The notes under the pieces are model-generated. The model worked only from the letters and a program-made list of their open reading frames with translations, was not told the DNA's origin and did no database searches. A DNA stretch of 64,000 bases, taken from positions 1-64,000 of the forward strand of contig NZ_SIRT01000011.1 of the NCBI RefSeq assembly GCF_004310325.1, given 5' to 3'. Numbering within the stretch: position 1 is the stretch's first letter; each line of letters opens with the position of its first letter. Below, piece by piece: positions 1 to 64,000 of this stretch. This DNA is from Hyunsoonleella flava. GTDB taxonomy: Bacteria > Bacteroidota > Bacteroidia > Flavobacteriales > Flavobacteriaceae. A program made the position numbers and the translations under genes.

Positions 1-2
1 TG

Positions 3-71
3 ATTGCTCGCATCTTTGCGGTTATACAAAGACAAACACCTTATGTGGATACATTAAGGTTCGTAGCTTAA
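3..71 (+). CDS. C-terminal end of an unidentified protein (possibly a transposase), cut by the window edge
   Basis: From base 3 an open frame runs 22 codons to a TAA at 69-71. The translated tail begins IARIFAVIQRQTPYV and ends in RFVA. The mix of residues looks like real protein, and the tail resembles the ends of some IS110-type transposases, but this is memory of a short stretch and is weak. The start lies outside the window. If it is a transposase, this would be the only insertion sequence trace here. The next 98 bases up to the stress gene show no clear site. Confidence 0.3.
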   Translation: MARIFAVIQRQTPYVDTLRFVA

Positions 72-169
72 ATTTTAACAAATTTTTTTTGGTCGAATCA
101 TAGAATACGCACTTATCAGCTGGCTTCATTTTTGTGCTATAGCTTGTTACTTCCTGTAAAATAATGTAA

Positions 170-994
170 TTAAATCCTAAACGTCATCACAGGTCGCCTC
201 GCATGGTTTACCAAATCCTCGCTGATACTGCCGTTAAAAAAGTGCGATAATCCTTGGCGTCCATGAGTACTCATGCCTATTAAATCGGCATCAATGGATT
301 GAGAAAAATTCATGATACCCTTTTCAATGGTTTCATCATTGTAAATATGTATCGAGCAAAAACTATGGGTTACAGTATCTAAAAACCCTTGAATCCTATA
401 TTTTGCTTCGGCAGTAGTCACAAATTTATTAGCGGTAACTACCATTAATAAGTGCATTTCAGCATTAAAAAATTCAGCAAATTTTAAAGCTTTCAAAAAA
501 GGCACTTTGGCTTCTTCCTTAAAATCAGACGCAAATACAAAGTGTTCAACCTTAAATTCCTGATGTCGCTTTTTCACTACTAAAACGGGTGTTTCGCAGG
601 TGCGCACTACCTTTTCGGTATTAGAACCAATAAGTAGTTCTTTAAACCCACTAGCGCCATAAGAACCCATAACAACTAAATCGATTTTGTGCTTTTCGCA
701 AACACTGTTTATGGCCTTGTAAATATCATGGAATTCTACAGTTTCATGAACGGTAATGCCATCCAGATAGTCTTTTTTCACTAATTCTTCAAATTTTTTG
801 TGAGCCAACTTCATAAAGAAAACAGCTTCAGGTAAATCGTTATAGCCTTTTAAAGGGTCTATTTCATGCAAGGGCAAATCCAAAACGTTCAACAAGTAAA
901 TCTCACTTTCATGTTGTTTTGCTAGTTGCGCTGCAACTTCTAAAGCCTTTTCGGCTTGCTCTGAAAAATCGGTAGGTACAAGTATTTTTTTCAT
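170..994 (-). CDS. Universal stress protein, tandem UspA domains
   Basis: This 274-residue cytoplasmic protein has two UspA domains in a row. The first (about 1-143) starts KKILVPTDFSEQAEKAL and carries a nucleotide-binding loop GSYGASGFKELLIGSN. The second (about 148-274) starts FVFASDFKEEA and ends with GMSTHGRQGLSHFFNGSISE. Both loops keep the G-x2-G-x9-G pattern expected of ATP-binding Usp proteins. Tandem Usp proteins of this length are common in Bacteroidota and are linked to starvation, oxygen or redox stress; the ligand and exact role cannot be read here. The gene is transcribed alone, away from the rimP operon, with which it shares a 147-base divergent spacer before rimP's leader. 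Confidence 0.93.
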   Translation of the reverse strand: MKKILVPTDFSEQAEKALEVAAQLAKQHESEIYLLNVLDLPLHEIDPLKGYNDLPEAVFFMKLAHKKFEELVKKDYLDGITVHETVEFHDIYKAINSVCEKHKIDLVVMGSYGASGFKELLIGSNTEKVVRTCETPVLVVKKRHQEFKVEHFVFASDFKEEAKVPFLKALKFAEFFNAEMHLLMVVTANKFVTTAEAKYRIQGFLDTVTHSFCSIHIYNDETIEKGIMNFSQSIDADLIGMSTHGRQGLSHFFNGSISEDLVNHARRPVMTFRI

Positions 995-1109
995 GATGGG
1001 GAAGTGTTAGTTGTTAACTCATTTTTAGTGCATTTTTAGTGGAAACAAAAAGCAATATGAGTTCATATAAAAATAGGGATAAATTCTTTAAAAATCAATT
1101 AAATATATT

Positions 1110-1117
1110 ATATTTGC
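1110..1117 (+). promoter_or_regulatory. Bacteroidota-type -7 promoter element for rimP-nusA-infB
   Basis: The octamer TATATTTG matches the TAnnTTTG -7 consensus used by the primary sigma factor of Bacteroidota. It would start transcription near 1124, about 20 bases before the leader hairpin and about 55 bases before the rimP ATG at 1178. I see no good -33 TTTG at the usual spacing. Confidence 0.6.
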
Positions 1118-1143
1118 GGCGTTGAAAAGGCGAAATTAATTAT

Positions 1144-1169
1144 GAGGGGACGGAAAGTCCCCTCTTTTT
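1144..1169 (+). terminator. Terminator-like hairpin in the rimP leader (candidate attenuator)
   Basis: GAGGGGAC (1144-1151) and GTCCCCTC (1157-1164) are perfect reverse complements around a GGAAA loop, followed directly by five T. This is the form of a Rho-independent terminator, yet it sits between the operon's promoter and the rimP start, only 8 bases before the ATG at 1178. It is therefore more likely an attenuator or mRNA control element than an operon end. NusA, encoded by the second gene, acts on exactly such hairpins, so feedback control is a reasonable inference. Confidence 0.65.
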
Positions 1170-1177
1170 ATACTAAA

Positions 1178-1639
1178 ATGTTTAAAGATACAGTACAAGG
1201 TTTATTGAATGATGCGTTAACCGAAAGGCCAGATTTATTTTTAATAGATTTTGATGTTAATACAGCAAATCACATTAAAGTAATTGTAGATGGCGACAAC
1301 GGTGTTTTGGTGGAAGATTGTATGTTTTTAAGCAGGGCCATAGAGCATAATTTAGATCGGGAAGAGCAGGATTTTTCCCTAGAAGTGATGTCGGCAGGTG
1401 CAGCATCGCCTTTAGTAAATAAAAGACAGTATAAGAGACATATAAACAGAACCTTAAAAGTTAAAACCGCTTCAGAAAAAATTGAAGGTGTTTTAGCAGA
1501 AGCTACTGATAATGCTATCACGTTAGAGTGGAAAACCAGAGAGCCCAAACCAGTTGGTAAAGGTAAGGTTACTGTAAAAAAGCAAGCCAATGTGGCTTAC
1601 GAAGATATTGTAGAAGCAAAAGTTATGATTAAATTTTAA
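1178..1639 (+). CDS. rimP: Ribosome maturation factor RimP
   Basis: RimP helps mature the 30S ribosomal subunit. The 153-residue product begins MFKDTVQGLLNDAL and has the typical two-part fold: an alpha/beta domain with the signature DFSLEVMSAGAASPL (about 79-93), then an SH3-like beta domain rich in short strands. I chose the ATG at 1178 over an in-frame ATG at 1142 because the longer form would translate through a perfect terminator-like hairpin (1144-1169), and because 153 residues is normal for the family. The gene is first in rimP-nusA-infB, an order kept in many bacteria; nusA starts 13 bases after its stop. The product should act in the cytoplasm on pre-30S particles. Confidence 0.95.
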   Translation: MFKDTVQGLLNDALTERPDLFLIDFDVNTANHIKVIVDGDNGVLVEDCMFLSRAIEHNLDREEQDFSLEVMSAGAASPLVNKRQYKRHINRTLKVKTASEKIEGVLAEATDNAITLEWKTREPKPVGKGKVTVKKQANVAYEDIVEAKVMIKF

Positions 1640-1652
1640 TTCAAGTAGAGTT

Positions 1653-2885
1653 ATGGAGAATGTTGCGTTAATTGAATCTTTTTCAGAATTCAAAGACGAT
1701 AAATTAATTGATCGTGTTACGCTAATGGCGATTTTAGAAGATGTTTTTAGAAGCGCCCTTAAAAAGAAATATGGAGATGACGATAATTTTGATATTATTG
1801 TAAATCCTGACAAAGGCGATCTAGAAATATGGAGAAACCGTATTGTGGTGGCAGATGGTGAGGTTGAAGATGAAAACCAAGAGATTTCCTTAACCGAGGC
1901 CAGAAAGATTGAGCCAGATTTTGAAGTAGGCGAAGATGTATCCGAGGAGGTGAAATTAATAGATTTAGGTAGACGTGCTATTTTAGCATTGCGCCAAAAC
2001 CTAATTTCTAAAATACATGAGCACGACAATGCCATAATCTACGAGCAATTTAAAGATTTAGTTGGCGAAATTTATACTGCAGAAGTACATCATATACGAC
2101 ACAGAGCAGTTATTTTATTAGATGATGAGGGGAACGAGATTGTGCTGCCAAAGGACAGACAAATACCGTCGGATTTCTTTAGGAAAGGTGATAATGTACG
2201 CGGAGTAATTGACACTGTAGAGCTTAAAGGCGCAAAACCTACCATAATTATGTCAAGAAGCTCTCCGGTTTTCCTTGAGAAGTTGTTTGAGCAGGAAATA
2301 CCTGAAGTTTTTGATGGTTTAATTACGATTAAAAAAGTAGTAAGAATCCCTGGAGAAAAGGCGAAAGTAGCGGTGGATTCTTATGATGATAGAATAGATC
2401 CCGTGGGCGCTTGTGTAGGTATGAAAGGCTCCAGAATTCATGGCATTGTACGTGAGTTAGGTAACGAAAATATTGATGTTATCAATTACACCAATAACTT
2501 ACAACTTTTTATTACAAGAGCATTAAGTCCAGCGCGAGTAACTTCCATTAAAATTGATGAAGAAACAAAACGAGCTGAGGTTATTTTAAAACCTGAAGAA
2601 GTAAGTAAGGCAATTGGTAGAGGTGGTCACAATATCCGTTTGGCAGGTCAATTAACGGGTTACGAAATAGATGTGTTTAGAGAAGGTGCTGAGGAAGATG
2701 TAGAGTTAAGCGAATTCTCAGACGAGATTGAAGAGTGGATTATAGCAGAATTCAGTAAAGCTGGATTAGATACTGCGAAAAGTGTGCTAGAGCAGGACGT
2801 TGATGATTTGGTAAAAAGAACAGATTTAGAAGAAGAAACAATAAATGATGTCATCAGAATTCTTAAGGAAGAATTTGAAGACTAG
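1653..2885 (+). CDS. nusA: Transcription termination/antitermination factor NusA
   Basis: NusA binds RNA polymerase and nascent RNA and modulates pausing, termination and antitermination. This 410-residue protein has the expected order: N-terminal polymerase-binding domain (1 to about 130), S1 domain (about 132-200, starting VGEIYTAEV), KH1 (about 225-300, with GACVGMKGSRIHGIV) and KH2 (about 300-350, with EVSKAIGRGGHNIRLAGQ). The KH loops carry G-x-x-G. The acidic tail of about 55 residues is a single helical repeat, shorter than the doubled AR domains of E. coli NusA, which is usual outside proteobacteria. It follows rimP closely and precedes infB by 73 bases. Confidence 0.98.
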   Translation: MENVALIESFSEFKDDKLIDRVTLMAILEDVFRSALKKKYGDDDNFDIIVNPDKGDLEIWRNRIVVADGEVEDENQEISLTEARKIEPDFEVGEDVSEEVKLIDLGRRAILALRQNLISKIHEHDNAIIYEQFKDLVGEIYTAEVHHIRHRAVILLDDEGNEIVLPKDRQIPSDFFRKGDNVRGVIDTVELKGAKPTIIMSRSSPVFLEKLFEQEIPEVFDGLITIKKVVRIPGEKAKVAVDSYDDRIDPVGACVGMKGSRIHGIVRELGNENIDVINYTNNLQLFITRALSPARVTSIKIDEETKRAEVILKPEEVSKAIGRGGHNIRLAGQLTGYEIDVFREGAEEDVELSEFSDEIEEWIIAEFSKAGLDTAKSVLEQDVDDLVKRTDLEEETINDVIRILKEEFED

Positions 2886-2958
2886 TACCTCGTTAATTTC
2901 GCAAGAAGTTTTAACAGTATAGGTATTAATGATATATTTGAGATTTTAAAGGCAATTT

Positions 2959-5637
2959 ATGGCTGAAACAATTAGATTAAATAAAGTTTTACGCGAACTG
3001 AATATTTCTTTAGATCGTGCTGTGGAGTTTTTGGATTCCAAAGGCATTGAGATAGAGAAACGTCCGACTACGAAAATATCTGAAGAAACATATAACGTTC
3101 TAGCAGATGAATTCGAAACGGATGCGAATAAGAAAATGAGGTCGCAAAAAGTGAGTGAAGCTAAGCTTAAGGAGAAGGAAGATTTACGCATTAAGCGTGA
3201 AAAGGAGCTTGAAGAAAAGCAAAAAGCTCAAGAAGCCATTGAAAAAGCACAGCAAGAAGAAGTTGTAAAAGCTTCAAAAGCACTTTCAGGTCCTAAAACT
3301 GTTGGGAAAATAGATTTAGATGTAAAGAAACCAGCAGAAAAGCCAGCGGCAAAAGAGGAAAAAAGTGCACCGGTAAAAAAGGAAGCACCAAAAGCAGAGG
3401 AAGCACCTGTAGCAAAGAAAGAAGTACCTAAAAAAGTTGAGGTTGATGGTGAATTGGTAACACCAGATGAAAAGGTTAAAACCCAATATAAAAAGCTTTC
3501 AGGCCCTAAAATTGCTGGCGATAAAATTGATTTAACAAAATTCAACAAGCCTAAAAAGAAGAAAGAAGAAAAGAAAACTGATGCCAAGGCGGGAGATGCC
3601 AAGAAAAAGCGTCGTCGTATAAGTAAAGCTGGCCCTGGTGGACCAGGTAGTAATAACGGGCAAAGAGGCGGTGGTAACCGTAATGATAGGTTTAAAGGAA
3701 AAGGACGCCGAAATGTTGTTAAGGAAGAGCCAAGTGAAGAGGATGTAAAAAAACAAGTGCGTGAAACACTTGAAAAATTACAAGGAAAATCTTCCAAAGG
3801 AAAAGGTGCAAAATATCGTAGAGAAAAAAGAGATCAACATAGAGATCAAACAGAAAAGGAATTACAGGCAGAAGCTGCAGAAAGTAAGATACTTAAAGTG
3901 ACCGAGTTCGTTACGGCAAGTGAGGTTGCTACCATGATGGATGTTGGAGTAACTGAGATTATTTCTGCATGTATGTCCTTGGGAATGATGGTTACAATGA
4001 ATCAGCGCTTGGATGCTGAAACGCTGTCTATCGTTGCAGAGGAATTTGGTTATGAAGTAGAGTTTGTTACTGCTGATATCGAGGAATCTATTGAAGAAGT
4101 TGAAGATAAACCAGAAGATTTAAAACCTCGTGCACCAATTGTAACAGTAATGGGTCACGTAGACCATGGTAAAACATCACTTCTAGATTATATCCGAGAG
4201 GAAAACGTAATTGCTGGAGAATCTGGAGGTATCACACAGCATATTGGTGCTTATGGTGTTACTCTAGATAATGGACAAAAAATAGCATTCTTAGATACAC
4301 CAGGTCACGAAGCGTTTACCGCGATGCGTGCACGTGGTGCGCAAGTTACCGATATTGCTATTATTGTTGCTGCTGCTGATGATGACATCATGCCGCAAAC
4401 TAAAGAGGCTATTTCCCATGCACAGGCTGCTGGGGTGCCAATTGTTTTTGCAATCAATAAAATTGATTTACCAGCCGCTAATCCTGATAAGATTAAAGAA
4501 GGTCTTGCTAATATGAATTTATTAGTTGAAGACTGGGGCGGTAAAATTCAATCCCATGATATATCTGCTAAAGTAGGTACTGGCGTAAAAGAATTACTGG
4601 AAAAAGTATTGCTTGAAGCTGAGCTATTAGAATTAAAAGCTAATCCTGAAAAACCTGCAGTAGGAACCGTTGTAGAAGCATTCCTAGATAAAGGCCGTGG
4701 TTACGTGTCTACTATTTTAGTTCAGGCTGGTACACTGCGCGTTGGCGATTATGTATTGGCAGGTCAGCATAGTGGTAAAGTAAAAGCGATGCATGATGAG
4801 CGTGGAAATGATATAGAGGAAGCTGGTCCATCAACACCGGTTTCTATATTAGGATTGGACGGTGCACCGCAAGCGGGAGACAAGTTTAATGTATTTGAAG
4901 ATGAACGCGAAGCGAAACAAATTGCAGCCAAACGTTCTCAACTACAACGTGAACAATCCGTTAGAACACAACGTCATATTACCCTTGATGAAATTGGTAG
5001 ACGTATTGCGCTTGGAGATTTCCAAGAGTTGAATATTATCCTTAAAGGTGATGTGGATGGTTCAGTTGAGGCATTAACAGATTCGTTCCAAAAATTATCC
5101 ACTGAAGAAATTCAGGTGAATATCCTTCACAAAGGTGTTGGAGCCATTACAGAGAGTGATGTATTATTAGCTTCGGCTTCTGATGCCATTATTGTTGGAT
5201 TTAATGTACGCCCCGTAGGTAATGCAAGAGATATTGCTGATAAAGAAGAAATAGACATCAGAACATACTCAATTATTTACGATGCCATCAACGACTTAAA
5301 AGATGCTATGGAAGGCATGTTGTCTCCAGAATTGAAAGAAGAAGTTACTGGTACTGCAGAAATTAGACAGGTGTTTAAAGTGTCTAAAATCGGAAGTATT
5401 GCAGGCTGTATGGTTACCAATGGTAAAATATTTAGAAACTCAGGGGTGCGCCTAATACGTGATGGTGTTGTTGTGCATACTGGAGAGTTGGCTTCATTAA
5501 AACGCTTTAAAGATGATGTTAAGGAAGTTTCAAAAGGATACGATTGTGGTATGCAAGTGAAAAATTACAACGATATCAAAGAAGGCGATATTATTGAGGC
5601 CTTCCATGAAGTAGAGGTTAAGAAAAAATTGAAATAA
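2959..5637 (+). CDS. infB: Translation initiation factor IF-2
   Basis: IF-2 is the GTPase that places initiator tRNA on the 30S subunit and promotes subunit joining. The 892-residue protein starts with an IF2-N module ([19 protein letters not shown]), then a long Lys/Glu/Pro-rich linker (about 60-300) including a basic [13 protein letters not shown] stretch, a second IF2-N module (about 320-375), and the G domain. G1 GHVDHGKT lies at 399-406, G3 DTPGH near 446, and G4 NKID at 500-503. Domains II-IV follow to a basic end. The linker's skewed codons give long open frames on the other strand, which I take as artefacts. A strong terminator follows at 5654-5684. Confidence 0.98.
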
Positions 5638-5653
5638 ATAAAGTGATTTCAAG

Positions 5654-5684
5654 AAAAAAGCGAACCATTTGGTTCGCTTTTTTT
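5654..5684. terminator. Bidirectional Rho-independent terminator between infB and the SPOR gene
   Basis: A 13-base arm starting at 5654 (AAAAAAGCGAACC) pairs perfectly with GGTTCGCTTTTTT around an ATTT loop. The A-run on one side and the T-run on the other let it end transcription of infB on the plus strand and of the converging SPOR gene on the minus strand. Confidence 0.92.
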
Positions 5685-5702
5685 GTTTATGGTCTATTGT
5701 GT

Positions 5703-6089
5703 TTACTTTTTCTTTTTTGGCTTGAAAATAAATGCTGCAGGAAACTTTCTTTTTATGCGTTTTAGTGCTCTGTCGGCTTCCAAACGTGTGCTAAAATTTC
5801 CAGCCCAAACTTTAAAATTAGGGGTTTCGTAATGCATTACTGGTCGCCAATCCCCAAAAGTTTCAGCAAAATCCTTCTGGGCATTTTGTGCGCCACTTCT
5901 GTTTCCAGAATACACTTGAATTTTATAACGTCTAGAATCTGTTTCATTTCGATTCATCTTCTTTTTCAGCTCTAAAAGGTCTGTTATTCTATCGTCTTGA
6001 TTGATAGTTACTTTACCTTCTTGGGCATGTCCAATTACAGCTAAAAAGGCTGTAAATAGCATCATAAAAAAACTGTTTTTTAAACGCAT
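5703..6089 (-). CDS. Exported SPOR-domain protein
   Basis: The 128-residue product has a signal peptide (MRLKNSFFMMLFTAFLAVIGHAQ, cleaved near residue 23), a short linker, and a SPOR domain (about 52-122) with RRYKIQVYSGNRSGAQNAQ and FKVWAGNFSTRLEADRAL. SPOR domains bind denuded peptidoglycan glycan strands, typically at the division septum, so this is probably a small periplasmic cell-wall-binding protein. The C-terminus is very basic (FKPKKKK). It has no enzyme domain and its exact role is unknown. It is a single-gene unit with a TATATTTG promoter on its own strand at 6115-6122 and it converges on infB. Confidence 0.85.
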   Translation of the reverse strand: MRLKNSFFMMLFTAFLAVIGHAQEGKVTINQDDRITDLLELKKKMNRNETDSRRYKIQVYSGNRSGAQNAQKDFAETFGDWRPVMHYETPNFKVWAGNFSTRLEADRALKRIKRKFPAAFIFKPKKKK

Positions 6090-6114
6090 AATATTTTCTT
6101 TAATTATCTATATG

Positions 6115-6122
6115 CAAATATA
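6115..6122 (-). promoter_or_regulatory. -7 promoter element for the SPOR-domain gene
   Basis: On the minus strand this reads TATATTTG, a full match to TAnnTTTG, 26 bases upstream of the SPOR gene's start codon at 6089. No clear -33 motif is seen further upstream. Confidence 0.55.
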
Positions 6123-6197
6123 TACGAGATAAATCATAACATTGGTCATTTTCTTATTTAGAATTTCTCTAAATTAGTAATTAACACTTCGCTAACA

Positions 6198-6228
6198 TTT
6201 TGCGAATCGACTTTAAGTATTACTTTTG
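6198..6228 (+). promoter_or_regulatory. Promoter of the alternative complex III / cytochrome oxidase operon
   Basis: TTTTG at 6198-6202 and TACTTTTG at 6221-6228 are 18 bases apart and match the Bacteroidota -33/-7 pair. Transcription would start near 6235. This lies downstream of the first in-frame ATG (6200) of the actA frame and so supports a later start for that gene. Confidence 0.7.
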
Positions 6229-6310
6229 CGAGAGATTTTTACAACTGTGTTTTTTCATTATATTTATGAAAAAATCATACCAAAGTTTAGAAGTTAATAT
6301 AACTAACAAT

Positions 6311-7612
6311 ATGAAACAGGTGATTCACCGTAGATTAAGCAATTCTATTCTTCAGTTAAGCTTAATTGTATTATTAGCGTTTACTACATCGATTTCGGCT
6401 CAGGAAGGAGATCCAGCAAAAGGAAAAGCTTTATTTAATGCCAATTGTGCTGCTTGTCACCAATTGGATAAAAAAATGACGGGACCTGCACTACGCAATG
6501 TGGAGACGCGCTTGTCTGAAGAGGAAGGTTTAGATAGGGAATGGTTGTATGCTTGGATAAGAAATAGCCCCGGAATGATTAAGTCTGGCGATGCTTATGC
6601 CAATAAAATATACAATGAGTATGGCGGTGCTGCGATGACGGCGTTTCCGCAATTAAGCGATGATGATTTAAACAATATTTTAGCCTATACTGCAGAAGAA
6701 AAGAAAGCACCTGCGGCTACGGCTGTTGCTACGACACCTGCAGGCGGAGACTCTGGCAACTCTGGAGGTATTTCAAATGAACTTATTCTTGGTGCTTTAG
6801 CAATTTTATTCATTTTATTGGCATTAGGCTTGTACCTAGTGAATAAAACACTGCGTCGTTTTGCGCAAGTGCAGGATGTTGAGTTGCCAGAATCTACAAG
6901 AACACCGCTTTGGAAAGCGTTTGTTCAAAATCAGTTCTTAATGATTGTGGTTGCTATATTCTTTTTATTGTCAAGTGCATATTTTGTTTATGGTTATCTA
7001 TCTCAAATAGGAGTTGATCAAGGTTACGAACCTGTGCAACCAATACATTACTCACATCGAATTCATGCAGGTGATAATGGTATCGATTGTAAATATTGCC
7101 ACTCATCGGCAAGAGTAAGTAAGCATTCAGGTATTCCATCGCTAAATGTGTGTATGAATTGTCATAAGTCAATTTATCAAGTAGCGGAAGAAACTCAGCA
7201 AGAAGGCTTACGCGAGTATGGTGTGGATTACAATGCTGAGATAAAGAAGCTGTATGAAGCTGTAGGATGGGATGATGAAAACCAAAAATATACTGGAGAA
7301 ACTAAGCCTGTAAAATGGATTAGAATTCACAATTTGCCAGACTTCGCATATTTCAATCACTCACAACACGTTACTGTAGCTGGGGTTGAATGTCAAACAT
7401 GTCATGGGCCTGTTGAAGAGATGGAAGTGATGTACCAGCATTCACCATTAACTATGGGATGGTGTATCAACTGTCATAGAGAAACAAACGTGGCTGTAAA
7501 AGACAATGCTTACTATGAAAAAATTCATGAGGAATTGTCCAAAAAGTATGGTGTAGAGAATTTAACCGCTGCTCAAATGGGTGGTTTAGAATGTGGAAAG
7601 TGCCACTATTAA
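6311..7612 (+). CDS. actA: Alternative complex III subunit ActA, multiheme cytochrome c
   Basis: ActA passes electrons within alternative complex III, the quinol:cytochrome c oxidoreductase that replaces bc1 in many Bacteroidota. From the ATG at 6311 the protein has 433 residues: signal peptide (to about SISAQ), a class I monoheme domain with CAACH at 46-50, one membrane segment (about 155-175), another near 210-230, then five more c-heme motifs at 260 (CKYCH), 281 (CMNCH), 361 (CQTCH), 385 (CINCH) and 428 (CGKCH, one residue from the end). That is six hemes, one more than the pentaheme core. The upstream ATGs at 6200 and 6266 are less likely: the first lies before the promoter and the second would put 15 polar residues before the signal peptide. 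Confidence 0.93.
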   Translation: MKQVIHRRLSNSILQLSLIVLLAFTTSISAQEGDPAKGKALFNANCAACHQLDKKMTGPALRNVETRLSEEEGLDREWLYAWIRNSPGMIKSGDAYANKIYNEYGGAAMTAFPQLSDDDLNNILAYTAEEKKAPAATAVATTPAGGDSGNSGGISNELILGALAILFILLALGLYLVNKTLRRFAQVQDVELPESTRTPLWKAFVQNQFLMIVVAIFFLLSSAYFVYGYLSQIGVDQGYEPVQPIHYSHRIHAGDNGIDCKYCHSSARVSKHSGIPSLNVCMNCHKSIYQVAEETQQEGLREYGVDYNAEIKKLYEAVGWDDENQKYTGETKPVKWIRIHNLPDFAYFNHSQHVTVAGVECQTCHGPVEEMEVMYQHSPLTMGWCINCHRETNVAVKDNAYYEKIHEELSKKYGVENLTAAQMGGLECGKCHY

Positions 7613-7644
7613 TCAATTTTAATAAGAAGTAATTCATATATAAT

Positions 7645-10600
7645 ATGTCATCAAACAAGAAATACTGGAAAAGTGTTGAAGAGCTAAACGAAAACAGCTC
7701 TATTGTTGAGACGCTAAAACAAAACGAGTTTGTAGAAGAAATTCCTACGGACGAATTTTTGGGAGATAAGGAAACTCTAGAGTCTACTTCTACTTCACGT
7801 CGTGATTTCTTAAAATATGTAGGTTTTACAACAGCTGCGGCATCGTTGGCGGCTTGTGAAGGACCAGTGAAAAAATCAATACCTTACGTGGTGCAACCGA
7901 CGGAAATTATTCCTGGAGTTGCCAATTATTACGCCACTACAATCGCAAATGGTTTTGATTTTGCAAGTGTTTTAGTAAAAACTCGAGAAGGTCGTCCTAT
8001 TAAAATAGAAAATAACAATATGGCAGCTACCAATGGTAGTGCAAATGCCAGAGTGCAGGCTTCTGTTTTAGGGTTATATGACAGTTTACGCGTTCAAGGA
8101 CCGAAGAAGGATGGAGAGGATATTTCTTGGAGTGATTTTGATTCGGAAACAACTAAGGCGCTTATTGATGTGGCTGCTGCAAACAAAAGTATTGTGTTAT
8201 TAACACAAACATTTGCTAGTCCATCTACAAATAAACTAGTAGCTGAGTTTTCTGAAAAATATGGCAACGTAAGTCACGTACAATACGATGCTGTTTCAGA
8301 ATCTGCAGCTTTAGATGCTTTTCAAGCAAAATATGGAGAAAGAGGATTGGCAAATTACGATTTCTCAAAAGCAATGACTATTGTTTCTGTTGGAGCTGAT
8401 TTCCTAAGTGATTGGCAAGGTGGAGGATTTGATTCTGGATATTCTAAAAATAGAATCCCAGATCATGGTAAAATGTCACGTCATATTCAGTTTGAATCTA
8501 ATATGAGTTTATCTGGTGCAAATGCTGATAAGCGCGTGCCATTAACTCCAAGTCAGCAAAAGCAAGTTTTAGCTAAATTATATAGTTTAGTTGTAGGTGG
8601 TTCTGTGTCTACAGATTTACCAGACAACATTAATGATGCAGTTGCAAAGGCAGCTTCGCAATTAAAAAAAGCTGGAAGTAAAGGTGTGGTAGTTACAGGA
8701 ATTCAAGATGTAAATGCTCAAACTGTTGCTTTAGAAATAAATGAGGCTTTAGGAAGTAAGGCTTTTGATCCTAAAACGCCTATCAAAACAAGACAAGGTA
8801 ACGATAAAGCAGTAATGCAGTTAGTAGCCGATATGAAGGCTGGTAAAGTAGGCGCTGTTATCATGAGTGGTGTAAATCCTGTGTATACATTGCCGAATTC
8901 AGCAGACTTTGTAGAAGGTTTAAAGAAGACGGATTTGTCAATTGCATTTTCTTTAAAAGAAGACGAAACTGCTTCAGAATGTCAATATGTTGCCGCTGCA
9001 CCACACTATTTAGAGTCTTGGGGTGATGTAGAATTGAAGAAAGGACACTATGGTTTAACACAACCTACTATTCGTCCTTTGTTTAATACAAGACAATTCC
9101 AAGAAGGATTATTGAAGTGGACTGAAAACGAAAGTTCTTACCACGATTATATAAAAGAAACTTGGGGTACTGACATTTTAGGTGGAAGTTCTTTTAACAA
9201 GGCATTACATGATGGTGTTTATGTTGGAACGTTAATTGAAGAGGTTGAGGCTGAAGAAGTAAGCGAAGAAAATCTTGAAGCGCCTTCTGGAAATGCAGCA
9301 AGAGCATTAGCGGCTTCTGCTAAATCTGAAGGACTTGAACTAACGTTATATACCAAAGTGGGTATGGGTGATGGGCAACAAGCCAACAATCCATGGCTAC
9401 AAGAGTTTCCAGATCCTATTACAAGAACGGCTTGGGATAACTATTTAACAGTATCTAAAGCTGATGCTGAAGAATTAGGACTTACCAATACCAATGTAGC
9501 CAATGGTGCATTGAATAGTAATTATGCAAAAGTTACTGTAAATGGTTCTTCTGTAACAGTGCCGGTGATTATTCAACCAGGTCAAGCAAAAGGAACTGTT
9601 GGGTTGGCATTAGGTTACGGAAAGAAACTTGGTTTAAAAGAAGAAATGCAAACAGGTGTAAATGCTTATCCTTTATACCAAAACTTTAACTCTGTACAGA
9701 ATGTATCAGTTGAAGCGGTTAGCGGAGAGCATGAGTTTGCGTGTGTACAGTTACACAATACATTAATGGGACGTGGTGATATCGTGAAAGAAACCACTTT
9801 AGAGATATTTAACACAAAGGACAAGGAGCATTGGAATCCTGTTCCAGTTGTGTCTTTAAACCATGAAGAAACTCCGGTTACTTCTCCAGAAGTTGATCTT
9901 TGGGATGAATTTGATCGTTCCATAGGGCATCATTTTAACTTGTCGATAGACTTGAATGCATGTACCGGATGTGGTGCTTGTGTAATTGCTTGTCATTCTG
10001 AAAATAACGTACCTGTTGTTGGAAAAACAGAGGTGCGTCGTAGCCGTGATATGCATTGGTTGCGTATTGATAGATATTATTCTTCAGATGATACATTTGA
10101 GGGCGACAATGATAAAAAGGATGAAATGTCCGGTTTATGGGGCGATAATGGTTCTCTTGGAGGATTTGGAGAAATGGAAGATCCAGCTGCTAATCCGCAA
10201 GTATCATTCCAGCCAGTAATGTGTCAGCATTGTAATCATGCACCGTGTGAAACGGTTTGTCCTGTTGCGGCAACATCACATGGGCGTCAAGGTCAAAACC
10301 ACATGGCTTACAACCGTTGCGTAGGTACTAGATATTGTGCAAACAACTGTCCTTACAAAGTACGTCGTTTCAACTGGTTCCTGTATAATGGTAACGATGA
10401 GTTTGATTACTATATGAATGACGATTTAGGACGTATGGTATTGAATCCAGATGTTGTAGTACGCTCAAGAGGGGTAATGGAGAAATGTTCTATGTGTATT
10501 CAAAAAACACAAAAAACTATTCTTGATGCGAAGCGTGATGGACGTCAAATTAAAGATGGAGAATTCCAAACTGCTTGTTCTGCGGCATGTAGCTCTGGAG

Positions 10601-10746
10601 CAATGATATTTGGAGATATCAACGATAAGGAAAGTAAAGTTGCAAAACTTAAAGAAGATAATCGTATGTATCACTTATTAGAAAGTGTGGGTACCAAACC
10701 AAACGTGATGTACCAAACTAAAGTGAGAAATACAACTGAAGCATAA
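7645..10746 (+). CDS. actB: Alternative complex III subunit ActB, molybdopterin-oxidoreductase-like iron-sulfur protein
   Basis: This 1033-residue protein is the large periplasmic iron-sulfur subunit of alternative complex III. Near the start it has a twin-arginine motif SRRDFLK (R52-R53) before a hydrophobic stretch. Residues about 90-730 resemble a molybdopterin oxidoreductase large chain (B1); in ActB this part is known to lack the cofactor. The C-terminal third (B2) is a ferredoxin-like chain with four cysteine clusters: CTGCGACVIAC from 773, CQHCNHAPCETVC from 860, a third from 892 (CVGTRYCANNC), and a last starting CSMC. This suggests three [4Fe-4S] and one [3Fe-4S] centre, as known for the family. 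It follows actA by 32 bases. Confidence 0.95.
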   Translation: MSSNKKYWKSVEELNENSSIVETLKQNEFVEEIPTDEFLGDKETLESTSTSRRDFLKYVGFTTAAASLAACEGPVKKSIPYVVQPTEIIPGVANYYATTIANGFDFASVLVKTREGRPIKIENNNMAATNGSANARVQASVLGLYDSLRVQGPKKDGEDISWSDFDSETTKALIDVAAANKSIVLLTQTFASPSTNKLVAEFSEKYGNVSHVQYDAVSESAALDAFQAKYGERGLANYDFSKAMTIVSVGADFLSDWQGGGFDSGYSKNRIPDHGKMSRHIQFESNMSLSGANADKRVPLTPSQQKQVLAKLYSLVVGGSVSTDLPDNINDAVAKAASQLKKAGSKGVVVTGIQDVNAQTVALEINEALGSKAFDPKTPIKTRQGNDKAVMQLVADMKAGKVGAVIMSGVNPVYTLPNSADFVEGLKKTDLSIAFSLKEDETASECQYVAAAPHYLESWGDVELKKGHYGLTQPTIRPLFNTRQFQEGLLKWTENESSYHDYIKETWGTDILGGSSFNKALHDGVYVGTLIEEVEAEEVSEENLEAPSGNAARALAASAKSEGLELTLYTKVGMGDGQQANNPWLQEFPDPITRTAWDNYLTVSKADAEELGLTNTNVANGALNSNYAKVTVNGSSVTVPVIIQPGQAKGTVGLALGYGKKLGLKEEMQTGVNAYPLYQNFNSVQNVSVEAVSGEHEFACVQLHNTLMGRGDIVKETTLEIFNTKDKEHWNPVPVVSLNHEETPVTSPEVDLWDEFDRSIGHHFNLSIDLNACTGCGACVIACHSENNVPVVGKTEVRRSRDMHWLRIDRYYSSDDTFEGDNDKKDEMSGLWGDNGSLGGFGEMEDPAANPQVSFQPVMCQHCNHAPCETVCPVAATSHGRQGQNHMAYNRCVGTRYCANNCPYKVRRFNWFLYNGNDEFDYYMNDDLGRMVLNPDVVVRSRGVMEKCSMCIQKTQKTILDAKRDGRQIKDGEFQTACSAACSSGAMIFGDINDKESKVAKLKEDNRMYHLLESVGTKPNVMYQTKVRNTTEA

Positions 10747-10774
10747 ATCTAATTAAAGAATCAATTATATAATT

Positions 10775-12514
10775 ATGGCGTCTCATTACGAAGCACCTAT
10801 TAGAAGACCTTTAGTTACAGGAGAAAAATCATACCACGATGTTACTGTGGATGTAGCAAAACCTGTTGAAGGAAAAGCCAATAAGCACTGGTGGATAGTT
10901 TTTGGTATCTCACTTGCGGCTTTTCTTTGGGGAATTGGATGTATCATTTATACCATATCAACAGGTATCGGTACTTGGGGTTTAAATAAAACCGTAGGTT
11001 GGGCTTGGGATATTACAAACTTCGTTTGGTGGGTAGGTATTGGTCACGCAGGGACATTGATTTCAGCGGTACTTTTATTATTCCGTCAAAAGTGGAGAAT
11101 GGCGATTAACCGTTCTGCGGAAGCGATGACCATTTTTTCGGTAGTTCAGGCAGGTTTGTTCCCAATTATTCACATGGGTCGTCCGTGGCTAGGATATTGG
11201 GTATTACCAATTCCAAATCAATTTGGGTCATTATGGGTAAACTTCAACTCGCCATTACTTTGGGATGTATTTGCAATTTCAACATATTTATCGGTATCGT
11301 TAGTGTTCTGGTGGACGGGTTTATTACCTGATTTTGCCATGATTCGCGATAGAGCAGTAAAACCTTTTCAAAAGAAAATATACGCTTTATTAAGTTTTGG
11401 ATGGTCTGGTCGTGCTAAAGATTGGCAACGTTTTGAAGAAGTATCTTTGGTACTTGCTGGTTTAGCAACGCCGTTAGTACTTTCTGTACATACTATTGTA
11501 TCCTTTGACTTTGCCACGTCGGTTATTCCTGGTTGGCACACCACAATATTCCCACCATATTTCGTTGCGGGCGCGGTATTCTCAGGATTCGCTATGGTAA
11601 ACACGCTTTTGATTATCATGAGAAAAGTGTGCAGTCTTGAAGATTATATCACAGTACAGCATATCGAACTGATGAATATTGTAATTATGATTACAGGTTC
11701 AATTGTTGGTGTGGCTTATATTACAGAGCTATTTATAGCATGGTATTCTGGAGTTGAATACGAGCAATATGCATTCTTAAACAGAGCAACTGGTCCTTAC
11801 TGGTGGGCGTATTGGTCAATGATGACTTGTAATGTGTTCTCACCACAATTTATGTGGTTTAAGAAGTTAAGAACAAGTATTATGTTCTCGTTCGTTATTT
11901 CAATTGTTGTAAATATAGGAATGTGGTTTGAGCGTTTTGTTATTATTGTAACCTCATTACATAGAGATTACTTGCCTTCTTCATGGACAATGTTCTCTCC
12001 TACATTTGTTGATATTGGAATATTCATCGGAACTATTGGATTCTTCTTCGTATTATTCCTATTGTACTCTAGAACATTCCCTGTAATTGCACAGGCAGAG
12101 GTGAAAACGATTTTGAAATCGTCAGGAGAACGTTATAAGAATATTAGAGAAAGAGGTGATAGCTTAGTAGGAACAGGTGCTGATGAAAGAACTTCAGGAA
12201 AAGTATCACATGTAATTGCTACAGAGCCGGAGCCAACGGTAATAGAAGGCGATAAGTCAGAAATGACAAGCACGCTATTAGAAAGTATTGGAACTTTTGA
12301 CCCATCTACTGGTACAGCTGATGATTTAAAGAAGATAAGTGGAGTTGGGCCAAAAATGGAAGAAGTATTAAATAGTATTGGTATTTATACATTCCTTCAG
12401 GTAAGTAAAATGACCAAAAAAGAATACGACTTGTTAGACAGTATTACAGGTTCTTTCCCAGGAAGGGCAGAACGTGATGATTGGTCTGGACAAGCTAAAA
12501 AATTAATAAACTAA
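10775..12514 (+). CDS. actC: Alternative complex III subunit ActC (NrfD-like quinol site), with C-terminal helix-hairpin-helix tail
   Basis: ActC is the NrfD-family membrane subunit where quinol is oxidised. About ten membrane segments fill residues 40-445, including the conserved stretches WWVGIGHAGTLISA and HTIVSFDFA. The protein is 579 residues long, about 100 more than a plain NrfD-like ActC. The extra part is an acidic linker followed by a helix-hairpin-helix module (about 515-579) with ADDLKKISGVGPKMEEVL and GIYTFLQVSKM, of the kind seen in NuoE-like and ribosomal L21-linked proteins. Its job in a respiratory complex is not known to me; it may bind a partner in the cytoplasm. The frame is intact, so it is a true fusion. 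Confidence 0.95.
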   Translation: MASHYEAPIRRPLVTGEKSYHDVTVDVAKPVEGKANKHWWIVFGISLAAFLWGIGCIIYTISTGIGTWGLNKTVGWAWDITNFVWWVGIGHAGTLISAVLLLFRQKWRMAINRSAEAMTIFSVVQAGLFPIIHMGRPWLGYWVLPIPNQFGSLWVNFNSPLLWDVFAISTYLSVSLVFWWTGLLPDFAMIRDRAVKPFQKKIYALLSFGWSGRAKDWQRFEEVSLVLAGLATPLVLSVHTIVSFDFATSVIPGWHTTIFPPYFVAGAVFSGFAMVNTLLIIMRKVCSLEDYITVQHIELMNIVIMITGSIVGVAYITELFIAWYSGVEYEQYAFLNRATGPYWWAYWSMMTCNVFSPQFMWFKKLRTSIMFSFVISIVVNIGMWFERFVIIVTSLHRDYLPSSWTMFSPTFVDIGIFIGTIGFFFVLFLLYSRTFPVIAQAEVKTILKSSGERYKNIRERGDSLVGTGADERTSGKVSHVIATEPEPTVIEGDKSEMTSTLLESIGTFDPSTGTADDLKKISGVGPKMEEVLNSIGIYTFLQVSKMTKKEYDLLDSITGSFPGRAERDDWSGQAKKLIN

Positions 12515-12523
12515 ACGTAGTCA

Positions 12524-13057
12524 ATGGAAGCTTCAAAAGTTATTCACGCTATATATACTGATGATGATGTATTAATGTCAGCTGTTAAAAAGGTAAAGGC
12601 AGAAAAGCATCATATTGAAGAAATATACACACCTTTTCCTGTACATGGATTAGATAAGGCGATGGGATTAGCACCAACACGTATTGCAATTACAGCATTC
12701 ATGTATGGTTTGGTAGGTTTAACGGTTGCAATTGTAATGATGAATTTTATTATGATTAAAGATTGGCCGCAAAACATTGGTGGTAAACCAAGCTTTAGTT
12801 ATTTAGAAAACATGCCTGCCTTTGTACCAATTATGTTTGAGCTTACGGTGTTTTTCGCAGCGCATTTAATGGTAATTACATTTTACTTACGCAGTAGAAT
12901 GTGGCCATTTAAAAAAGCTGAAAATCCAGATCCTAGAACAACTGATGATCATTTTTTAATGGAAGTTGCTGTTCATGGAAACGAAAGTGAATTGCAAAAT
13001 TTACTGGCCGAAACTGGAGCGGTAGAGATTAATTTAGTTGATAAAGAAGCGCATTAA
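12524..13057 (+). CDS. actD: Alternative complex III subunit ActD (DUF3341)
   Basis: ActD is a small membrane subunit of alternative complex III. The 177-residue product opens with a soluble part (SKVIHAIYTDDDVLMSAVKK) followed by the conserved IYTPFPVHGLDKAMGL, then two membrane segments (about 63-87 and 107-127), and ends with a soluble acidic tail. This layout and the PFPVHG motif define the DUF3341 family. It starts 9 bases after actC and actE follows 9 bases later, so translation is probably coupled. It carries no cofactor motif. Confidence 0.94.
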   Translation: MEASKVIHAIYTDDDVLMSAVKKVKAEKHHIEEIYTPFPVHGLDKAMGLAPTRIAITAFMYGLVGLTVAIVMMNFIMIKDWPQNIGGKPSFSYLENMPAFVPIMFELTVFFAAHLMVITFYLRSRMWPFKKAENPDPRTTDDHFLMEVAVHGNESELQNLLAETGAVEINLVDKEAH

Positions 13058-13066
13058 TATAGTTTT

Positions 13067-13621
13067 ATGAAGAGCTTAATTAAAATAACAGTTATGGCAG
13101 TGGTTTTAGTGTCTTTTTCATGTAGAAAAGATACTGCACCAAATTACCAATTCATGCCAAATATGTATGAATCTGCTGGATATGAAACTTATGGGGAGAA
13201 CCAGCTTTATGAAAACGGTATGGAAGCAAGAACGCCTGCCGAAGGAAGTATACCTAGAGGCTTTGTTCCTTTTGATATTGAAAACTCGACCGATGGTTAC
13301 AATTTGGCAAAAGAAACGTTAAAGAGTCCTTTAGATTCCACTCAGGTTGATTTAGAAAGAGGTAAGGAGTTGTACGATATTTATTGTGGTATTTGTCATG
13401 GCAACAAAGGTAACGGACAAGGTAAGTTGGTAAAACGTGAAAAAATATTAGGTATTCCTAGCTATGATGATGCAGGAAGAGCTATAAATGAAGGGAGTAT
13501 TTATCACACTATTTATTACGGTAAGAACTCTATGGGAAGTTACGCAAACCAATTAAACGAAGAAGAGCGCTGGCAAGTAGTGTCTTACGTTTTAAAGTTA
13601 AAAGCAGATTTAGAAAAGTAA
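13067..13621 (+). CDS. actE: Alternative complex III subunit ActE, monoheme cytochrome c lipoprotein
   Basis: ActE is a membrane-anchored monoheme cytochrome c of alternative complex III and a probable exit point for electrons. The 184-residue product has a lipoprotein signal ending in VSFSC (Cys19), a Tyr/Glu-rich segment (YESAGYETYGENQLYENG), and a class I cytochrome domain with CGICH at 107-111 followed by GNKGNGQGKLV. A plausible distal methionine is in NSMGSYANQL. The cytochrome domain ends close to the C-terminus, as is normal. It lies between actD and actF. Confidence 0.94.
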   Translation: MKSLIKITVMAVVLVSFSCRKDTAPNYQFMPNMYESAGYETYGENQLYENGMEARTPAEGSIPRGFVPFDIENSTDGYNLAKETLKSPLDSTQVDLERGKELYDIYCGICHGNKGNGQGKLVKREKILGIPSYDDAGRAINEGSIYHTIYYGKNSMGSYANQLNEEERWQVVSYVLKLKADLEK

Positions 13622-13641
13622 GAAGATAAGATTATATAGAT

Positions 13642-15021
13642 ATGTATACATTTTCAAATAAATTAAAGACATTTTCTATCATCCTAGTAATACTTGGAGC
13701 ATTAGGTGTAGGATATGGTTTTATGACATCTCATAAATCTTTTGAAGAAGTAGAGCACTTACTTGCAGAAGAAGCACATCATGGTGGTGGACATGGCGAA
13801 GAAGTACACGCAGCAGCAGGTCATGATGCCCATGCTAATAATTCACATGCAGCTGACACACATGATGATAATAGTCATGGAGAAGAAGCACACGCAGGAG
13901 TAGATGAGCATACTAAGCATATTGAACATGTACAACATCAAATAGCTAACAGACCTTGGGCTGCATTATATGTAGCGGCATTTTTCTTTATGATGATTGC
14001 ATTAGGCTGTTTAGCGTTTTACGCTATTCAAATTGCATCCCAGGCGGGATGGTCCCCTGTGTTATTTAGGGTTATGGAAGGAATTACAGCTTACCTTTTA
14101 CCTGGAGCAGTAATTGTACTTTTAATCGCTATAGCTTCTGGTACTATTGGTCACTACAATATTTTTATTTGGATGGATCCTGATGTTGTAGCCCATGATA
14201 AATTAATACAAGGAAAATCAGGGTGGCTAAACCTTCCAGGTTTTGCTATTCGCGGAGCTATATTTATTGCAGGATGGAGTTTTTACAGATACATTTCTAG
14301 AAAGTATTCACGCAAGTTAGAAGATGGAGAGGATAAGGGTACCTTTAAGAAGTTATTCAAGTGGTCTGCAGGATTCTTAGTGTTCTTTATTTATACAGAA
14401 TCTATGATGTCTTGGGATTGGATTATGAGTGTAGATCCTCACTGGTTCTCTACATTATTTGGTTGGTACGTATTTGCGAGCATGTTTGTAAGCGGAATTA
14501 CAGTTATAGCATTAATTTCTATCTACTTAAAATCTCGAGGGCATTTAGAGTTTGTAAACGAAAACCACTTGCACGATGTTGCTAAATTTATGTTTGCATT
14601 CAGTATTTTCTGGACATACCTTTGGTTCTCTCAATTCATGCTAATTTGGTATTCAAATATCCCAGAAGAGGTAACCTATTTTGTAACGCGTTTCCAAGAT
14701 TATAAATTGCCTTTCTTAGGCATGGTTGTACTTAACTTTGTATTCCCAATCTTAATGTTGATGAATGCAGATTACAAACGTATACCGTGGTTTGTGGTAA
14801 TGACTGGTCTAGTAATTCTATTTGGACACTACATCGACGTGTTCAATATGATTATGCCTGCTACAGTTGGTGATAGATGGTTTATTGGAATTCCAGAAAT
14901 TGGTTCAATATTATTATTTGCTGGCTTATTCATTTTTATAGTATTTACAGCTTTAGCAAAAGCACCTCTATTGGTAAAAGGCTATCCTTTTAGAAAGGAA
15001 AGTGAAGAATTTCATTATTAA
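13642..15021 (+). CDS. actF: Alternative complex III subunit ActF, integral membrane protein
   Basis: ActF is the second large NrfD-like membrane subunit of alternative complex III and is thought to take part in proton movement. The 459-residue protein has about ten membrane helices. Between the first (about 10-28) and second (about 110-130) lies a striking His/Ala/Asp/Glu-rich loop of about 70 residues with repeats such as AHHGGGHGEEVHAAAGHDAH. Such loops are usual in this family in Bacteroidota and could bind metal, though this is not shown. It ends KESEEFHY and is followed 30 bases later by coxB. Confidence 0.94.
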   Translation: MYTFSNKLKTFSIILVILGALGVGYGFMTSHKSFEEVEHLLAEEAHHGGGHGEEVHAAAGHDAHANNSHAADTHDDNSHGEEAHAGVDEHTKHIEHVQHQIANRPWAALYVAAFFFMMIALGCLAFYAIQIASQAGWSPVLFRVMEGITAYLLPGAVIVLLIAIASGTIGHYNIFIWMDPDVVAHDKLIQGKSGWLNLPGFAIRGAIFIAGWSFYRYISRKYSRKLEDGEDKGTFKKLFKWSAGFLVFFIYTESMMSWDWIMSVDPHWFSTLFGWYVFASMFVSGITVIALISIYLKSRGHLEFVNENHLHDVAKFMFAFSIFWTYLWFSQFMLIWYSNIPEEVTYFVTRFQDYKLPFLGMVVLNFVFPILMLMNADYKRIPWFVVMTGLVILFGHYIDVFNMIMPATVGDRWFIGIPEIGSILLFAGLFIFIVFTALAKAPLLVKGYPFRKESEEFHY

Positions 15022-15051
15022 TTAAGATATAAATAAAGACGACTGATAACA

Positions 15052-16125
15052 ATGACTGCTTTATTAACAATTATAGTTTTAGTATTTATTTTGATAGCCA
15101 TCTGGCAGATGGTTAAGATTTTTGATTTGGCTCAGGCCAAAAATGAGAATACTACTGCTGGAGTAGCTACCGATAAGGATAACACCATTAACGGTTACTT
15201 AATGATGGGCTTTTTGGCTTTCATTTATGTAATTACTATTGTGTCTTGCGTTAAGTGGGGCGATTTGCCATTAATGTCAAACTCTGCCTCTGCCCATGGG
15301 CCTACCATTGATAATTTAATGGTGATTTCTATGGTTATCATCTTCTTTGTGCAAACGGTTACTCAGTTTTTATTACACTATTTCGCATTTAAGTATAAAG
15401 GTGAAAAGGGTAAAAAAGCATTATTCTTTGCTGATAACAATAAGCTAGAGTTTATTTGGACAATAATACCAGTTATTGTTTTGGCAGGCTTAATTATCTA
15501 TGGTTTGAATACTTGGATTAACATTATGGGTGTTGATGAAAGTGATGATCCATTAGTAGTTGAACTATATGCACAACAGTTTAACTGGAAAGCTAGATAT
15601 GGTGGTGCTGATAATACGCTTGGTAAAGCCAATGTCCGTCTAATAGATATTGATCGTGCTAATATTTTAGGTTTAGACGAATCAGATCCTAACGCACAAG
15701 ATGATATCATTACTACAGAATTGCATTTGCCAGTAGGTAGACCTGTATTGTTTAAAATGCGCTCTCAAGATGTATTGCATTCGGCTTATATGCCACATTT
15801 TAGAGCGCAAATGAACTGTGTTCCAGGTATGATTACGCAGTTTGGATTTACACCAACAGTTACTACTGCAGAAATGAGACAAACACCTCAAATGCAGGAA
15901 AAAGTGAAGAACATTAACGAAATTAGAGTAGAAAAAAGTAAAAAATTAATAGAAAAAGGAGGAGACCCTTTAGATCCTTATGAGTTTGATTACCTTTTGC
16001 TTTGTAATAAAATTTGTGGTAAATCACATTACAACATGCAAATGAAAATTGTAGTAGAAACGGAAGAAGAATACAATGCTTGGATAAAGGAGCAAAAGGA
16101 ATTCAAGAACTCTCTAATTAACTAA
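15052..16125 (+). CDS. coxB: Cytochrome c oxidase subunit II
   Basis: Subunit II accepts electrons at its CuA centre and passes them to subunit I. The 357-residue protein has an extra N-terminal membrane helix (1-20), then helices near 50-68, 85-107 and 128-148, and a periplasmic cupredoxin domain. The CuA ligands are visible: His in DVLHSAYMPH and the pair CNKICGKSHYNM near the C-terminus. In place of the usual acidic residue before VPG it has QMNCVPG, which I believe is common in this group. It carries no heme c domain, so it is not a caa3 fusion; ActE or another cytochrome should donate electrons. Confidence 0.96.
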   Translation: MTALLTIIVLVFILIAIWQMVKIFDLAQAKNENTTAGVATDKDNTINGYLMMGFLAFIYVITIVSCVKWGDLPLMSNSASAHGPTIDNLMVISMVIIFFVQTVTQFLLHYFAFKYKGEKGKKALFFADNNKLEFIWTIIPVIVLAGLIIYGLNTWINIMGVDESDDPLVVELYAQQFNWKARYGGADNTLGKANVRLIDIDRANILGLDESDPNAQDDIITTELHLPVGRPVLFKMRSQDVLHSAYMPHFRAQMNCVPGMITQFGFTPTVTTAEMRQTPQMQEKVKNINEIRVEKSKKLIEKGGDPLDPYEFDYLLLCNKICGKSHYNMQMKIVVETEEEYNAWIKEQKEFKNSLIN

Positions 16126-16151
16126 TTCAAAAAGAAAAACGATAATAGATT

Positions 16152-17942
16152 ATGTCAGCACACGCAGATACTCACGCTCACGACGACCACGGACATCATC
16201 ATAAAGAAACGTTTGTAACTAAATATATATTTAGTCAAGATCACAAAATGATTGCAAAGCAGTACCTTATTACTGGTACTATTATGGGAGTTATTGGTGT
16301 ATTAATGTCCTTAATGTTCCGTATGCAAATCGCGTGGCCAGAAGAGCCAAATGTGATCTTTGAAGCATTATTAGGAAAGTGGGCTCCAGATGGAGTAATG
16401 GATGCAGATATTTATTTAGCACTTGTTACAATACATGGTACTATAATGGTATTCTTTGTTTTAACAGCAGGGTTAAGTGGTACGTTTAGTAACTTATTAA
16501 TTCCGTTGCAAATTGGTGCAAGAGATATGGCATCAGGGTTCTTAAACATGGTATCGTACTGGCTGTTCTTTTTGTCAAGTGTGATTATGGTGATTTCACT
16601 ATTTGTTGAGGCAGGACCAGCAGCGGCAGGTTGGACCATTTACCCGCCATTAAGTGCCTTACCTTTGGCTCAAGGAGGTTCAGGTGCAGGTATGACATTA
16701 TGGTTGGTATCTATGGCAATATTTATTGCATCCTCTTTATTAGGTTCGTTAAATTATATTGTAACTGTAATAAATTTAAGAACTAAGGGGATGTCCATGA
16801 CAAGATTGCCATTAACAATTTGGGCATTTTTTATCACTGCTGTTATTGGTGTTATCTCATTCCCAGTATTATTGTCTGCGGCATTATTATTAATTATGGA
16901 TAGAAGTTTTGGAACATCATTCTTCTTATCAGACATATTTATTCAAGGTGAAGTATTGCATTACCAAGGTGGTTCACCAGTATTGTTTGAACACTTATTT
17001 TGGTTCTTAGGACATCCAGAGGTATATATTGTAATACTACCTGCCATGGGGCTTGTGTCTGAGATTATGGCATCAAATTCGCGTAAGCCTATATTTGGTT
17101 ATCGTGCAATGATTGCATCAATCCTAGCTATTGCATTTTTATCTACTATAGTTTGGGGTCACCATATGTTTATTTCTGGTATGAACCCATTTTTGGGATC
17201 AGTATTTACATTTACAACCTTATTAATAGCCATTCCGTCTGCGGTAAAAGCTTTTAACTGGATTACTACATTGTGGAAAGGTAATCTCCAGATGAATCCC
17301 GCAATGCTATTCTCTATCGGATTTGTGTCGACCTTCATTACAGGAGGGTTAACAGGGATTATTCTAGGGGATAGTGCTTTGGACATTAACGTACATGATA
17401 CTTACTTTGTAGTAGCCCACTTCCATTTAGTAATGGGTATTTCTGCACTGTATGGTATGTTTGCTGGTATTTACCATTGGTTCCCAAGAATGTTTGGTAG
17501 AATGCTTAATAAAAACTTGGGTTATATTCATTTTTGGGTTACTGCAGTTTGTGCCTATGGTGTATTTTTCCCAATGCACTTTATAGGAATGGCCGGATTA
17601 CCTCGTCGTTACTATACTAACAGTAATTTCCCATTGTTTGATGATGTAGCTAATGTAAATGTTATCATAACCATTTTCGCATTAGTTGGTGGTGTGGTGC
17701 AAATAGTTTACCTATACAATTTCTTTGCAAGTATATTCTTTGGCAAGAAATCACCTCAAAATCCATGGAGATCTACAACTCTAGAATGGACAGCGCCTGT
17801 TGAACATATGCACGGAAACTGGCCAGGAGAAATTCCCCATGTACATCGTTGGGCTTACGATTATAGTAAACCAGGACATGACGAAGATTTCGTTCCTCAA
17901 AATATTCCGCTTAAAGACGGCGAGGAAGAACTACAGCATTAG
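16152..17942 (+). CDS. coxA: Cytochrome c oxidase subunit I
   Basis: Subunit I reduces oxygen at the heme-CuB centre and pumps protons. The 596-residue protein has twelve core membrane helices and all key signatures: HGTIMVFFVLTAG (heme ligand helix), GHPEVYIVILP (CuB His, the helix VI Glu and the cross-linked Tyr, hence an A1-type enzyme), WGHHMFISGM (two CuB His) and DTYFVVAHFHLVMG (both heme ligands). The N-terminus is a His-rich tail (HADTHAHDDHGHHHK). It is last in the act-cox operon; subunits III and IV are encoded near 57.6-59.9 kb. A strong terminator follows. Confidence 0.98.
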   Translation: MSAHADTHAHDDHGHHHKETFVTKYIFSQDHKMIAKQYLITGTIMGVIGVLMSLMFRMQIAWPEEPNVIFEALLGKWAPDGVMDADIYLALVTIHGTIMVFFVLTAGLSGTFSNLLIPLQIGARDMASGFLNMVSYWLFFLSSVIMVISLFVEAGPAAAGWTIYPPLSALPLAQGGSGAGMTLWLVSMAIFIASSLLGSLNYIVTVINLRTKGMSMTRLPLTIWAFFITAVIGVISFPVLLSAALLLIMDRSFGTSFFLSDIFIQGEVLHYQGGSPVLFEHLFWFLGHPEVYIVILPAMGLVSEIMASNSRKPIFGYRAMIASILAIAFLSTIVWGHHMFISGMNPFLGSVFTFTTLLIAIPSAVKAFNWITTLWKGNLQMNPAMLFSIGFVSTFITGGLTGIILGDSALDINVHDTYFVVAHFHLVMGISALYGMFAGIYHWFPRMFGRMLNKNLGYIHFWVTAVCAYGVFFPMHFIGMAGLPRRYYTNSNFPLFDDVANVNVIITIFALVGGVVQIVYLYNFFASIFFGKKSPQNPWRSTTLEWTAPVEHMHGNWPGEIPHVHRWAYDYSKPGHDEDFVPQNIPLKDGEEELQH

Positions 17943-17967
17943 ATTTAATATTATATACCTTACATTC

Positions 17968-17994
17968 AAAACCCGTCCGTTTGGACGGGTTTTT
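17968..17994 (+). terminator. Rho-independent terminator ending the act-cox operon
   Basis: AAAACCCGTCC and GGACGGGTTTT pair around a GTTT loop, and the 3' arm continues into a T-run. It lies 26 bases after the coxA stop and closes an operon of eight genes. Confidence 0.92.
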
Positions 17995-18013
17995 CAGTTT
18001 AAATGAGTGTTTT

Positions 18014-18054
18014 TTTCGATGAAAAGTAATTTTTTTCAAAAAATTTCGATGAAA
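18014..18054 (+). repeat. Two direct copies of TTTCGATGAAA upstream of the giant surface protein gene
   Basis: TTTCGATGAAA is present at 18014-18024 and again at 18044-18054, 30 bases apart, within a very AT-rich stretch about 110-150 bases before the start at 18166. Each copy is itself a small inverted repeat (TTTC/GAAA). The pair may be a protein-binding site, but no known regulator motif is recognised. Confidence 0.4.
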
Positions 18055-18165
18055 TACAAAAAAATCAGTTAAATTGCAGTCGGAAAAATAGTAAGATGTT
18101 TCTGTTTAAGATTCACATCAATATATTTTCCAATTGCTATTAAGTATGATTTTTAACCATTCAAA

Positions 18166-21100
18166 ATGAAAACTAAACCTACCCCAATGAATGTATGCTC
18201 ACATATATTCTGTTGTTTATTGTTTTTGTTAATGTCATTTTACGCAACTGCGCAATGTCCAACAATAACAGACCCAAACCCTCCACCTATTTGTGATGCC
18301 TCAGGCTACACGTTCAACGACTTAAATGCCCTTGCTACTGATAATGGCAATGGTATTGTCTGGTATGATGTAGCTTCTGGCGGTACTCCATTTAATGTCA
18401 ATGAACTGGTTTCTGAGGGAACGTACTACGCTGATGACAACTCTGGAACATGTGGAGTTAGAGCGTCTATTACAATTGATTTTCAAGTAGACCCTTCAGG
18501 GGAAAACCTTGACCGTATCTATTGTAGTAATGAAAGTGCAACAATTCAAACCTATATTGATGATGTGCTTCTGGGAAGTATTCCTTCAGGAGGTGCAGTA
18601 GAGGTATATAATGATTTTGATTTAACAGATCAGGCAAACCCAACAGATGCAATTCCAATCGGAGCTTCCAATTACTACATTGTTTTTGTAGATAATGGCG
18701 GCTGTAAAAGTCAAATTGAGATTGGTCAAGTAGGTGTATTCTCAGCACCAACGGATCCAACACCGGCGTCTCCACAGGAGTTTTGTTCCGATAGTAACCC
18801 ATTAGTGGGAAATTTAGATCCAGGAACGACTTCTACGAATTTTCTTTGGTATAGCAGTTTAGATGGATCAGGAGACCCAATACCTCCAGCATTGGCACTT
18901 ACCGAACCTTTGGTGGATGGAAACACCTACTATGTTCAAATAGATGATATCTTTTGTGTGAGTAATCCCGTTGCGGTTACAGTTAATATTGATACACCTG
19001 TGGAAGCAGGAAGTTCAGCAAATTTAGAATATTGTAATGATAATTTACCAGGTGCCGACTTTGATTTATTTGATGAATTAGGAGGAACACCTGATAATAC
19101 AGGGACTTGGACAGGGCCTTTAGCAACATCAAATGGTTTTAGAGGTACTGTAAATATTTCAAGCTTAACAACAGCAGGTACCTACACATTTACATATACA
19201 GTTGCTAGTACTGGAGCTTGTCCTGATGCTGTTGCAACAGTATCTATCGAGGTTTATGAAACATTAAGTTCTGGAACGCCATCGGCCGCTAATCCTGCTT
19301 CATATTGTGAATCTGGATTACCAACAGATTTAGATTTATTTTCATTGTTGGATAGCGAAGATCCAGGTGGGCAATGGACACAAGGGACATTAAGTACGGA
19401 CCCAGTTGTAACATCGCCTTTCGATTTAACAGGATTTACATCTGGCACTTATAATTTTACTTATACGCAAAATTTATTGCCAAATCCTTGTCCTGAGGAA
19501 TCAACCACAGTACAAGTTGTTGTTTTAGCTGATCCAGATGCTGGTAATGCAGTCAACCAGACATTCTGTGAAAATGATTTGGCTACAAACTCACCATTTA
19601 ATTTATTTGATGCTTTAGATGGTTCGCAGGACAATAACTCAGGAACATGGACTGATGCCGCAAATGCGACGGTCTCAAACCCAATCGATATTACTGGTTT
19701 TACAGTAGCAGGAAGCCCATATTTATTCACTTATACTATTGATAATGGCACCTGTTCAGACTCGGAACAAATTTCAATAACTATTGAAGATGCCCCAGAA
19801 TCAGGCACACCAGTAGCTACTTTCCCAGAATTTTGTGAAGGAACAGCACCAGCAAGTTTTGATTTATTCGATTTATTAAATGGTGAAGATCAAACAGGAA
19901 CATGGTATGTCGGTACAGACAACACAGGAGCAACAACACCAAATCCAATCGATTTGTCTAGCTTAACTCCAGGAACTTATGATTATACGTTCGACGTTGA
20001 TGCCATTGGAAGTTGTGATGACCCATTGGTAACGGTACAAATCACTATAAATCCATTACCTAATACAGGAACACCATCACCAGCAACGTTTTGTGAAAAT
20101 GATTTAGCCGCAAATTCACCGTTAGATTTATTTGGGCAATTGGCAGGAGAAGATTCAGGAGGTACTTGGACAGATGATGACACATCAGGAGCGTTATCTG
20201 GAAGTAATTTAGATTTAACGGCACTAACCATTGGCTCGTTTAATTTCACATATACTATTACTGATGTAAATGGTTGTACAAATAGTTCTACCGTAACGAT
20301 AACGGTCGAAGATGCCCCAGAATCAGGCACACCAGTAGCTACTTTCCCAGAATTTTGTGAAGGAACAGCACCAGCAAGTTTTGATTTATTCGATTTATTA
20401 AATGGTGAAGATCAAACAGGAACATGGTATGTCGGAACAGACAACACAGGAGCAACAACACCAAATCCAATCGATTTGTCTAGCTTAACTCCTGGAACTT
20501 ATGATTATACATTTGATGTTGATGCCATTGGAAGTTGTGATGACCCATTAGTAACAGTACAGATCACTATAAATCCATTGCCTAATACAGGAACACCATC
20601 GCCAGCAACGTTCTGTGAAAATGATTTAGCAGCAAATTCACCGTTAGATTTATTCGGGCAATTAGCAGGAGAAGATTCAGGAGGTACTTGGGCAGATGAT
20701 GATACTTCAGGAGCGTTATCAGGAAGTAATGTAGATTTAACGGCACTTGCTATCGGTAGTTATAATTTCACCTATTCTATTACAGATTCAAACGGTTGTA
20801 CAAATAGTTCAACAGTAACGATAACGGTCGAAGATGCACCAGAATCAGGAACCGCTAATACGCCAGTTGAATTCTGTATTTCTGAAATTACAACTGCTCA
20901 AACCTATAATTTATTCGATTTATTAACTGATGAAGACCAAACAGGTACTTGGAACGATGATGACGCAACAGGAGCCTTATCAGGAAACTTAGTTACCATT
21001 GATGGACTTGCATCAGGAACTTACGATTTCACTTATGATGTGGATGCCATTGGAAGTTGTGATGATGTAAATGTTACCGTAAGTATTATAATAAATGATA

Positions 21101-22854
21101 CACCTGCGCCAACAGCCTCAGCTACTCAAGAGTTTTGTGACAGTGCTACGATTGGAGATTTATCGGCCACAGGGACAACAATTCAATGGTATGATGATGC
21201 TACAGGCGGAACTGCATTAGACGGCACTACGGCTTTAGTAGACGGAGAAGATTATTACGCAACACAAACCGATGGCACAACCAATTGTGAGTCTTCAACA
21301 AGAACTCAAGTTGATGTAACTATTTATCAATCACCAGATGCTGGAAATCCTAATACAACTGCAATAGTAGCTTGTAACGACAATAACAATATTGATTTAT
21401 TCACAGGATTAGACGGTACTGAAGATACTGGAGGCACATGGCAAGATGATGACGCTACGGGAGCTTTGACAGGAAATATTTTTGATGCTAGTGGATTAGC
21501 ACCAGGAACATACGATTTTACATATTTAGTTTCTGCAAATGCACCATGTGTGGATGATAGCACAACCATTACCGTTACTATCGAAGAACCACAGAACGCT
21601 GGGACAGATGCAACTTTAGATATTTGTAGTACAGATACCGTTACTGATTTATTTTCGCTTTTAGGAGGCGCAGATGCAGGAGGCTCTTGGTCACCAGCTT
21701 TGGCTAGTGGAACTGGAGACTTCGATCCAACAACTGATACGTCAGGAACGTACACATATACTATAACAAATGCATGCGGAACCGTAAGTAGCGATGTAGT
21801 GGTTACCGTTATTGAAGCCCCAAATGCTGGCGCAAATGCTTCGTTGGCTGCTTGTGCAGGTGACGGAACAACTGACCTGTTTACACTTTTAGGAGTTGAT
21901 GCACAAACAGGAGGAACTTGGTCACCCGCTTTAACAAGTGGCACTGGCGTTTTTGATCCTTCTATGGATACTGCCGGAACTTATACTTACACAGTAACTG
22001 CAATAGCACCATGTTCGCCAGATGCAACGGCAGATGTTACAGTGACTATCGATGACAGTTTACCAGTAGTTGTCTTAGATCCTAATCCTACTTTTTGTTT
22101 GGCGGATGCACCTACTGTAGCAGATTTAAGTGATAGTATTCGTGCTACTGGAACAGTAAACTGGTACGAAGATGCTGCGTTAACAATGCCTTTGTCAGAT
22201 ACCGATAATATCGTTGACGGAGAAGATTATTACGCAACACAAACCAATAGTACTGGTTGTGAGTCTTCAGTAGCAGTTCAAATTGATGTTACTGTAAATG
22301 ATGCAGCAACCCCTACTTTGGATGACTTTAATGAGGATTATTGTATCAATGATGGACCAACATTAAACACATTATCTCAAAATATTGTAGAGTATGACGC
22401 TGCTTTAGATAATATTGTTTGGTATGATGTCCCCATTGGAGGCGTGCCAATTCCAGATACTTCGGCATTAGGAAATACAACATATTACGCAGCTTTAGTA
22501 GACCAAACTACAGGTTGTGAAAGTTCAGTACGATTAGAGGTTACACCTGATATCACAGCCTGTGGTAAAATAAGTTTACCAGATGGATTCTCGCCAAATG
22601 GGGATGGAATGAACGATACTTACGATATTGATAATCTTGATATTCTATATCCAAACTTCGAATTAGAGATATATAACAGAAATGGAAACATTGTGTATAA
22701 AGGTAATGCGAGTACACCACGATTTGATGGTACATCAAACCAAGGAAGAGTTGTTGTAAAAGGCGATTTACCAGTGGGCGTGTACTTCTATATCTTCAGA
22801 TTTAATAACGGAGTTGATGCTCCAGAACAAGGACGCTTATACTTAAGCAGATAA
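18166..22854 (+). CDS. Giant repeat-rich surface protein with gliding-motility C-terminal domain (T9SS cargo)
   Basis: The 1562-residue protein has a signal peptide (to about residue 30), then many Ig-like modules with motifs such as FCENDLA, GTWTDDD and GTYDFTY, and ends with a gliding-motility-associated C-terminal domain (about 1465-1562; LPDGFSPNGDGMND, GVYFYIFRFNNG). That domain directs export by type IX secretion. The body is acidic, rich in Thr, Ser, Gly and Asp, and poor in Lys and Arg. Modules with WYDVASGGTP and YYADD resemble Bacteroidota Ig-like CHU_C-associated domains. Two 174-residue blocks are almost identical (DNA 19786-20829). It is probably a cell-surface adhesin; the ligand is unknown. 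It leads a three-gene set with PorP/SprF and an OmpA protein. Confidence 0.9.
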   Translation: MKTKPTPMNVCSHIFCCLLFLLMSFYATAQCPTITDPNPPPICDASGYTFNDLNALATDNGNGIVWYDVASGGTPFNVNELVSEGTYYADDNSGTCGVRASITIDFQVDPSGENLDRIYCSNESATIQTYIDDVLLGSIPSGGAVEVYNDFDLTDQANPTDAIPIGASNYYIVFVDNGGCKSQIEIGQVGVFSAPTDPTPASPQEFCSDSNPLVGNLDPGTTSTNFLWYSSLDGSGDPIPPALALTEPLVDGNTYYVQIDDIFCVSNPVAVTVNIDTPVEAGSSANLEYCNDNLPGADFDLFDELGGTPDNTGTWTGPLATSNGFRGTVNISSLTTAGTYTFTYTVASTGACPDAVATVSIEVYETLSSGTPSAANPASYCESGLPTDLDLFSLLDSEDPGGQWTQGTLSTDPVVTSPFDLTGFTSGTYNFTYTQNLLPNPCPEESTTVQVVVLADPDAGNAVNQTFCENDLATNSPFNLFDALDGSQDNNSGTWTDAANATVSNPIDITGFTVAGSPYLFTYTIDNGTCSDSEQISITIEDAPESGTPVATFPEFCEGTAPASFDLFDLLNGEDQTGTWYVGTDNTGATTPNPIDLSSLTPGTYDYTFDVDAIGSCDDPLVTVQITINPLPNTGTPSPATFCENDLAANSPLDLFGQLAGEDSGGTWTDDDTSGALSGSNLDLTALTIGSFNFTYTITDVNGCTNSSTVTITVEDAPESGTPVATFPEFCEGTAPASFDLFDLLNGEDQTGTWYVGTDNTGATTPNPIDLSSLTPGTYDYTFDVDAIGSCDDPLVTVQITINPLPNTGTPSPATFCENDLAANSPLDLFGQLAGEDSGGTWADDDTSGALSGSNVDLTALAIGSYNFTYSITDSNGCTNSSTVTITVEDAPESGTANTPVEFCISEITTAQTYNLFDLLTDEDQTGTWNDDDATGALSGNLVTIDGLASGTYDFTYDVDAIGSCDDVNVTVSIIINDTPAPTASATQEFCDSATIGDLSATGTTIQWYDDATGGTALDGTTALVDGEDYYATQTDGTTNCESSTRTQVDVTIYQSPDAGNPNTTAIVACNDNNNIDLFTGLDGTEDTGGTWQDDDATGALTGNIFDASGLAPGTYDFTYLVSANAPCVDDSTTITVTIEEPQNAGTDATLDICSTDTVTDLFSLLGGADAGGSWSPALASGTGDFDPTTDTSGTYTYTITNACGTVSSDVVVTVIEAPNAGANASLAACAGDGTTDLFTLLGVDAQTGGTWSPALTSGTGVFDPSMDTAGTYTYTVTAIAPCSPDATADVTVTIDDSLPVVVLDPNPTFCLADAPTVADLSDSIRATGTVNWYEDAALTMPLSDTDNIVDGEDYYATQTNSTGCESSVAVQIDVTVNDAATPTLDDFNEDYCINDGPTLNTLSQNIVEYDAALDNIVWYDVPIGGVPIPDTSALGNTTYYAALVDQTTGCESSVRLEVTPDITACGKISLPDGFSPNGDGMNDTYDIDNLDILYPNFELEIYNRNGNIVYKGNASTPRFDGTSNQGRVVVKGDLPVGVYFYIFRFNNGVDAPEQGRLYLSR
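19786..20829 (+). repeat. Tandem 522-bp direct duplication inside the surface protein gene
   Basis: Two units of 522 bp (19786-20307 and 20308-20829) each encode 174 residues from EDAPESGTP to STVTITV. They are nearly identical in both protein and DNA; most differences are silent third-position changes, with a few replacements toward the end of the unit (TDD to ADD, TIGSF to AIGSY, DVNG to DSNG). This points to a recent in-frame duplication kept alike by selection or gene conversion. A more diverged third partial unit starts at 20830. Confidence 0.93.
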
Positions 22855-22880
22855 TTTATAGATACAAAAGATTTAAAACG

Positions 22881-23837
22881 ATGAAAAATTTAAATACATA
22901 TCATAAAATAGCTGCTTTGTTAAGTTTGATGTTCATGTCATTACAAAGCTTCGCTCAACAAGACCCACAATTCACGCAATATATGTATAACATGAGTGTG
23001 ATTAATCCAGCTTACGCCACTGCGGAAGAAGGCATTTTAAACCTTGGAGGGTTGTATAGAACCCAATGGGTAGGACTAGAAGGTGCACCTTCAACAGGAA
23101 CTTTTTTCGCCCATACACCAATAAACGATAAAATAGAAATGGGAATTTCCTTTACCAACGATAATATTGGAGATATCGTTAATGAGAATAATATTTTTGC
23201 AGATTTTGCTTATGTGTTACCTGTTGGTATTGAAACCAAAATATCTTTCGGATTAAAAGCTGGTGTACGCATGTTTGATACTAACTTTAATGGTTTGCAA
23301 CTACAAAACGGACCAGCAAGTGGGGATATCGCATTTAATGAAAACTTAAATAGGGCTTTCCCAAATTTAGGTATTGGTGCTTTCTTTTTTACCGATAACT
23401 ATTATTTAGGGCTATCCGCTCCAAATATGTTGTCTACCAAACATCTTGAGAATGAAAATGGTATCAAGGCAACGGGTATTGAAAATGTGCATTATTTCTT
23501 TACAGGAGGTTATGTGTTCGATATCGATTCAAACGTAAAATTAAAGCCGGCATTTATGGGTAGAGCTGTAAAAGGTGCGCCTTTGGCCTTAGATATTACT
23601 GCTAATGTTTTGATAAACGAAAAGTTAGAAGCTGGATTGGGCTACCGTTTGGGTGATGCTATGAGTGCTTTGGTAAACTTTAGGGTGACGCCAGATTTGC
23701 GAATTGGTTATGCTTATGATTATACAACCAATAACCTTGGAGATTTCAATTCTGGATCGCATGAAATATTTATTCTATTTGACGTGGATTTATTCGGATT
23801 TAAAAACGGGTACGATCGCTCACCAAGATTCTTCTAA
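22881..23837 (+). CDS. PorP/SprF family type IX secretion outer-membrane protein
   Basis: Members of this family are outer-membrane beta-barrels paired with individual large T9SS cargo proteins, as SprF is with SprB. The 318-residue product has a signal peptide (to about SFAQ, residue 25), the family opening QDPQFTQYMYNMSVINPAYA, and alternating strands to the end, including RTQWVGLEGAP. It starts 26 bases after the giant surface protein, so it very likely serves export or surface attachment of that protein. It is one of several paralogues expected in such a genome, so a specific name is not assigned. Confidence 0.93.
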   Translation: MKNLNTYHKIAALLSLMFMSLQSFAQQDPQFTQYMYNMSVINPAYATAEEGILNLGGLYRTQWVGLEGAPSTGTFFAHTPINDKIEMGISFTNDNIGDIVNENNIFADFAYVLPVGIETKISFGLKAGVRMFDTNFNGLQLQNGPASGDIAFNENLNRAFPNLGIGAFFFTDNYYLGLSAPNMLSTKHLENENGIKATGIENVHYFFTGGYVFDIDSNVKLKPAFMGRAVKGAPLALDITANVLINEKLEAGLGYRLGDAMSALVNFRVTPDLRIGYAYDYTTNNLGDFNSGSHEIFILFDVDLFGFKNGYDRSPRFF

Positions 23838-23856
23838 CATTTAATACTAAGGAAAC

Positions 23857-25743
23857 ATGAAACATTTTATATACATACTTGCAAGCCTTTTATTAGTTAG
23901 CGGAATAGGGTTTGCCCAAAAGAAAAACTTAAAACGTGTAAATAAGCTTTTTGAAATGAGGGCTTATAAAGATGCTGCACAAATTTACGAAACCAAAGAG
24001 CGCAATCAGGAAGTGCTCCAGAATTTGGCAGACAGTTATTATTACAATGCCAGTCTTCAAAAGGCTATTAAAACCTACAGGGAATTATTCGTAGAATATG
24101 GCGATTCTATTGATATTGAATATCACTTTAGATTTGCACAGGCTTTAAAAGGCGTAAAGGAATACAAAGAAGCCGATAAGCATTTAAGACGCTACTATAA
24201 TAAGCCAATTAATACCTTGGCATTTATTGCCGAAACGGATAAAACTACACCGCATACCTTCAAATTAAAACAAATTGAAAACAGAAACTCCAGTAGTGAT
24301 TTTGGTTTGTCGTTTTATGGAGAAGATAAGGTAGCTTTTGCTTCCGCTAGAAACTCTGAGAATCCAACATATTCATGGAATAATTCGCCATATTTAGATT
24401 TATACAGCGGTACATTGAACAGTCAAAATGTGTTAGAAAACGTGCAACCATTTTCAGAATCAATTAACACAGAATCGCATGAAAGTAATGCAGTGTTTAC
24501 CAAGGATGGAAAAACGATGTACTTTAACAGAACAAACACGACGCGCAAAAAAACAGATGAACAGCGTATTGCACACATTAAAATTTATAAAGCGGAATTG
24601 GTTGATGGCGAGTGGACAAATGTAACCGCCTTACCGTTTACCTCAAATGCCTACAGTACAGAACATCCAGCATTGAGCTACGATGAAAAAACCTTGTATT
24701 TCGCGAGCGACATGCCAGGAACTTTAGGGAGCTTTGATATTTTTAAAGTAGCTATAAATGAAGATGGTACGTATGGCGAACCTGAAAATTTAGGTGAAAC
24801 TATTAATACGAAACACAGAGAACAATTCCCATATTTAAGTAAATACAATGTCCTGTATTTTTCATCGATTGGTCATTTAGGATATGGTGGATTAGATGTG
24901 TTTAGAAGCAATTTGGTTAATGGAGAGTTTAATAAACCAGTTAACTTAGGAAGCACAATTAACAGCCCATTAGATGATTTTGCCTATGTAGTAAGAGAAA
25001 AAGACAATAAAGGGTTTGTATCTTCAAATAGAACAGGTTATGATAGGTTGTTTGGTTTCAAAAGAGAACAAAACCCTCTAACGATGTATCAGGTGGAAGG
25101 TGTTGTTGAAGATTTAAATAGCAAGGAATTACTTGCAGGTTCATTAGTGACGTTATTTGATGAATCTGATACTGTAATTCAAGACACTATTGTTGGTGAT
25201 GATGCATATTACATCTTCAAAATAGAGCCAAACAAAAAGTATAAAGTAAGAGGTACGCGAAAAGCATACATTCCTCAAGATGTTGAGTTTTCTACAGATA
25301 GCAAAGGGAAGGTGCAGCACAATATTTATTTGAGTTTAGAATCTTTTGCGGATGCTGAAGAGCGCGTAAAAGAAAAAGAAGATGGCGATGTACAAGTTGA
25401 ATTAGATAAAATTTACTTCGATTTTGACAAGTCAGAGATACGTGAAGATGCTGCTACAACACTGAATGTGTTGGTAGATTTAATGAAGAAGTATCCATCT
25501 ATGGAGGTGGAAGTTTCTGCGCATACCGATGCCCGTGGCCCAGATCAATATAATTTAGATTTATCAAAACGTCGTGCCGCTTCAACTTTAGAATATTTAG
25601 TTAGTCAAGGTATCGAACGTAACCGATTAAAAAGTATAGGTTACGGCGAGATGCAACCACTTAACAAATGCGTTAAAGAAGGTATCTGTGATGACGATGA
25701 ATATGATATAAACAGGCGTTGTGAATTTACAATTCTAAAATAA
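23857..25743 (+). CDS. OmpA-family protein with TPR-like and PD40 repeats (PorE-like)
   Basis: The 628-residue envelope protein has a signal peptide (to about GFAQ, residue 21), TPR-like helices (about 25-130), a beta-propeller of PD40 type (about 140-400, with TEHPALSYDEKTLYFASDM and DIFKVAINEDG), a carboxypeptidase-regulatory-like module (about 405-490), and an OmpA peptidoglycan-binding domain (about 510-628) with IYFDFDKSEIRED and SAHTDARGPDQYNLDLSKRR. T9SS PorE proteins share this pattern. It ends the set of adhesin, PorP/SprF and OmpA-type protein and probably ties the surface system to the cell wall. Confidence 0.9.
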   Translation: MKHFIYILASLLLVSGIGFAQKKNLKRVNKLFEMRAYKDAAQIYETKERNQEVLQNLADSYYYNASLQKAIKTYRELFVEYGDSIDIEYHFRFAQALKGVKEYKEADKHLRRYYNKPINTLAFIAETDKTTPHTFKLKQIENRNSSSDFGLSFYGEDKVAFASARNSENPTYSWNNSPYLDLYSGTLNSQNVLENVQPFSESINTESHESNAVFTKDGKTMYFNRTNTTRKKTDEQRIAHIKIYKAELVDGEWTNVTALPFTSNAYSTEHPALSYDEKTLYFASDMPGTLGSFDIFKVAINEDGTYGEPENLGETINTKHREQFPYLSKYNVLYFSSIGHLGYGGLDVFRSNLVNGEFNKPVNLGSTINSPLDDFAYVVREKDNKGFVSSNRTGYDRLFGFKREQNPLTMYQVEGVVEDLNSKELLAGSLVTLFDESDTVIQDTIVGDDAYYIFKIEPNKKYKVRGTRKAYIPQDVEFSTDSKGKVQHNIYLSLESFADAEERVKEKEDGDVQVELDKIYFDFDKSEIREDAATTLNVLVDLMKKYPSMEVEVSAHTDARGPDQYNLDLSKRRAASTLEYLVSQGIERNRLKSIGYGEMQPLNKCVKEGICDDDEYDINRRCEFTILK

Positions 25744-25768
25744 CCAACCATAAACCAACCAAAAGCCG

Positions 25769-25810
25769 GAAAGCCTTTCTACTGACTACGGTCAGATTTG
25801 AAAGGCTTTC
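25769..25810 (+). terminator. Long hairpin after the OmpA-type gene
   Basis: GAAAGCCTTTC (25769-25779) pairs perfectly with GAAAGGCTTTC (25800-25810), and inside it CTGAC and GTCAG form a second stem around TACG. It begins 26 bases after the stop. No clean T-run follows, so it is either a weak terminator or an mRNA 3' stabiliser. Confidence 0.5.
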
Positions 25811-25869
25811 GCTATTTCTAATTAAGTCATTTGTTTTATGTATTTTTATCATAATATAATGGCAATGAT

Positions 25870-26085
25870 ATGGGGTATTACATAGGAGCAATAGTTTTGT
25901 TTGTGATATTGGGTTACATTATCCACAAGTTATTCTACAAGAGGTTTATAAAATTAAATGGTAGAACACCTACAAGAAGAGAGTTGTTCAGCATATATCA
26001 TTGGGAGGTTGTACTTGGAATAAGTGCTGTAACTGTTCTAGCACTTGTATATGTCCTAAAAGTCTCAAACATTTTAACCTTTTAA
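25870..26085 (+). CDS. Small two-helix membrane protein, function unknown
   Basis: The 71-residue product has two hydrophobic segments (about 3-20 and 48-66) around a short basic loop ([19 protein letters not shown]). I do not recognise a family. The protein-like composition, the plausible inner-membrane layout and the position just before ruvB on the same strand suggest it is real. ATGs at 25859 and 25865 are in another frame that stops at once, so the start at 25870 is the only one that works. Confidence 0.6.
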
Positions 26086-26132
26086 ACACTTTAGAAACCC
26101 GAATAATCATCGGGTTAAGTCACACGATAATA

Positions 26133-27155
26133 ATGAATGAACACCTAGACCCAACAAGCGAAAATTTTTCTCCAGAGGAAATAGATGTTGAAAAAAAACT
26201 GAGACCTCTAGAGTTTGATGATTTTACTGGGCAAGATCAAGTGTTGGAAAACCTTCAAGTTTTTGTTAAGGCTGCAAATTTAAGAGGAGAAGCCTTAGAC
26301 CATACCTTGTTTCATGGGCCACCAGGATTAGGTAAAACTACTTTGGCACATATTTTAGCAAATGAATTAGATGTAGGTATCAAAGTAACTTCAGGTCCAG
26401 TATTGGATAAACCGGGAGACTTAGCAGGTTTATTAACCAATTTGGATGAACGTGATGTGTTATTTATTGATGAAATTCATCGCTTAAGTCCTATTGTGGA
26501 AGAGTATCTCTATTCTGCAATGGAAGATTACAAAATTGATATTATGATTGAAACAGGGCCGAATGCCCGAACAGTTCAAATCAATTTAAGTCCGTTTACA
26601 TTAGTTGGTGCTACAACACGTTCAGGATTGTTAACCTCACCGATGCGCGCACGTTTCGGTATTCAAAGTAGATTACAATATTACCAAACCGATTTATTAA
26701 CTACGATAGTACAACGAAGTGCCATGATTTTAGATGTCCCCATTTCTATGGAAGCTGCGGTAGAAATTGCAGGACGAAGTAGAGGTACACCAAGAATTGC
26801 CAATGCATTGTTGCGACGTGTTAGAGATTTTGCTCAAATAAAAGGCAACGGAAGCATCGATATAAAAATCGCAAAATTTGCTTTAGAGGCTTTAAATGTA
26901 GATGCGCATGGTTTAGATGAAATGGATAATAAAATTCTATCTACAATTATTGATAAATTTAAAGGTGGTCCGGTAGGAATTACTACCATTGCTACTGCCG
27001 TTAGTGAAAGCCCTGAAACGATCGAAGAAGTTTACGAGCCTTTTTTAATCCAACAAGGATTTATAATGCGAACACCTCGTGGTAGAGAAGTTACAGAGCA
27101 AGCATACAAGCATTTAGGAAAAATAAAAGGTAATATTCAAGGAGGATTATTCTAA
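26133..27155 (+). CDS. ruvB: Holliday junction branch migration ATPase RuvB
   Basis: RuvB is the hexameric AAA+ motor that drives branch migration with RuvA. The 340-residue product has Walker [13 protein letters not shown], Walker [12 protein letters not shown], the sensor region [18 protein letters not shown] and the winged-helix end [17 protein letters not shown] chose the ATG at 26133 ([13 protein letters not shown]): an in-frame upstream ATG at 26001 would add 44 Cys-rich residues and overlap the small membrane protein gene. ruvA lies separately at 42737. A short hairpin (AACCCGA at 26096, TCGGGTT at 26110) sits just before the gene. Confidence 0.97.
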
Positions 27156-27162
27156 AATTTCT

Positions 27163-27192
27163 TGTCACGCTGAACTTGATTCAGCATCTAAA
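27163..27192 (+). repeat. Compact intergenic hairpin repeat before queG
   Basis: The perfect stem GCTGAA (27169-27174)/TTCAGC (27180-27185) is flanked by TTGTCA on the left and ATCTAAAT on the right. The same flanks surround a different stem at 59433-59461, which marks both as members of one dispersed hairpin family. This copy fills the gap between ruvB and queG. Confidence 0.55.
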
Positions 27193-28118
27193 TGATGATT
27201 GAAGCTAAATCAAAATACACAAAACTCATCAAAACCGAAGCAAAACGCCTCGGTTTTTTGTCTTGTGGGATAAGTAAAGCTGAATTTCTTGAAGAAGAAG
27301 CCCCAAGATTAGAAAAGTGGTTGAACCAAAATAAGCATGGAGACATGCGCTATATGGAAAACCATTTTGATAAACGGCTTGATCCAACAAAACTGGTAGA
27401 AGATTCAAAAAGCGTAGTATCGCTATTGCTCAATTATTTTCCTTCAGAAGTTCAAAATTCTGAGAGTTATAAAATTTCTAAATATGCCTATGGAACAGAT
27501 TATCATTTTGTGATAAAAGACAAATTAAAATCACTTTTACATTTCATCAAAGAGGAAATAGGAGAGGTAAGTGGTCGCGCTTTCGTAGATTCTGCGCCAG
27601 TTTTAGATAAAGCTTGGGCTGCAAAATCAGGCTTAGGTTGGATTGGTAAACACAGTAATTTACTCACCCAACAGGTAGGCTCGTTTTATTTTATTGCAGA
27701 ACTAATTATCGATTTAGAATTGGAATACGATACGCCAGTAACCGACCATTGTGGTACTTGTACAGCATGTATTGACGCCTGCCCAACGGAAGCCATAACC
27801 GAGCCTTATGTGGTTGATGGTAGTAAGTGTATTTCATATTTCACAATCGAATTGAAAGAAAATATTCCATCAGAATTCAAGGGTAAATTTGACGATTGGA
27901 TCTTTGGTTGTGATGTGTGTCAAGATGTTTGCCCATGGAATCGTTTTTCAAAAGCACACTCAGAACCATTATTTAATCCACATCCAGAATTGCTTTCCAT
28001 GAGTAAAAAGGATTGGGAAGAGATTACAGAAGAGACTTTTAGAAAAGTATTTAAAAAATCTGCGGTGAAACGTACTAAATATTCTGGCTTAAAGCGAAAT
28101 ATTGAATTTCTTCAATAA
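27192..28118 (+). CDS. queG: Epoxyqueuosine reductase QueG
   Basis: QueG makes the last step of queuosine synthesis in tRNA, reducing epoxyqueuosine with a cobalamin and two [4Fe-4S] clusters. The 308-residue protein has the expected N-terminal domain ([20 protein letters not shown]), the middle motif [22 protein letters not shown], the cluster cysteines [16 protein letters not shown], and the second set [13 protein letters not shown]. The length is near the short end of the family, without the C-terminal HEAT repeats seen in longer members. The start could be either of two adjacent ATGs at 27192 or 27195. It ends at a shared terminator with the opposing FadL gene. Confidence 0.95.
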
Positions 28119-28156
28119 AAAAGATTCTAAGAAAACTGTTTTCTTAGAATCTTTTT
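28118..28156. terminator. Bidirectional terminator between queG and the FadL-like gene
   Basis: An 18-base arm (28118-28135) pairs perfectly with 28139-28156 around a CTG loop, with an A-run at one end and a T-run at the other. It lies between two converging genes and can serve both. Confidence 0.9.
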
Positions 28157-28170
28157 AAGGTACTTTAATC

Positions 28171-29556
28171 TTACTTGTTAAACTTATAACTTATACCTGC
28201 CATAATCATAGAGGTATTCATTTCATAAGATACAGAGGAACCAGGTATTGCTCCTAAAGTATTCCCAGGCGAAGCCATCATAGGAGATAGTATATTCCCT
28301 TGGGTGCTACCATCACTACTACCATAATGATAAACGGCATCTAGCGTCCAATTGCTATTTATTTCATAGCTAAAACCAAATTGGTAAGCATTTTTAATTA
28401 TAGCTGTAGCGGGTACATTAAAAAAGGCTACTTCCTCTGGAATAGGATTGGAGCTATAAGTGTACCCAATTCGCAATGGCAATTTATTTATGACTTTACA
28501 TTGAAGACCTGCCGATAGAATGGAAATATTTTTCCAACCAAATCCAGATACTGAAGCTGTCTGAGACCATCCAGTTTTGGAAAACCCATCTGTATTTTCA
28601 TAATCTACTCTTCTAAAATCAAGAGCTAAATCAAAATCTCCTTTTGAATAACCAACACCAACAGAAAAAATAGAAGGGTAGTCCATTTGGAAATTATTGG
28701 TTGCTGTTGAATTGTCTAAGTACGTATTTTCAAATTCAAATTCGCTGAATTTTTGTGTGGTTTTGTATGATGTCCCTAATTTTAATCCAATTCCTGTATC
28801 ATAAAATAAACCGAATTGAGCGCCTATTCCAGTAGACGATGCTTTGTCTGATGTAGGGTAACCAGAAGCATTAGGGTTGGCGGTAGGGTTTGGTTCTAAT
28901 TCTAAGGTAGCATAATTAAAATTGGGTTGAATACCAATGGATAATTTATCGGTTATTTCAAAAGCATATGTTAAACCAATTTGCAATAGAATATAATCAG
29001 ACTCAATACGTCCAAAACCATTAAAAGATTGTGGCCAGTTAATAGGGTTAGAAGCATTTGGATTCCAATCAGGATTCGGGTTCCCAGAAATATCAAGTGG
29101 AAGATTGGTTTCTTGTGGAAATGTTACCCCAAAACCACTTATACCAAAGGCAGAAGCCCCAAAAGTGTGTTTGCTACCCTTTTTCTTCCAAACCATAGCC
29201 AATGCTGGCATGGGAGAAAGACCTCTGTCATCTGCTGTTGTTCCGGTAACTGCTGGCGATCCAGGGGCTCCAGGACCAAGATCTCCAGGTTGCCATAACA
29301 TGTTTGGAGGTAAAGTAGAACTTAATTCTGGAGATGAGAAGAACAAACCAACATCAAGCTTTATAATATTACCGTCAAATGTTGAAATAGCTGCAGGATT
29401 CCATTGTAAAGCTCCTGAAATATCTAAAGGTTGTGCAGTAGAAGCGCCGCCCATCGACATGTTAACGGCTCCCACACCTTGCATAATATGACCTGCTTGT
29501 GAAAAGGCGAAAATCGAAAAGAAAAGAAATAAACAGTTTAGAAGTTTAGTTTTCAT
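28171..29556 (-). CDS. FadL/OmpP1/TodX family outer-membrane transport protein
   Basis: This family forms 14-strand outer-membrane channels for long-chain fatty acids or other hydrophobic compounds. The 461-residue protein has a signal peptide (to about FAFSQA, residue 21) and then the family's N-terminal hatch motif GHIMQGVGAVNMSMGGAS and NPAAIS, followed by long alternating strands with aromatic ends; the C-terminus MAGISYKFNK is typical of a barrel. The substrate cannot be read from sequence. It is transcribed alone, away from the sulfur cassette, and shares a 279-base control region with it. Confidence 0.92.
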   Translation of the reverse strand: MKTKLLNCLFLFFSIFAFSQAGHIMQGVGAVNMSMGGASTAQPLDISGALQWNPAAISTFDGNIIKLDVGLFFSSPELSSTLPPNMLWQPGDLGPGAPGSPAVTGTTADDRGLSPMPALAMVWKKKGSKHTFGASAFGISGFGVTFPQETNLPLDISGNPNPDWNPNASNPINWPQSFNGFGRIESDYILLQIGLTYAFEITDKLSIGIQPNFNYATLELEPNPTANPNASGYPTSDKASSTGIGAQFGLFYDTGIGLKLGTSYKTTQKFSEFEFENTYLDNSTATNNFQMDYPSIFSVGVGYSKGDFDLALDFRRVDYENTDGFSKTGWSQTASVSGFGWKNISILSAGLQCKVINKLPLRIGYTYSSNPIPEEVAFFNVPATAIIKNAYQFGFSYEINSNWTLDAVYHYGSSDGSTQGNILSPMMASPGNTLGAIPGSSVSYEMNTSMIMAGISYKFNK

Positions 29557-29621
29557 AATAAAAAGTATTTAAGAGTATTCCATTAACATTTAATAAAATA
29601 CTATGTTGGCTAAATTTTAAT

Positions 29622-29629
29622 CAAAACTA
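29622..29629 (-). promoter_or_regulatory. Possible -7 element for the FadL-like gene
   Basis: On the minus strand this reads TAGTTTTG, a match to TAnnTTTG, 66 bases upstream of the start codon. No -33 match is evident, so it is tentative. Confidence 0.35.
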
Positions 29630-29703
29630 GATTTTAAGTTGTATTTCAGCTATGATATTTATCACGTTTTGGTTTTTTTTTAGAAAAAAGCAATTTAAAG
29701 ACA

Positions 29704-29729
29704 CCTTGTGTAACCTTTGTTACACAAGG
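29704..29729. promoter_or_regulatory. Perfect 11-bp palindrome in the divergent region before the sulfur cassette
   Basis: CCTTGTGTAAC (29704-29714) and GTTACACAAGG (29719-29729) are exact reverse complements around CTTT. The core TGTAAC-N4-GTTACA has the size and symmetry of a site for a dimeric Crp/Fnr-type regulator. It lies 106 bases before the SQR-like gene and 148 bases before the FadL-like gene. No T-run follows at once, so a terminator is less likely. Confidence 0.5.
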
Positions 29730-29835
29730 GTTTATGATGATTTTTGTCATATTTTTTTCAAGATATTCAAGTTAATTTTACTCAAAATTAGAATTAGAAT
29801 ATTTCTTATTCATAATTGACTTGAAACTTAAAAAA

Positions 29836-31080
29836 ATGAAAAATCTAATAATTTTAGGAGCAGGCACAGCAGGAACGATGATGGCGAACCATTTGGTAGG
29901 CAAATTACCAAAGAAGGAATGGAAAATCACTATAGTAGACCAGTATAAAACTCATTATTATCAACCAGGGTTTTTGTTTTTACCTTTTGATACCTATACT
30001 GAAAATAAGGTTAAAAAAGAAGGAAAAAAATTTATACCAAAAACGGTCAATTATATTCAGAAAAAGATTGATAAGATTTTACCAGAATCTAATAAAGTTA
30101 AATTAGAAGACGAAACTCTAGATTACGATATTTTAATTGTAGCAACAGGGTCAAAAATTGCTCCAGCTGAAACAGAGGGCTTATTAGGTCCTTTATGGAG
30201 AAAAGATATTTTTGATTTCTATACGTATGAAGGTGCTTTGGCACTACGTAATAAGTTAAGAAATTGGCAAGGTGGAAAACTAGTAGTGCATATCACAGAG
30301 ATGCCGATAAAATGTCCTGTGGCGCCATTAGAGTTTGCATTTCTGGCTGATTCTTATTTTAAGAAAAAAGGGATGCGAGATAAGGTTGAGATAACCTATG
30401 TAACACCTTTAGATGGTGCTTTTACAAAACCAACCTGTACCAAAGCATTAAATTACTTATTGGAGGAAAAACAAATTAAGATACAGACAGATTTTGCAAT
30501 AATGGAAGTTGATAATGAAAAGAGAGCAATTGTAGATTATGTTGATAGGGAGATTCCGTTTGATTTGCTAGTAACCGTACCAACAAATATGGGCGATGAA
30601 GTTATAGAACGATCTGGCTTGGGTGATGACTTAAATTTTATACCAACACATAAACATACATTACAATCTAAGGCTCATGATAACATTTTTGTTATAGGAG
30701 ATGCAACCAACGTACCTGCATCTAAAGCAGGATCTGTTGCGCACTTTCAAGCAGAAACACTAACGGACAATATTTTATTATACACACAAGGATATAAATT
30801 GAAACAAGAGTTTGATGGTCATGCCAATTGTTTTATTGAAACAGGTGATAATAAAGCGTTATTAATAGATTTTAATTATGATCAAGAACCAGTGCATGGA
30901 ACATTTCCGTTTGCAAAAATAGGACCGCTTAAATTGTTAAAAGAAAGTGTATTTAATCATTGGGGGAAATTAGCCTTCAGGTGGATTTATTGGAATATGC
31001 TATTAAAGGGTATTTCTATTCCGTTTGTTGGCAGAAATATGAGTTTTAAAGGAAAGATATTCGATATAAAACAAAATTAA
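29836..31080 (+). CDS. Sulfide:quinone oxidoreductase-like FAD-dependent pyridine nucleotide-disulfide oxidoreductase
   Basis: SQR enzymes oxidise sulfide to sulfane sulfur and pass electrons to quinone. The 414-residue product has the FAD-binding start NLIILGAGTAGTMMANHL, the motif IVATGSKIAP and the second FAD motif VIGDATNVPASKAGS. Cysteines at 160 (IKCPVAP) and 332 (HANCFIE) are placed like the redox pair of SQR; C201 (PTCTKA) is extra, and I find no Cys near 110-130 for the third site of classic SQR. The C-terminal segment of amphipathic helices (KLAFRWIYWNML) fits membrane attachment. I chose the ATG at 29836; an in-frame TTG at 29821 adds five residues. It leads the sulfur cassette. 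Confidence 0.85.
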   Translation: MKNLIILGAGTAGTMMANHLVGKLPKKEWKITIVDQYKTHYYQPGFLFLPFDTYTENKVKKEGKKFIPKTVNYIQKKIDKILPESNKVKLEDETLDYDILIVATGSKIAPAETEGLLGPLWRKDIFDFYTYEGALALRNKLRNWQGGKLVVHITEMPIKCPVAPLEFAFLADSYFKKKGMRDKVEITYVTPLDGAFTKPTCTKALNYLLEEKQIKIQTDFAIMEVDNEKRAIVDYVDREIPFDLLVTVPTNMGDEVIERSGLGDDLNFIPTHKHTLQSKAHDNIFVIGDATNVPASKAGSVAHFQAETLTDNILLYTQGYKLKQEFDGHANCFIETGDNKALLIDFNYDQEPVHGTFPFAKIGPLKLLKESVFNHWGKLAFRWIYWNMLLKGISIPFVGRNMSFKGKIFDIKQN

Positions 31081-31108
31081 AAACAGTTAATATTTAAATT
31101 TTATAATC

Positions 31109-31417
31109 ATGAAAAAAATAATCGCAAATAAAGAAATAGAAGTTAACGAGGAAGGATACTTGGTTGATTTTAAACAATGGGATCGTGAAATATGCGAATG
31201 TATTGCTGGTGAGTGCAATGTAGTAATGACAGAAAAACACTGGGAAGTCATTGAGTATTTGCAAGACAAACATCTTAAGGAAGAACCATTATCAATTAGA
31301 GGAATTAAGAAAAGTGGTGTTATAAACATAAAGGAGTTTTATGCTTTATTTCCTGGCGGACCGTTAAAAAAGTCAACATTGATTGCTGGTATTCCAAAGC
31401 CAAAAAGCTGTATCTAA
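31109..31417 (+). CDS. TusE/DsrC-family sulfur carrier protein
   Basis: These small proteins carry persulfide on a cysteine in a flexible C-terminal arm. The 102-residue product has the family core (VNEEGYLVDFKQWDREI, LSIRGIKKSGV, LYALFPGGP-like YALFPGGP) and the arm IAGIPKPKSCI with the penultimate Cys101 (CysA). The second arm cysteine of true DsrC, 11 residues earlier, is Thr90, so it resembles TusE rather than a partner of dissimilatory sulfite reductase. Three further cysteines sit in ICECIAGECN. With the SQR-like and DsrE2-like neighbours, it probably accepts sulfane sulfur formed in sulfide oxidation. Confidence 0.88.
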   Translation: MKKIIANKEIEVNEEGYLVDFKQWDREICECIAGECNVVMTEKHWEVIEYLQDKHLKEEPLSIRGIKKSGVINIKEFYALFPGGPLKKSTLIAGIPKPKSCI

Positions 31418-31450
31418 AATAAACTATCAACGCAATTAAAACATAATATT

Positions 31451-31924
31451 ATGGGAACTAAAGTTAAAAAAATGCTTTTCATTTTATCAAAAGCAACCAT
31501 TGAAAATGCTTACGCAGCTTTTGTAATGGCAAACGGCGCAAGAATGGAAGGTATTGAGTCTGAAATATTTTTCACATTCTTCGGTCTAGAAGCCATTCAG
31601 AAGAAAAAATTAGAGCATTTACATGTTGCCACAGTTGGTAACCCTGGTATGCACATACCTACTATGTTAGGCGGCTTACCTGGTGTAGAGGCTTTAGCGA
31701 CAAAAATGATGAAGAAAGAAATGGAAAAACTAGATATGCCACCTATTGGCGAATTTTTAGAAATCCTTTCCGATTCAGGGTGTAGGCTTTGGGCATGTAA
31801 GCTAGCAGTTGATATGTTTCATTTAAAAGAAGAAGATCTTATTGATGAATTAGATGGTATTTTAACTATTGGAGATTTTTACTCCAGAGCTGATCAAGAA
31901 GGCTGCCAACTTCTTTTTATATAG
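31451..31924 (+). CDS. DsrE2-like (DsrE/DsrF/DrsH superfamily) sulfur-handling protein
   Basis: The 157-residue product matches the DsrE2-type branch of the DsrE/F superfamily: it opens KMLFILSKATIENAYAAFVMANGA, has FFTFFGLEAI, a long middle loop (GNPGMHIPTMLGGLPG), and cysteines at 111 and 116 in SGCRLWACKLAVDMF. A last cysteine is in EGCQLLFI. Such proteins bind and transfer sulfane sulfur, often together with TusA, TusE or rhodaneses. It is the last gene of the cassette, 33 bases after the TusE-like gene. A long hairpin at 31952-31999 follows. Confidence 0.87.
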   Translation: MGTKVKKMLFILSKATIENAYAAFVMANGARMEGIESEIFFTFFGLEAIQKKKLEHLHVATVGNPGMHIPTMLGGLPGVEALATKMMKKEMEKLDMPPIGEFLEILSDSGCRLWACKLAVDMFHLKEEDLIDELDGILTIGDFYSRADQEGCQLLFI

Positions 31925-31951
31925 TTTAGAAACCATAGTTAGAAATTTTCA

Positions 31952-31999
31952 TAATTACGAGTCATACAGTCAAAGAATAAAACTTATGATTCGTAATTA
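31952..31999. terminator. Long imperfect hairpin after the sulfur cassette
   Basis: TAATTACGAGTCAT (31952-31965) and ATGATTCGTAATTA (31986-31999) pair over 14 bases with one G-U, around a 20-base loop. It lies between the cassette and the converging LacI gene and may end transcription, although no long T-run follows. Confidence 0.45.
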
Positions 32000-32087
32000 G
32001 CCTAAAGTCAATTTTACTATATAAATAAAAGTTGATATATTCTGCTTGCCATAAAACCAACAAATTTTTATGGTTTTAAAAAGTATG

Positions 32088-33116
32088 TTAACTTTTTGTA
32101 GATGCTCTAACAATCAAATCTGTTTCTAAAACAACAGTTTTAGGCTCAAAAGGTTTCTCTTTTTTTCGTGCTTTAATTTCTTTAAAAAGTTGTTTAAATG
32201 CGGCTTTTCCCATTTCAAATCCGGGTTGGTTGATGGTTGTAAGACTTGGAGATATCACAGAAGACATAAACCAATTACTAAATCCAACAATACTAATATC
32301 TGTTGGGATTTTTACACCCATTTCTTGAAATGCCGTCATAGCGCCTATAGCTACCAAATCCGTATTTATAAAAATGCCATCTACGTCATCATGGTCTGCT
32401 AATAATTGTTCTGCATTTTTTTTGCCTTCTTCAAAACTCATATCGCCACATTCACAAATATATACCAAGGATGGATCGTAAGGAATGTTATTGTCTATTA
32501 ATGCTTTTTTGTAGCCTAAAAATCTATCAATGGAGTTTTGCGGTAATAATGCACCTCTAAAATGGGCGATACGTTTACAGCCAATATCTATTAAATGCTG
32601 GGTAGCGGTGTAAGCTGCTTTTCTATCATCAATTATAACTTTAGAGCATTTTACAACTTTAGCAATTTTATCAAACATCACTAAAGGCTTTTCTTGATTA
32701 ATCACTTCATTTAAATGGTCGTACTTGGCGGTTCCATTGGCTAAAGAGATAATAATACCATCAACACGTTGGCTTAACAATAATTCAACTTGTTTTTTTT
32801 CCAATTCATAAGACTCATCAGATTGAAGAATAATAACAAGGTATCCTTTCTTTTCAGCCTGTGAAATAATACCTTTAATAACATTTGAAAAGAAATGGTG
32901 AACAATTACAGGAATAATTAAACCAATAGTCTTAGATTCTCTAGTTCTAAGGTTAACCGCAAAGGCATTGGGTTTGTAGTTTAATGTTTTAGCAAGTTCT
33001 CGTACTTGTAGTTTTGTTTTTTTACTAACATCAGGGTAATCCTTTAATGCTTTTGAAACAGTTGTTACAGAAATATTTAATTGTTCTGCAATATCTTTTA
33101 GTGTAACAATTTTCAT
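32088..33116 (-). CDS. LacI-family transcriptional regulator of the sugar locus
   Basis: The 342-residue protein has an N-terminal LacI helix-turn-helix (VTLKDIAEQLNISVTTVSKALKD, then the hinge-region stretch NYKPNAFAVNLR) and a periplasmic-binding-protein-like sugar domain (about 60-340, with IGLIIPVIVHHFFSNVIKGI and DGIFINTDLVAIGA). It would bind DNA as a dimer and respond to a sugar or sugar phosphate. Its gene is divergent from the TonB receptor gene, and two CGAAAACGTTTTCG operators lie in between. It is therefore the likely local regulator of the genes at 33.3-40.3 kb and of itself. Confidence 0.95.
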   Translation of the reverse strand: MKIVTLKDIAEQLNISVTTVSKALKDYPDVSKKTKLQVRELAKTLNYKPNAFAVNLRTRESKTIGLIIPVIVHHFFSNVIKGIISQAEKKGYLVIILQSDESYELEKKQVELLLSQRVDGIIISLANGTAKYDHLNEVINQEKPLVMFDKIAKVVKCSKVIIDDRKAAYTATQHLIDIGCKRIAHFRGALLPQNSIDRFLGYKKALIDNNIPYDPSLVYICECGDMSFEEGKKNAEQLLADHDDVDGIFINTDLVAIGAMTAFQEMGVKIPTDISIVGFSNWFMSSVISPSLTTINQPGFEMGKAAFKQLFKEIKARKKEKPFEPKTVVLETDLIVRASTKS

Positions 33117-33160
33117 TATAACAGGTGTTTAATAAACTAAAATATAGAAAAAAATTAAAA

Positions 33161-33197
33161 TCGAAAACGTTTTCGTTACTTTCGAAAACGTTTTCGA
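33161..33197. promoter_or_regulatory. Twin LacI-type operators, 21 bp apart
   Basis: CGAAAACGTTTTCG is present at 33162-33175 and at 33183-33196, the second extended to a perfect 16-bp palindrome (33182-33197). Both have the central CG of LacI-family sites (AACGTT core). Their centres are exactly 21 bp apart, two helical turns, so dimers would sit on one DNA face. They lie about 45-80 bases before the lacI start and about 90-125 before the receptor gene. Confidence 0.88.
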
Positions 33198-33231
33198 TTA
33201 AGAATTAGATAAATTATATCATTCATGACTA

Positions 33232-33239
33232 TAGATTTG
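33232..33239 (+). promoter_or_regulatory. -7 promoter element for the sugar locus
   Basis: TAGATTTG matches TAnnTTTG and lies 46 bases before the ATG at 33286. The LacI-type operators end 34 bases upstream of it, so they fall around positions -40 to -80 rather than over the start site. Confidence 0.5.
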
Positions 33240-33285
33240 ACAAAAATTAACTGAATAATTTATCGAATAACTAAAAAAGACAAAA

Positions 33286-35937
33286 ATGAATGCAATTAAA
33301 AAAAGTGCGTTTTTATTAGTATTGATGTTGTTATCAACAAGTGCATTAATTGCGCAATCAATCTCAGGAAACGTTAAAGATGAAACGGGTATACCCTTGC
33401 CAGGTGTTAATGTTATTTTAGAAGGCACAACTAAAGGAGCTGTTACAGATTTTGATGGAAACTATAGTATTGATAATGTAGAAAATGGTGATTATACATT
33501 ATCTGCTACATTTTTAGGTTATGCAAAGTTTTTGCAAAATGTTACGGTACAAGGTAATGATGTTACAGTTGACATAACCATGAAAGAAGACGCCCAATCT
33601 TTAGATCAGATTGTTGTAACGGGTGTTGTGAATCCAAAATCTAAAATTGAATCCAGTGTCTCTGTTTCTACAATGGATGTAGAGCTTATAGAACAAGCAG
33701 CTCCAAGAAGTGCAGGTGAACTTTTTAGAAATATACCAGGTATACGCGCTGAGTCTTCTGGTGGTGAAGGTAATGCTAACTTTAATGTACGTGGTGTACC
33801 AATTTCTTCGGGAGGTTCAAGATACTTTCAAATTCAAGAAGATGGTTTGCCATTAAATTTATTTGGAGATACGTCTTTTGGAAATGCCGATAACTTTTTA
33901 AGAATAGATTCTAATATTGGAAGAGTTGAAGCAATTAGAGGTGGTTCTGCATCAACCCAAACATCTAATGGTCCAGCGGGTATCATTAACATGATTAGTA
34001 AAACTGGTGCTACAGAAGGTGGTTCGTTGGGGACGACTTTTGGTTTAGACTACCAAACAAGTAGATTAGATTTTGAATATGGTGCACCACTAGAAAACGG
34101 AATGTCTTATCACTTTGGTGGTTTTATTAGAACAGGAGAAGGACCTAGAGAAATAGGATACCAAGGTAATAAAGGAGGGCAATTTAAAGCTAACCTTACC
34201 AAAAGATTTGACACTGGCTATGTACGCGTATATGCAAAACTATTGAATGATAGATCTGTAATGTATCTACCTATGCCAATGTTATTGGAAGGAAGTAATG
34301 ATGACCCAACTTTCTCTAACTTGCCAGGTTTTGATATCACTAGTGATTCTCCTCACTCAGCATATTTACAACAAAGTGCAGGAACAAATCCTTTTGATGG
34401 AGGAGGTAGACATGTTAATGATGTTAGAAATGGTAACAATCCTGTATCACAATCTTTAGGAGCTGAGTTTTCTTTTGACTTAGGTGGTGATTGGAAAATA
34501 GCAGGTAAGGCCCGTTATTCTAATAATAGTGGAGAATGGGTGTCGCCATTTACGGCTGCTGTAGGTAGTGTTTCTGAGATTGAAACAACGGCAAGAGATG
34601 CTTCAAATGCAACAGGAGCATTGGTGTACGCTGATGGAGACAGAGAAGCTTTCAATCCTTCTAATGGATTAGCCCAAATTATACATATGTTTGATGTTAC
34701 TGTAGACGATTTAAGCAACTTTTTTAGTGATGTGAAAATTTCTAAAAAGTTAAGTGATAACGTGGGTGTAACTGCTGGTTTATTTACAGCAACACAAAAC
34801 ACAAAAATCGGATGGCAGTGGAGTTCTTTCCTTTCTGAAGTTAAGGGTGGCGGTCAAGCAAGATTAGCAGATTTTGATGGTTTTTCTAGAAATGGTCAAT
34901 ATTCTTATGGTACGCCATTGTGGGATAATGAAGATGGAGATAATTGTTGTCAACGTAGATATAACACTGTACATAATGTAAACTCTCCCTATATAGGTGT
35001 AGATGCTGCTATTACTGAAAAGTTAAACTTTGATGGTAGTATCCGTTTTGAGAATGTTAACGTTAATGGTGCAATACAAGCAGGAGTTAAGTCTGCTGAG
35101 GGATATGGTCCATATGATTACGATGGAGACGGTGTTATACAAGGAATAGAATCTTCCGTACCTGTAATTGCAGGTACTGCAGGTCAAATAGTGAATGATG
35201 ATTACAACTTTGTATCTTACTCTGCAGGGTTAAATTATAAGTTAAACGAAGGATCTGCTGTATTTGCAAGATATAGTTCTGGTGCTTCAGGAAGAGCTGC
35301 CGACAGAAATACGTATGGTGCAGATGGTTTAGCTGATGTTCAGTTTGATGAGCTTTCTCAACTTGAATTTGGTTATAAGAAAAGATTGAACAACGGTGTG
35401 CTTAACCTTACTGGGTTTATGAGTAATACAGAGGAAGGTATAAGTAATGAGTTAAACAGAACTGTAGGTAACCCTTTTAAAGCAATAGGTTTAGAAGCTG
35501 AAACAGCACTTGCATTTGGAGAAAACTTTAATTTTAATGGTTCGTTTACTTGGACAAAAGCTGAAATTGATGGTGGTGCTAACAAAGGGAATACTCCAAG
35601 AAGACAAGCAGATTTAGTATATAACTTGTCTCCTTCTTATAATTTTGGTGAAAATAGTCAGCATGGGTTTGCATTAAGTATCCTAGGTACAACTAAATCT
35701 TATGCTCAAGATGACAACGATTTAGTAATGCCAGCGTACGCTTACTTTAATTTAATTGGTAGAGCAGGCTTAACAGACGGTCTTTCTCTTGTATTGAGTG
35801 TAAACAACCTTTTTGATACTGTTGGTATTACAGAAGTTGAAGGAAATGGAGATGGAGCTTTTGGTTCTAATAGGTTAGCAAGGGCAAGATCGATAAGTGG
35901 TCGCTCAACAACATTATCTTTACAATATAAGTTTTAA
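33286..35937 (+). CDS. TonB-dependent outer-membrane receptor of the sugar locus
   Basis: The 883-residue protein has a signal peptide (to about ALIAQ, residue 24), a carboxypeptidase-regulatory-like domain (about 25-105; SGNVKDETGIPLPGVNVILEG), a TonB-box-like IVVTGV, a plug (about 120-240; NVRGVPISSGGSRYF) and a 22-strand barrel ending in the usual aromatic residue (LQYKF). No susD-like gene is adjacent, so it is not a classic SusCD pair. From its place in the locus it should import an alpha-glucoside such as sucrose or a related oligosaccharide. It is probably the first gene of an operon of six. Confidence 0.93.
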   Translation: MNAIKKSAFLLVLMLLSTSALIAQSISGNVKDETGIPLPGVNVILEGTTKGAVTDFDGNYSIDNVENGDYTLSATFLGYAKFLQNVTVQGNDVTVDITMKEDAQSLDQIVVTGVVNPKSKIESSVSVSTMDVELIEQAAPRSAGELFRNIPGIRAESSGGEGNANFNVRGVPISSGGSRYFQIQEDGLPLNLFGDTSFGNADNFLRIDSNIGRVEAIRGGSASTQTSNGPAGIINMISKTGATEGGSLGTTFGLDYQTSRLDFEYGAPLENGMSYHFGGFIRTGEGPREIGYQGNKGGQFKANLTKRFDTGYVRVYAKLLNDRSVMYLPMPMLLEGSNDDPTFSNLPGFDITSDSPHSAYLQQSAGTNPFDGGGRHVNDVRNGNNPVSQSLGAEFSFDLGGDWKIAGKARYSNNSGEWVSPFTAAVGSVSEIETTARDASNATGALVYADGDREAFNPSNGLAQIIHMFDVTVDDLSNFFSDVKISKKLSDNVGVTAGLFTATQNTKIGWQWSSFLSEVKGGGQARLADFDGFSRNGQYSYGTPLWDNEDGDNCCQRRYNTVHNVNSPYIGVDAAITEKLNFDGSIRFENVNVNGAIQAGVKSAEGYGPYDYDGDGVIQGIESSVPVIAGTAGQIVNDDYNFVSYSAGLNYKLNEGSAVFARYSSGASGRAADRNTYGADGLADVQFDELSQLEFGYKKRLNNGVLNLTGFMSNTEEGISNELNRTVGNPFKAIGLEAETALAFGENFNFNGSFTWTKAEIDGGANKGNTPRRQADLVYNLSPSYNFGENSQHGFALSILGTTKSYAQDDNDLVMPAYAYFNLIGRAGLTDGLSLVLSVNNLFDTVGITEVEGNGDGAFGSNRLARARSISGRSTTLSLQYKF

Positions 35938-36038
35938 GAAATCATATTAAGTTTAGTTTGAATTTGGTTGTTAAGAAAGAGTTGGGGTTTAATTTTAAGT
36001 TCCAACTCTTTTCATCTTTAACAAAAAAGTATATAAAC

Positions 36039-36407
36039 ATGAGAATTTTTGTATTATCATTTGTATTTGCCTTAATTGGTCAAGGCGCATACAGTCAAAC
36101 TAAACCAGTAGATTCGGTTGCAATTGAGAGTGTGAAAACTAATAAATTAATTGTGTATGGTAGTGATACATGTCATTATTGTATTGATACCAAATCATTT
36201 TTAAAAGAAAAAAATATGGTGTTTACATATTACGATGTTGATGTAAATCTTGAAAAGCAAAACGAAATGATTGTAAAGTTGCAAAAGGCAGGAATATCGC
36301 TTGATGCCATATCACTTCCAATTGTAGATTTAAACGGAAAGTTGATAATGAATAATGTTGCGGATTTTGATGGCTTTCTAAAAAAACTAATAGAAAAAAC
36401 TAAATAA
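36039..36407 (+). CDS. Exported glutaredoxin-like protein
   Basis: The 122-residue product has a signal peptide (MRIFVLSFVFALIGQGAYS) and a glutaredoxin/thioredoxin fold with the active site DTCHYCIDTKSF and the cis-proline region SLPIVDLNGKLI. A periplasmic or surface location is unusual for a glutaredoxin, since glutathione is generally absent there and in these bacteria. The start is the ATG at 36039; a TTG at 35958 in the same frame would put 27 residues before the signal peptide. The stop is one base from the transporter's ATG, so the two genes are coupled. Its link to sugar use is unexplained. Confidence 0.8.
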   Translation: MRIFVLSFVFALIGQGAYSQTKPVDSVAIESVKTNKLIVYGSDTCHYCIDTKSFLKEKNMVFTYYDVDVNLEKQNEMIVKLQKAGISLDAISLPIVDLNGKLIMNNVADFDGFLKKLIEKTK

Positions 36408-36408
36408 G

Positions 36409-37761
36409 ATGAAAATAGCAAAACCAAAATTGTCCTTTTGGCAAATATTCAATATGAATGTTGGTTTCCTTGGCATTCAGTATAGTTTTGGGCTGCAACA
36501 AACAGCTGTAAATCCTATTTTTTCATTTTTAGGTGCAGAGCACGACCAGCTACCATTATTAAATTTAGCTGGCCCAGTAACGGGTTTAATTATACAGCCC
36601 ATAATAGGTGCTATTTCAGATAAAACATGGTCGCCTCGATGGGGAAGACGTAAACCTTTCTTTTTGATTGGGGCATTATTAGGTAGTTTGTGCTTGTTTG
36701 CTTTTCCATTTAGTCCAGCTTTGTGGTTTGCCGTTGGCTTACTTTGGATTTTGGATGTAGGAAACAATATGGCAATGGAGCCTTACAGAGCTTTTGTAGG
36801 GGATAAACTGCCCAACAGTCAGCTAAGTTTTGGGTATCAAATGCAAAGTTTGTTTGTTGGTGCTGGCATAGTTTTGGCAAATGCTTCCATCTTTCTTTTT
36901 CAAGATTGGTTTGGTGGTGTAGAGGAGGTTACCGAAAGTGTAACATCCATACCAAAATGGTTGTATTATTCCTTTTTTATTGGGGCTGTTTTGTCCATTT
37001 CAACCATTCTTTGGTCTGTTTTAAAAACACCAGAAATACCACCAACAGAAGAAGAGTTAGAGGATATAAAAAAGCATAATGCTTTATCACTTTCAGCAAG
37101 AATTAAAGCACCCATTTTAGAAATATTAGATGCCATAAAGGATATGCCAAAATTTATGTGGAAACTATCTGCGGTGTATTTGTTTCAGTGGTATGCCTTG
37201 TTTGTGTATTGGCAATTTATTGCACCAATGTTTAAGGAAAGTATGGGGTTAAACAGTTCTGAAGCTTTAAGTCAAGCTGCAAAAATGAACACAACCTACA
37301 ATATATCAACTATAGTTTTTGCCTTAGCGCTTGTGCCATTAGCTTTAAAGTATGGTGGTAAAAAAGTATATGTGCTAAGTCTATTTTTAACAGGAATTGC
37401 AATGCTTAGTATTCCATATATACAAGACCCACTTTTAGTTGTATTACCTATGGTTTTATTTGGAATAGGTTGGGCAGCTATGATGGGAATACCCTATTCT
37501 ATGGTGTCCAAAATTGTCCCGCAAGAAAGACGTGGTGTTTATATGGGGATTTTAAATATGATGATTGTTATACCCATGGGAATTCAAACATTAACATTTG
37601 GGCCTATTGTAAAACATCTATTAAGCAATAGTGCAGTTAATGCTATATTATTTGGAGGTGTATTTTTTATCATTGCAGGTGTCCTAGCATTAAGACTCAA
37701 GCAGCCAAAATCTACTGATGAAGATGAAGACATTGTTGTTTCGGTTGGTAGTGGCCATTAA
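36409..37761 (+). CDS. SLC45-type MFS sugar:proton symporter
   Basis: The 450-residue inner-membrane protein has twelve predicted helices and the opening FWQIFNMNVGFLGIQYSFGLQQ, with the loop motif RWGRRKPFFLIGALLG. This matches the SLC45/GPH-like branch of sugar transporters, whose members carry sucrose, maltose and related disaccharides with protons. It starts one base after the glutaredoxin-like gene and ends 15 bases before the kinase. It would bring the disaccharide from the periplasm to the cytoplasm for phosphorolysis by the GH13 enzyme two genes downstream. Confidence 0.9.
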   Translation: MKIAKPKLSFWQIFNMNVGFLGIQYSFGLQQTAVNPIFSFLGAEHDQLPLLNLAGPVTGLIIQPIIGAISDKTWSPRWGRRKPFFLIGALLGSLCLFAFPFSPALWFAVGLLWILDVGNNMAMEPYRAFVGDKLPNSQLSFGYQMQSLFVGAGIVLANASIFLFQDWFGGVEEVTESVTSIPKWLYYSFFIGAVLSISTILWSVLKTPEIPPTEEELEDIKKHNALSLSARIKAPILEILDAIKDMPKFMWKLSAVYLFQWYALFVYWQFIAPMFKESMGLNSSEALSQAAKMNTTYNISTIVFALALVPLALKYGGKKVYVLSLFLTGIAMLSIPYIQDPLLVVLPMVLFGIGWAAMMGIPYSMVSKIVPQERRGVYMGILNMMIVIPMGIQTLTFGPIVKHLLSNSAVNAILFGGVFFIIAGVLALRLKQPKSTDEDEDIVVSVGSGH

Positions 37762-37776
37762 TTAAAAAAAATAGTT

Positions 37777-38715
37777 TTGAAACAAAATATAAGAGAAATA
37801 GATATTCTTTGTGTTGGAGAAGTTCTTGTAGACTTTATAGGTCATCAAACTGGAGAACTTATCAATAACACAAGAGATTATCACAGGTACTTAGGCGGAT
37901 CACCAGCAAATGTGGCTATGAATTCTGCAAGATTAGGCTTAAAATCAGCAATGGTAGCAACTGTTGGTAATGATGGTTTTGGGGAGTATATTTTTGAGAG
38001 GCTTTCTGGCGTTGGTGTAAACACAAATTATATTAAAATAATTGGTAATAAACCAACTAGCGTTGTTTTTGTATCAAAGACAGATAGCACACCAGATTTT
38101 ATTCCTTTTAGAAAAGCAGATTCCCATATCTTGGAAGATCAGATTTCAACAGACTTACTTTTAAAAACGAATATATATCACACAACGTGCTTTGCTTTAA
38201 GCAAAAATCCCGCACAAACCACTATTTTAAACAAGGCAGAAGAGGCTTTTAATTTAGGTTGTAAATTAAGTATCGATGTGAATTATGCTAAAAAGTTGTG
38301 GCAAAGTCAAGAAGAAGCGCTAGAGGTTATAAAATTGTACTGCAAATTTAACCCTTTGGTTAAGGTTAGTGAAGATGATATGCTTAGGCTTTTCGAGGAA
38401 AAATTACCTCACGATGAGATTTTCAGCTTCTTTCATTCAGAAGGTGTAGATACTGTGTGTTTAACTTTAGGAAGCAATGGTGTAAAATTATCTCAAAAAG
38501 ATAAAGAGATTATCCAGCTACCTGCGATACAAATAGATGTTGTACAAGACGCAACAGGTGCTGGCGATGCATTTTGGTCTGGCTTTTTGTTTGCTTACAT
38601 AAAGGAAAAGCCCATTGAAAAGTGCTTGGAAGTGGCATTACAACTTGCGGCATTAAAGCTTCAAAATGTGGGGAGGTTACCAGACAACATTAATATATTA
38701 TCAGAGCTTTTATAA
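37777..38715 (+). CDS. PfkB-family carbohydrate kinase, probable fructokinase
   Basis: The 312-residue protein has the PfkB pattern: the start ILCVGEVLVDFIG, the glycine-rich LGGSPANVAMNSARLG, and the ATP-binding/catalytic end DATGAGDAFWSGFLFAY, where the Asp of GAGD is the base. The likely start is a TTG at 37777, since no ATG or GTG lies before the essential first strand. In this context, next to a sucrose-phosphorylase-like enzyme, phosphorylation of fructose is the best guess. PfkB members also act on other sugars, so 2-keto-3-deoxygluconate or tagatose are not excluded. Confidence 0.85.
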   Translation: MKQNIREIDILCVGEVLVDFIGHQTGELINNTRDYHRYLGGSPANVAMNSARLGLKSAMVATVGNDGFGEYIFERLSGVGVNTNYIKIIGNKPTSVVFVSKTDSTPDFIPFRKADSHILEDQISTDLLLKTNIYHTTCFALSKNPAQTTILNKAEEAFNLGCKLSIDVNYAKKLWQSQEEALEVIKLYCKFNPLVKVSEDDMLRLFEEKLPHDEIFSFFHSEGVDTVCLTLGSNGVKLSQKDKEIIQLPAIQIDVVQDATGAGDAFWSGFLFAYIKEKPIEKCLEVALQLAALKLQNVGRLPDNINILSELL

Positions 38716-38724
38716 AACTAAACG

Positions 38725-40287
38725 ATGTCCGAAGAATCTAATATTACAAACGGCGTTATGCTTAATGCTTATCCAGATAGTATTGGCAATACATTAAGCG
38801 ATACCATTAGTATGCTTAAAAGGCCTGAGTTTAAAGATGTTTTTTCACTGTTCTATGTTTTGCCAACATTTTTTAACAGTGATTTGGATAGAGGCTTTTC
38901 AATTATAGATTACAATCTTAACGAAGATTTGGTGTCCAAGTCTGATTTAGAAGATTTAGAGCAATTGAATATTCAATTAAAGTTTGATATTGTATTGAAT
39001 CATTTATCAGTAGCATCACCTCAATTTAAAGATTTATTAAAAAAAGGAGAGCAGTCTAAATACAAAGACTTTTTTATCAATTGGAATAGTTTCTGGGAAG
39101 GTAACGGTACCATGGGAGCTGATGGAATTATTATCCCAAAAAAGGAATATCTCGATAAGTTATTTATGAGAAAATCTGGATTACCAATTTTAAAAGTGCC
39201 TTTTCCTGATGGAACAGAAAAACCATACTGGAATACCTTTTATCAAAAAATTATTGAAGATAAAACGTTTTTAGGGCAGATGGATGTCAATGCAAAATCT
39301 GAACTGGTTTGGGACTTTTATGAAGAAACTTTACAAAAGGTCAGCAACTATGGCTGTCAGATACTAAGGCTGGATGCTTTTGCGTATTTGCATAAAGAAA
39401 TTGGGCAATCAAATTTTTTTAATAAACCGGGAACATGGCAGTACCTAGAGCGTATCAAACAAATTGCAGATAAAAATGGGTTGACACTTTTACCAGAAAT
39501 TCATGCCGAGTATGGATTGCATTTACATGATGAGGTAGCCAATGAAGGGTATCAAATTTACGATTTTTTCTTACCAGGATTAACTATTCATACCATTGAA
39601 AATAGTAGCAGTAAAGCACTTATAAAGTGGGCTAAAGAAATCATTTCTAAAGGTTACAAAACCGTAAACATGTTGGGGTGTCATGATGGTATTCCAGTGC
39701 TAGATTTAAAAGGTAAGTTTGCAAACGGTTTTTATAATAAAGGCCTGCTAGAAGATGAGGAGATCGAGACTATTATGAGTACTATTATAGAGCGCGGTGG
39801 GCGTGTAAAAAATCTTTATGACCCTGAAGGCAATAAGATTTCATATTACCAAGTAAATGCTACTTTCTTTAGTGCCTTAGGTGAAGATGAACAGAAATTG
39901 TTGCTTGCCAGAGCCATTCAATTGTTTATGCCAGGGATACCTCAGGTATGGTATTTAGATATTTTTGCAGGTAAAAATGATTATGAAGCTGCAGATGCTG
40001 GAGGAAGTGCTGGACATAAAGAAATAAATAGAACTAATTTGACCATGCAAAATATTGAAGAGGGACTTAAAAGAAAGGTTGTTTTAAATCAGCTTGAGCT
40101 ATTAAGGTTGCGGAATACTTCCAAAGCCTTTTCAGGAACCGTTAGGATTAATGAAACTTCGAATAAAATCATTGATATTAAGTGGATTAATCAAAATGAA
40201 TTTGCTCATCTAACAGCAAACCTTGACTCCTATAATTTCACAATAAATTACTCAGAAGCAGGGGAGCTCAAATCTTATGCTTTTTAA
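38725..40287 (+). CDS. GH13 subfamily 18 enzyme, probable sucrose phosphorylase
   Basis: The 520-residue cytoplasmic protein (no signal peptide) aligns by eye with sucrose phosphorylases: the opening VMLNAYPDSIGNTLSDTISM, LPTFFNSDLDRGFSIIDY, and LKFDIVLNHLS. The GH13 catalytic triad is visible as Asp217 (ILRLDAFAYL), Glu258 (LLPEIHAEY) and Asp321 (LGCHDGIPVLD). Sucrose phosphorylase makes glucose-1-phosphate and fructose from sucrose and phosphate; the neighbouring PfkB kinase would then use the fructose. Relatives in the same subfamily split sucrose-6-phosphate, glucosylglycerol or glucosylglycerate, so the substrate is inferred from context. An all-A/T hairpin (40305-40328) follows the stop. 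Confidence 0.85.
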   Translation: MSEESNITNGVMLNAYPDSIGNTLSDTISMLKRPEFKDVFSLFYVLPTFFNSDLDRGFSIIDYNLNEDLVSKSDLEDLEQLNIQLKFDIVLNHLSVASPQFKDLLKKGEQSKYKDFFINWNSFWEGNGTMGADGIIIPKKEYLDKLFMRKSGLPILKVPFPDGTEKPYWNTFYQKIIEDKTFLGQMDVNAKSELVWDFYEETLQKVSNYGCQILRLDAFAYLHKEIGQSNFFNKPGTWQYLERIKQIADKNGLTLLPEIHAEYGLHLHDEVANEGYQIYDFFLPGLTIHTIENSSSKALIKWAKEIISKGYKTVNMLGCHDGIPVLDLKGKFANGFYNKGLLEDEEIETIMSTIIERGGRVKNLYDPEGNKISYYQVNATFFSALGEDEQKLLLARAIQLFMPGIPQVWYLDIFAGKNDYEAADAGGSAGHKEINRTNLTMQNIEEGLKRKVVLNQLELLRLRNTSKAFSGTVRINETSNKIIDIKWINQNEFAHLTANLDSYNFTINYSEAGELKSYAF

Positions 40288-40356
40288 ATTATTTTTAAGG
40301 TTTTTATAATAAATATTAATTTATTATAGGATTAGGCGTTTACTTATTAGGATTCT

Positions 40357-40364
40357 TATATTTG
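40357..40364 (+). promoter_or_regulatory. -7 promoter element for malic enzyme
   Basis: TATATTTG fits TAnnTTTG and lies 25 bases before the ATG at 40390. I see no -33 match at the right distance. Confidence 0.5.
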
Positions 40365-40389
40365 TTGGTTTAGTTGAGAATCCATTATT

Positions 40390-42684
40390 ATGAGCGAAGA
40401 AAGTAAGAGAAGAGAGGCACTGATATACCACGCAAAACCTACTCCAGGTAAAATTAAAGTTGTTCCAACCAAAAAATATGCGAGTCAAAGAGACTTATCC
40501 TTGGCTTACTCTCCAGGAGTTGCAGAGCCTTGTTTGGAAATTGAAAAAGACAAAAATCAAGTTTATAGATATACCGCTAAGGGAAACTTAGTCGCTGTTA
40601 TTTCCAACGGAACAGCAGTTTTAGGATTAGGGAATATTGGTCCTGAAGCCTCTAAACCTGTAATGGAAGGGAAAGGCCTACTCTTTAAAATTTTTGCTGA
40701 TATTGATGTGTTTGACATTGAGGTTGATACCGAAAATGTGGATGCATTTATAGAAACTGTTAAAAATATAGCACCAACCTTTGGAGGTATTAATCTTGAG
40801 GATATCAAAGCTCCTGAAGCGTTTGAAATTGAGCGTCGACTGAAAGAAGAGCTGGATATTCCAGTAATGCATGATGACCAACATGGTACTGCAATAATAT
40901 CTGCGGCAGCACTAATAAATGCCTTGGAACTGGCTAATAAAAACATTGAGGATGTAAAAATTGTGATAAGTGGTGCGGGTGCGGCAGCCATTTCTTGTTC
41001 ACGTCTATACCAATCTTGTGGCGCGAAAAGAGAAAATATGGTAATGCTGGATAGCAAAGGTGTGATTAGGCAAGACCGTGATAACCTTACATCCCAAAAG
41101 GCTGAATTCGCCACTCATAGAAAAATAGACACACTTGATGAAGCTATGGTTGATGCTGATGTGTTTATCGGACTTTCCATGGCAGATATTGTTACGCCTG
41201 AGATGCTTAAAACCATGGCGAAAGACCCTATTGTGTTTGCTATGGCAAATCCAGATCCTGAGATTAAATACCAATTGGCCGTTGATACTAGGGATGATAT
41301 CATTATGGCAACAGGTCGAAGCGACCATCCTAATCAGGTAAATAATGTCTTAGGGTTTCCTTTCATATTTAGAGGAGCTTTGGATGTTCGTGCAACAGGA
41401 ATTAATGAGGCAATGAAAATGGCTGCGGTAAAAGCCTTGGCTGCTTTAGCCAAAGAACCTGTGCCAGAGCAGGTAAATGTGGCTTACGAACAAACGCGTT
41501 TGGCTTTTGGTAGAAAATATATCATTCCTAAACCTTTTGATCCTCGCTTAATTGCTGAAATTCCACCAGCCGTTGCAAAAGCAGCAATGGAAAGTGGTGT
41601 TGCCCAAACTGAAATTACTGATTGGAATAAATACAAGGATGCATTAAGAGAGCGTCTTGGTTCTGATAATAAGTTGGTAAGGTTGCTTTTAGGTCGTGCA
41701 AAATTGAACCCAAAACGCGTAGTATTTGCTGAAGCAGACCAATTAGCAGTGTTAAAAGCAGCTCAAATAGCACATGAGGAAGGTATAGCTATCCCTATTC
41801 TATTGGGTAGAAAAGAAACGATTGAAGATTTAATGAAGGAGATTGATTTTGAAGCTGATGTAACCATAATAGACCCAAAAACTGAAGAAGAAAACGAGCG
41901 CAAAAACCGTTATGCCAAAGTATATTGGGAACAGCGTAAACGTCGTGGGGTTACATATTACGCGGCACAACGATTGATGCGAGAGCGTAATTATTTTGCA
42001 GCTATGATGGTGAATGAAGGCGATGCAGACGCTTTAATCTCTGGGTACTCTAGAAACTATCCTTCAGTAGTAAAGCCTATGTTAGAGCTTATTGGTATGG
42101 CTAAGGGAGCTACAAGAATTGCAACCACTAACGTTATGATGACCAAAAGAGGGCCAATGTTTGTGAGTGATACATCAATCAACATAGATCCAACGGCGAA
42201 GGATTTAGCTAAAATTGCTGTAATGACTTCAAAAGTGATAAAGACTTTTGGTTTTGAGCCAGTAATAGCCATGACATCATATTCAAACTTCGGTTCCTCA
42301 GGAAACCCGAGGGCTTCAAAAGTAAGAGAAGCTGTAGCGTTACTGCATCGTAATTATCCAGATTTGGTTGTGGATGGCGAATTGCAAACAGACTTTGCTC
42401 TAAATGATGAAATGTTGCGCGATCAATTTCCGTTTTCAAAACTGGTAGGTAGAAAAGTAAATGGGTTGATTTTTCCAAACTTAGATGCTGCAAATATTAC
42501 TTACAAACTTTTAAAGGAACTTAATGAAGCAGATTCCATTGGGCCAATTATGATGGGAATGAAAAAACCAGTACACATTTTACAGCTGGATGCTAGTGTA
42601 GATGAAATCGTAAATATGACCGCAGTTGCTGTTGTTGATGCACAGAATAAGGAAATGTGGGAGCTAGAAAAAGATATTTCCTAA
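40390..42684 (+). CDS. maeB: NADP-dependent malic enzyme with phosphotransacetylase-like domain (MaeB type)
   Basis: Malic enzyme turns malate into pyruvate, CO2 and NADPH. The 764-residue protein is of the long MaeB type. The malic enzyme part (1 to about 425) holds LAYSPGVAEPCLEI, MHDDQHGTAIISAAAL, the nucleotide-binding ISGAGAAAISCSRLY and MANPDPE. The rest (about 430-764) is a phosphotransacetylase-like domain with VVFAEADQLAVLKAA; in this family it is generally regulatory, sensing acetyl-CoA, rather than active. It appears to be a single-gene unit, though ruvA follows on the same strand 52 bases later with its own promoter. Confidence 0.96.
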   Translation: MSEESKRREALIYHAKPTPGKIKVVPTKKYASQRDLSLAYSPGVAEPCLEIEKDKNQVYRYTAKGNLVAVISNGTAVLGLGNIGPEASKPVMEGKGLLFKIFADIDVFDIEVDTENVDAFIETVKNIAPTFGGINLEDIKAPEAFEIERRLKEELDIPVMHDDQHGTAIISAAALINALELANKNIEDVKIVISGAGAAAISCSRLYQSCGAKRENMVMLDSKGVIRQDRDNLTSQKAEFATHRKIDTLDEAMVDADVFIGLSMADIVTPEMLKTMAKDPIVFAMANPDPEIKYQLAVDTRDDIIMATGRSDHPNQVNNVLGFPFIFRGALDVRATGINEAMKMAAVKALAALAKEPVPEQVNVAYEQTRLAFGRKYIIPKPFDPRLIAEIPPAVAKAAMESGVAQTEITDWNKYKDALRERLGSDNKLVRLLLGRAKLNPKRVVFAEADQLAVLKAAQIAHEEGIAIPILLGRKETIEDLMKEIDFEADVTIIDPKTEEENERKNRYAKVYWEQRKRRGVTYYAAQRLMRERNYFAAMMVNEGDADALISGYSRNYPSVVKPMLELIGMAKGATRIATTNVMMTKRGPMFVSDTSINIDPTAKDLAKIAVMTSKVIKTFGFEPVIAMTSYSNFGSSGNPRASKVREAVALLHRNYPDLVVDGELQTDFALNDEMLRDQFPFSKLVGRKVNGLIFPNLDAANITYKLLKELNEADSIGPIMMGMKKPVHILQLDASVDEIVNMTAVAVVDAQNKEMWELEKDIS

Positions 42685-42686
42685 TG

Positions 42687-42716
42687 TTTGAAACGCAAAT
42701 AATTTCATTACATTTG
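42687..42716 (+). promoter_or_regulatory. Promoter of ruvA-sprA
   Basis: TTTG at 42687-42690 and TACATTTG at 42709-42716, 18 bases apart, match the Bacteroidota -33/-7 pair. It starts just after the maeB stop and places the start of transcription about 15 bases before the ruvA ATG. Confidence 0.65.
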
Positions 42717-42736
42717 GCAGGTTAAGAGGGAAATTA

Positions 42737-43318
42737 ATGATTACACATATTCAAGGAAAACTTGTTGAAAAGAACCCAACAGATGTTGTTATAGATTGCA
42801 ATGGTGTGGGGTATTTGCTGAATATTTCTTTACATACCTATTCTCAAATTCCTGATAAAGAATTCTTAAAGTTATATACACATTTGCAGGTAAAAGAAGA
42901 CTCGCATACCCTTTTTGGGTTTTCTTCAATTGCAGAGCGCGAAATTTTTAGGTTATTGATTTCTGTAAGTGGTATTGGCGCAAGTACGGCAAGAACTATG
43001 TTGTCCTCGCTTTCACCTAAACAGGTAAGAGAAGGCATTGCATCAGAAGATGTCGCGCTAATTCAATCCATTAAAGGTATCGGGGCTAAAACCGCCCAAC
43101 GTGTAATTATAGATTTAAAAGATAAAATTTTAAAGATTTACGATATAGACGAAGTTTCGGTTTCTCAAGACAATACCAATAAGAATGAAGCGTTATCTGC
43201 TTTAGAAGTTCTTGGTTTTGCAAAAAAGCAAGCAGAGCGTGTTGTGGATAAAATTATGGTATCACAACCTGATGCAACTGTAGAAACCATTATAAAACAA
43301 GCCTTAAAAAATTTATAA
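42737..43318 (+). CDS. ruvA: Holliday junction branch migration protein RuvA
   Basis: RuvA binds the four-way junction and loads RuvB. The 193-residue protein has the N-terminal OB-fold (ITHIQGKLVEKNPTDVVIDCNGVGYLL), the two helix-hairpin-helix motifs (LLISVSGIGASTARTML and SIKGIGAKTAQRVIIDLKDK) and the C-terminal domain that contacts RuvB (NEALSALEVLGFAKKQAERVV). Length is normal. It precedes sprA by only 6 bases. I believe this ruvA-sprA pairing is common in Flavobacteria; no functional link is known. Confidence 0.97.
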   Translation: MITHIQGKLVEKNPTDVVIDCNGVGYLLNISLHTYSQIPDKEFLKLYTHLQVKEDSHTLFGFSSIAEREIFRLLISVSGIGASTARTMLSSLSPKQVREGIASEDVALIQSIKGIGAKTAQRVIIDLKDKILKIYDIDEVSVSQDNTNKNEALSALEVLGFAKKQAERVVDKIMVSQPDATVETIIKQALKNL

Positions 43319-43324
43319 GAGATT

Positions 43325-46300
43325 TTGAACATAACTAACCATAGCTGTCATAAATCGATTAAAACCTACGTTGCCCTCATTGCCCTCCTGCTTTTATCGG
43401 TATCGGTATGGGCGCAGCAACCTGCTCAAGATTCTACAAAAACAGGCTTTAGTTTAGGAAACATCAAATTCCCTAAACTTAATGGGATTGAATCTAAATA
43501 TACGTACGACCCTGTTACAGACAGGTACATATACACCGAAAAAATAGGTGAGTTCAATATCAATTATCCTATCATTTTAACACCAAAAGAGTTTAAGGAT
43601 TTGGTGGCTAAGGAGAATCTAAGAAACTACTATAAAGAAAAAATTGACGCTTTTGATGGTAAGAAGAAAGGTGCTGAAGACGAGCAGAAAAATTTGTTGC
43701 CAGAGTTTTATGTAAACTCGGGCTTTTTTGAAACTATTTTTGGAGGGAATACTATTGAAGTAGTGCCACAAGGTTCGGTTGAAATGGATTTGGGTGTACT
43801 TTTTTCAAGACAAGATAATCCATCTTTCTCGCCAAGAAACCGTAGTAATTTCACTTTTGATTTTGACCAACGTATCAGTCTAAGCCTTTTAGGTAAAGTA
43901 GGTACACGTCTTCAAGTAAACGCTAATTACGATACACAGTCCACCTTCGATTTTCAAAATATTATAAAATTAGATTATACGCCAACGGAGGATGATATCA
44001 TTCAAAAAATAGAGGTTGGTAACGTAAACATGCCATTAAACAGTTCCTTAATTACAGGAGCTCAGAGTTTATTTGGTGTAAAAGCGCAACTGCAATTTGG
44101 TAGAACAACGGTAACAGGCGTGTTTTCTGAGCAACAATCACAAGGAAATACAGTTGTAGCCCAAGGCGGAGGAACTTTGGAGGAGTTTGATTTTTTCATA
44201 AGAGATTATGATGAAAACCGACACTTCTTTTTAGCACAATATTTTAGGGACACCTACGACGAAGCGTTAAGAAATTACCCTTTTATTAATAATAGAGGAT
44301 TGCAAATTACCCGTTTAGAAGTATACATCACCAACCGAAGTAATAGAACCGACAATGTTAGAAATGTGGTGGCGTTACAAGATTTAGGAGAAAGTGATAA
44401 ACTGTTTTCTCCATTTGTAAATGTTACTGCTGGCCCTGGTGCGTTTCCTGATAATGGGAATAACAATTTAGACCCAACTGCCATTGGTAGTGGTTCTGTT
44501 TTAACGGAGGCTATTCGAGATATTGCAACCGCACAACAAGGTTTTGGCGCCATACAGAACAATGTTAATGAAGGTTCTGATTATGGGAAAATTGAAAATG
44601 CAAGAAAACTACAAAACGGACAAGAGTATAGGTTTAATGCAGACTTAGGGTATATTTCCTTAAATCAACGTTTAACAGCTGATGAGGTTTTAGCGGTAGC
44701 CTATCAATTTACAGTTGGCGGTCAGGTATATCAAGTTGGTGAATTTGCAAACGACGGTGTTAATCCTAATGAAGTTGAAACCAATAATCAAGGGCAAGTT
44801 ACACAGGTTACCAATAAAGCTTTGGTACTAAAAATGCTTAAAAGTAGTGTTACCAATGTACAGCAACCTATCTGGGATTTAATGATGAAAAACATCTATG
44901 ATACGGGCGCTTTTAACTTAAGTCAGGATGATTTCACATTAAACATTTTTTATAATGAAGCCTCGCCTTTAAACTTTATCACACCTGTTGAAGGCACAAC
45001 ATTTCCACTATTTGATAATCATACACCAACAACACCAGGAGATGACAAAGAAATAGAGGAAACCACGTTGATACGGTTGTTCAATTGGGATAATTTGAAC
45101 TTTAATAATGACCCACAAGGCAATGGTGATGGGTTTTTCGACTTTGTTCCGGGTATAACGGTACAGCCTCAAAATGGAAAAATTGTATTTACAAAAGTAG
45201 AGCCTTTTGGACGTTACCTCTTTGATGTTTTAGATGATGATAATAATCCAAACAATAATGATGCGGATTATGAAGCAGATGTTTACACCAACCCAAATCA
45301 GGAAAAATACGTTTACGATATTCTTTATAAGAGTACAAAAATTGCGGCATTAGAAGAGGCAGATAAAAATAAGTTCAAGCTAAAAGGGCGTTATAGCTCA
45401 AGTGGTGGCGGTGATGGTATTCCAATAGGTGCTTTTAACGTGCCCCGTGGTTCGGTAAGGGTTACCGCTGGCGGACGTGTATTAATTGAAGGTGTAGATT
45501 ATACCGTAAATTATCAGTTGGGGCGTGTTCAAATTTTAGATGAAGCCTTAAAAGCATCCAATACACCAATACAAGTTTCTACTGAAAATAACGCCGTATT
45601 TGGGCAACAAACCAGACGTTTTACAGGGATAAATATAGAACATAAATTCAATGATAATTTTGTATTAGCGGGTACACTTTTAAACTTGAACGAACGCCCA
45701 ATTACACAAAAGGCAAATTTTGGTTCAGAGCCTATCAATAATACTATTTTCGGTTTTAACGGTAACTTTTCTTCTGAAGTGCCTTTCCTTACTAGAATGG
45801 TAAATAAGTTACCTAATATTGATACAGACGTGCCATCCAATATTTCCCTAAGGGGAGAATTTGCGTATCTAGCACCGGGAGCACCAAATGGTACAGACCT
45901 TAATGGGGAAGCCACCTCATATATTGATGATTTTGAAGGTACACAAAATGCCATAGATTTAAAAGCACAACAATCTTGGTTTTTATCAAGTAGACCTTTA
46001 GACTTAAATAATTCTCCAGGGGATGACAATGCTGGTATCCAAAACGGTTATGGTAGAGGTATGCTAAACTGGTATACTATCGATCCCATTTTTTATAGCG
46101 TGAGACGACCAGATGGCGTTTCTGATGAAGATTTATCAAGCTTGTATACAAGTCGCGTGTTTATCAATGAATTATTCCCTGAGCAAGATTTGGTACAAGG
46201 GCAAAATTCAATATTATTCACTTTAGATTTAGCCTATTACCCAGAAGAACGTGGGCCTTATAATTTTAATCCGACAGCTAATAGCACTCCAGCTACTGAT

Positions 46301-49300
46301 CGTTGGGCAGGAATTACACGTCAATTAACCTCTACAGATTTAGAACAAGCCAATGTGGAATACATTGAGTTTTGGCTGCAAGACCCTTTTCAGGAAAATC
46401 CAGCTAACCCTGGCGGGAAGTTGGTGTTCAACTTAGGGAATATTTCAGAAGACGTGGTAAAGGACGGAAGAAAGCTTTACGAAAATGGTTTGCCAGAAGA
46501 TGGCGATATAAGCCTATTACCCCAAACAGATTGGGGAACTGTAGTGCCATTAAATCAGTCTTTAGTTTACGCATTTGACACAACAGGTCAGGAGCGTACT
46601 AACCAAGATGTAGGTTACGACGGTTATAGTGATGCTGATGAAATTCAAGAATTTGGAACAGCATTTGGAGACGACCCCTCAAATGATAACTACACCTTCT
46701 TCCTAGATGCCGAAGGTGGTATTTTTGAGCGTTACAAACAATTCAACGGTGTAGAAGGTAACACTCCAGATGTGTTTACAGATACGCAGAGAGCAAATAA
46801 TCCACAACCTGATGTAGAGGATATTAACCGAGATAACACAATGAATACCATTGATAGTTATTACGAATACGAACTCGATATCACCCCCGCAACCTTAAAT
46901 ATTAATAACGAATTTATCGTTGATACAAAAAATGTTGAGGCGCAAAGTGAGGATAACAGACGTATTCTGGAAAATGGCGAAGTGGTGTACCCAAAATGGT
47001 ATTTGTTCAGAATCCCAGTTACCAAAAGCACAAGAGCAGTTGGTGGTATTACCGATTTTCGATCAGTGCGTTTCGTAAGAACCTATTTAAAAGACTTTAA
47101 TCAAAATACGGTATTCCGTTTTGGAACCTTAGATTTGGTAAGAAGCGATTGGAGACGTTATAACCAAACACTACAGGCCAACAATGATGATCCATCAGAT
47201 GATGACACAGATTTTTCGGTGGGTATCGTCGGGACTATCGACAACGAAGGATCTTATGTAAGGCCACCAGGCATTGAGCCAGAGCAGCTGTTCAACAATA
47301 ACACAGTAGTGCGCCAAAATGAGCAAGCCTTGGTAGTTAATGTGTGCGATTTAGAGTCTGAAGATTCTCGAGCAGTATTTAAAAATATTAGTATTGATAT
47401 GCGTCAGTATAAACGCTTAAGAATGTTTTTACATGCGCAAGATGATGAATACGGTTTCACCGATACAAGCGCTGAACGTCTAGTTGGATTCATGAGAATT
47501 GGAAATGATTTGAATGATAACTACTATCAAATTGAAATTCCCTTAGTAAAATCTCCAAATGGTTCTTTAAGACGTGAAGATGTATGGCCATTTGAAAACG
47601 AAATTAATTTACCACTTGATATTCTAGGTAAAATTAAAGCTGAAGGAATAGCCAGCGGTACCCTGCTTGATGGCGAACCTACGTATTACGATGTTGTTGG
47701 TGATGATATAGTTGAAGTTACAAATTCGCTTACGGGATATGTTACTGGCCAACACCGTGTCGCCATAAAAGGAAATCCAAACTTTGGGGATGTAAGAACA
47801 TTGATGGTGGGTGTTAAAAATGCTACAAATAGCGATGTTTGTGCCAAAGTATGGTTTAATGAATTACGATTATCTGATTTGGACAATGAAGGTGGTTGGG
47901 CAGCAGTTTTGGCATTGGATAGTAATGTAGCAGATTTTGCAAATGTAAGTGCTACAGGTAGAATGAGTACTTCTGGCTTTGGAGGATTGGAACAAGGCCC
48001 TAGCGAACGTGCTCTTGAAGATGTACAGCAATATGATGTGGTAACCAACATAAATGCGGGACAATTGTTGCCGAAGAAATGGGGCGTGCAGATTCCGTTT
48101 AACTATGCTCAAAGTGAAGAATTAATCACACCAAAATTCGATCAGTTTTATAAAGATTTAAAATTACAAGACCGTATTGATGCTGAAGATACTCAGGAAG
48201 GTAAAAATCGTGTAAAAGAACAATCAGAAGATTATACAAGACGTCAAAGTATCAATTTAATCGGCGTTAGAAAAAACAGGACCACCGATAAGACACCAAG
48301 ATTTTATGATGTTGAAAATTTCACTTTTAACTATTCATACAATAAGGTTGAGCATCGAGATTTTGAAATTGAAAATTCAGTAAATAAAACGTTGAGAGCT
48401 GGTGCAAACTACGCCTTCAATTTTAATCCTGTTACCATAGAACCTTTTAAGAAAAACGATTCGCTGTTCACAGGAAAATACTGGAAGTTTTTAAAGGAGT
48501 TCAATTTGAATTTACTACCCACAAGTTTTGCAGTGAATACAGATATTAATAGACAATTTAACCGTCAAAAATTTAGAGAAATAGATTTAACGGGTGGCAA
48601 CATTGGCGTTGAGGAATTATTTCGTAGAAATTATACGTTTGATTTTCAATATACTATAAACTATAACTTAACGAAAGCACTACAATTAAACTTCACGGCA
48701 GCAAATAATAACATTGTTAGAAATTACTTCTTAGGTGATGATTTAATTGCTGGAGAACAAGACCCAAGACTTGATGTATGGGACGGACTTCTAGATATTG
48801 GAGACCCTAACAGGCAAACCCAAAGTTTAGGTATCAATTACCAATTGCCTATTAACAAAATACCAACCTTTAGTTTTATCGATGCCACATATCAATACAA
48901 TGGGGACTTTCAATGGCAAAAAGGGTCAGATTTTTTTGAAAGACCATTAGCTGATGGTGGTATAGGTGGACCAGCGCATACTGTTCAAAATTCCAATACT
49001 CATAATTTAAATACGAGTTTGGATATGCGACGCCTGTATAAATACATAGGTTTGGAAAAGAAACCAACACGTACGGTGAGAACGCGCACCAGAAGTACTG
49101 GCGGACCTCCGGGAACCAAGGAAGGTGATGTAAAAAAACCTAGAAGTAAAAATAAACCTGGAACAAAATTATTAAACGCGGGGATTGATATTTTAACCAG
49201 TATTAAGCGTGTACAAATTAACTATTCTGAAAATAACGGAACATTTATTCCAGGTTACACCAGAACTCCTGGTTTTGTTGGGACATTAAAACCATCATTT

Positions 49301-50545
49301 GGTTTTACCTTTGGTTCACAAAGTGATATCAGGCAGGAAATTGCCAGACGTGGTTGGTTAACATCGTTTCAAGAATTTAACCAACAATTCACACAAACCC
49401 ATAGCGAGCAGTTGGATATTTCAGCAAGTTTGGAACCCGTAAGGGATTTAAAAATTGATATTTCTGGAAACAAAACCTATTTTGAGAATTTTGCCGAAAA
49501 TTTTAGAGTTGATCCAGTATCACGCGATTATATTGCGTTAACACCAAATACTTTCGGAAACTTCAACATTTCAACAGTTATAATAAAAACAGCTTTTGGT
49601 AAAAGTGATGAAACAGGCTCTGATGCATTTAACGATTTTAGAGCAAACAGGCTTACTATTGCACGACGTGTTGCTGCTGCAAGGGGTGCCGATGTAAATG
49701 ATGTGGATGCAGAAGGTTTTCCTCGTGGTTTTGGTAAAAATAGTCAGGCAGTATTATTACCAGCGTTTTTAGCGGCATATAGTGGTCAGGATGCAAACAG
49801 CGTTAATCTTGATGCTTTTAGGAGTGTGCCTATCCCAAATTGGGATTTAAAATATACAGGTTTTATGAAATTCGCTTGGTTTAAAAAGAATTTCAGACGT
49901 TTTTCAATTACGCACGGGTATCGCTCTAGTTATAATATCAATCAATTTCAGACAAACTTGGATTTTAACGGCATAGACTATTCGCTAGGATATGATGCTC
50001 CTGAAAATAATGATACCAAAGACCAATCAGGTAATTATAAAAATGAGCGTCTGTTCAGTAATATTAACCTAACGGAAATGTTCAGTCCATTGGTTAGAAT
50101 AGATATGGAAATGAAAAATTCCATGAAGATTTTGGCTGAGGTTAGGAAAGACAGATTACTTTCTTTAAGCTTTGATAATAATTTATTAACCGAAGTTATT
50201 GGCAACGAATATGCCTTAGGTTTAGGATATCGTATTAAGGATGTGCGTATCAAATCAAAATTGGCAGGTGCTAAAAAGCGTATTGTAAGCGATTTAAATA
50301 TGAAGGCTGATATCTCGGTAAGAGATAATAAAACCATAGTACGCTATTTAGATTTAGAAAATAATCAGGTCACCTCAGGACAAACCATTTGGGGTCTTAA
50401 ATATTCAGCAGATTATGCTTTTAGCCGAAATTTAACTGCTATTTTCTACTTCGATTATGCCTTTGCAGATTATGCCATTTCAACAGCCTTTCCGCAAACC
50501 ACTATTCGTTCAGGCTTTACTTTGAGGTATAACTTTGGGAATTAA
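43325..50545 (+). CDS. sprA: SprA (Sov), outer-membrane translocon of type IX secretion
   Basis: SprA is the giant 36-strand beta-barrel through which T9SS cargo leaves the cell and is essential for gliding in F. johnsoniae. The 2406-residue length is typical. It has a signal peptide (SIKTYVALIALLLLSVSVWAQ), the N-terminal stretch GIESKYTYDPVTDRYIYTEKIG, and many barrel strands to the aromatic-rich end SGFTLRYNFGN. The only usable start before the signal peptide is TTG at 43325, six bases after ruvA. It should export the giant surface protein at 18.2 kb. A weak CCTC/GAGG hairpin near 50550 follows. Confidence 0.97.
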   Translation: MNITNHSCHKSIKTYVALIALLLLSVSVWAQQPAQDSTKTGFSLGNIKFPKLNGIESKYTYDPVTDRYIYTEKIGEFNINYPIILTPKEFKDLVAKENLRNYYKEKIDAFDGKKKGAEDEQKNLLPEFYVNSGFFETIFGGNTIEVVPQGSVEMDLGVLFSRQDNPSFSPRNRSNFTFDFDQRISLSLLGKVGTRLQVNANYDTQSTFDFQNIIKLDYTPTEDDIIQKIEVGNVNMPLNSSLITGAQSLFGVKAQLQFGRTTVTGVFSEQQSQGNTVVAQGGGTLEEFDFFIRDYDENRHFFLAQYFRDTYDEALRNYPFINNRGLQITRLEVYITNRSNRTDNVRNVVALQDLGESDKLFSPFVNVTAGPGAFPDNGNNNLDPTAIGSGSVLTEAIRDIATAQQGFGAIQNNVNEGSDYGKIENARKLQNGQEYRFNADLGYISLNQRLTADEVLAVAYQFTVGGQVYQVGEFANDGVNPNEVETNNQGQVTQVTNKALVLKMLKSSVTNVQQPIWDLMMKNIYDTGAFNLSQDDFTLNIFYNEASPLNFITPVEGTTFPLFDNHTPTTPGDDKEIEETTLIRLFNWDNLNFNNDPQGNGDGFFDFVPGITVQPQNGKIVFTKVEPFGRYLFDVLDDDNNPNNNDADYEADVYTNPNQEKYVYDILYKSTKIAALEEADKNKFKLKGRYSSSGGGDGIPIGAFNVPRGSVRVTAGGRVLIEGVDYTVNYQLGRVQILDEALKASNTPIQVSTENNAVFGQQTRRFTGINIEHKFNDNFVLAGTLLNLNERPITQKANFGSEPINNTIFGFNGNFSSEVPFLTRMVNKLPNIDTDVPSNISLRGEFAYLAPGAPNGTDLNGEATSYIDDFEGTQNAIDLKAQQSWFLSSRPLDLNNSPGDDNAGIQNGYGRGMLNWYTIDPIFYSVRRPDGVSDEDLSSLYTSRVFINELFPEQDLVQGQNSILFTLDLAYYPEERGPYNFNPTANSTPATDRWAGITRQLTSTDLEQANVEYIEFWLQDPFQENPANPGGKLVFNLGNISEDVVKDGRKLYENGLPEDGDISLLPQTDWGTVVPLNQSLVYAFDTTGQERTNQDVGYDGYSDADEIQEFGTAFGDDPSNDNYTFFLDAEGGIFERYKQFNGVEGNTPDVFTDTQRANNPQPDVEDINRDNTMNTIDSYYEYELDITPATLNINNEFIVDTKNVEAQSEDNRRILENGEVVYPKWYLFRIPVTKSTRAVGGITDFRSVRFVRTYLKDFNQNTVFRFGTLDLVRSDWRRYNQTLQANNDDPSDDDTDFSVGIVGTIDNEGSYVRPPGIEPEQLFNNNTVVRQNEQALVVNVCDLESEDSRAVFKNISIDMRQYKRLRMFLHAQDDEYGFTDTSAERLVGFMRIGNDLNDNYYQIEIPLVKSPNGSLRREDVWPFENEINLPLDILGKIKAEGIASGTLLDGEPTYYDVVGDDIVEVTNSLTGYVTGQHRVAIKGNPNFGDVRTLMVGVKNATNSDVCAKVWFNELRLSDLDNEGGWAAVLALDSNVADFANVSATGRMSTSGFGGLEQGPSERALEDVQQYDVVTNINAGQLLPKKWGVQIPFNYAQSEELITPKFDQFYKDLKLQDRIDAEDTQEGKNRVKEQSEDYTRRQSINLIGVRKNRTTDKTPRFYDVENFTFNYSYNKVEHRDFEIENSVNKTLRAGANYAFNFNPVTIEPFKKNDSLFTGKYWKFLKEFNLNLLPTSFAVNTDINRQFNRQKFREIDLTGGNIGVEELFRRNYTFDFQYTINYNLTKALQLNFTAANNNIVRNYFLGDDLIAGEQDPRLDVWDGLLDIGDPNRQTQSLGINYQLPINKIPTFSFIDATYQYNGDFQWQKGSDFFERPLADGGIGGPAHTVQNSNTHNLNTSLDMRRLYKYIGLEKKPTRTVRTRTRSTGGPPGTKEGDVKKPRSKNKPGTKLLNAGIDILTSIKRVQINYSENNGTFIPGYTRTPGFVGTLKPSFGFTFGSQSDIRQEIARRGWLTSFQEFNQQFTQTHSEQLDISASLEPVRDLKIDISGNKTYFENFAENFRVDPVSRDYIALTPNTFGNFNISTVIIKTAFGKSDETGSDAFNDFRANRLTIARRVAAARGADVNDVDAEGFPRGFGKNSQAVLLPAFLAAYSGQDANSVNLDAFRSVPIPNWDLKYTGFMKFAWFKKNFRRFSITHGYRSSYNINQFQTNLDFNGIDYSLGYDAPENNDTKDQSGNYKNERLFSNINLTEMFSPLVRIDMEMKNSMKILAEVRKDRLLSLSFDNNLLTEVIGNEYALGLGYRIKDVRIKSKLAGAKKRIVSDLNMKADISVRDNKTIVRYLDLENNQVTSGQTIWGLKYSADYAFSRNLTAIFYFDYAFADYAISTAFPQTTIRSGFTLRYNFGN

Positions 50546-50614
50546 TCCTCGTGATCCTGAGGGGAAAGTGCAAATGTGTCTTCCGGTATCTTAGGCTAAA
50601 CAATTAAATATATA

Positions 50615-50645
50615 TTTGAAATCTAATTTCGAATAGATACATTTG
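50615..50645 (+). promoter_or_regulatory. Promoter of gcvH
   Basis: TACATTTG at 50638-50645 matches the -7 consensus, with TTTG at 50615-50618 nineteen bases upstream as -33. That TTTG is itself the end of a second -7 match, TATATTTG (50611-50618), so two overlapping or staggered promoters are possible. Confidence 0.6.
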
Positions 50646-50672
50646 TAAACAATACTTTTTTAAACTTTTATA

Positions 50673-51053
50673 ATGAATATACCATCAGAATTAAAATACA
50701 CCAAAGACCACGAGTGGGTAAGAATAGAAGGTGATTTGGCCATCGTAGGCATTACCGATTTTGCACAAAGCGAACTAGGTGACATCGTTTATGTTGAAGT
50801 AGAAACATTGGATGAGACCTTGGATGCCGATGAAATTTTTGGAACCGTAGAAGCCGTTAAAACCGTTTCTGATTTATTTTTACCATTATCTGGAGAAATA
50901 GTGGAGTTCAATGAAGCTTTAGAAGACGAGCCAGAAAGTGTAAATTCTGATCCTTATGGCGATGGATGGATGATAAAAGTGAAATATTCTGATGCTTCTC
51001 AAATTGAAGGATTGCTATCTGATGAGGCATACAAAGAATTGATTGGTGCTTAA
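50673..51053 (+). CDS. gcvH: Glycine cleavage system H protein
   Basis: GcvH carries the aminomethyl group on its lipoyl arm between the P, T and L proteins. The 126-residue protein has the family start [20 protein letters not shown] and the lipoylation site [13 protein letters not shown], with Lys63 as the lipoyl lysine. The end [14 protein letters not shown] is also typical. The other glycine cleavage genes are not in this window. The next gene overlaps its last codons; the pairing of gcvH with a VanZ-like gene is, from memory, frequent in Flavobacteria. Confidence 0.97.
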
Positions 51054-51426
51054 AAAGGCAGCTTTATTCCTTGCCATTCCTTATACCATTGCATTAGCAA
51101 CGGTAAGTTTAATCAATTTAAGTGGAAAATTACCAGATGTTGAAGTTGATTACGCTGATAAGATATTCCACTTTTTAGCTTATGCCATTCTTTGTTTACT
51201 GTGGTACGCAGTATTTCGTTTCAGTAAAAATCAACCAAAGAAAAAAGCGGTTTTAAACGCAGTACTTTTTGCTGTTATATTTGGTATAATTCTTGAGGTA
51301 TTACAAGGTACATTGACCACTCACAGATCGCTTGATGTTTATGATGCCATAGCAAACAGTTTAGGAGCATTGCTAACAGGAGCGCTTTTGTTGATGAAAG
51401 GGGGAATACAAGTTAAAAATGGATAA
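51043..51426 (+). CDS. VanZ-like family membrane protein
   Basis: The 127-residue protein has four membrane segments (about 5-22, 38-55, 68-86, 98-115) and the VanZ-like signatures [17 protein letters not shown] and the GIILEVLQ helix. The family name comes from teicoplanin resistance in Gram-positives, but here the role is unknown. The start is TTG at 51043 or GTG at 51046; no ATG is available, and both overlap the gcvH stop by 8-11 bases, which points to translational coupling. Confidence 0.85.
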
Positions 51427-51485
51427 AGGCTTGTTTTTTTCCTAAATAAGTAGTTATTTTAGCAATCTGGAAAAACAATAAAATT

Positions 51486-52205
51486 ATGGAACCTAAAAAA
51501 AATCCGAAAGCTAACGTAGGCAGAAACAGTGGTTTGTTTTTTGCTATAGGTTTAGCACTTATGCTGTTTTTAGCATATTACTCTATCAATTATAAGACCT
51601 ATGACAAGTCTGATATTGATATAGGACAATTGAACTTAGAAGAAGAGTTAGAAGAGGAAATTCCATTAACGCAACAAATTGTAACACCTCCACCGCCACC
51701 TCCGCCACCAGCAGCTCCAGAAGTCATTGAAGTTGTTGAGGATGAAGAAGAAGTTGAGGAAACTGTAATTGAGTCTACCGAGGTTGACCAAGAAACAGAA
51801 ATTGTTGAGGTTGAAGAAATTGAAGTAGAAGAAGTAGAAGAAGATATCGAGGTACCATTTGCAGTAATTGAAAATGTTCCAGTATTTCCAGGATGTGAAA
51901 AAGGGAATAATGCAGCTAAGAAAAAATGTATGTCTGATAAGATTGCGAAGTTTGTAAACAGAAAGTTTAATACAGAATTGGCTGGAGATTTAGGATTATC
52001 AGGTAGACAGCGTATCAACGTTATATTTAAAATTGACAAAACAGGTAATATTACAGGTGTAAGAGCCAGAGCACCACACCCTGGATTGGAAAAAGAAGCA
52101 AAACGTGTGATTAGCTTACTGCCAAAAATGAAACCAGGTAAACAAAGAGGTAAGCCTGTTACAGTACCTTACTCATTACCTATTATTTTCCAGGTACAAG
52201 ATTAA
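51486..52205 (+). CDS. TonB-family energy transducer
   Basis: TonB couples the proton-motive force to outer-membrane receptors. The 239-residue protein has a single inner-membrane anchor (about 14-33), a periplasmic spacer with a run of eight prolines near 67-74, a long Glu/Val-rich stretch (about 80-130), and a TonB C-terminal domain (about 135-239) with VPVFPGCEKG, QRINVIFKIDKTGNI and PYSLPIIFQV. The spacer is acidic rather than Lys/Pro-rich as in E. coli. A cysteine pair (PGCE and KKCM) marks the Bacteroidota version. A terminator follows at 52241. Confidence 0.92.
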   Translation: MEPKKNPKANVGRNSGLFFAIGLALMLFLAYYSINYKTYDKSDIDIGQLNLEEELEEEIPLTQQIVTPPPPPPPPAAPEVIEVVEDEEEVEETVIESTEVDQETEIVEVEEIEVEEVEEDIEVPFAVIENVPVFPGCEKGNNAAKKKCMSDKIAKFVNRKFNTELAGDLGLSGRQRINVIFKIDKTGNITGVRARAPHPGLEKEAKRVISLLPKMKPGKQRGKPVTVPYSLPIIFQVQD

Positions 52206-52240
52206 AATTAGTTCTGCTTAAGCAGCGATTAGAATAAATA

Positions 52241-52278
52241 AAATCCCGTTACATAATTTGTAACGGGATTTCTTTTTT
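52241..52278 (+). terminator. Rho-independent terminator after the first tonB-like gene
   Basis: AAATCCCGTTAC (52241-52252) and GTAACGGGATTT (52260-52271) pair perfectly around ATAATTT, with a T-rich tail. Confidence 0.9.
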
Positions 52279-52524
52279 GGTATGCTTCTTGTGATTTTAT
52301 CATAATATTAACATTATAACTATGATAATAAAACGAGTAAGAACCATTTACTGTTTTTCGCATGCTAACAGTTCTTAATCTTATGAATTTTATTAGTGAA
52401 ACTCTATTTTGGAAAATTGCGTAGCAATAGATTCAAAATAGTTAGTTGAACTAATCCCGCTTTTTCAGCGGGATCTTAGATTCAGCAGTTTCTCTTCATT
52501 GTAGTTTTAGAAAAATCACAACAA
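52279..52524. other. Gene-free stretch between the two tonB-like genes
   Basis: The spacer from 52206 to 52524 (319 bases) has no reading frame worth calling. It holds the terminator at 52241, an inverted repeat TTATCATA (52297-52304)/TATGATAA (52321-52328), an ACTGTT/AACAGT pair near 52350-52372, and the double-hairpin repeat at 52393-52474. I find no clear -33/-7 pair for the second tonB-like gene. Confidence 0.6.
52393..52474 (+). repeat. Double-hairpin intergenic repeat, copy 1
   Basis: Hairpin A pairs CTATTTTG (52404-52411) with CAAAATAG (52434-52441). After the link TAGTTAGTTGAACTAAT, hairpin B pairs ATCCCGCT (52454-52461) with AGCGGGAT (52467-52474). The lead-in TTAGTGAAA and the link recur at 53376 and partly near 61974, which defines a small dispersed family. 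Confidence 0.65.
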
Positions 52525-53322
52525 ATGAAAAATTCAAAACAATCTCACGACATCGTTCGGCAAAACGATGATAGCGTGAAACAATCACATCGGCATGATG
52601 CAAATTTACAAAAAAACTCTACCCTCTATTTTCAAGTAGGCCTCATAGTTTGTCTTTTAGCCGCTATTGGTCTGTTGGAAATGCAATTTGAAACAAAAAC
52701 AACGGACATTGCTTTAGAGCACAAAAAACCAACCGATGTTTTTGATATGGAGGCAATTAATTTTAAACCTTACGAGGAACCAAAGCAAAAACAGCGTGTC
52801 GAAAAACAGGAGAAAGCAGCAAAGAAGTTTATTGATAAGATTGAAGAAGTCAAAAATGATACAGATTTACCTGAAGATATTGTTGAGACCCTTGAAGAAG
52901 CAACTTCAGATGTTCCTATAGATCCTTCAACATTCAACAAGATAGAGAAACCTATAGAAGAGGTTTTTGATATTAGAGCTGTAGAGCAAGTTCCAATATA
53001 TCCCGGTTGTGAAAATAAGAAAGGTAATAAAGCGAGGAAAAAATGTATGTCTGATAAAATAGGCAGATTAGTGCAAAAGCGATTCAACGGTGGCATTATA
53101 GCTTCTCGAGAAGGTTTATCTGGTACGCAGAGGATTTTTGTACAATTTCAAATTGATAAATTAGGTTACGTTACCGATATTAAAACGAATACTAAAAGTG
53201 TAAGATTAGGAGACGAAGCACAAAGAGTAGTGAATAAAATTCCACAAATGCTGCCAGGTAAGCAAAACAATAAACCTGTAAGTGTTCGGTACACTTTACC
53301 CATTACATTTATTGCAGAGTAA
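52525..53322 (+). CDS. Second TonB-family protein
   Basis: The 265-residue protein has a polar His/Gln-rich N-terminus of about 32 residues, one membrane anchor (about 35-52), a charged Lys/Glu spacer without a proline run, and a TonB C-terminal domain (about 155-265; VEQVPIYPGCENKKGNK, GTQRIFVQFQIDKLGYV, RYTLPITFIAE). It is clearly related to the gene before it, including the paired cysteines (PGCE and KKCMSDKIG), and so is a local duplicate that has diverged. It may serve other receptors or act with the RemB-like gene downstream. Confidence 0.88.
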   Translation: MKNSKQSHDIVRQNDDSVKQSHRHDANLQKNSTLYFQVGLIVCLLAAIGLLEMQFETKTTDIALEHKKPTDVFDMEAINFKPYEEPKQKQRVEKQEKAAKKFIDKIEEVKNDTDLPEDIVETLEEATSDVPIDPSTFNKIEKPIEEVFDIRAVEQVPIYPGCENKKGNKARKKCMSDKIGRLVQKRFNGGIIASREGLSGTQRIFVQFQIDKLGYVTDIKTNTKSVRLGDEAQRVVNKIPQMLPGKQNNKPVSVRYTLPITFIAE

Positions 53323-53342
53323 CATTATAATTTAGCATGCAT

Positions 53343-53377
53343 AAAGCCGTTATCTTTTTTTAGATAATGGCTTTTTT
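53343..53377 (+). terminator. Rho-independent terminator after the second tonB-like gene
   Basis: AAAGCCGTTATCT (53343-53355) pairs with AGATAATGGCTTT (53362-53374), with one G-U, and runs into T. The element at 53376 starts at its foot. Confidence 0.88.
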
Positions 53378-53454
53378 AGTGAAATTCAATTTTGAGAAGT
53401 TTAAAGAACGTATTCAACATTGTAAATTGAACTAATCCCGCTGGATAGCGGGAT
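53376..53454 (+). repeat. Double-hairpin intergenic repeat, copy 2
   Basis: After TTAGTGAAA comes a degenerate first hairpin, then TTGAACTAAT and the perfect hairpin ATCCCGCT (53435-53442)/AGCGGGAT (53447-53454) around GGAT. Layout and sequence match copy 1 at 52393, one kilobase away. Confidence 0.65.
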
Positions 53455-53600
53455 ATTCTTAAGAAAATACACTATCTTTCAATCCAAAATGTAATCATAT
53501 CCATTATATGAAATGAGCTATTGCAATAATGTTGATTTTTTTACCAAAATATCCAATAGCGAATTACATCTGACCTTTTAAAAACAATAAAATTTATCAG

Positions 53601-55694
53601 ATGAAACAATTTGTTGCCCTTCTACTTTTTATTTCCCATTACACTGCATTTTCCCAAAATGATGTTGCTTATGAAAAGCCTCCTGTTTTCCCAGAATGTT
53701 CTACAGCAACCATTGATAGTTTGCAATCATGTTTTGATAAAAACGTATTTCAGCACATAAAGGATAATTTTAAGGTGCCTCAAAAAGTATCCAAGGAAAA
53801 TTACAAGGGCAAAGTGGTTGTGCTTTTTGAAGTTGATGCCACGGGTACCTTTAGAGTGATGTTTGTCGATGCGATGTACGATGAATTGAAACAGGAAACC
53901 CAGAGAGTTTTTGGGTTATTGCCCAAAATAAAACCGGCGACATACAGCGGACGAAAAACGTTTAAGCAATACTCCATATCAATTCAAATTCCTATTGAAG
54001 ATTTCAAATTACAAAGCTCAAAAAAAGTAAACGAAGTTAATGCAATTGAGCAACGAGTACTTGCTGCAAAACAAGAATTTGATAGCATAAACAATACACT
54101 TATACCTTATACAAACAAAGCATTAACCAGTCAGTTAAACATTCAGTTTACCCATAGCGATTATGCACGTTTTGATCGCGCAATGAATCTTATAGGCACT
54201 AACAGCCATACTGCACAAAAACCGTTTTTGTACACCGATGTGTCTAAATATCATGATTTTGAGGCCGAACGAGAACGCTTAAAAAGAGATACAAATACTT
54301 GGGTAGGTAAAAAGTTGTGGAACGAACATTTGGTGCAATTGCAGGGAAAGGATTACTGGTTCACGATTGACCCTATTTTTGATTTACAATTAGGTTCCGA
54401 TTCTGAAATTGGTGGTACTTACAATAATACCAGAGGATTTATGGTTCAAGGTGGTTTAGGTAAAAAACTAAACTTCTATTCCACGGTTTTTGAAAGTCAG
54501 GGGCGTTTTGCAGGTTATGTAAACCGTTATATTGAGAGTATTCGAGCATCAGGATCTGAGCCTATAGTTCCCGGTAGAGGTGTTTCAAAACGTTTTAAAA
54601 CGGATAGTTATGATTACCCGGTGGCAGAAGCGTATTTATCCTATTCGCCGGCTAAATTTCTAAATGTACAGTTTGGTCATGGCAAAAATTTCATAGGTGA
54701 TGGCTATCGTTCTCTGCTTTTGAGTGATGTTACAAGTCCGCACCCATTTTTAAAACTCAACACCAATTTTTGGAAAATAAAGTATACCAACACATTTATG
54801 TGGATGCGTGATGTACGTCCAGAAGTTCTTGAAGATGGTGCATTTTTAACAAAATATGTTGCTAATCATTACTTAAGTTGGAATGTGTCCAAACGGCTAA
54901 ACTTAGGATTGTTTGAATCCGTTGTATGGAGAAATAGTAACAACCGTGGTTTTGATGTTAACTACCTTAATCCCATTATTTTTTACCGCGCCATTGAGTT
55001 TGAAACAGGTCAGGATGCAGGAAATGCGTTATTGGGGGCATCTGTTAAATATAAGTTTACAGATAACATAAACGCCTATGGACAATTTATTCTAGATGAA
55101 TTTTCATTAGGCGATATAAAAGCTGGAGAAAAAAGTTGGAAAAACAAATATGGATATCAATTAGGTATTAAATATTTTAATGCATTTAAGGTTGATAATT
55201 TGTTGTTGCAATTAGAGTATAACCGTATTCGCCCTTATACCTATTCCCATAACAGCATTGTGTTAAACTATGCACATAATAATCAACCGTTGGCGCATTT
55301 ATGGGGTGCTAATTTTAGCGAATTGATTGTAATTGGCCGTTACCGCTACAACCGTTGGTATGGCGATGCACGATTTATTTTTGGCACCAGAGGTTTTGAC
55401 TTTAATGATGGTACCGACAATTTTAGTTATGGAGGCGATATTTATAGAAATGAACAGGACAGACCTTTTGAAACTGGGGTGAACGTAGGGCAAGGTATAA
55501 ATACGAAAACGTTTTTTGCTAATTTACAGGCTGGCTATGTGGTAAATCCGGCATCAAATCTTAAGGTTTTTACCGACATAACCATTAGAAATTTTAATCC
55601 AGAAGCTATAACAACCAGTACATTTAAAAACAACACCTTTTGGTTAAACTTTGGAATTCGTACGGATTTGTTTAATTGGTATTTTGATAATTAA
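53601..55694 (+). CDS. RemB-like gliding motility protein with N-terminal TonB-C-like domain
   Basis: The 697-residue protein has a signal peptide (to about TAFSQ, residue 19), then a TonB-C-like domain (about 25-135) with KPPVFPECSTATIDSLQSC and YKGKVVVLFEVDATG, and a large Wzi/capsule-assembly-like outer-membrane barrel (about 200-697). Barrel stretches such as FLNVQFGHGKNFIGDGYRS and the pattern of strands match RemB, a gliding-related protein of F. johnsoniae that is exposed on the surface. The family match is from memory. The TonB-C domain resembles those of the two genes upstream. It ends tail-to-tail with the next gene, sharing four bases. Confidence 0.82.
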   Translation: MKQFVALLLFISHYTAFSQNDVAYEKPPVFPECSTATIDSLQSCFDKNVFQHIKDNFKVPQKVSKENYKGKVVVLFEVDATGTFRVMFVDAMYDELKQETQRVFGLLPKIKPATYSGRKTFKQYSISIQIPIEDFKLQSSKKVNEVNAIEQRVLAAKQEFDSINNTLIPYTNKALTSQLNIQFTHSDYARFDRAMNLIGTNSHTAQKPFLYTDVSKYHDFEAERERLKRDTNTWVGKKLWNEHLVQLQGKDYWFTIDPIFDLQLGSDSEIGGTYNNTRGFMVQGGLGKKLNFYSTVFESQGRFAGYVNRYIESIRASGSEPIVPGRGVSKRFKTDSYDYPVAEAYLSYSPAKFLNVQFGHGKNFIGDGYRSLLLSDVTSPHPFLKLNTNFWKIKYTNTFMWMRDVRPEVLEDGAFLTKYVANHYLSWNVSKRLNLGLFESVVWRNSNNRGFDVNYLNPIIFYRAIEFETGQDAGNALLGASVKYKFTDNINAYGQFILDEFSLGDIKAGEKSWKNKYGYQLGIKYFNAFKVDNLLLQLEYNRIRPYTYSHNSIVLNYAHNNQPLAHLWGANFSELIVIGRYRYNRWYGDARFIFGTRGFDFNDGTDNFSYGGDIYRNEQDRPFETGVNVGQGINTKTFFANLQAGYVVNPASNLKVFTDITIRNFNPEAITTSTFKNNTFWLNFGIRTDLFNWYFDN

Positions 55695-56563
55695 TTCTTC
55701 TTCAAACTCCTATAAAACGTCCTCTTAATTTTCTCGGAATTAATAAAACAACAGCCATAATCTAAAGCATCATAGGTTTTAGTGATGGTATTGTTAGCAG
55801 CAACTTCATCCTCAGTTTTACCTTTTTTAATTTCTGCTAGAACATTGGCCTTTAAAGTCTCCAACATCTTTAAAAAAGTTTCGTATTCTGCTTTGTTTGA
55901 TAATGCGCCATGACCCGGAATGATTTTCGTGTTTTCATCAACCAGCATTAACCCCGTTTTTACAGCATTGATGTAACCGTCAACGCTTCCACCAGATTTT
56001 AAATCCATGTAGGGGTAGCGTCCATTAAAATAAGTATCGCCAGTATGCAGCACATTACTTTCTGTAAAGTATAATAGTGCATCGCCATCAGTATGTGCGC
56101 TATCTACATGAATAACCACGACGGTTTCACCATTCATCTGCACGCTTAGTTTATCATTAAAGGTGATAACAGGTAATGCTATTGCAGGACTTTTTTCTTT
56201 CAATCGTTTTTTTACATTATCGTGAGCCATTATTGTAGCACCCAGATTTCCAAAGTTTTCGTTACCTCCGGTATGATCACCATGGTGGTGGGTGTTCATA
56301 ACATATTTTATAGGTTTATCACTCAGTTGCTTTAAGGCTGCTACAATTTTATCTGTTAAGGGAGCGAATTGGTCATCAATAATTAAAATACCGTCCTCTC
56401 CCACAGAAACACCAATATTGCCACCGGCACCAACAAGCATATACGTGTTATCGGTAAGTTTTGTAGTTGTAATGGTTACTTTATCCCATCGTGATTGTGC
56501 CGTAATATTGAAGAGGTTAAAAACGATAAAAATAAGTGCAGAAACTGATTTTAAAATGCTCAT
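55691..56563 (-). CDS. Exported metallo-beta-lactamase-fold hydrolase
   Basis: The 290-residue product has a signal peptide (ILKSVSALIFIVFNLFNITAQ) and a metallo-beta-lactamase fold with metal ligands in MNTHHHGDHTGG (HxHxDH), a His in VIHVDSAHTDGDALLY, the Asp in LHTGDTYFNG and the last His in IIPGHGAL. It could be a beta-lactamase-like, lactonase-like or other hydrolase; the substrate cannot be told. I chose the ATG at 56563 because the longer frame from 56656 adds residues before the signal peptide. Its upstream region overlaps that of the divergent heme O synthase gene. Confidence 0.87.
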   Translation of the reverse strand: MSILKSVSALIFIVFNLFNITAQSRWDKVTITTTKLTDNTYMLVGAGGNIGVSVGEDGILIIDDQFAPLTDKIVAALKQLSDKPIKYVMNTHHHGDHTGGNENFGNLGATIMAHDNVKKRLKEKSPAIALPVITFNDKLSVQMNGETVVVIHVDSAHTDGDALLYFTESNVLHTGDTYFNGRYPYMDLKSGGSVDGYINAVKTGLMLVDENTKIIPGHGALSNKAEYETFLKMLETLKANVLAEIKKGKTEDEVAANNTITKTYDALDYGCCFINSEKIKRTFYRSLKKN

Positions 56564-56616
56564 AGTAATTTGAATTAAGTCACTAAAAGTTAAAGATATT
56601 AAAAATGAACCTAACA

Positions 56617-56647
56617 TTGTGGAAATAGGTTTTATAGAGTATCTTTG
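56617..56647 (+). promoter_or_regulatory. Promoter of the heme O synthase / oxidase operon
   Basis: TTG at 56617-56619 and TATCTTTG at 56640-56647, 20 bases apart, match -33/-7. The start of transcription would be near 56653, which supports the ATG at 56666 and rules out a TTG at 56645 as start codon. Confidence 0.65.
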
Positions 56648-56665
56648 CACTCGCATTTAAGTATC

Positions 56666-57565
56666 ATGGCTTTGAGCAACACAAAAACTTCGGTAACAAC
56701 GCCTTCTGTAATTTCAGATTTTAAGGAAATTACCAAAATGCGTTTGTCTGTTAGCGTTGTGTTTTCATCGCTTGCGGGCTATTTACTAGGTGTGGATGTT
56801 GTTGATTTTAAAGTGCTGTTGCTATTGGCCTTAGGCGGTTATTTTATGGTAGGTGCTTCAAATGGTTTTAACCAAATTATAGAAAAAGATTTGGACGCCT
56901 TAATGAACCGCACTAAAAACCGCCCAATTCCGGCGGGACGCATGAGCGTTACTACAGCATTTATTATCTCATCTATTTTTACGCTTTTAGGCATTATCAT
57001 TTTATACAGCATCAATAAGCAAACTGCGATGTTTGGTGCTATTTCCATTTTTTTATACACCTGTGCTTATACACCTTTAAAAACAAAAACGCCATTAGCC
57101 GTTTTTGTTGGGGCCATTCCTGGAGCTATTCCATTTATGCTGGGGTGGGTTGCGGCGACCGATGATTTTGGTATTGAACCGGGCACCTTGTTTGCGCTAC
57201 AGTTTTTTTGGCAATTCCCCCATTTCTGGGCTATAGGTTGGTTTTTGTATGACGACTATAAAAAAGGCGGATTTTTTATGTTACCAACAGGAAAGCAAGA
57301 CAAAGGTACAGCAGTACAAACCATAATGTATTGCATTTGGACGGTGATAATTTCAATACTACCAGTATTTGGTTTTACGGGAAGGCTACAACTATCAATA
57401 GTAGCAGCCATACTTGTGTTTGGTTTAGGGCTTTGGATGATATATTATGCGGTACGCCTATTTAGATTGATGACCGAAAAGGCGGCAAAACAGTTGATGT
57501 TGGTAAGTGTATCGTACATTACGTTGGTACAGATTGTTTATGTGATTGATAAATTTATAGCTTAA
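56666..57565 (+). CDS. ctaB: Protoheme IX farnesyltransferase (heme O synthase)
   Basis: CtaB adds a farnesyl group to heme b to make heme O, the precursor of heme A for cytochrome oxidase. The 299-residue membrane protein of the UbiA superfamily has nine predicted helices and the substrate motif NGFNQIIEKDLDALMNRTKN (N-x3-D type), plus the second Asp motif around YDDYKKGG. The operon continues with coxIII one base after its stop. It serves the oxidase encoded by coxB-coxA at 15-18 kb. Confidence 0.95.
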   Translation: MALSNTKTSVTTPSVISDFKEITKMRLSVSVVFSSLAGYLLGVDVVDFKVLLLLALGGYFMVGASNGFNQIIEKDLDALMNRTKNRPIPAGRMSVTTAFIISSIFTLLGIIILYSINKQTAMFGAISIFLYTCAYTPLKTKTPLAVFVGAIPGAIPFMLGWVAATDDFGIEPGTLFALQFFWQFPHFWAIGWFLYDDYKKGGFFMLPTGKQDKGTAVQTIMYCIWTVIISILPVFGFTGRLQLSIVAAILVFGLGLWMIYYAVRLFRLMTEKAAKQLMLVSVSYITLVQIVYVIDKFIA

Positions 57566-57566
57566 G

Positions 57567-58148
57567 ATGGATTTAACCCAAGGAACACCACAGGAAAAGA
57601 ATAGTAGAGCAAAAAAGATGATGCTATGGTTTGGTATAGTGTCATTAATTATGAGTTTTGCAGGATGGACGAGTGCTTTTTTGGTAAGTCGTTCTAGACC
57701 TGATTGGGTTAAAGATTTTGAATTGCCTAATGCATTTATCATAAGTACGGTAGTTATTATTTTAAGTAGCATTACTTTTATACTTGCAAAGCGGGCATTA
57801 AAAGGTGGCAATAGAAATGGCACTACCATTTTGTTGTTGACGACGCTTGCTCTAGGTGTTGTGTTTATATTAAATCAGTTTTCTGGATTTCAGCAGATTA
57901 TTGATTTGGGCTATAATTTTACAGGTCCAACAAGCAACGTAACGATGAGTTACATTTATTTAATTGCATTTGTGCATATTTTACATGTGGTAGTTGGATT
58001 AATTTGTTTATTGGTTGTAATTTATAATCATTTTAAACAAAAGTATAATGCCGAAAATATGCTTGGTTTTGAATTGGCTGCTACCTTCTGGCATTTTATT
58101 GATATCCTTTGGGTGTACTTATTTTTATTCTTGTATTTTGTGAGCTAA
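57567..58148 (+). CDS. Cytochrome c oxidase subunit III (first copy, short)
   Basis: The 193-residue membrane protein has five helices, as in the short bacterial form of subunit III, and ends with the typical ELAATFWHFIDILWVYLFLFLYF. The start DLTQGTPQEKNSRAKKMMLWF leads directly into the first helix. It lies one base after ctaB. A second subunit III gene follows after a 249-base spacer that holds a structured RNA candidate. Which copy joins the oxidase, or whether both do, is unclear. Confidence 0.9.
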   Translation: MDLTQGTPQEKNSRAKKMMLWFGIVSLIMSFAGWTSAFLVSRSRPDWVKDFELPNAFIISTVVIILSSITFILAKRALKGGNRNGTTILLLTTLALGVVFILNQFSGFQQIIDLGYNFTGPTSNVTMSYIYLIAFVHILHVVVGLICLLVVIYNHFKQKYNAENMLGFELAATFWHFIDILWVYLFLFLYFVS

Positions 58149-58172
58149 TAATACGCTGATAACCTTGGTTTT

Positions 58173-58300
58173 ACTTGAAAAACAAGACTTTGGCAAGTGC
58201 GCCTGCGTTAGGGATTGCAGCGATAGCTTTTGGCGAGGCGCGCATCGAGCCAAAACTACCAGCGGAAAGCCCGACCCGACCCTAGGAGGGGAACGCCCAA
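58173..58300 (+). ncRNA. GC-rich structured RNA candidate, resembling the Flavo-1 motif
   Basis: The spacer between two subunit III genes contains a block much richer in G and C than its surroundings. It folds by eye: GCGTT (58205-58209) with AACGC (58292-58296) as closing stem; TTTTGGC (58228-58234) with GCCAAAA (58249-58255) inside; CCCT/AGGG near 58280-58290 as a small third hairpin; and ACTTG/CAAGT just upstream. Key single-strand pieces are TTAGGGATTG and GGAAAGCCCGACCC. I recall such sequences from many Flavobacteria intergenic regions and think they match Rfam's Flavo-1, whose function is unknown. The family call is from memory; the structure is seen directly. Strand is not certain. 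Confidence 0.6.
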
Positions 58301-58397
58301 ATTGAAATTAATGAGTTTTTAATTTTTAGAGAGTGATATTTCGTTAGATGAATAAAATGATTATTTTTGTGCAACTTTTAAATAATAACCATTATAT

Positions 58398-59387
58398 ATG
58401 AGTACAGTAGCAGTAGAAGGCAAAACTTGGGGGGGAGGTAACCAACCTTTGAAGGCAAGTTATGGAAAAATGATGATGTGGTTTTTCATTGTTTCCGATG
58501 CATTAACGTTCTCTGGGTTTTTAGCGGCCTACGGATTTTCTAGATTTAAGTTTATCGATTCGTGGCCAATTGCCGATGAGGTGTTTACGCACTTTCCGTT
58601 TTTACATGGTGTAGATGCACCGATGTATTATGTGGCGTTTATGACGTTTGTACTTATTATGTCGTCTGTAACCATGGTATTGGCGGTAGATGCAGGTCAT
58701 CATTTAAACAAAGCTAAGGTGACGTTTTACATGTTTTTGACTATTATTGGCGGTATTATATTTGTTGGCTCTCAGGCTTGGGAGTGGAATACATTCATCA
58801 ATGGTGATTATGGCGCTGTACAAACCAAGGGCGGTAATATTTTACAGTTTGGTAAGTACATTGAAAAAGATGGAGAACAAGTATTTAAGCGTGTTGCGGT
58901 AAGAGATTTTGCAGTTAATGCCCATGGAGAGCGCGTAAGACATGAACGCAAAAACGGATTATGGTTTGTAAGCGAAGGTACTTTACCTACTTACAGCATG
59001 GATGAGGTGATACATGGATTACAAGCTAATAAGGATATACAAGTTAGAACTCAAATTATAAACGAAGAAGGTGAGAAAACTGTGTTATCTAGAGAGGAAT
59101 CCATAAACCAAATCATGAAAAACGGGAAGGTTTATGTTGAAGGTGCAAATCTTAAAGTAAATGAATATGGGTCTCCATTGTTTGCCGATTTCTTTTTCTT
59201 TATAACAGGCTTCCACGGATTTCACGTATTTTCAGGAATTGTTATCAATATCATCATTTTCTTTAATGTAGTTTTAGGTACTTACGAAAAGCGTAAGAGC
59301 TATGAAATGGTTGAAAAAGTTGGTTTATATTGGCACTTTGTAGATTTAGTTTGGGTATTTGTATTTACATTCTTCTACTTAGTTTAA
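58398..59387 (+). CDS. Cytochrome c oxidase subunit III (second copy, with a large soluble insert)
   Basis: The 329-residue protein has the usual subunit III helices (about 28-47, 72-95, 108-127, then 255-285 and 305-327) with the closing motif VGLYWHFVDLVWVFVFTFFYLV and GFHGFHVFSG. Between about 135 and 250 is an insert of some 115 mostly polar residues (GKYIEKDGEQVFKRVAVRDF and similar) that plain subunit III lacks. Such inserts seem common in Bacteroidota but their role is not known to me. It is followed by subunit IV. Confidence 0.93.
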   Translation: MSTVAVEGKTWGGGNQPLKASYGKMMMWFFIVSDALTFSGFLAAYGFSRFKFIDSWPIADEVFTHFPFLHGVDAPMYYVAFMTFVLIMSSVTMVLAVDAGHHLNKAKVTFYMFLTIIGGIIFVGSQAWEWNTFINGDYGAVQTKGGNILQFGKYIEKDGEQVFKRVAVRDFAVNAHGERVRHERKNGLWFVSEGTLPTYSMDEVIHGLQANKDIQVRTQIINEEGEKTVLSREESINQIMKNGKVYVEGANLKVNEYGSPLFADFFFFITGFHGFHVFSGIVINIIIFFNVVLGTYEKRKSYEMVEKVGLYWHFVDLVWVFVFTFFYLV

Positions 59388-59399
59388 TTTAAAAATTAC

Positions 59400-59461
59400 G
59401 CCTCTAAGTTAGTTGAGGCAACACATAAAAATTGTCATTCCCTTGAAAACGGGAATCTAAA
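59400..59461 (+). repeat. Intergenic double hairpin, TTGTCA...ATCTAAAT family
   Basis: GCCTC (59400-59404)/GAGGC (59415-59419) forms a first hairpin and ATTCCC (59437-59442)/GGGAAT (59451-59456) a second. The second has the same flanks (TTGTCA, ATCTAAAT) as the hairpin at 27163-27192, though the stem differs. Confidence 0.55.
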
Positions 59462-59476
59462 TAATAAAAATTTAAA

Positions 59477-59857
59477 ATGGCACACGAGCATAAATTAGAA
59501 ATATTTAGAGGCTTATTGAAGTTTAAAAGCAATACTCAAAAAATTTGGGGTGTTTTAATTTTACTTTCTATTGTAACTGCAATTGAAGTTGCATTGGGTA
59601 TACTTAAGCCAGATTGGTCTATGAGCCAAATTTTGGGCATGAAGCTTTTAAACTGGATATTCATTTTATTAACCATTGTAAAAGCGTACTATATTACTTG
59701 GGATTTTATGCATATGCGCGATGAAACCAAAGGGTTAAGACGCATGGTGGTATGGACAGCTATCTTCCTAATTATTTACTTGATCTTTATTCTTTTGCAA
59801 GAAGGTGGATACGTATTTGATGTTTATAAGGATGGTTATATAAAAAGAGATTTTTAA
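59477..59857 (+). CDS. Cytochrome c oxidase subunit IV
   Basis: The 126-residue protein has three membrane helices (about 28-46, 54-76, 92-112) and the motif VKAYYITWDFMHMRDETKGLR seen in the small caa3-type subunit IV. It probably stabilises the oxidase core. It begins 89 bases after subunit III; that gap holds a double hairpin. A strong terminator after its stop closes this operon. Confidence 0.92.
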   Translation: MAHEHKLEIFRGLLKFKSNTQKIWGVLILLSIVTAIEVALGILKPDWSMSQILGMKLLNWIFILLTIVKAYYITWDFMHMRDETKGLRRMVVWTAIFLIIYLIFILLQEGGYVFDVYKDGYIKRDF

Positions 59858-59885
59858 GCACAATTTCGTGTTAAAATATATAATG

Positions 59886-59920
59886 AAGGTGGTTTTTAAG
59901 AACCACCTTTTTTATTTTTG
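59886..59920 (+). terminator. Terminator after subunit IV, followed by a new promoter
   Basis: AAGGTGGTT (59886-59894) and AACCACCTT (59901-59909) pair around TTTAAG and run into T. The T-run merges with TATTTTTG (59913-59920), a -7 match 34 bases before the next gene, so one operon ends and another begins here. Confidence 0.8.
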
Positions 59921-59954
59921 CAAAACATTTACTTAAAGCTAGTATCTAGGTTTT

Positions 59955-60677
59955 ATGAATTATAAAAAAGCAGGTATATACGCAATTTTAGTCATTCTTT
60001 TTTTTCTTCCAGTTACCTTTCTATTGTTTCTGTATCCAGCTACCCATAATTATACACCTCTTGATATTGTAAATGAAAATGTAAAGGACTTAAATGGGTT
60101 TTCTTCAGATGCTGAAGAGGATATTCTTTTAAAAGATCACATCACAGTTTTAAGTTTTTTGGGAACGAAACCTATGGAACGGTTAACCGCCATGTCTAAT
60201 TTAAAGGAGCTGGTTTATGATAAGTTCAAAGGGTTTAAAAAATTTCAAATAGTATTAGTTGCTCCTATAGAAAGTAAAGAAGATGCAGAACAACTACGAA
60301 AAGAAATCAGTCTTTATGAGGATTTACGCTTTTTACATCTTGTCTACGGTACGCCAGAGCAAGTAACAAAAGTATTTAATAGCTTGAAGTATGGCACGCC
60401 TTTAAATACCAATTATGCTACGGATGACGTTTTTATCATAGATAAGGATTTGATTCAACGTGGACGCATTGACGATAGGGAAGACCGCGAAATTGAGAAG
60501 AACAAACCCGTCTACGGGCTTAATTCATACAACTGTATAGAAGTGGCTACCATTAAAAATAAAATGAGCGAGGACTTACGTATTTTGTTTACCGAATACA
60601 GACAAAAGCGTAAAGGAGAATTTAACTCTGATACAAGAAGAGCTGATGATTTAAAAGGAGACGATGAAGAAAACTAA
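59955..60677 (+). CDS. Membrane-anchored Sco-like protein without the copper-binding cysteines
   Basis: The 240-residue protein has one N-terminal membrane segment (about 7-28) and a periplasmic domain that looks like a thioredoxin/Sco fold. In ITVLSFLGTKPMERLTAMSN the place where Sco proteins have CxxxC has no cysteine; the fold then continues to a strand DDVFIIDKDLIQRGRIDD that matches Sco's ALIDKNGFIR. It overlaps the true Sco gene by 14 bases. It may assist oxidase assembly without binding copper itself, or be a degenerate paralogue. I have no name for the family. Confidence 0.7.
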   Translation: MNYKKAGIYAILVILFFLPVTFLLFLYPATHNYTPLDIVNENVKDLNGFSSDAEEDILLKDHITVLSFLGTKPMERLTAMSNLKELVYDKFKGFKKFQIVLVAPIESKEDAEQLRKEISLYEDLRFLHLVYGTPEQVTKVFNSLKYGTPLNTNYATDDVFIIDKDLIQRGRIDDREDREIEKNKPVYGLNSYNCIEVATIKNKMSEDLRILFTEYRQKRKGEFNSDTRRADDLKGDDEEN

Positions 60678-61410
60678 TTATTCTTACATAGGGATTGCAT
60701 TCGTTATTTTAGTTTTTGGTATTTGGTTTGTACCAAGAATTGTAGATAGAATAAATAATGATGATGTATCTCGTAAAGAAAGCAGAAGCGACCAGAAGCG
60801 TGAAACAGTAACCTCTAAAGCATCAGGTTTGGCTTTTATTGAAAATAATGGTGTAAAGAGAAAGGTTCCTGAGTTTAGTTTTACAAACCAAAGAGGGAAA
60901 ACTATAACCAACAAAGATTATGAGGGAAAGGTTTATGTGATAGAGTTCTTTTTCACTACATGCCCAACGATTTGTCCTAGAATGAATAATAACCTAGTAA
61001 AAATTCAAAACACGTTTAAGGATTTTGAGAATTTTGGTGTGGCATCATTTACGATAAATCCAGAGCATGATACGCCAGAAGTATTACAAGCTTATGCTGA
61101 CACTTATGGTATTACAAACCCTAATTGGCATTTATTGACTGGAAAGAAAGATGAAATTTACAAGCTAGCTAATGAAGGATTCTACATTTATGCAGCAGAA
61201 AATGCCTCAGTTGAAGGTGGATTTGAACATTCTGGTAACTTTGCATTAATTGATAAGAATGGATTTATTCGCTCAAGAAAAGATGGATTTGGAAACCCAA
61301 TAATTTATTATCGTGGGATAACTTCAGAAGAAGAAGGTGCTGATGATAATGGCGAAGCAGAACAAATAAGTATATTAAAAGAAGATATAAAGAAGTTGCT
61401 AAATGAATAA
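60664..61410 (+). CDS. Sco1/SenC/PrrC family copper chaperone
   Basis: Sco proteins deliver copper to the CuA site of subunit II. The 248-residue protein has a membrane anchor (about 5-23) and a thioredoxin fold with the copper ligands Cys100 and Cys104 (FFTTCPTICPRMN) and His189 (GGFEHSGNFALID). The family stretch VASFTINPEHDTPEVLQAYA is also clear. It is coupled to both neighbours by overlaps (14 bases before, 8 after). Its target should be coxB at 15.1 kb. Confidence 0.95.
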   Translation: MKKTNYSYIGIAFVILVFGIWFVPRIVDRINNDDVSRKESRSDQKRETVTSKASGLAFIENNGVKRKVPEFSFTNQRGKTITNKDYEGKVYVIEFFFTTCPTICPRMNNNLVKIQNTFKDFENFGVASFTINPEHDTPEVLQAYADTYGITNPNWHLLTGKKDEIYKLANEGFYIYAAENASVEGGFEHSGNFALIDKNGFIRSRKDGFGNPIIYYRGITSEEEGADDNGEAEQISILKEDIKKLLNE

Positions 61411-61933
61411 TTCTAAAGCCTTACTGGATGAAAAAAAATACAACAAGTTAATTGTTGTATTATCCATAGCCATTCCCGTAGTTGTTGCGGCATTGTTTGG
61501 TATTAAGATTGATGCAGAATTACCTATATTTTTACCACCTATTTATGCAACGATTAATGCTATAACAGCTTTAGTTTTGGTATGTGCATTTATTGCAATA
61601 AAGAAAAAAAAAATAAAGTTGCACGAACGTTTGATAAAGTTTGCCATTATGTTGTCTGTTTTGTTTTTGGTGATGTATGTGGCATATCATATGACGAGTG
61701 ATTCTACAAAATTTGGTGGCGAAGGTACTATTGCGTATGTGTACTATTTTATATTAATCACACATATTCTATTATCAATAGTGGTTATCCCTTTTATTTT
61801 AATTACTTACGCAAGAGCAATTACCAACAATATTGAAAAGCATAAAAAAATAGCTAAAATTACATTTCCATTATGGCTTTATGTGGCTATTACGGGTGTA
61901 GTAGTTTATATTATGATTTCGCCTTACTATTAA
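61403..61933 (+). CDS. DUF420 family membrane protein, probable oxidase assembly factor
   Basis: The 176-residue protein has five hydrophobic helices and conserved histidines in the DUF420 pattern: KLHERLIKFAIMLSVLF, MYVAYHMTSDS, ILITHILLSIVVIPF and HKKIAKITFPLWLYVAITGV. DUF420 genes lie next to cytochrome oxidase genes in many bacteria; a related protein in Gram-positives (CtaM) is needed for oxidase activity. It overlaps the Sco gene by 8 bases, which supports a shared task. Confidence 0.88.
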   Translation: MNNSKALLDEKKYNKLIVVLSIAIPVVVAALFGIKIDAELPIFLPPIYATINAITALVLVCAFIAIKKKKIKLHERLIKFAIMLSVLFLVMYVAYHMTSDSTKFGGEGTIAYVYYFILITHILLSIVVIPFILITYARAITNNIEKHKKIAKITFPLWLYVAITGVVVYIMISPYY

Positions 61934-61943
61934 TAAAACGCTG

Positions 61944-62010
61944 CTTCGAGGAGCAAGTTTTGTGAACTCGAAGTAGTTAGTTGAATTAATACTGCTGGAT
62001 AACAGGATCT
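61944..62010 (+). repeat. Double-hairpin intergenic repeat, copy 3 (degenerate)
   Basis: CTTCGAG (61944-61950) pairs with CTCGAAG (61967-61973). The link TAGTTAGTTGAATTAAT follows, then a weak second hairpin around CTGCTGGATAACAG and GGATCTT. The link is one base different from copy 1 at 52439-52455. Confidence 0.5.
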
Positions 62011-62022
62011 TTTTAAATTAAA

Positions 62023-62238
62023 ATGAAAAAAATAATTCTCATTCTATTTTTTCTTCTCTTTTTCCTAAAGAGCAGCGCCCAATGTGCCATGTGTAGAGCG
62101 GTTTTAGAAAGTGAGGAAGGACAAACCGCTGCCGAGGGTATCAATAATGGTATTATGTATTTAATGGCTATTCCCTACATCTTGGTTGCGGGAATTGGAT
62201 ACCTGATTTACAGGAAGTTCTATAAGTTAAAAAAGTAA
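62023..62238 (+). CDS. Small exported membrane protein with a CxxC motif
   Basis: The 71-residue protein has an N-terminal signal or anchor (ILILFFLLFFLKSSAQ), then CAMCRAVLESEEGQ and one more membrane helix (about 45-63) with a basic end. The CxxC just after the predicted cleavage site could bind copper or heme or act in thiol exchange. Its position at the end of the Sco-DUF420 group suggests a part in oxidase assembly, but I do not recognise a named family. It is 89 bases after DUF420. Confidence 0.7.
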   Translation: MKKIILILFFLLFFLKSSAQCAMCRAVLESEEGQTAAEGINNGIMYLMAIPYILVAGIGYLIYRKFYKLKK

Positions 62239-62344
62239 TAAAAGTTTTTTTTAGCATTTTATGTAACATTTTTTTGTAATTGTAGTCTTATTGCAAAGTA
62301 CATCTGTTAAAATTGACTAATTTAACATTCTAATCAATCAAAAA

Positions 62345-63046
62345 ATGCTTAAAATCAATCAGTTACACAAATCCTATAAAATAGGAGATTCCAGCTTACA
62401 TGTATTAAAGGGAATAGATTTGTCAGTAGAAGAAGGCGAAATGGTTGCTATCATGGGGTCTTCGGGTTCAGGGAAATCTACCTTGCTTAATATTATTGGC
62501 ATGCTAGATGTGGCAGATTCAGGAGAGTACATTCTAGACGGCTTACCGATTGATAATCTTACAGAAAAGAAAGCCGCCGTTTATAGAAACAAATTCTTAG
62601 GTTTTATATTCCAATCCTTCAACCTTATCAATTATAAAAACGCGCTGGAAAACGTGGCACTTCCTTTATACTATCAAGGTTTAAAGCGCAAAAAGCGTCA
62701 AGAATTAGGCATGTTCCATCTAGATAAAGTTGGGTTAGCTGATTGGGCACATCATTTGCCTAAAGAATTATCTGGTGGTCAAAAACAACGGGTAGCCATT
62801 GCTAGGGCTCTAGCTGCAAACCCAAAATTGTTGTTGGCAGATGAACCTACAGGAGCTTTGGACACCACGACGTCATACGAAATTATGGAGTTTATTCAAC
62901 AATTAAATGACGAAGGTAAAACCATTTTGATGGTAACCCATGAGGAAGATATTGCCAATATGTGTAAGAGAATTGTGCGTTTGAGGGATGGCGTTATCAT
63001 GGAAGATAAAGCAATCACCCAAGTAAGAGCAAGTCAGTATGTTTGA
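62345..63046 (+). CDS. ABC transporter ATP-binding protein (MacB/LolD type)
   Basis: The 233-residue ATPase has Walker A GSSGSGKSTLLNIIG, signature LSGGQKQRVAIARAL, Walker B LLLADEPTGALD and the switch His in LMVTHEED. The loop QSFNLINYKNALENV is typical of the MacB/LolD branch, which drives mechanotransmission across the envelope rather than ordinary transport. It overlaps the permease gene by 8 bases. Substrates of such pairs are peptides, lipoproteins or drugs; nothing here decides between them. Confidence 0.95.
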   Translation: MLKINQLHKSYKIGDSSLHVLKGIDLSVEEGEMVAIMGSSGSGKSTLLNIIGMLDVADSGEYILDGLPIDNLTEKKAAVYRNKFLGFIFQSFNLINYKNALENVALPLYYQGLKRKKRQELGMFHLDKVGLADWAHHLPKELSGGQKQRVAIARALAANPKLLLADEPTGALDTTTSYEIMEFIQQLNDEGKTILMVTHEEDIANMCKRIVRLRDGVIMEDKAITQVRASQYV

Positions 63047-64000
63047 TTTAGACCTTTGGCGGGAAATATTTCAAAGTATTAACAAAAACAGAACGCGTAG
63101 TCTGCTTTCAGGCTTTACCATTGCGTTTGCTATTTTGCTATTTACCATTCTTTTTGGAATTGCCAATGGGCTTGAAAACACATTCATTGAGTTGTTTGGA
63201 ACAGACGCTCAAAACTCTATAGTTATTTTTCCTGGAAGAACAACCAAGGCGCATAAAGGGATGCAGTCTGGTAGACGAATTAGATTTAAGAACGAAGATT
63301 ACGATTACATATTAGAGGAGTTTGGAAATAATGTAGAATATATTACTTCTAAAGTAAACAGGAATGTTGAAGCATCCTTCAAAGGAGCAAAAGATTCTTA
63401 TCAGGTAAGAGCTGTTCACCCTGAACACATGTACATAGAAAATAATATAGTTGAAAAGGGAAGATATATTAATAACTCAGATTTAGAAAACAGAACAAAG
63501 GTTGCTGTTATTGGACAAGTAATTGATGAAGATTTATTTGCTAATGTGGAATCTATAGGGAAATATATCAATCTTAATGGGATACCGTATAAAGTAGTTG
63601 GGGTTTTTTCAGATGACGAAGGAGATAACGAAGAAAAAGTTATATATACTCCCATCACCACTGCTCAAAGGGTTTATGGCAATAATGAGTATATAGATTT
63701 TATTCATTTGACTTACAATCCAAAGTTAAGTTATGATCAAGCTATTGCTTTTGGAAACTCGTTAACAAGAAAACTAAAAGATAAGTTTGATGTTGCCAGA
63801 GATGATCAAAGGGCTATTCGAGTGAGGAATTTTGCTGAGGGAACTAAAGGAGTAAGCCAAATGATGTTTGTGCTAAATATTATTGTACTCTTTATTGGTT
63901 CAGGAACACTAATCGCTGGTATCATGGGTATCAGTAATATCATGGTTTTTATAGTAAAAGAGCGTACTAAAGAAATTGGGGTTAGAAAAGCTTTGGGAGC
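63039..64000 (+). CDS. MacB-type ABC transporter permease, 5' part (cut by the window end)
   Basis: Reading from the ATG at 63039 gives MFDLDLWREIFQSINKNRTR, the usual start of a MacB/FtsX-type permease, then a first membrane helix (SGFTIAFAILLFTILFGIAN), a periplasmic MacB core domain of about 220 residues (with VAVIGQVIDEDLF and INLNGIPYKVVGVF), and the second helix followed by MVFIVKERTKEIGVRKALGA, the conserved coupling loop. The frame is open to base 64000 (320 codons), so the last two helices are outside the window. It pairs with the ATPase just upstream. Confidence 0.93.
   Translation, partial: MFDLDLWREIFQSINKNRTRSLLSGFTIAFAILLFTILFGIANGLENTFIELFGTDAQNSIVIFPGRTTKAHKGMQSGRRIRFKNEDYDYILEEFGNNVEYITSKVNRNVEASFKGAKDSYQVRAVHPEHMYIENNIVEKGRYINNSDLENRTKVAVIGQVIDEDLFANVESIGKYINLNGIPYKVVGVFSDDEGDNEEKVIYTPITTAQRVYGNNEYIDFIHLTYNPKLSYDQAIAFGNSLTRKLKDKFDVARDDQRAIRVRNFAEGTKGVSQMMFVLNIIVLFIGSGTLIAGIMGISNIMVFIVKERTKEIGVRKALG

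What the first reader, a model, noticed from the sequence alone, without database searches (positions are those of the whole stretch)
58149..58397. GC-rich folded element between two cytochrome oxidase subunit III genes, a Flavo-1-like RNA candidate
This spacer is much richer in G and C than anything around it and shows nested complementary arms: GCGTT/AACGC, TTTTGGC/GCCAAAA and CCCT/AGGG. It carries no reading frame and no T-run terminator. From memory, sequences with TTAGGGATTG and GGAAAGCCCGACCC recur in Flavobacteria spacers and resemble Rfam Flavo-1, whose function is unknown. Lying inside a respiratory operon, it could control the ratio of the two subunits III or be a processed small RNA or mobile repeat.
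Basis: partly seen in the sequence, partly recalled or inferred. Interest (0 to 1): 0.72.

Follow-up and report, generated by a model that had tools for sequence, protein, structure and literature searches.

The report
Modular Flavo-1-type repeat in cox operon
The GC-rich patch between two respiratory genes is one of roughly a hundred scattered copies of a folded, modular repeat related to the unexplained "Flavo-1 RNA" family, whose hairpin tips can differ between species at the same chromosomal place while its base stays put.

Summary
Window 58189-58301 contains the most GC-rich 100 nt of the window and holds a folded element. It aligns to the whole Rfam Flavo-1 model, but at 32 bits against a cut-off of 42, so it is a Flavo-1 relative, not a curated member. 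A model built here finds 132 matches in this genome and 13-138 in each of 11 congeners (E <= 0.01). Covariation supports a three-way junction: a closing stem, a long hairpin with an exchangeable tip, and a second short hairpin. The 215 of 247 copies that could be placed lie in all gene orientations. The coxIII site is filled in 8 of 12 genus genomes and empty in 4. At 10 of 32 orthologous sites, species carry different tip classes, in the clearest cases on an unchanged base. Eight contig ends show an IS110-type end fused at one point to eight Flavo-1 copies, so the repeat also serves as an insertion target. Best reading: a modular dispersed repeat, probably mobile, riding in the cox mRNA. I found no support for control of the CoxIII ratio. 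What moves the repeat is unknown.

The parts
58189..58301 (+). whole element as matched by model R1 (the only match in the window at E <= 1)
   Evidence: 106.2 bits, E 2.2e-22 for 64 kb; this copy is one of the 40 from which R1 was built
58196..58280 (+). sub-threshold Rfam Flavo-1 (RF01705) match, full model 1-76
   Evidence: 32 bits, curated cut-off 42, E 4.1e-5 in 351 bases; no family reached its cut-off in the window
58189..58204 (+). 5' leader, loosely conserved (TTDGCRRATANGCCC-like), missing in many copies
   Evidence: low information upstream of the closing stem in 42 copies; flanks listed (that listing was cut)
58205..58210 (+). closing stem P1, 5' strand GCGTTA
   Evidence: 5 of 6 pairs have copies changed on both sides in A3; the sixth pair (58210 with 58291, A-G) is not formed in this copy
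58291..58296 (+). closing stem P1, 3' strand GAACGC
   Evidence: 58292-58296 pair with 58205-58209
58211..58213 (+). P2 base GGG, 5' strand of the Flavo-1 hairpin
   Evidence: pairs with 58270-58272; copies with AGG/CCT, GCG/CGC and GTG/CAC exist
58220..58221 (+). inner P2 pairs GC, partner 58262-58263
   Evidence: GC/GC changes to GT/AC and AC/GT in other copies
58224..58258 (+). exchangeable tip, class T1: TAG-C-TTTTGGC, loop GAGGCGCGCATCGA, GCCAAAA-CTA
   Evidence: at this site sister species carry T3 or T4 tips
58270..58272 (+). P2 base CCC, 3' strand
58275..58290 (+). second hairpin P3 (CCC, loop, GGG), tip also variable between copies
   Evidence: 3 of 3 pairs have copies changed on both sides in A3; in-place differences listed
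58297..58301 (+). conserved 3' end CCAAA, followed by about 10 A/T-rich bases
58340..58397 (+). host sequence next to the second coxIII gene, similar in congeners with and without the element; holds TATTTTTG (58362-58369), resembling the recalled Bacteroidetes -7 box
   Evidence: spacers compared by eye; promoter reading recalled, not tested

Best explanation
The patch is one copy of a high-copy, modular, non-coding dispersed repeat of the Flavo-1 kind. Shown by comparison: a three-way-junction base held by covariation; variable tips on both hairpins; placement between genes in every gene orientation; presence or absence at the coxIII site among congeners. Inferred: it spread as a non-autonomous mobile element; it inserted in the coxIII spacer within this genus, between the first gene and the conserved upstream region of the second, and is read as a passive folded segment of the cox mRNA; and its tips are replaced in place by copying from other copies of the repeat (gene-conversion-like or template switching at the short conserved arms), while base and flanks stay. 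Any host effect is then generic (mRNA folding, end protection, processing) rather than control of CoxIII stoichiometry.
For: Copies: 132 matches in this genome, 13-138 in 11 congeners; at E <= 1e-4 in 12/12 genus genomes, 28/37 of other genera of the family, 6/31 genomes of the order outside it. Structure: 12 of 14 pairs with double changes, 194 such cells against at most 32 with slid partners, 95.9% of cells paired against at most 51.3% slid (102 matches, an alignment fitted to the model); 8 of 14 pairs and 30 cells against at most 9 slid on an alignment not fitted to it; RNAalifold finds the same junction by itself on 15 copies. Polarity: among 1393 pair cells, 27 G-T/T-G against 4 A-C/C-A, so the modelled strand is the one that folds. 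Placement: 215 of 247 copies classified, >E> 76, <E< 52, divergent 46, convergent 41; none of 247 inside an ATG-started ORF of 150 aa or more. Presence/absence: coxIII spacer filled in 8 of 12 genus genomes, empty in 4 and in 18 of 18 loci read from other genera. Tip exchange: 26 of 90 same-site pairs and 10 of 32 sites have different tip classes, all pairs being between different genomes; arms keep site-specific letters (identity 0.938 against 0.868 for random pairs matched for tip class, 0 of 1000; one pair per site 0.944 against 0.874, 19 of 2000). Cleanest pairs: L015/L309 (same adjacent flanks, base and second hairpin, tip T1 or T2) and L229/L293 (same rare base GCGTAA/TTACGC and second hairpin, tip T1 or T4).
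Against: No target-site duplication or exact empty site was seen, because the species compared are too diverged in spacers; mobility rests on copy number and presence/absence. G001, close by CoxIII identity (90%), is empty, so gain and loss are not ordered. There is a slight excess of sense over antisense tandem copies (76 to 52, p = 0.04, copies not independent). In one search, with other start codons allowed, one copy (L004) lay in a 172-aa ORF and six in ORFs of 74-90 aa. Compensated in-place changes (9 of 18 variable pair-sites among 256) could mean that resident copies are under selection, that is, have a function. Counting one pair per site, wholly identical arms were not clearly more frequent than at random (5 of 10; 102 of 2000 random draws as high), and the random pairs were not matched for lineage. 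No enzyme that moves the repeat was found.
Confidence: 0.74

Rival explanations
1. A cis-acting element of the cox operon that sets the ratio of the two subunits III by attenuation, processing or mRNA stability.
For: It sits sense-strand between the two genes and folds; 8 of 12 genus genomes keep an element there; an in-place compensated change in its closing stem (GCGTTA-type against GCATTA/TAATGC) within the cox set.
Against: The same repeat has over a hundred matches in the genome and the copies placed lie in all orientations; 4 congeners and 18 of 18 loci from other genera lack it here, one filled congener (L066) has a damaged closing stem, and its tip class differs between species at this site; no terminator.
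Confidence: 0.1
2. A family of trans-acting small RNA genes, as Rfam's type 'Gene; sRNA' implies.
For: Strand-specific pairing constraint (27 G-T to 4 A-C) and in-place compensated pairs fit a functional RNA; Weinberg 2010 marks Flavo-1 'y' as RNA and 'n' as cis-regulatory (PMC2864571, table row).
Against: Orientation nearly random, high and variable copy number. In F. psychrophilum, Flavo-1 hits lay indistinctly sense or antisense to transcribed regions and many lay outside them, though several coincided with 5' regions (PMC9723704, passage).
Confidence: 0.08
3. A REP/REPIN-type element moved by a RAYT (Y1_Tnp) transposase.
For: Dispersed GC-rich intergenic hairpins; one Y1_Tnp match in this genome and at least one in 10 of 12 genus genomes.
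Against: No Flavo-1 motif (up to 3 substitutions) within 1.5 kb of that gene; a different repeat (CTAGCGGTAGCGGGG) lies beside it. G003 has 106 R1 matches and no Y1_Tnp match, while G004 has 6 Y1_Tnp matches and 13 R1 matches.
Confidence: 0.05
4. Different tips at one site arise from repeated whole-element insertion or replacement at hot spots, not from exchange of tips on a fixed base.
For: Some same-site pairs also differ in base and second hairpin (for example L068/L069, L268/L372).
Against: L015/L309 and L229/L293 keep base variants and second hairpin, and L015/L309 also the immediate flanks, while the tip differs; arms of same-site pairs are on average more alike than matched random pairs.
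Confidence: 0.2

Closest known systems
Flavo-1 RNA (Rfam RF01705; Weinberg et al. 2010, PMC2864571, table row seen)
   Same: Full-length alignment to the model, same long hairpin with GATTG.AGCG and AGCGGAAAGC internal-loop strands, Bacteroidota; at three compared sites a species with a T2 tip passes the curated cut-off (L309 47.7, L334 55.3, L362 49.6 bits), and one T1 copy does too (L229, 45.7).
   Different: The window copy is below the cut-off (32 of 42 bits). It has an extra closing stem and a second hairpin, giving a three-way junction, and a T1 tip; the base is GGG/CCC where the model consensus has CC/GG (alignment).
BOX elements of Streptococcus pneumoniae (PMC3049150, passages seen)
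   Same: Modular, dispersed, largely intergenic, predicted to fold if transcribed, thought to be mobile.
   Different: BOX varies by the number of boxB modules; here one tip is replaced by another on a constant base. No sequence relation claimed or tested.
REP targets of IS110-family insertion sequences (PMC1525189, passages seen)
   Same: A dispersed hairpin repeat used as a specific insertion site by an IS110-family element.
   Different: The target here is the left arm of a Flavo-1-type element in Flavobacteriaceae.

Membership tests
Rfam Flavo-1 (RF01705) | score at or above the curated gathering score (42 bits) | tested here: not met
   32 bits for the window copy; 14 of the 38 matches at E <= 1 in this genome are above it
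Rfam Flavo-1 (RF01705) | full-length alignment with the model's helices | tested here: met
   model 1-76, E 4.1e-5 in 351 bases; six positions in the tip region are marked as not standard pairs
Rfam Flavo-1 (RF01705) | occurs in Bacteroidetes | tested here: met
   28 of 198 sampled genomes of the phylum match RF01705 at E <= 0.001, none of 14 control genomes; at E <= 1, 5 of 14 controls ring, none above the cut-off
REP / RAYT system | copies flank or depend on a Y1_Tnp (RAYT) gene | tested here: not met
MITE or other transposon-derived repeat | target-site duplication and exact empty sites | tested here: inconclusive
   empty coxIII spacers exist in 4 of 12 genus genomes, but flanks are too diverged for exact ends
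MITE or other transposon-derived repeat | terminal inverted repeats shared with a transposon | not tested
   ends TTTGG...CCAAA look weakly inverted in this copy; not compared with insertion sequences
cis-regulatory RNA of the cox operon | fixed position and orientation upstream of one gene family | tested here: not met
small RNA gene | discrete transcript | not testable with these tools
   no expression data

The most novel reading that the evidence does not exclude
Flavo-1-type elements are fixed chromosomal scaffolds with interchangeable RNA hairpin cassettes: an unknown activity acting on the folded strand (RNA- or single-strand-DNA-templated) replaces the tip of either hairpin at an occupied site from a small pool of tip classes, leaving base and flanks intact, so that each species carries about a hundred docking sites with reassorting tips.
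Probability: 0.2. Interest if true: 0.78.

Novelty: new variant of a known kind. Interest (0 to 1): 0.55.

Why it matters
A 2022 review counts Flavo-1 among the most abundant bacterial small RNA families and lists no function for it (PMC9029176, passages). The copies studied here behave as a modular dispersed repeat, which would explain the abundance and warns against annotating each copy as an sRNA gene. If tips are exchanged in place, that is an unusual form of repeat evolution that can be tested by comparing strains. The IS110 fusions suggest a natural target for bridge-RNA-type insertion in Flavobacteriaceae.

Tried and rejected
Rejected or weakened: RAYT as the mover. Ribosomal operon ends as the explanation of the eight identical contig ends: a Rfam scan (E <= 0.01) of five of the eight contig-end loci found Flavo-1 in two and nothing else, and the match in a relative leads into an IS110 gene. 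A phage source of the T1 tip: no hit in viral contigs, with one exact pattern only. Single-sequence folding as evidence: not significant. Looking for Flavo-1 halves beside more distant IS110 relatives (L375-L379, 37-52% identity): only weak fuzzy matches, none convincing. Folding of the IS end: two of three sequences give a stem with a large internal loop, but no fold is significantly better than shuffles (z 0.90, -0.11, -1.61), so the bridge-RNA reading rests on position and the match ATCCCTAAC, not on fold energy. The own genome's IS110 transposase was not found in the assembly (0 matches at 1e-60).

Limits of counts: alignment A1 holds 40 of the 46 copies found by pattern in 60 loci; six with longer inserts were left out, and at least seven other copies found by search but not by that pattern were never in it. 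A3 comes from 80 of 107 named loci and 10 of the 30 loci; the named loci were seeded with the T1 tip, so T1 is over-represented (141 of 247). Copy counts are capped at 150 scored candidates a genome, at 47 with stricter filters, at 22. Detection demanded at least 4 of 5 closing-stem pairs (3 of 5 for the IS-fused copies), which favours compensated over broken pairs in P1 and dropped the damaged cox copy L066 before the counts. The same-site rule admits about 1% of random pairs. One pair (P2.u2) was mis-registered for T3 tips and was dropped. Gene orientation uses a crude ORF caller, not annotation. The outputs were cut, so I read those lists in part. One search was a script error.

Full report
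What is there. The spacer 58149-58397 separates two genes with COX3 domains, between a UbiA-family gene upstream and a COX4_pro gene downstream. Its 3' end is host sequence: a stretch like GATTATTTTTGTGCAACTTTTAAATAA.AACCATTATAT recurs, with small changes, in congeners that have the element and in congeners that lack it (read by eye; in L063 and L075 more sequence follows it). The remarkable part is 58189-58301, 60% GC in a window of 36% GC; it contains the most GC-rich 100 nt of the window. No Rfam family reaches its cut-off in the window. A sensitive scan of 351 bases gives Flavo-1 at 58196-58280, 32 bits, E 4.1e-5; the next family has E 4.5.

Copies. BLAST of the element against the own genome gives 50 places at E <= 1, some of them parts of one copy. 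RF01705 gives 38 matches at E <= 1, 14 above the cut-off; at that E-value 5 of 14 control genomes ring too, none above the cut-off. Reading the copies shows one architecture: a loose 5' leader; GCGTTAGGGATTG; a variable tip; CGGAAAGCCC; GACCC, a variable loop, GGG; TAACGCCCAAA. Four tip classes recur: T1, TAGCTTTTGGC-GAGGCGNGCATCGA-GCCAAAACTA (the window copy); T2, ATCCTTTT...AAAAGATAT (the Rfam-like form); T3, TTGTTGAAGCTCC...GGAGCGACT and variants; T4, AAAGCCCACAGC...GCGAGGACTTG. A covariance model of 40 copies (R1) finds 132 matches in the own genome and 13-138 in 11 congeners at E <= 0.01, and a single match in the window. In 80 relatives at E <= 1e-4 it matches 12 of 12 genus genomes, 28 of 37 of other genera in the family and 6 of 31 of the order outside it. 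RF01705 itself matches 28 of 198 sampled genomes of the phylum. The exact T1 pattern has at least 107 matching stretches in the genome collection, where the scan stopped at its limit; the genera named in the titles (Algibacter, Tamlana, Hyunsoonleella, Jejuia, Wocania, Mariniflexile, Gaetbulibacter, Flaviramulus, Mesoflavibacter) are, as recalled, Flavobacteriaceae, and one MAG is labelled only Bacteroidia. There was none in viral contigs.

Structure. On the 40 own-genome copies, 8 of 14 pairs show changes on both sides that keep the pair (30 cells; 0 of 500 shuffles; at most 9 cells when partners are slid). On 102 matches mostly from named genomes, 12 of 14 pairs do (194 cells, 0 of 500 shuffles, at most 32 slid; the number of pairs alone was reached by 5 of 500 shuffles); that alignment was fitted to the model, so it leans towards it. 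RNAalifold on 15 copies with the T1 kind of tip (one of them truncated), aligned without structure, returns the same three-way junction. Non-Watson-Crick cells include 27 G-T/T-G against 4 A-C/C-A, and 53 others. G-T is the mismatch tolerated on the folded strand, so one polarity is constrained: RNA most simply, single-stranded DNA possibly. The cells are not independent.

Position and orientation. In the own genome 53 copies give >E> 16, <E< 12, divergent 10, convergent 9, and six with one neighbour only; seven of the 53 overlap a predicted ORF (six of 74-90 aa, one, L004, of 172 aa). Of 247 copies from 37 genomes, 215 could be classified: 76, 52, 46, 41; with ATG starts only, none of the 247 lies inside an ORF of 150 aa or more. 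The sense/antisense excess is small (p = 0.04) and the copies are not independent. A regulator of one gene family should not look like this.

The coxIII site. The first CoxIII gene was found in 52 of 60 relatives; the thirty best loci were read. Eight of the 12 genus genomes have an element in this spacer, on the same strand and at about the same place; four (G001, G004, G006, G011) and all 18 loci from other genera have none. The tips are T1 in the own genome, L062, L065 and L066, a T1 stem with a different loop in L063, T4 in L068 and T3 in L069 and L070; the last two carry a closing stem changed on both sides (GCATTA/TAATGC). In L066 the closing stem is damaged (GCGTTA against TAATCC), and in L065 one P2 pair is broken.

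Tip exchange. Among 247 parsed copies, 146 pairs match over both 700-nt flanks; 90 of these also match in the adjacent 40 + 40 nt above the 99th percentile of random pairs. All 146 pairs are between different genomes. The 90 form 32 sites; 10 sites hold more than one tip class, and 26 of the 90 pairs differ in class, one more involving an unclassed tip. The base at such sites keeps site-specific letters more than random pairs matched for tip class do (mean identity 0.938 against 0.868, 0 of 1000; one pair per site 0.944 against 0.874, 19 of 2000), and the second hairpin is identical in 3 of 10 sites against 2% expected (5 of 2000); wholly identical bases, 5 of 10, were reached by 102 of 2000 random draws. 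In L015 against L309 the adjacent flanks, base and second hairpin agree and the tip is T1 or T2. In L229 against L293 the rare base GCGTAA/TTACGC and the second hairpin agree and the tip is T1 or T4. The second hairpin also differs in place (L007/L279; L008/L144/L147/L155). Of 256 pair-sites in the base, 238 do not vary, 9 vary with compensation, 5 are broken and 4 wobble; detection favoured paired P1 stems. At three of the compared sites a species with a T2 tip passes the Flavo-1 cut-off while another species' copy is below it: L309 47.7 against L015 34.4, L334 55.3 against L005 36.4, L362 49.6 against L293 33.5 bits; the T1 copy L229, at the same site as L362, also passes with 45.7.

Insertion target. 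Eight contigs of the own genome begin or end with the same sequence, ending GTATTTGCTAATCTAAAG and directly followed by GTTAGGGAT and the rest of a Flavo-1 copy; the eight copies differ in sequence, fall in all four tip classes, and have different DNA beyond. The shared sequence is 93% identical to two ends in G002, of which I read one, again fused to a Flavo-1 copy (L108), and 85% identical over 103 nt to the non-coding end of a complete element in G001 whose gene has both IS110-family domains, PF01548 and PF02371. In G001 that element sits in another transposase-like gene (my reading), not in Flavo-1. In the orientation of the transposase the own genome's non-coding end holds ATCCCTAAC, the same nine bases as the Flavo-1 side of the junction; the G002 and G001 ends have ATCCCTAGC there, one base off. 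IS110-family elements choose targets with a bridge RNA (PMC11208160, listing and start of abstract only; that it comes from the non-coding end is recalled), so I read these nine bases as a candidate target guide; this is inference. IS110 elements that target REP repeats are known (PMC1525189, passages).

Comparison with what is known. The text library holds three papers with the word Flavo-1: the original table, a transcriptome study that saw several hits in 5' transcribed regions but no real clue to function because hits fell sense, antisense and outside transcribed regions, and a review that lists it as an abundant sRNA family without function. I saw passages only. None of these passages describes tip classes, in-place exchange or IS110 targeting, and one further search showed no such title; whether these are in print elsewhere (most subscription journals and preprints are not held) I cannot say. 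The window copy fails the Flavo-1 cut-off, so it is filed as a Flavo-1 relative with an extended base, not as a member. In how it behaves it resembles BOX elements and REPs.

Verdict. What is worth following is the modular exchange and the IS110 targeting, not the cox context.

Noticed in passing
L092-L099 (contig ends of the own genome), L108, L109:1500-2760: An IS110-family element end fused at one identical point to eight different Flavo-1 copies; its non-coding end holds a nine-base match to the target.
   Followed up: partly
L091:1237-1794 and following 700 bases: The only Y1_Tnp (RAYT-like) match of the genome, beside a different hairpin repeat with CTAGCGGTAGCGGGG.
   Followed up: partly
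L015:980-1139, L309:200-363, L218:1695-1870: Below-cut-off matches to Y RNA-like YrlA (up to 43.9 of 69 bits), near an array of tRNA genes in L015 and L218; possibly a Bacteroidota Y RNA.
   Followed up: no
G250 contigs C3, C16, C28 (L391-L393): Near-identical canonical Flavo-1 copies close to three contig starts, suggesting another long repeat beside Flavo-1.
   Followed up: partly
L002:1450-1592, L158, L195, L208: Copies without the 5' leader can start at or within a few bases of the T run of what looks like an intrinsic terminator.
   Followed up: no
window 58362-58369: TATTTTTG upstream of the second coxIII gene, kept in congeners with and without the element: possible Bacteroidetes-type promoter (motif recalled).
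   Followed up: no
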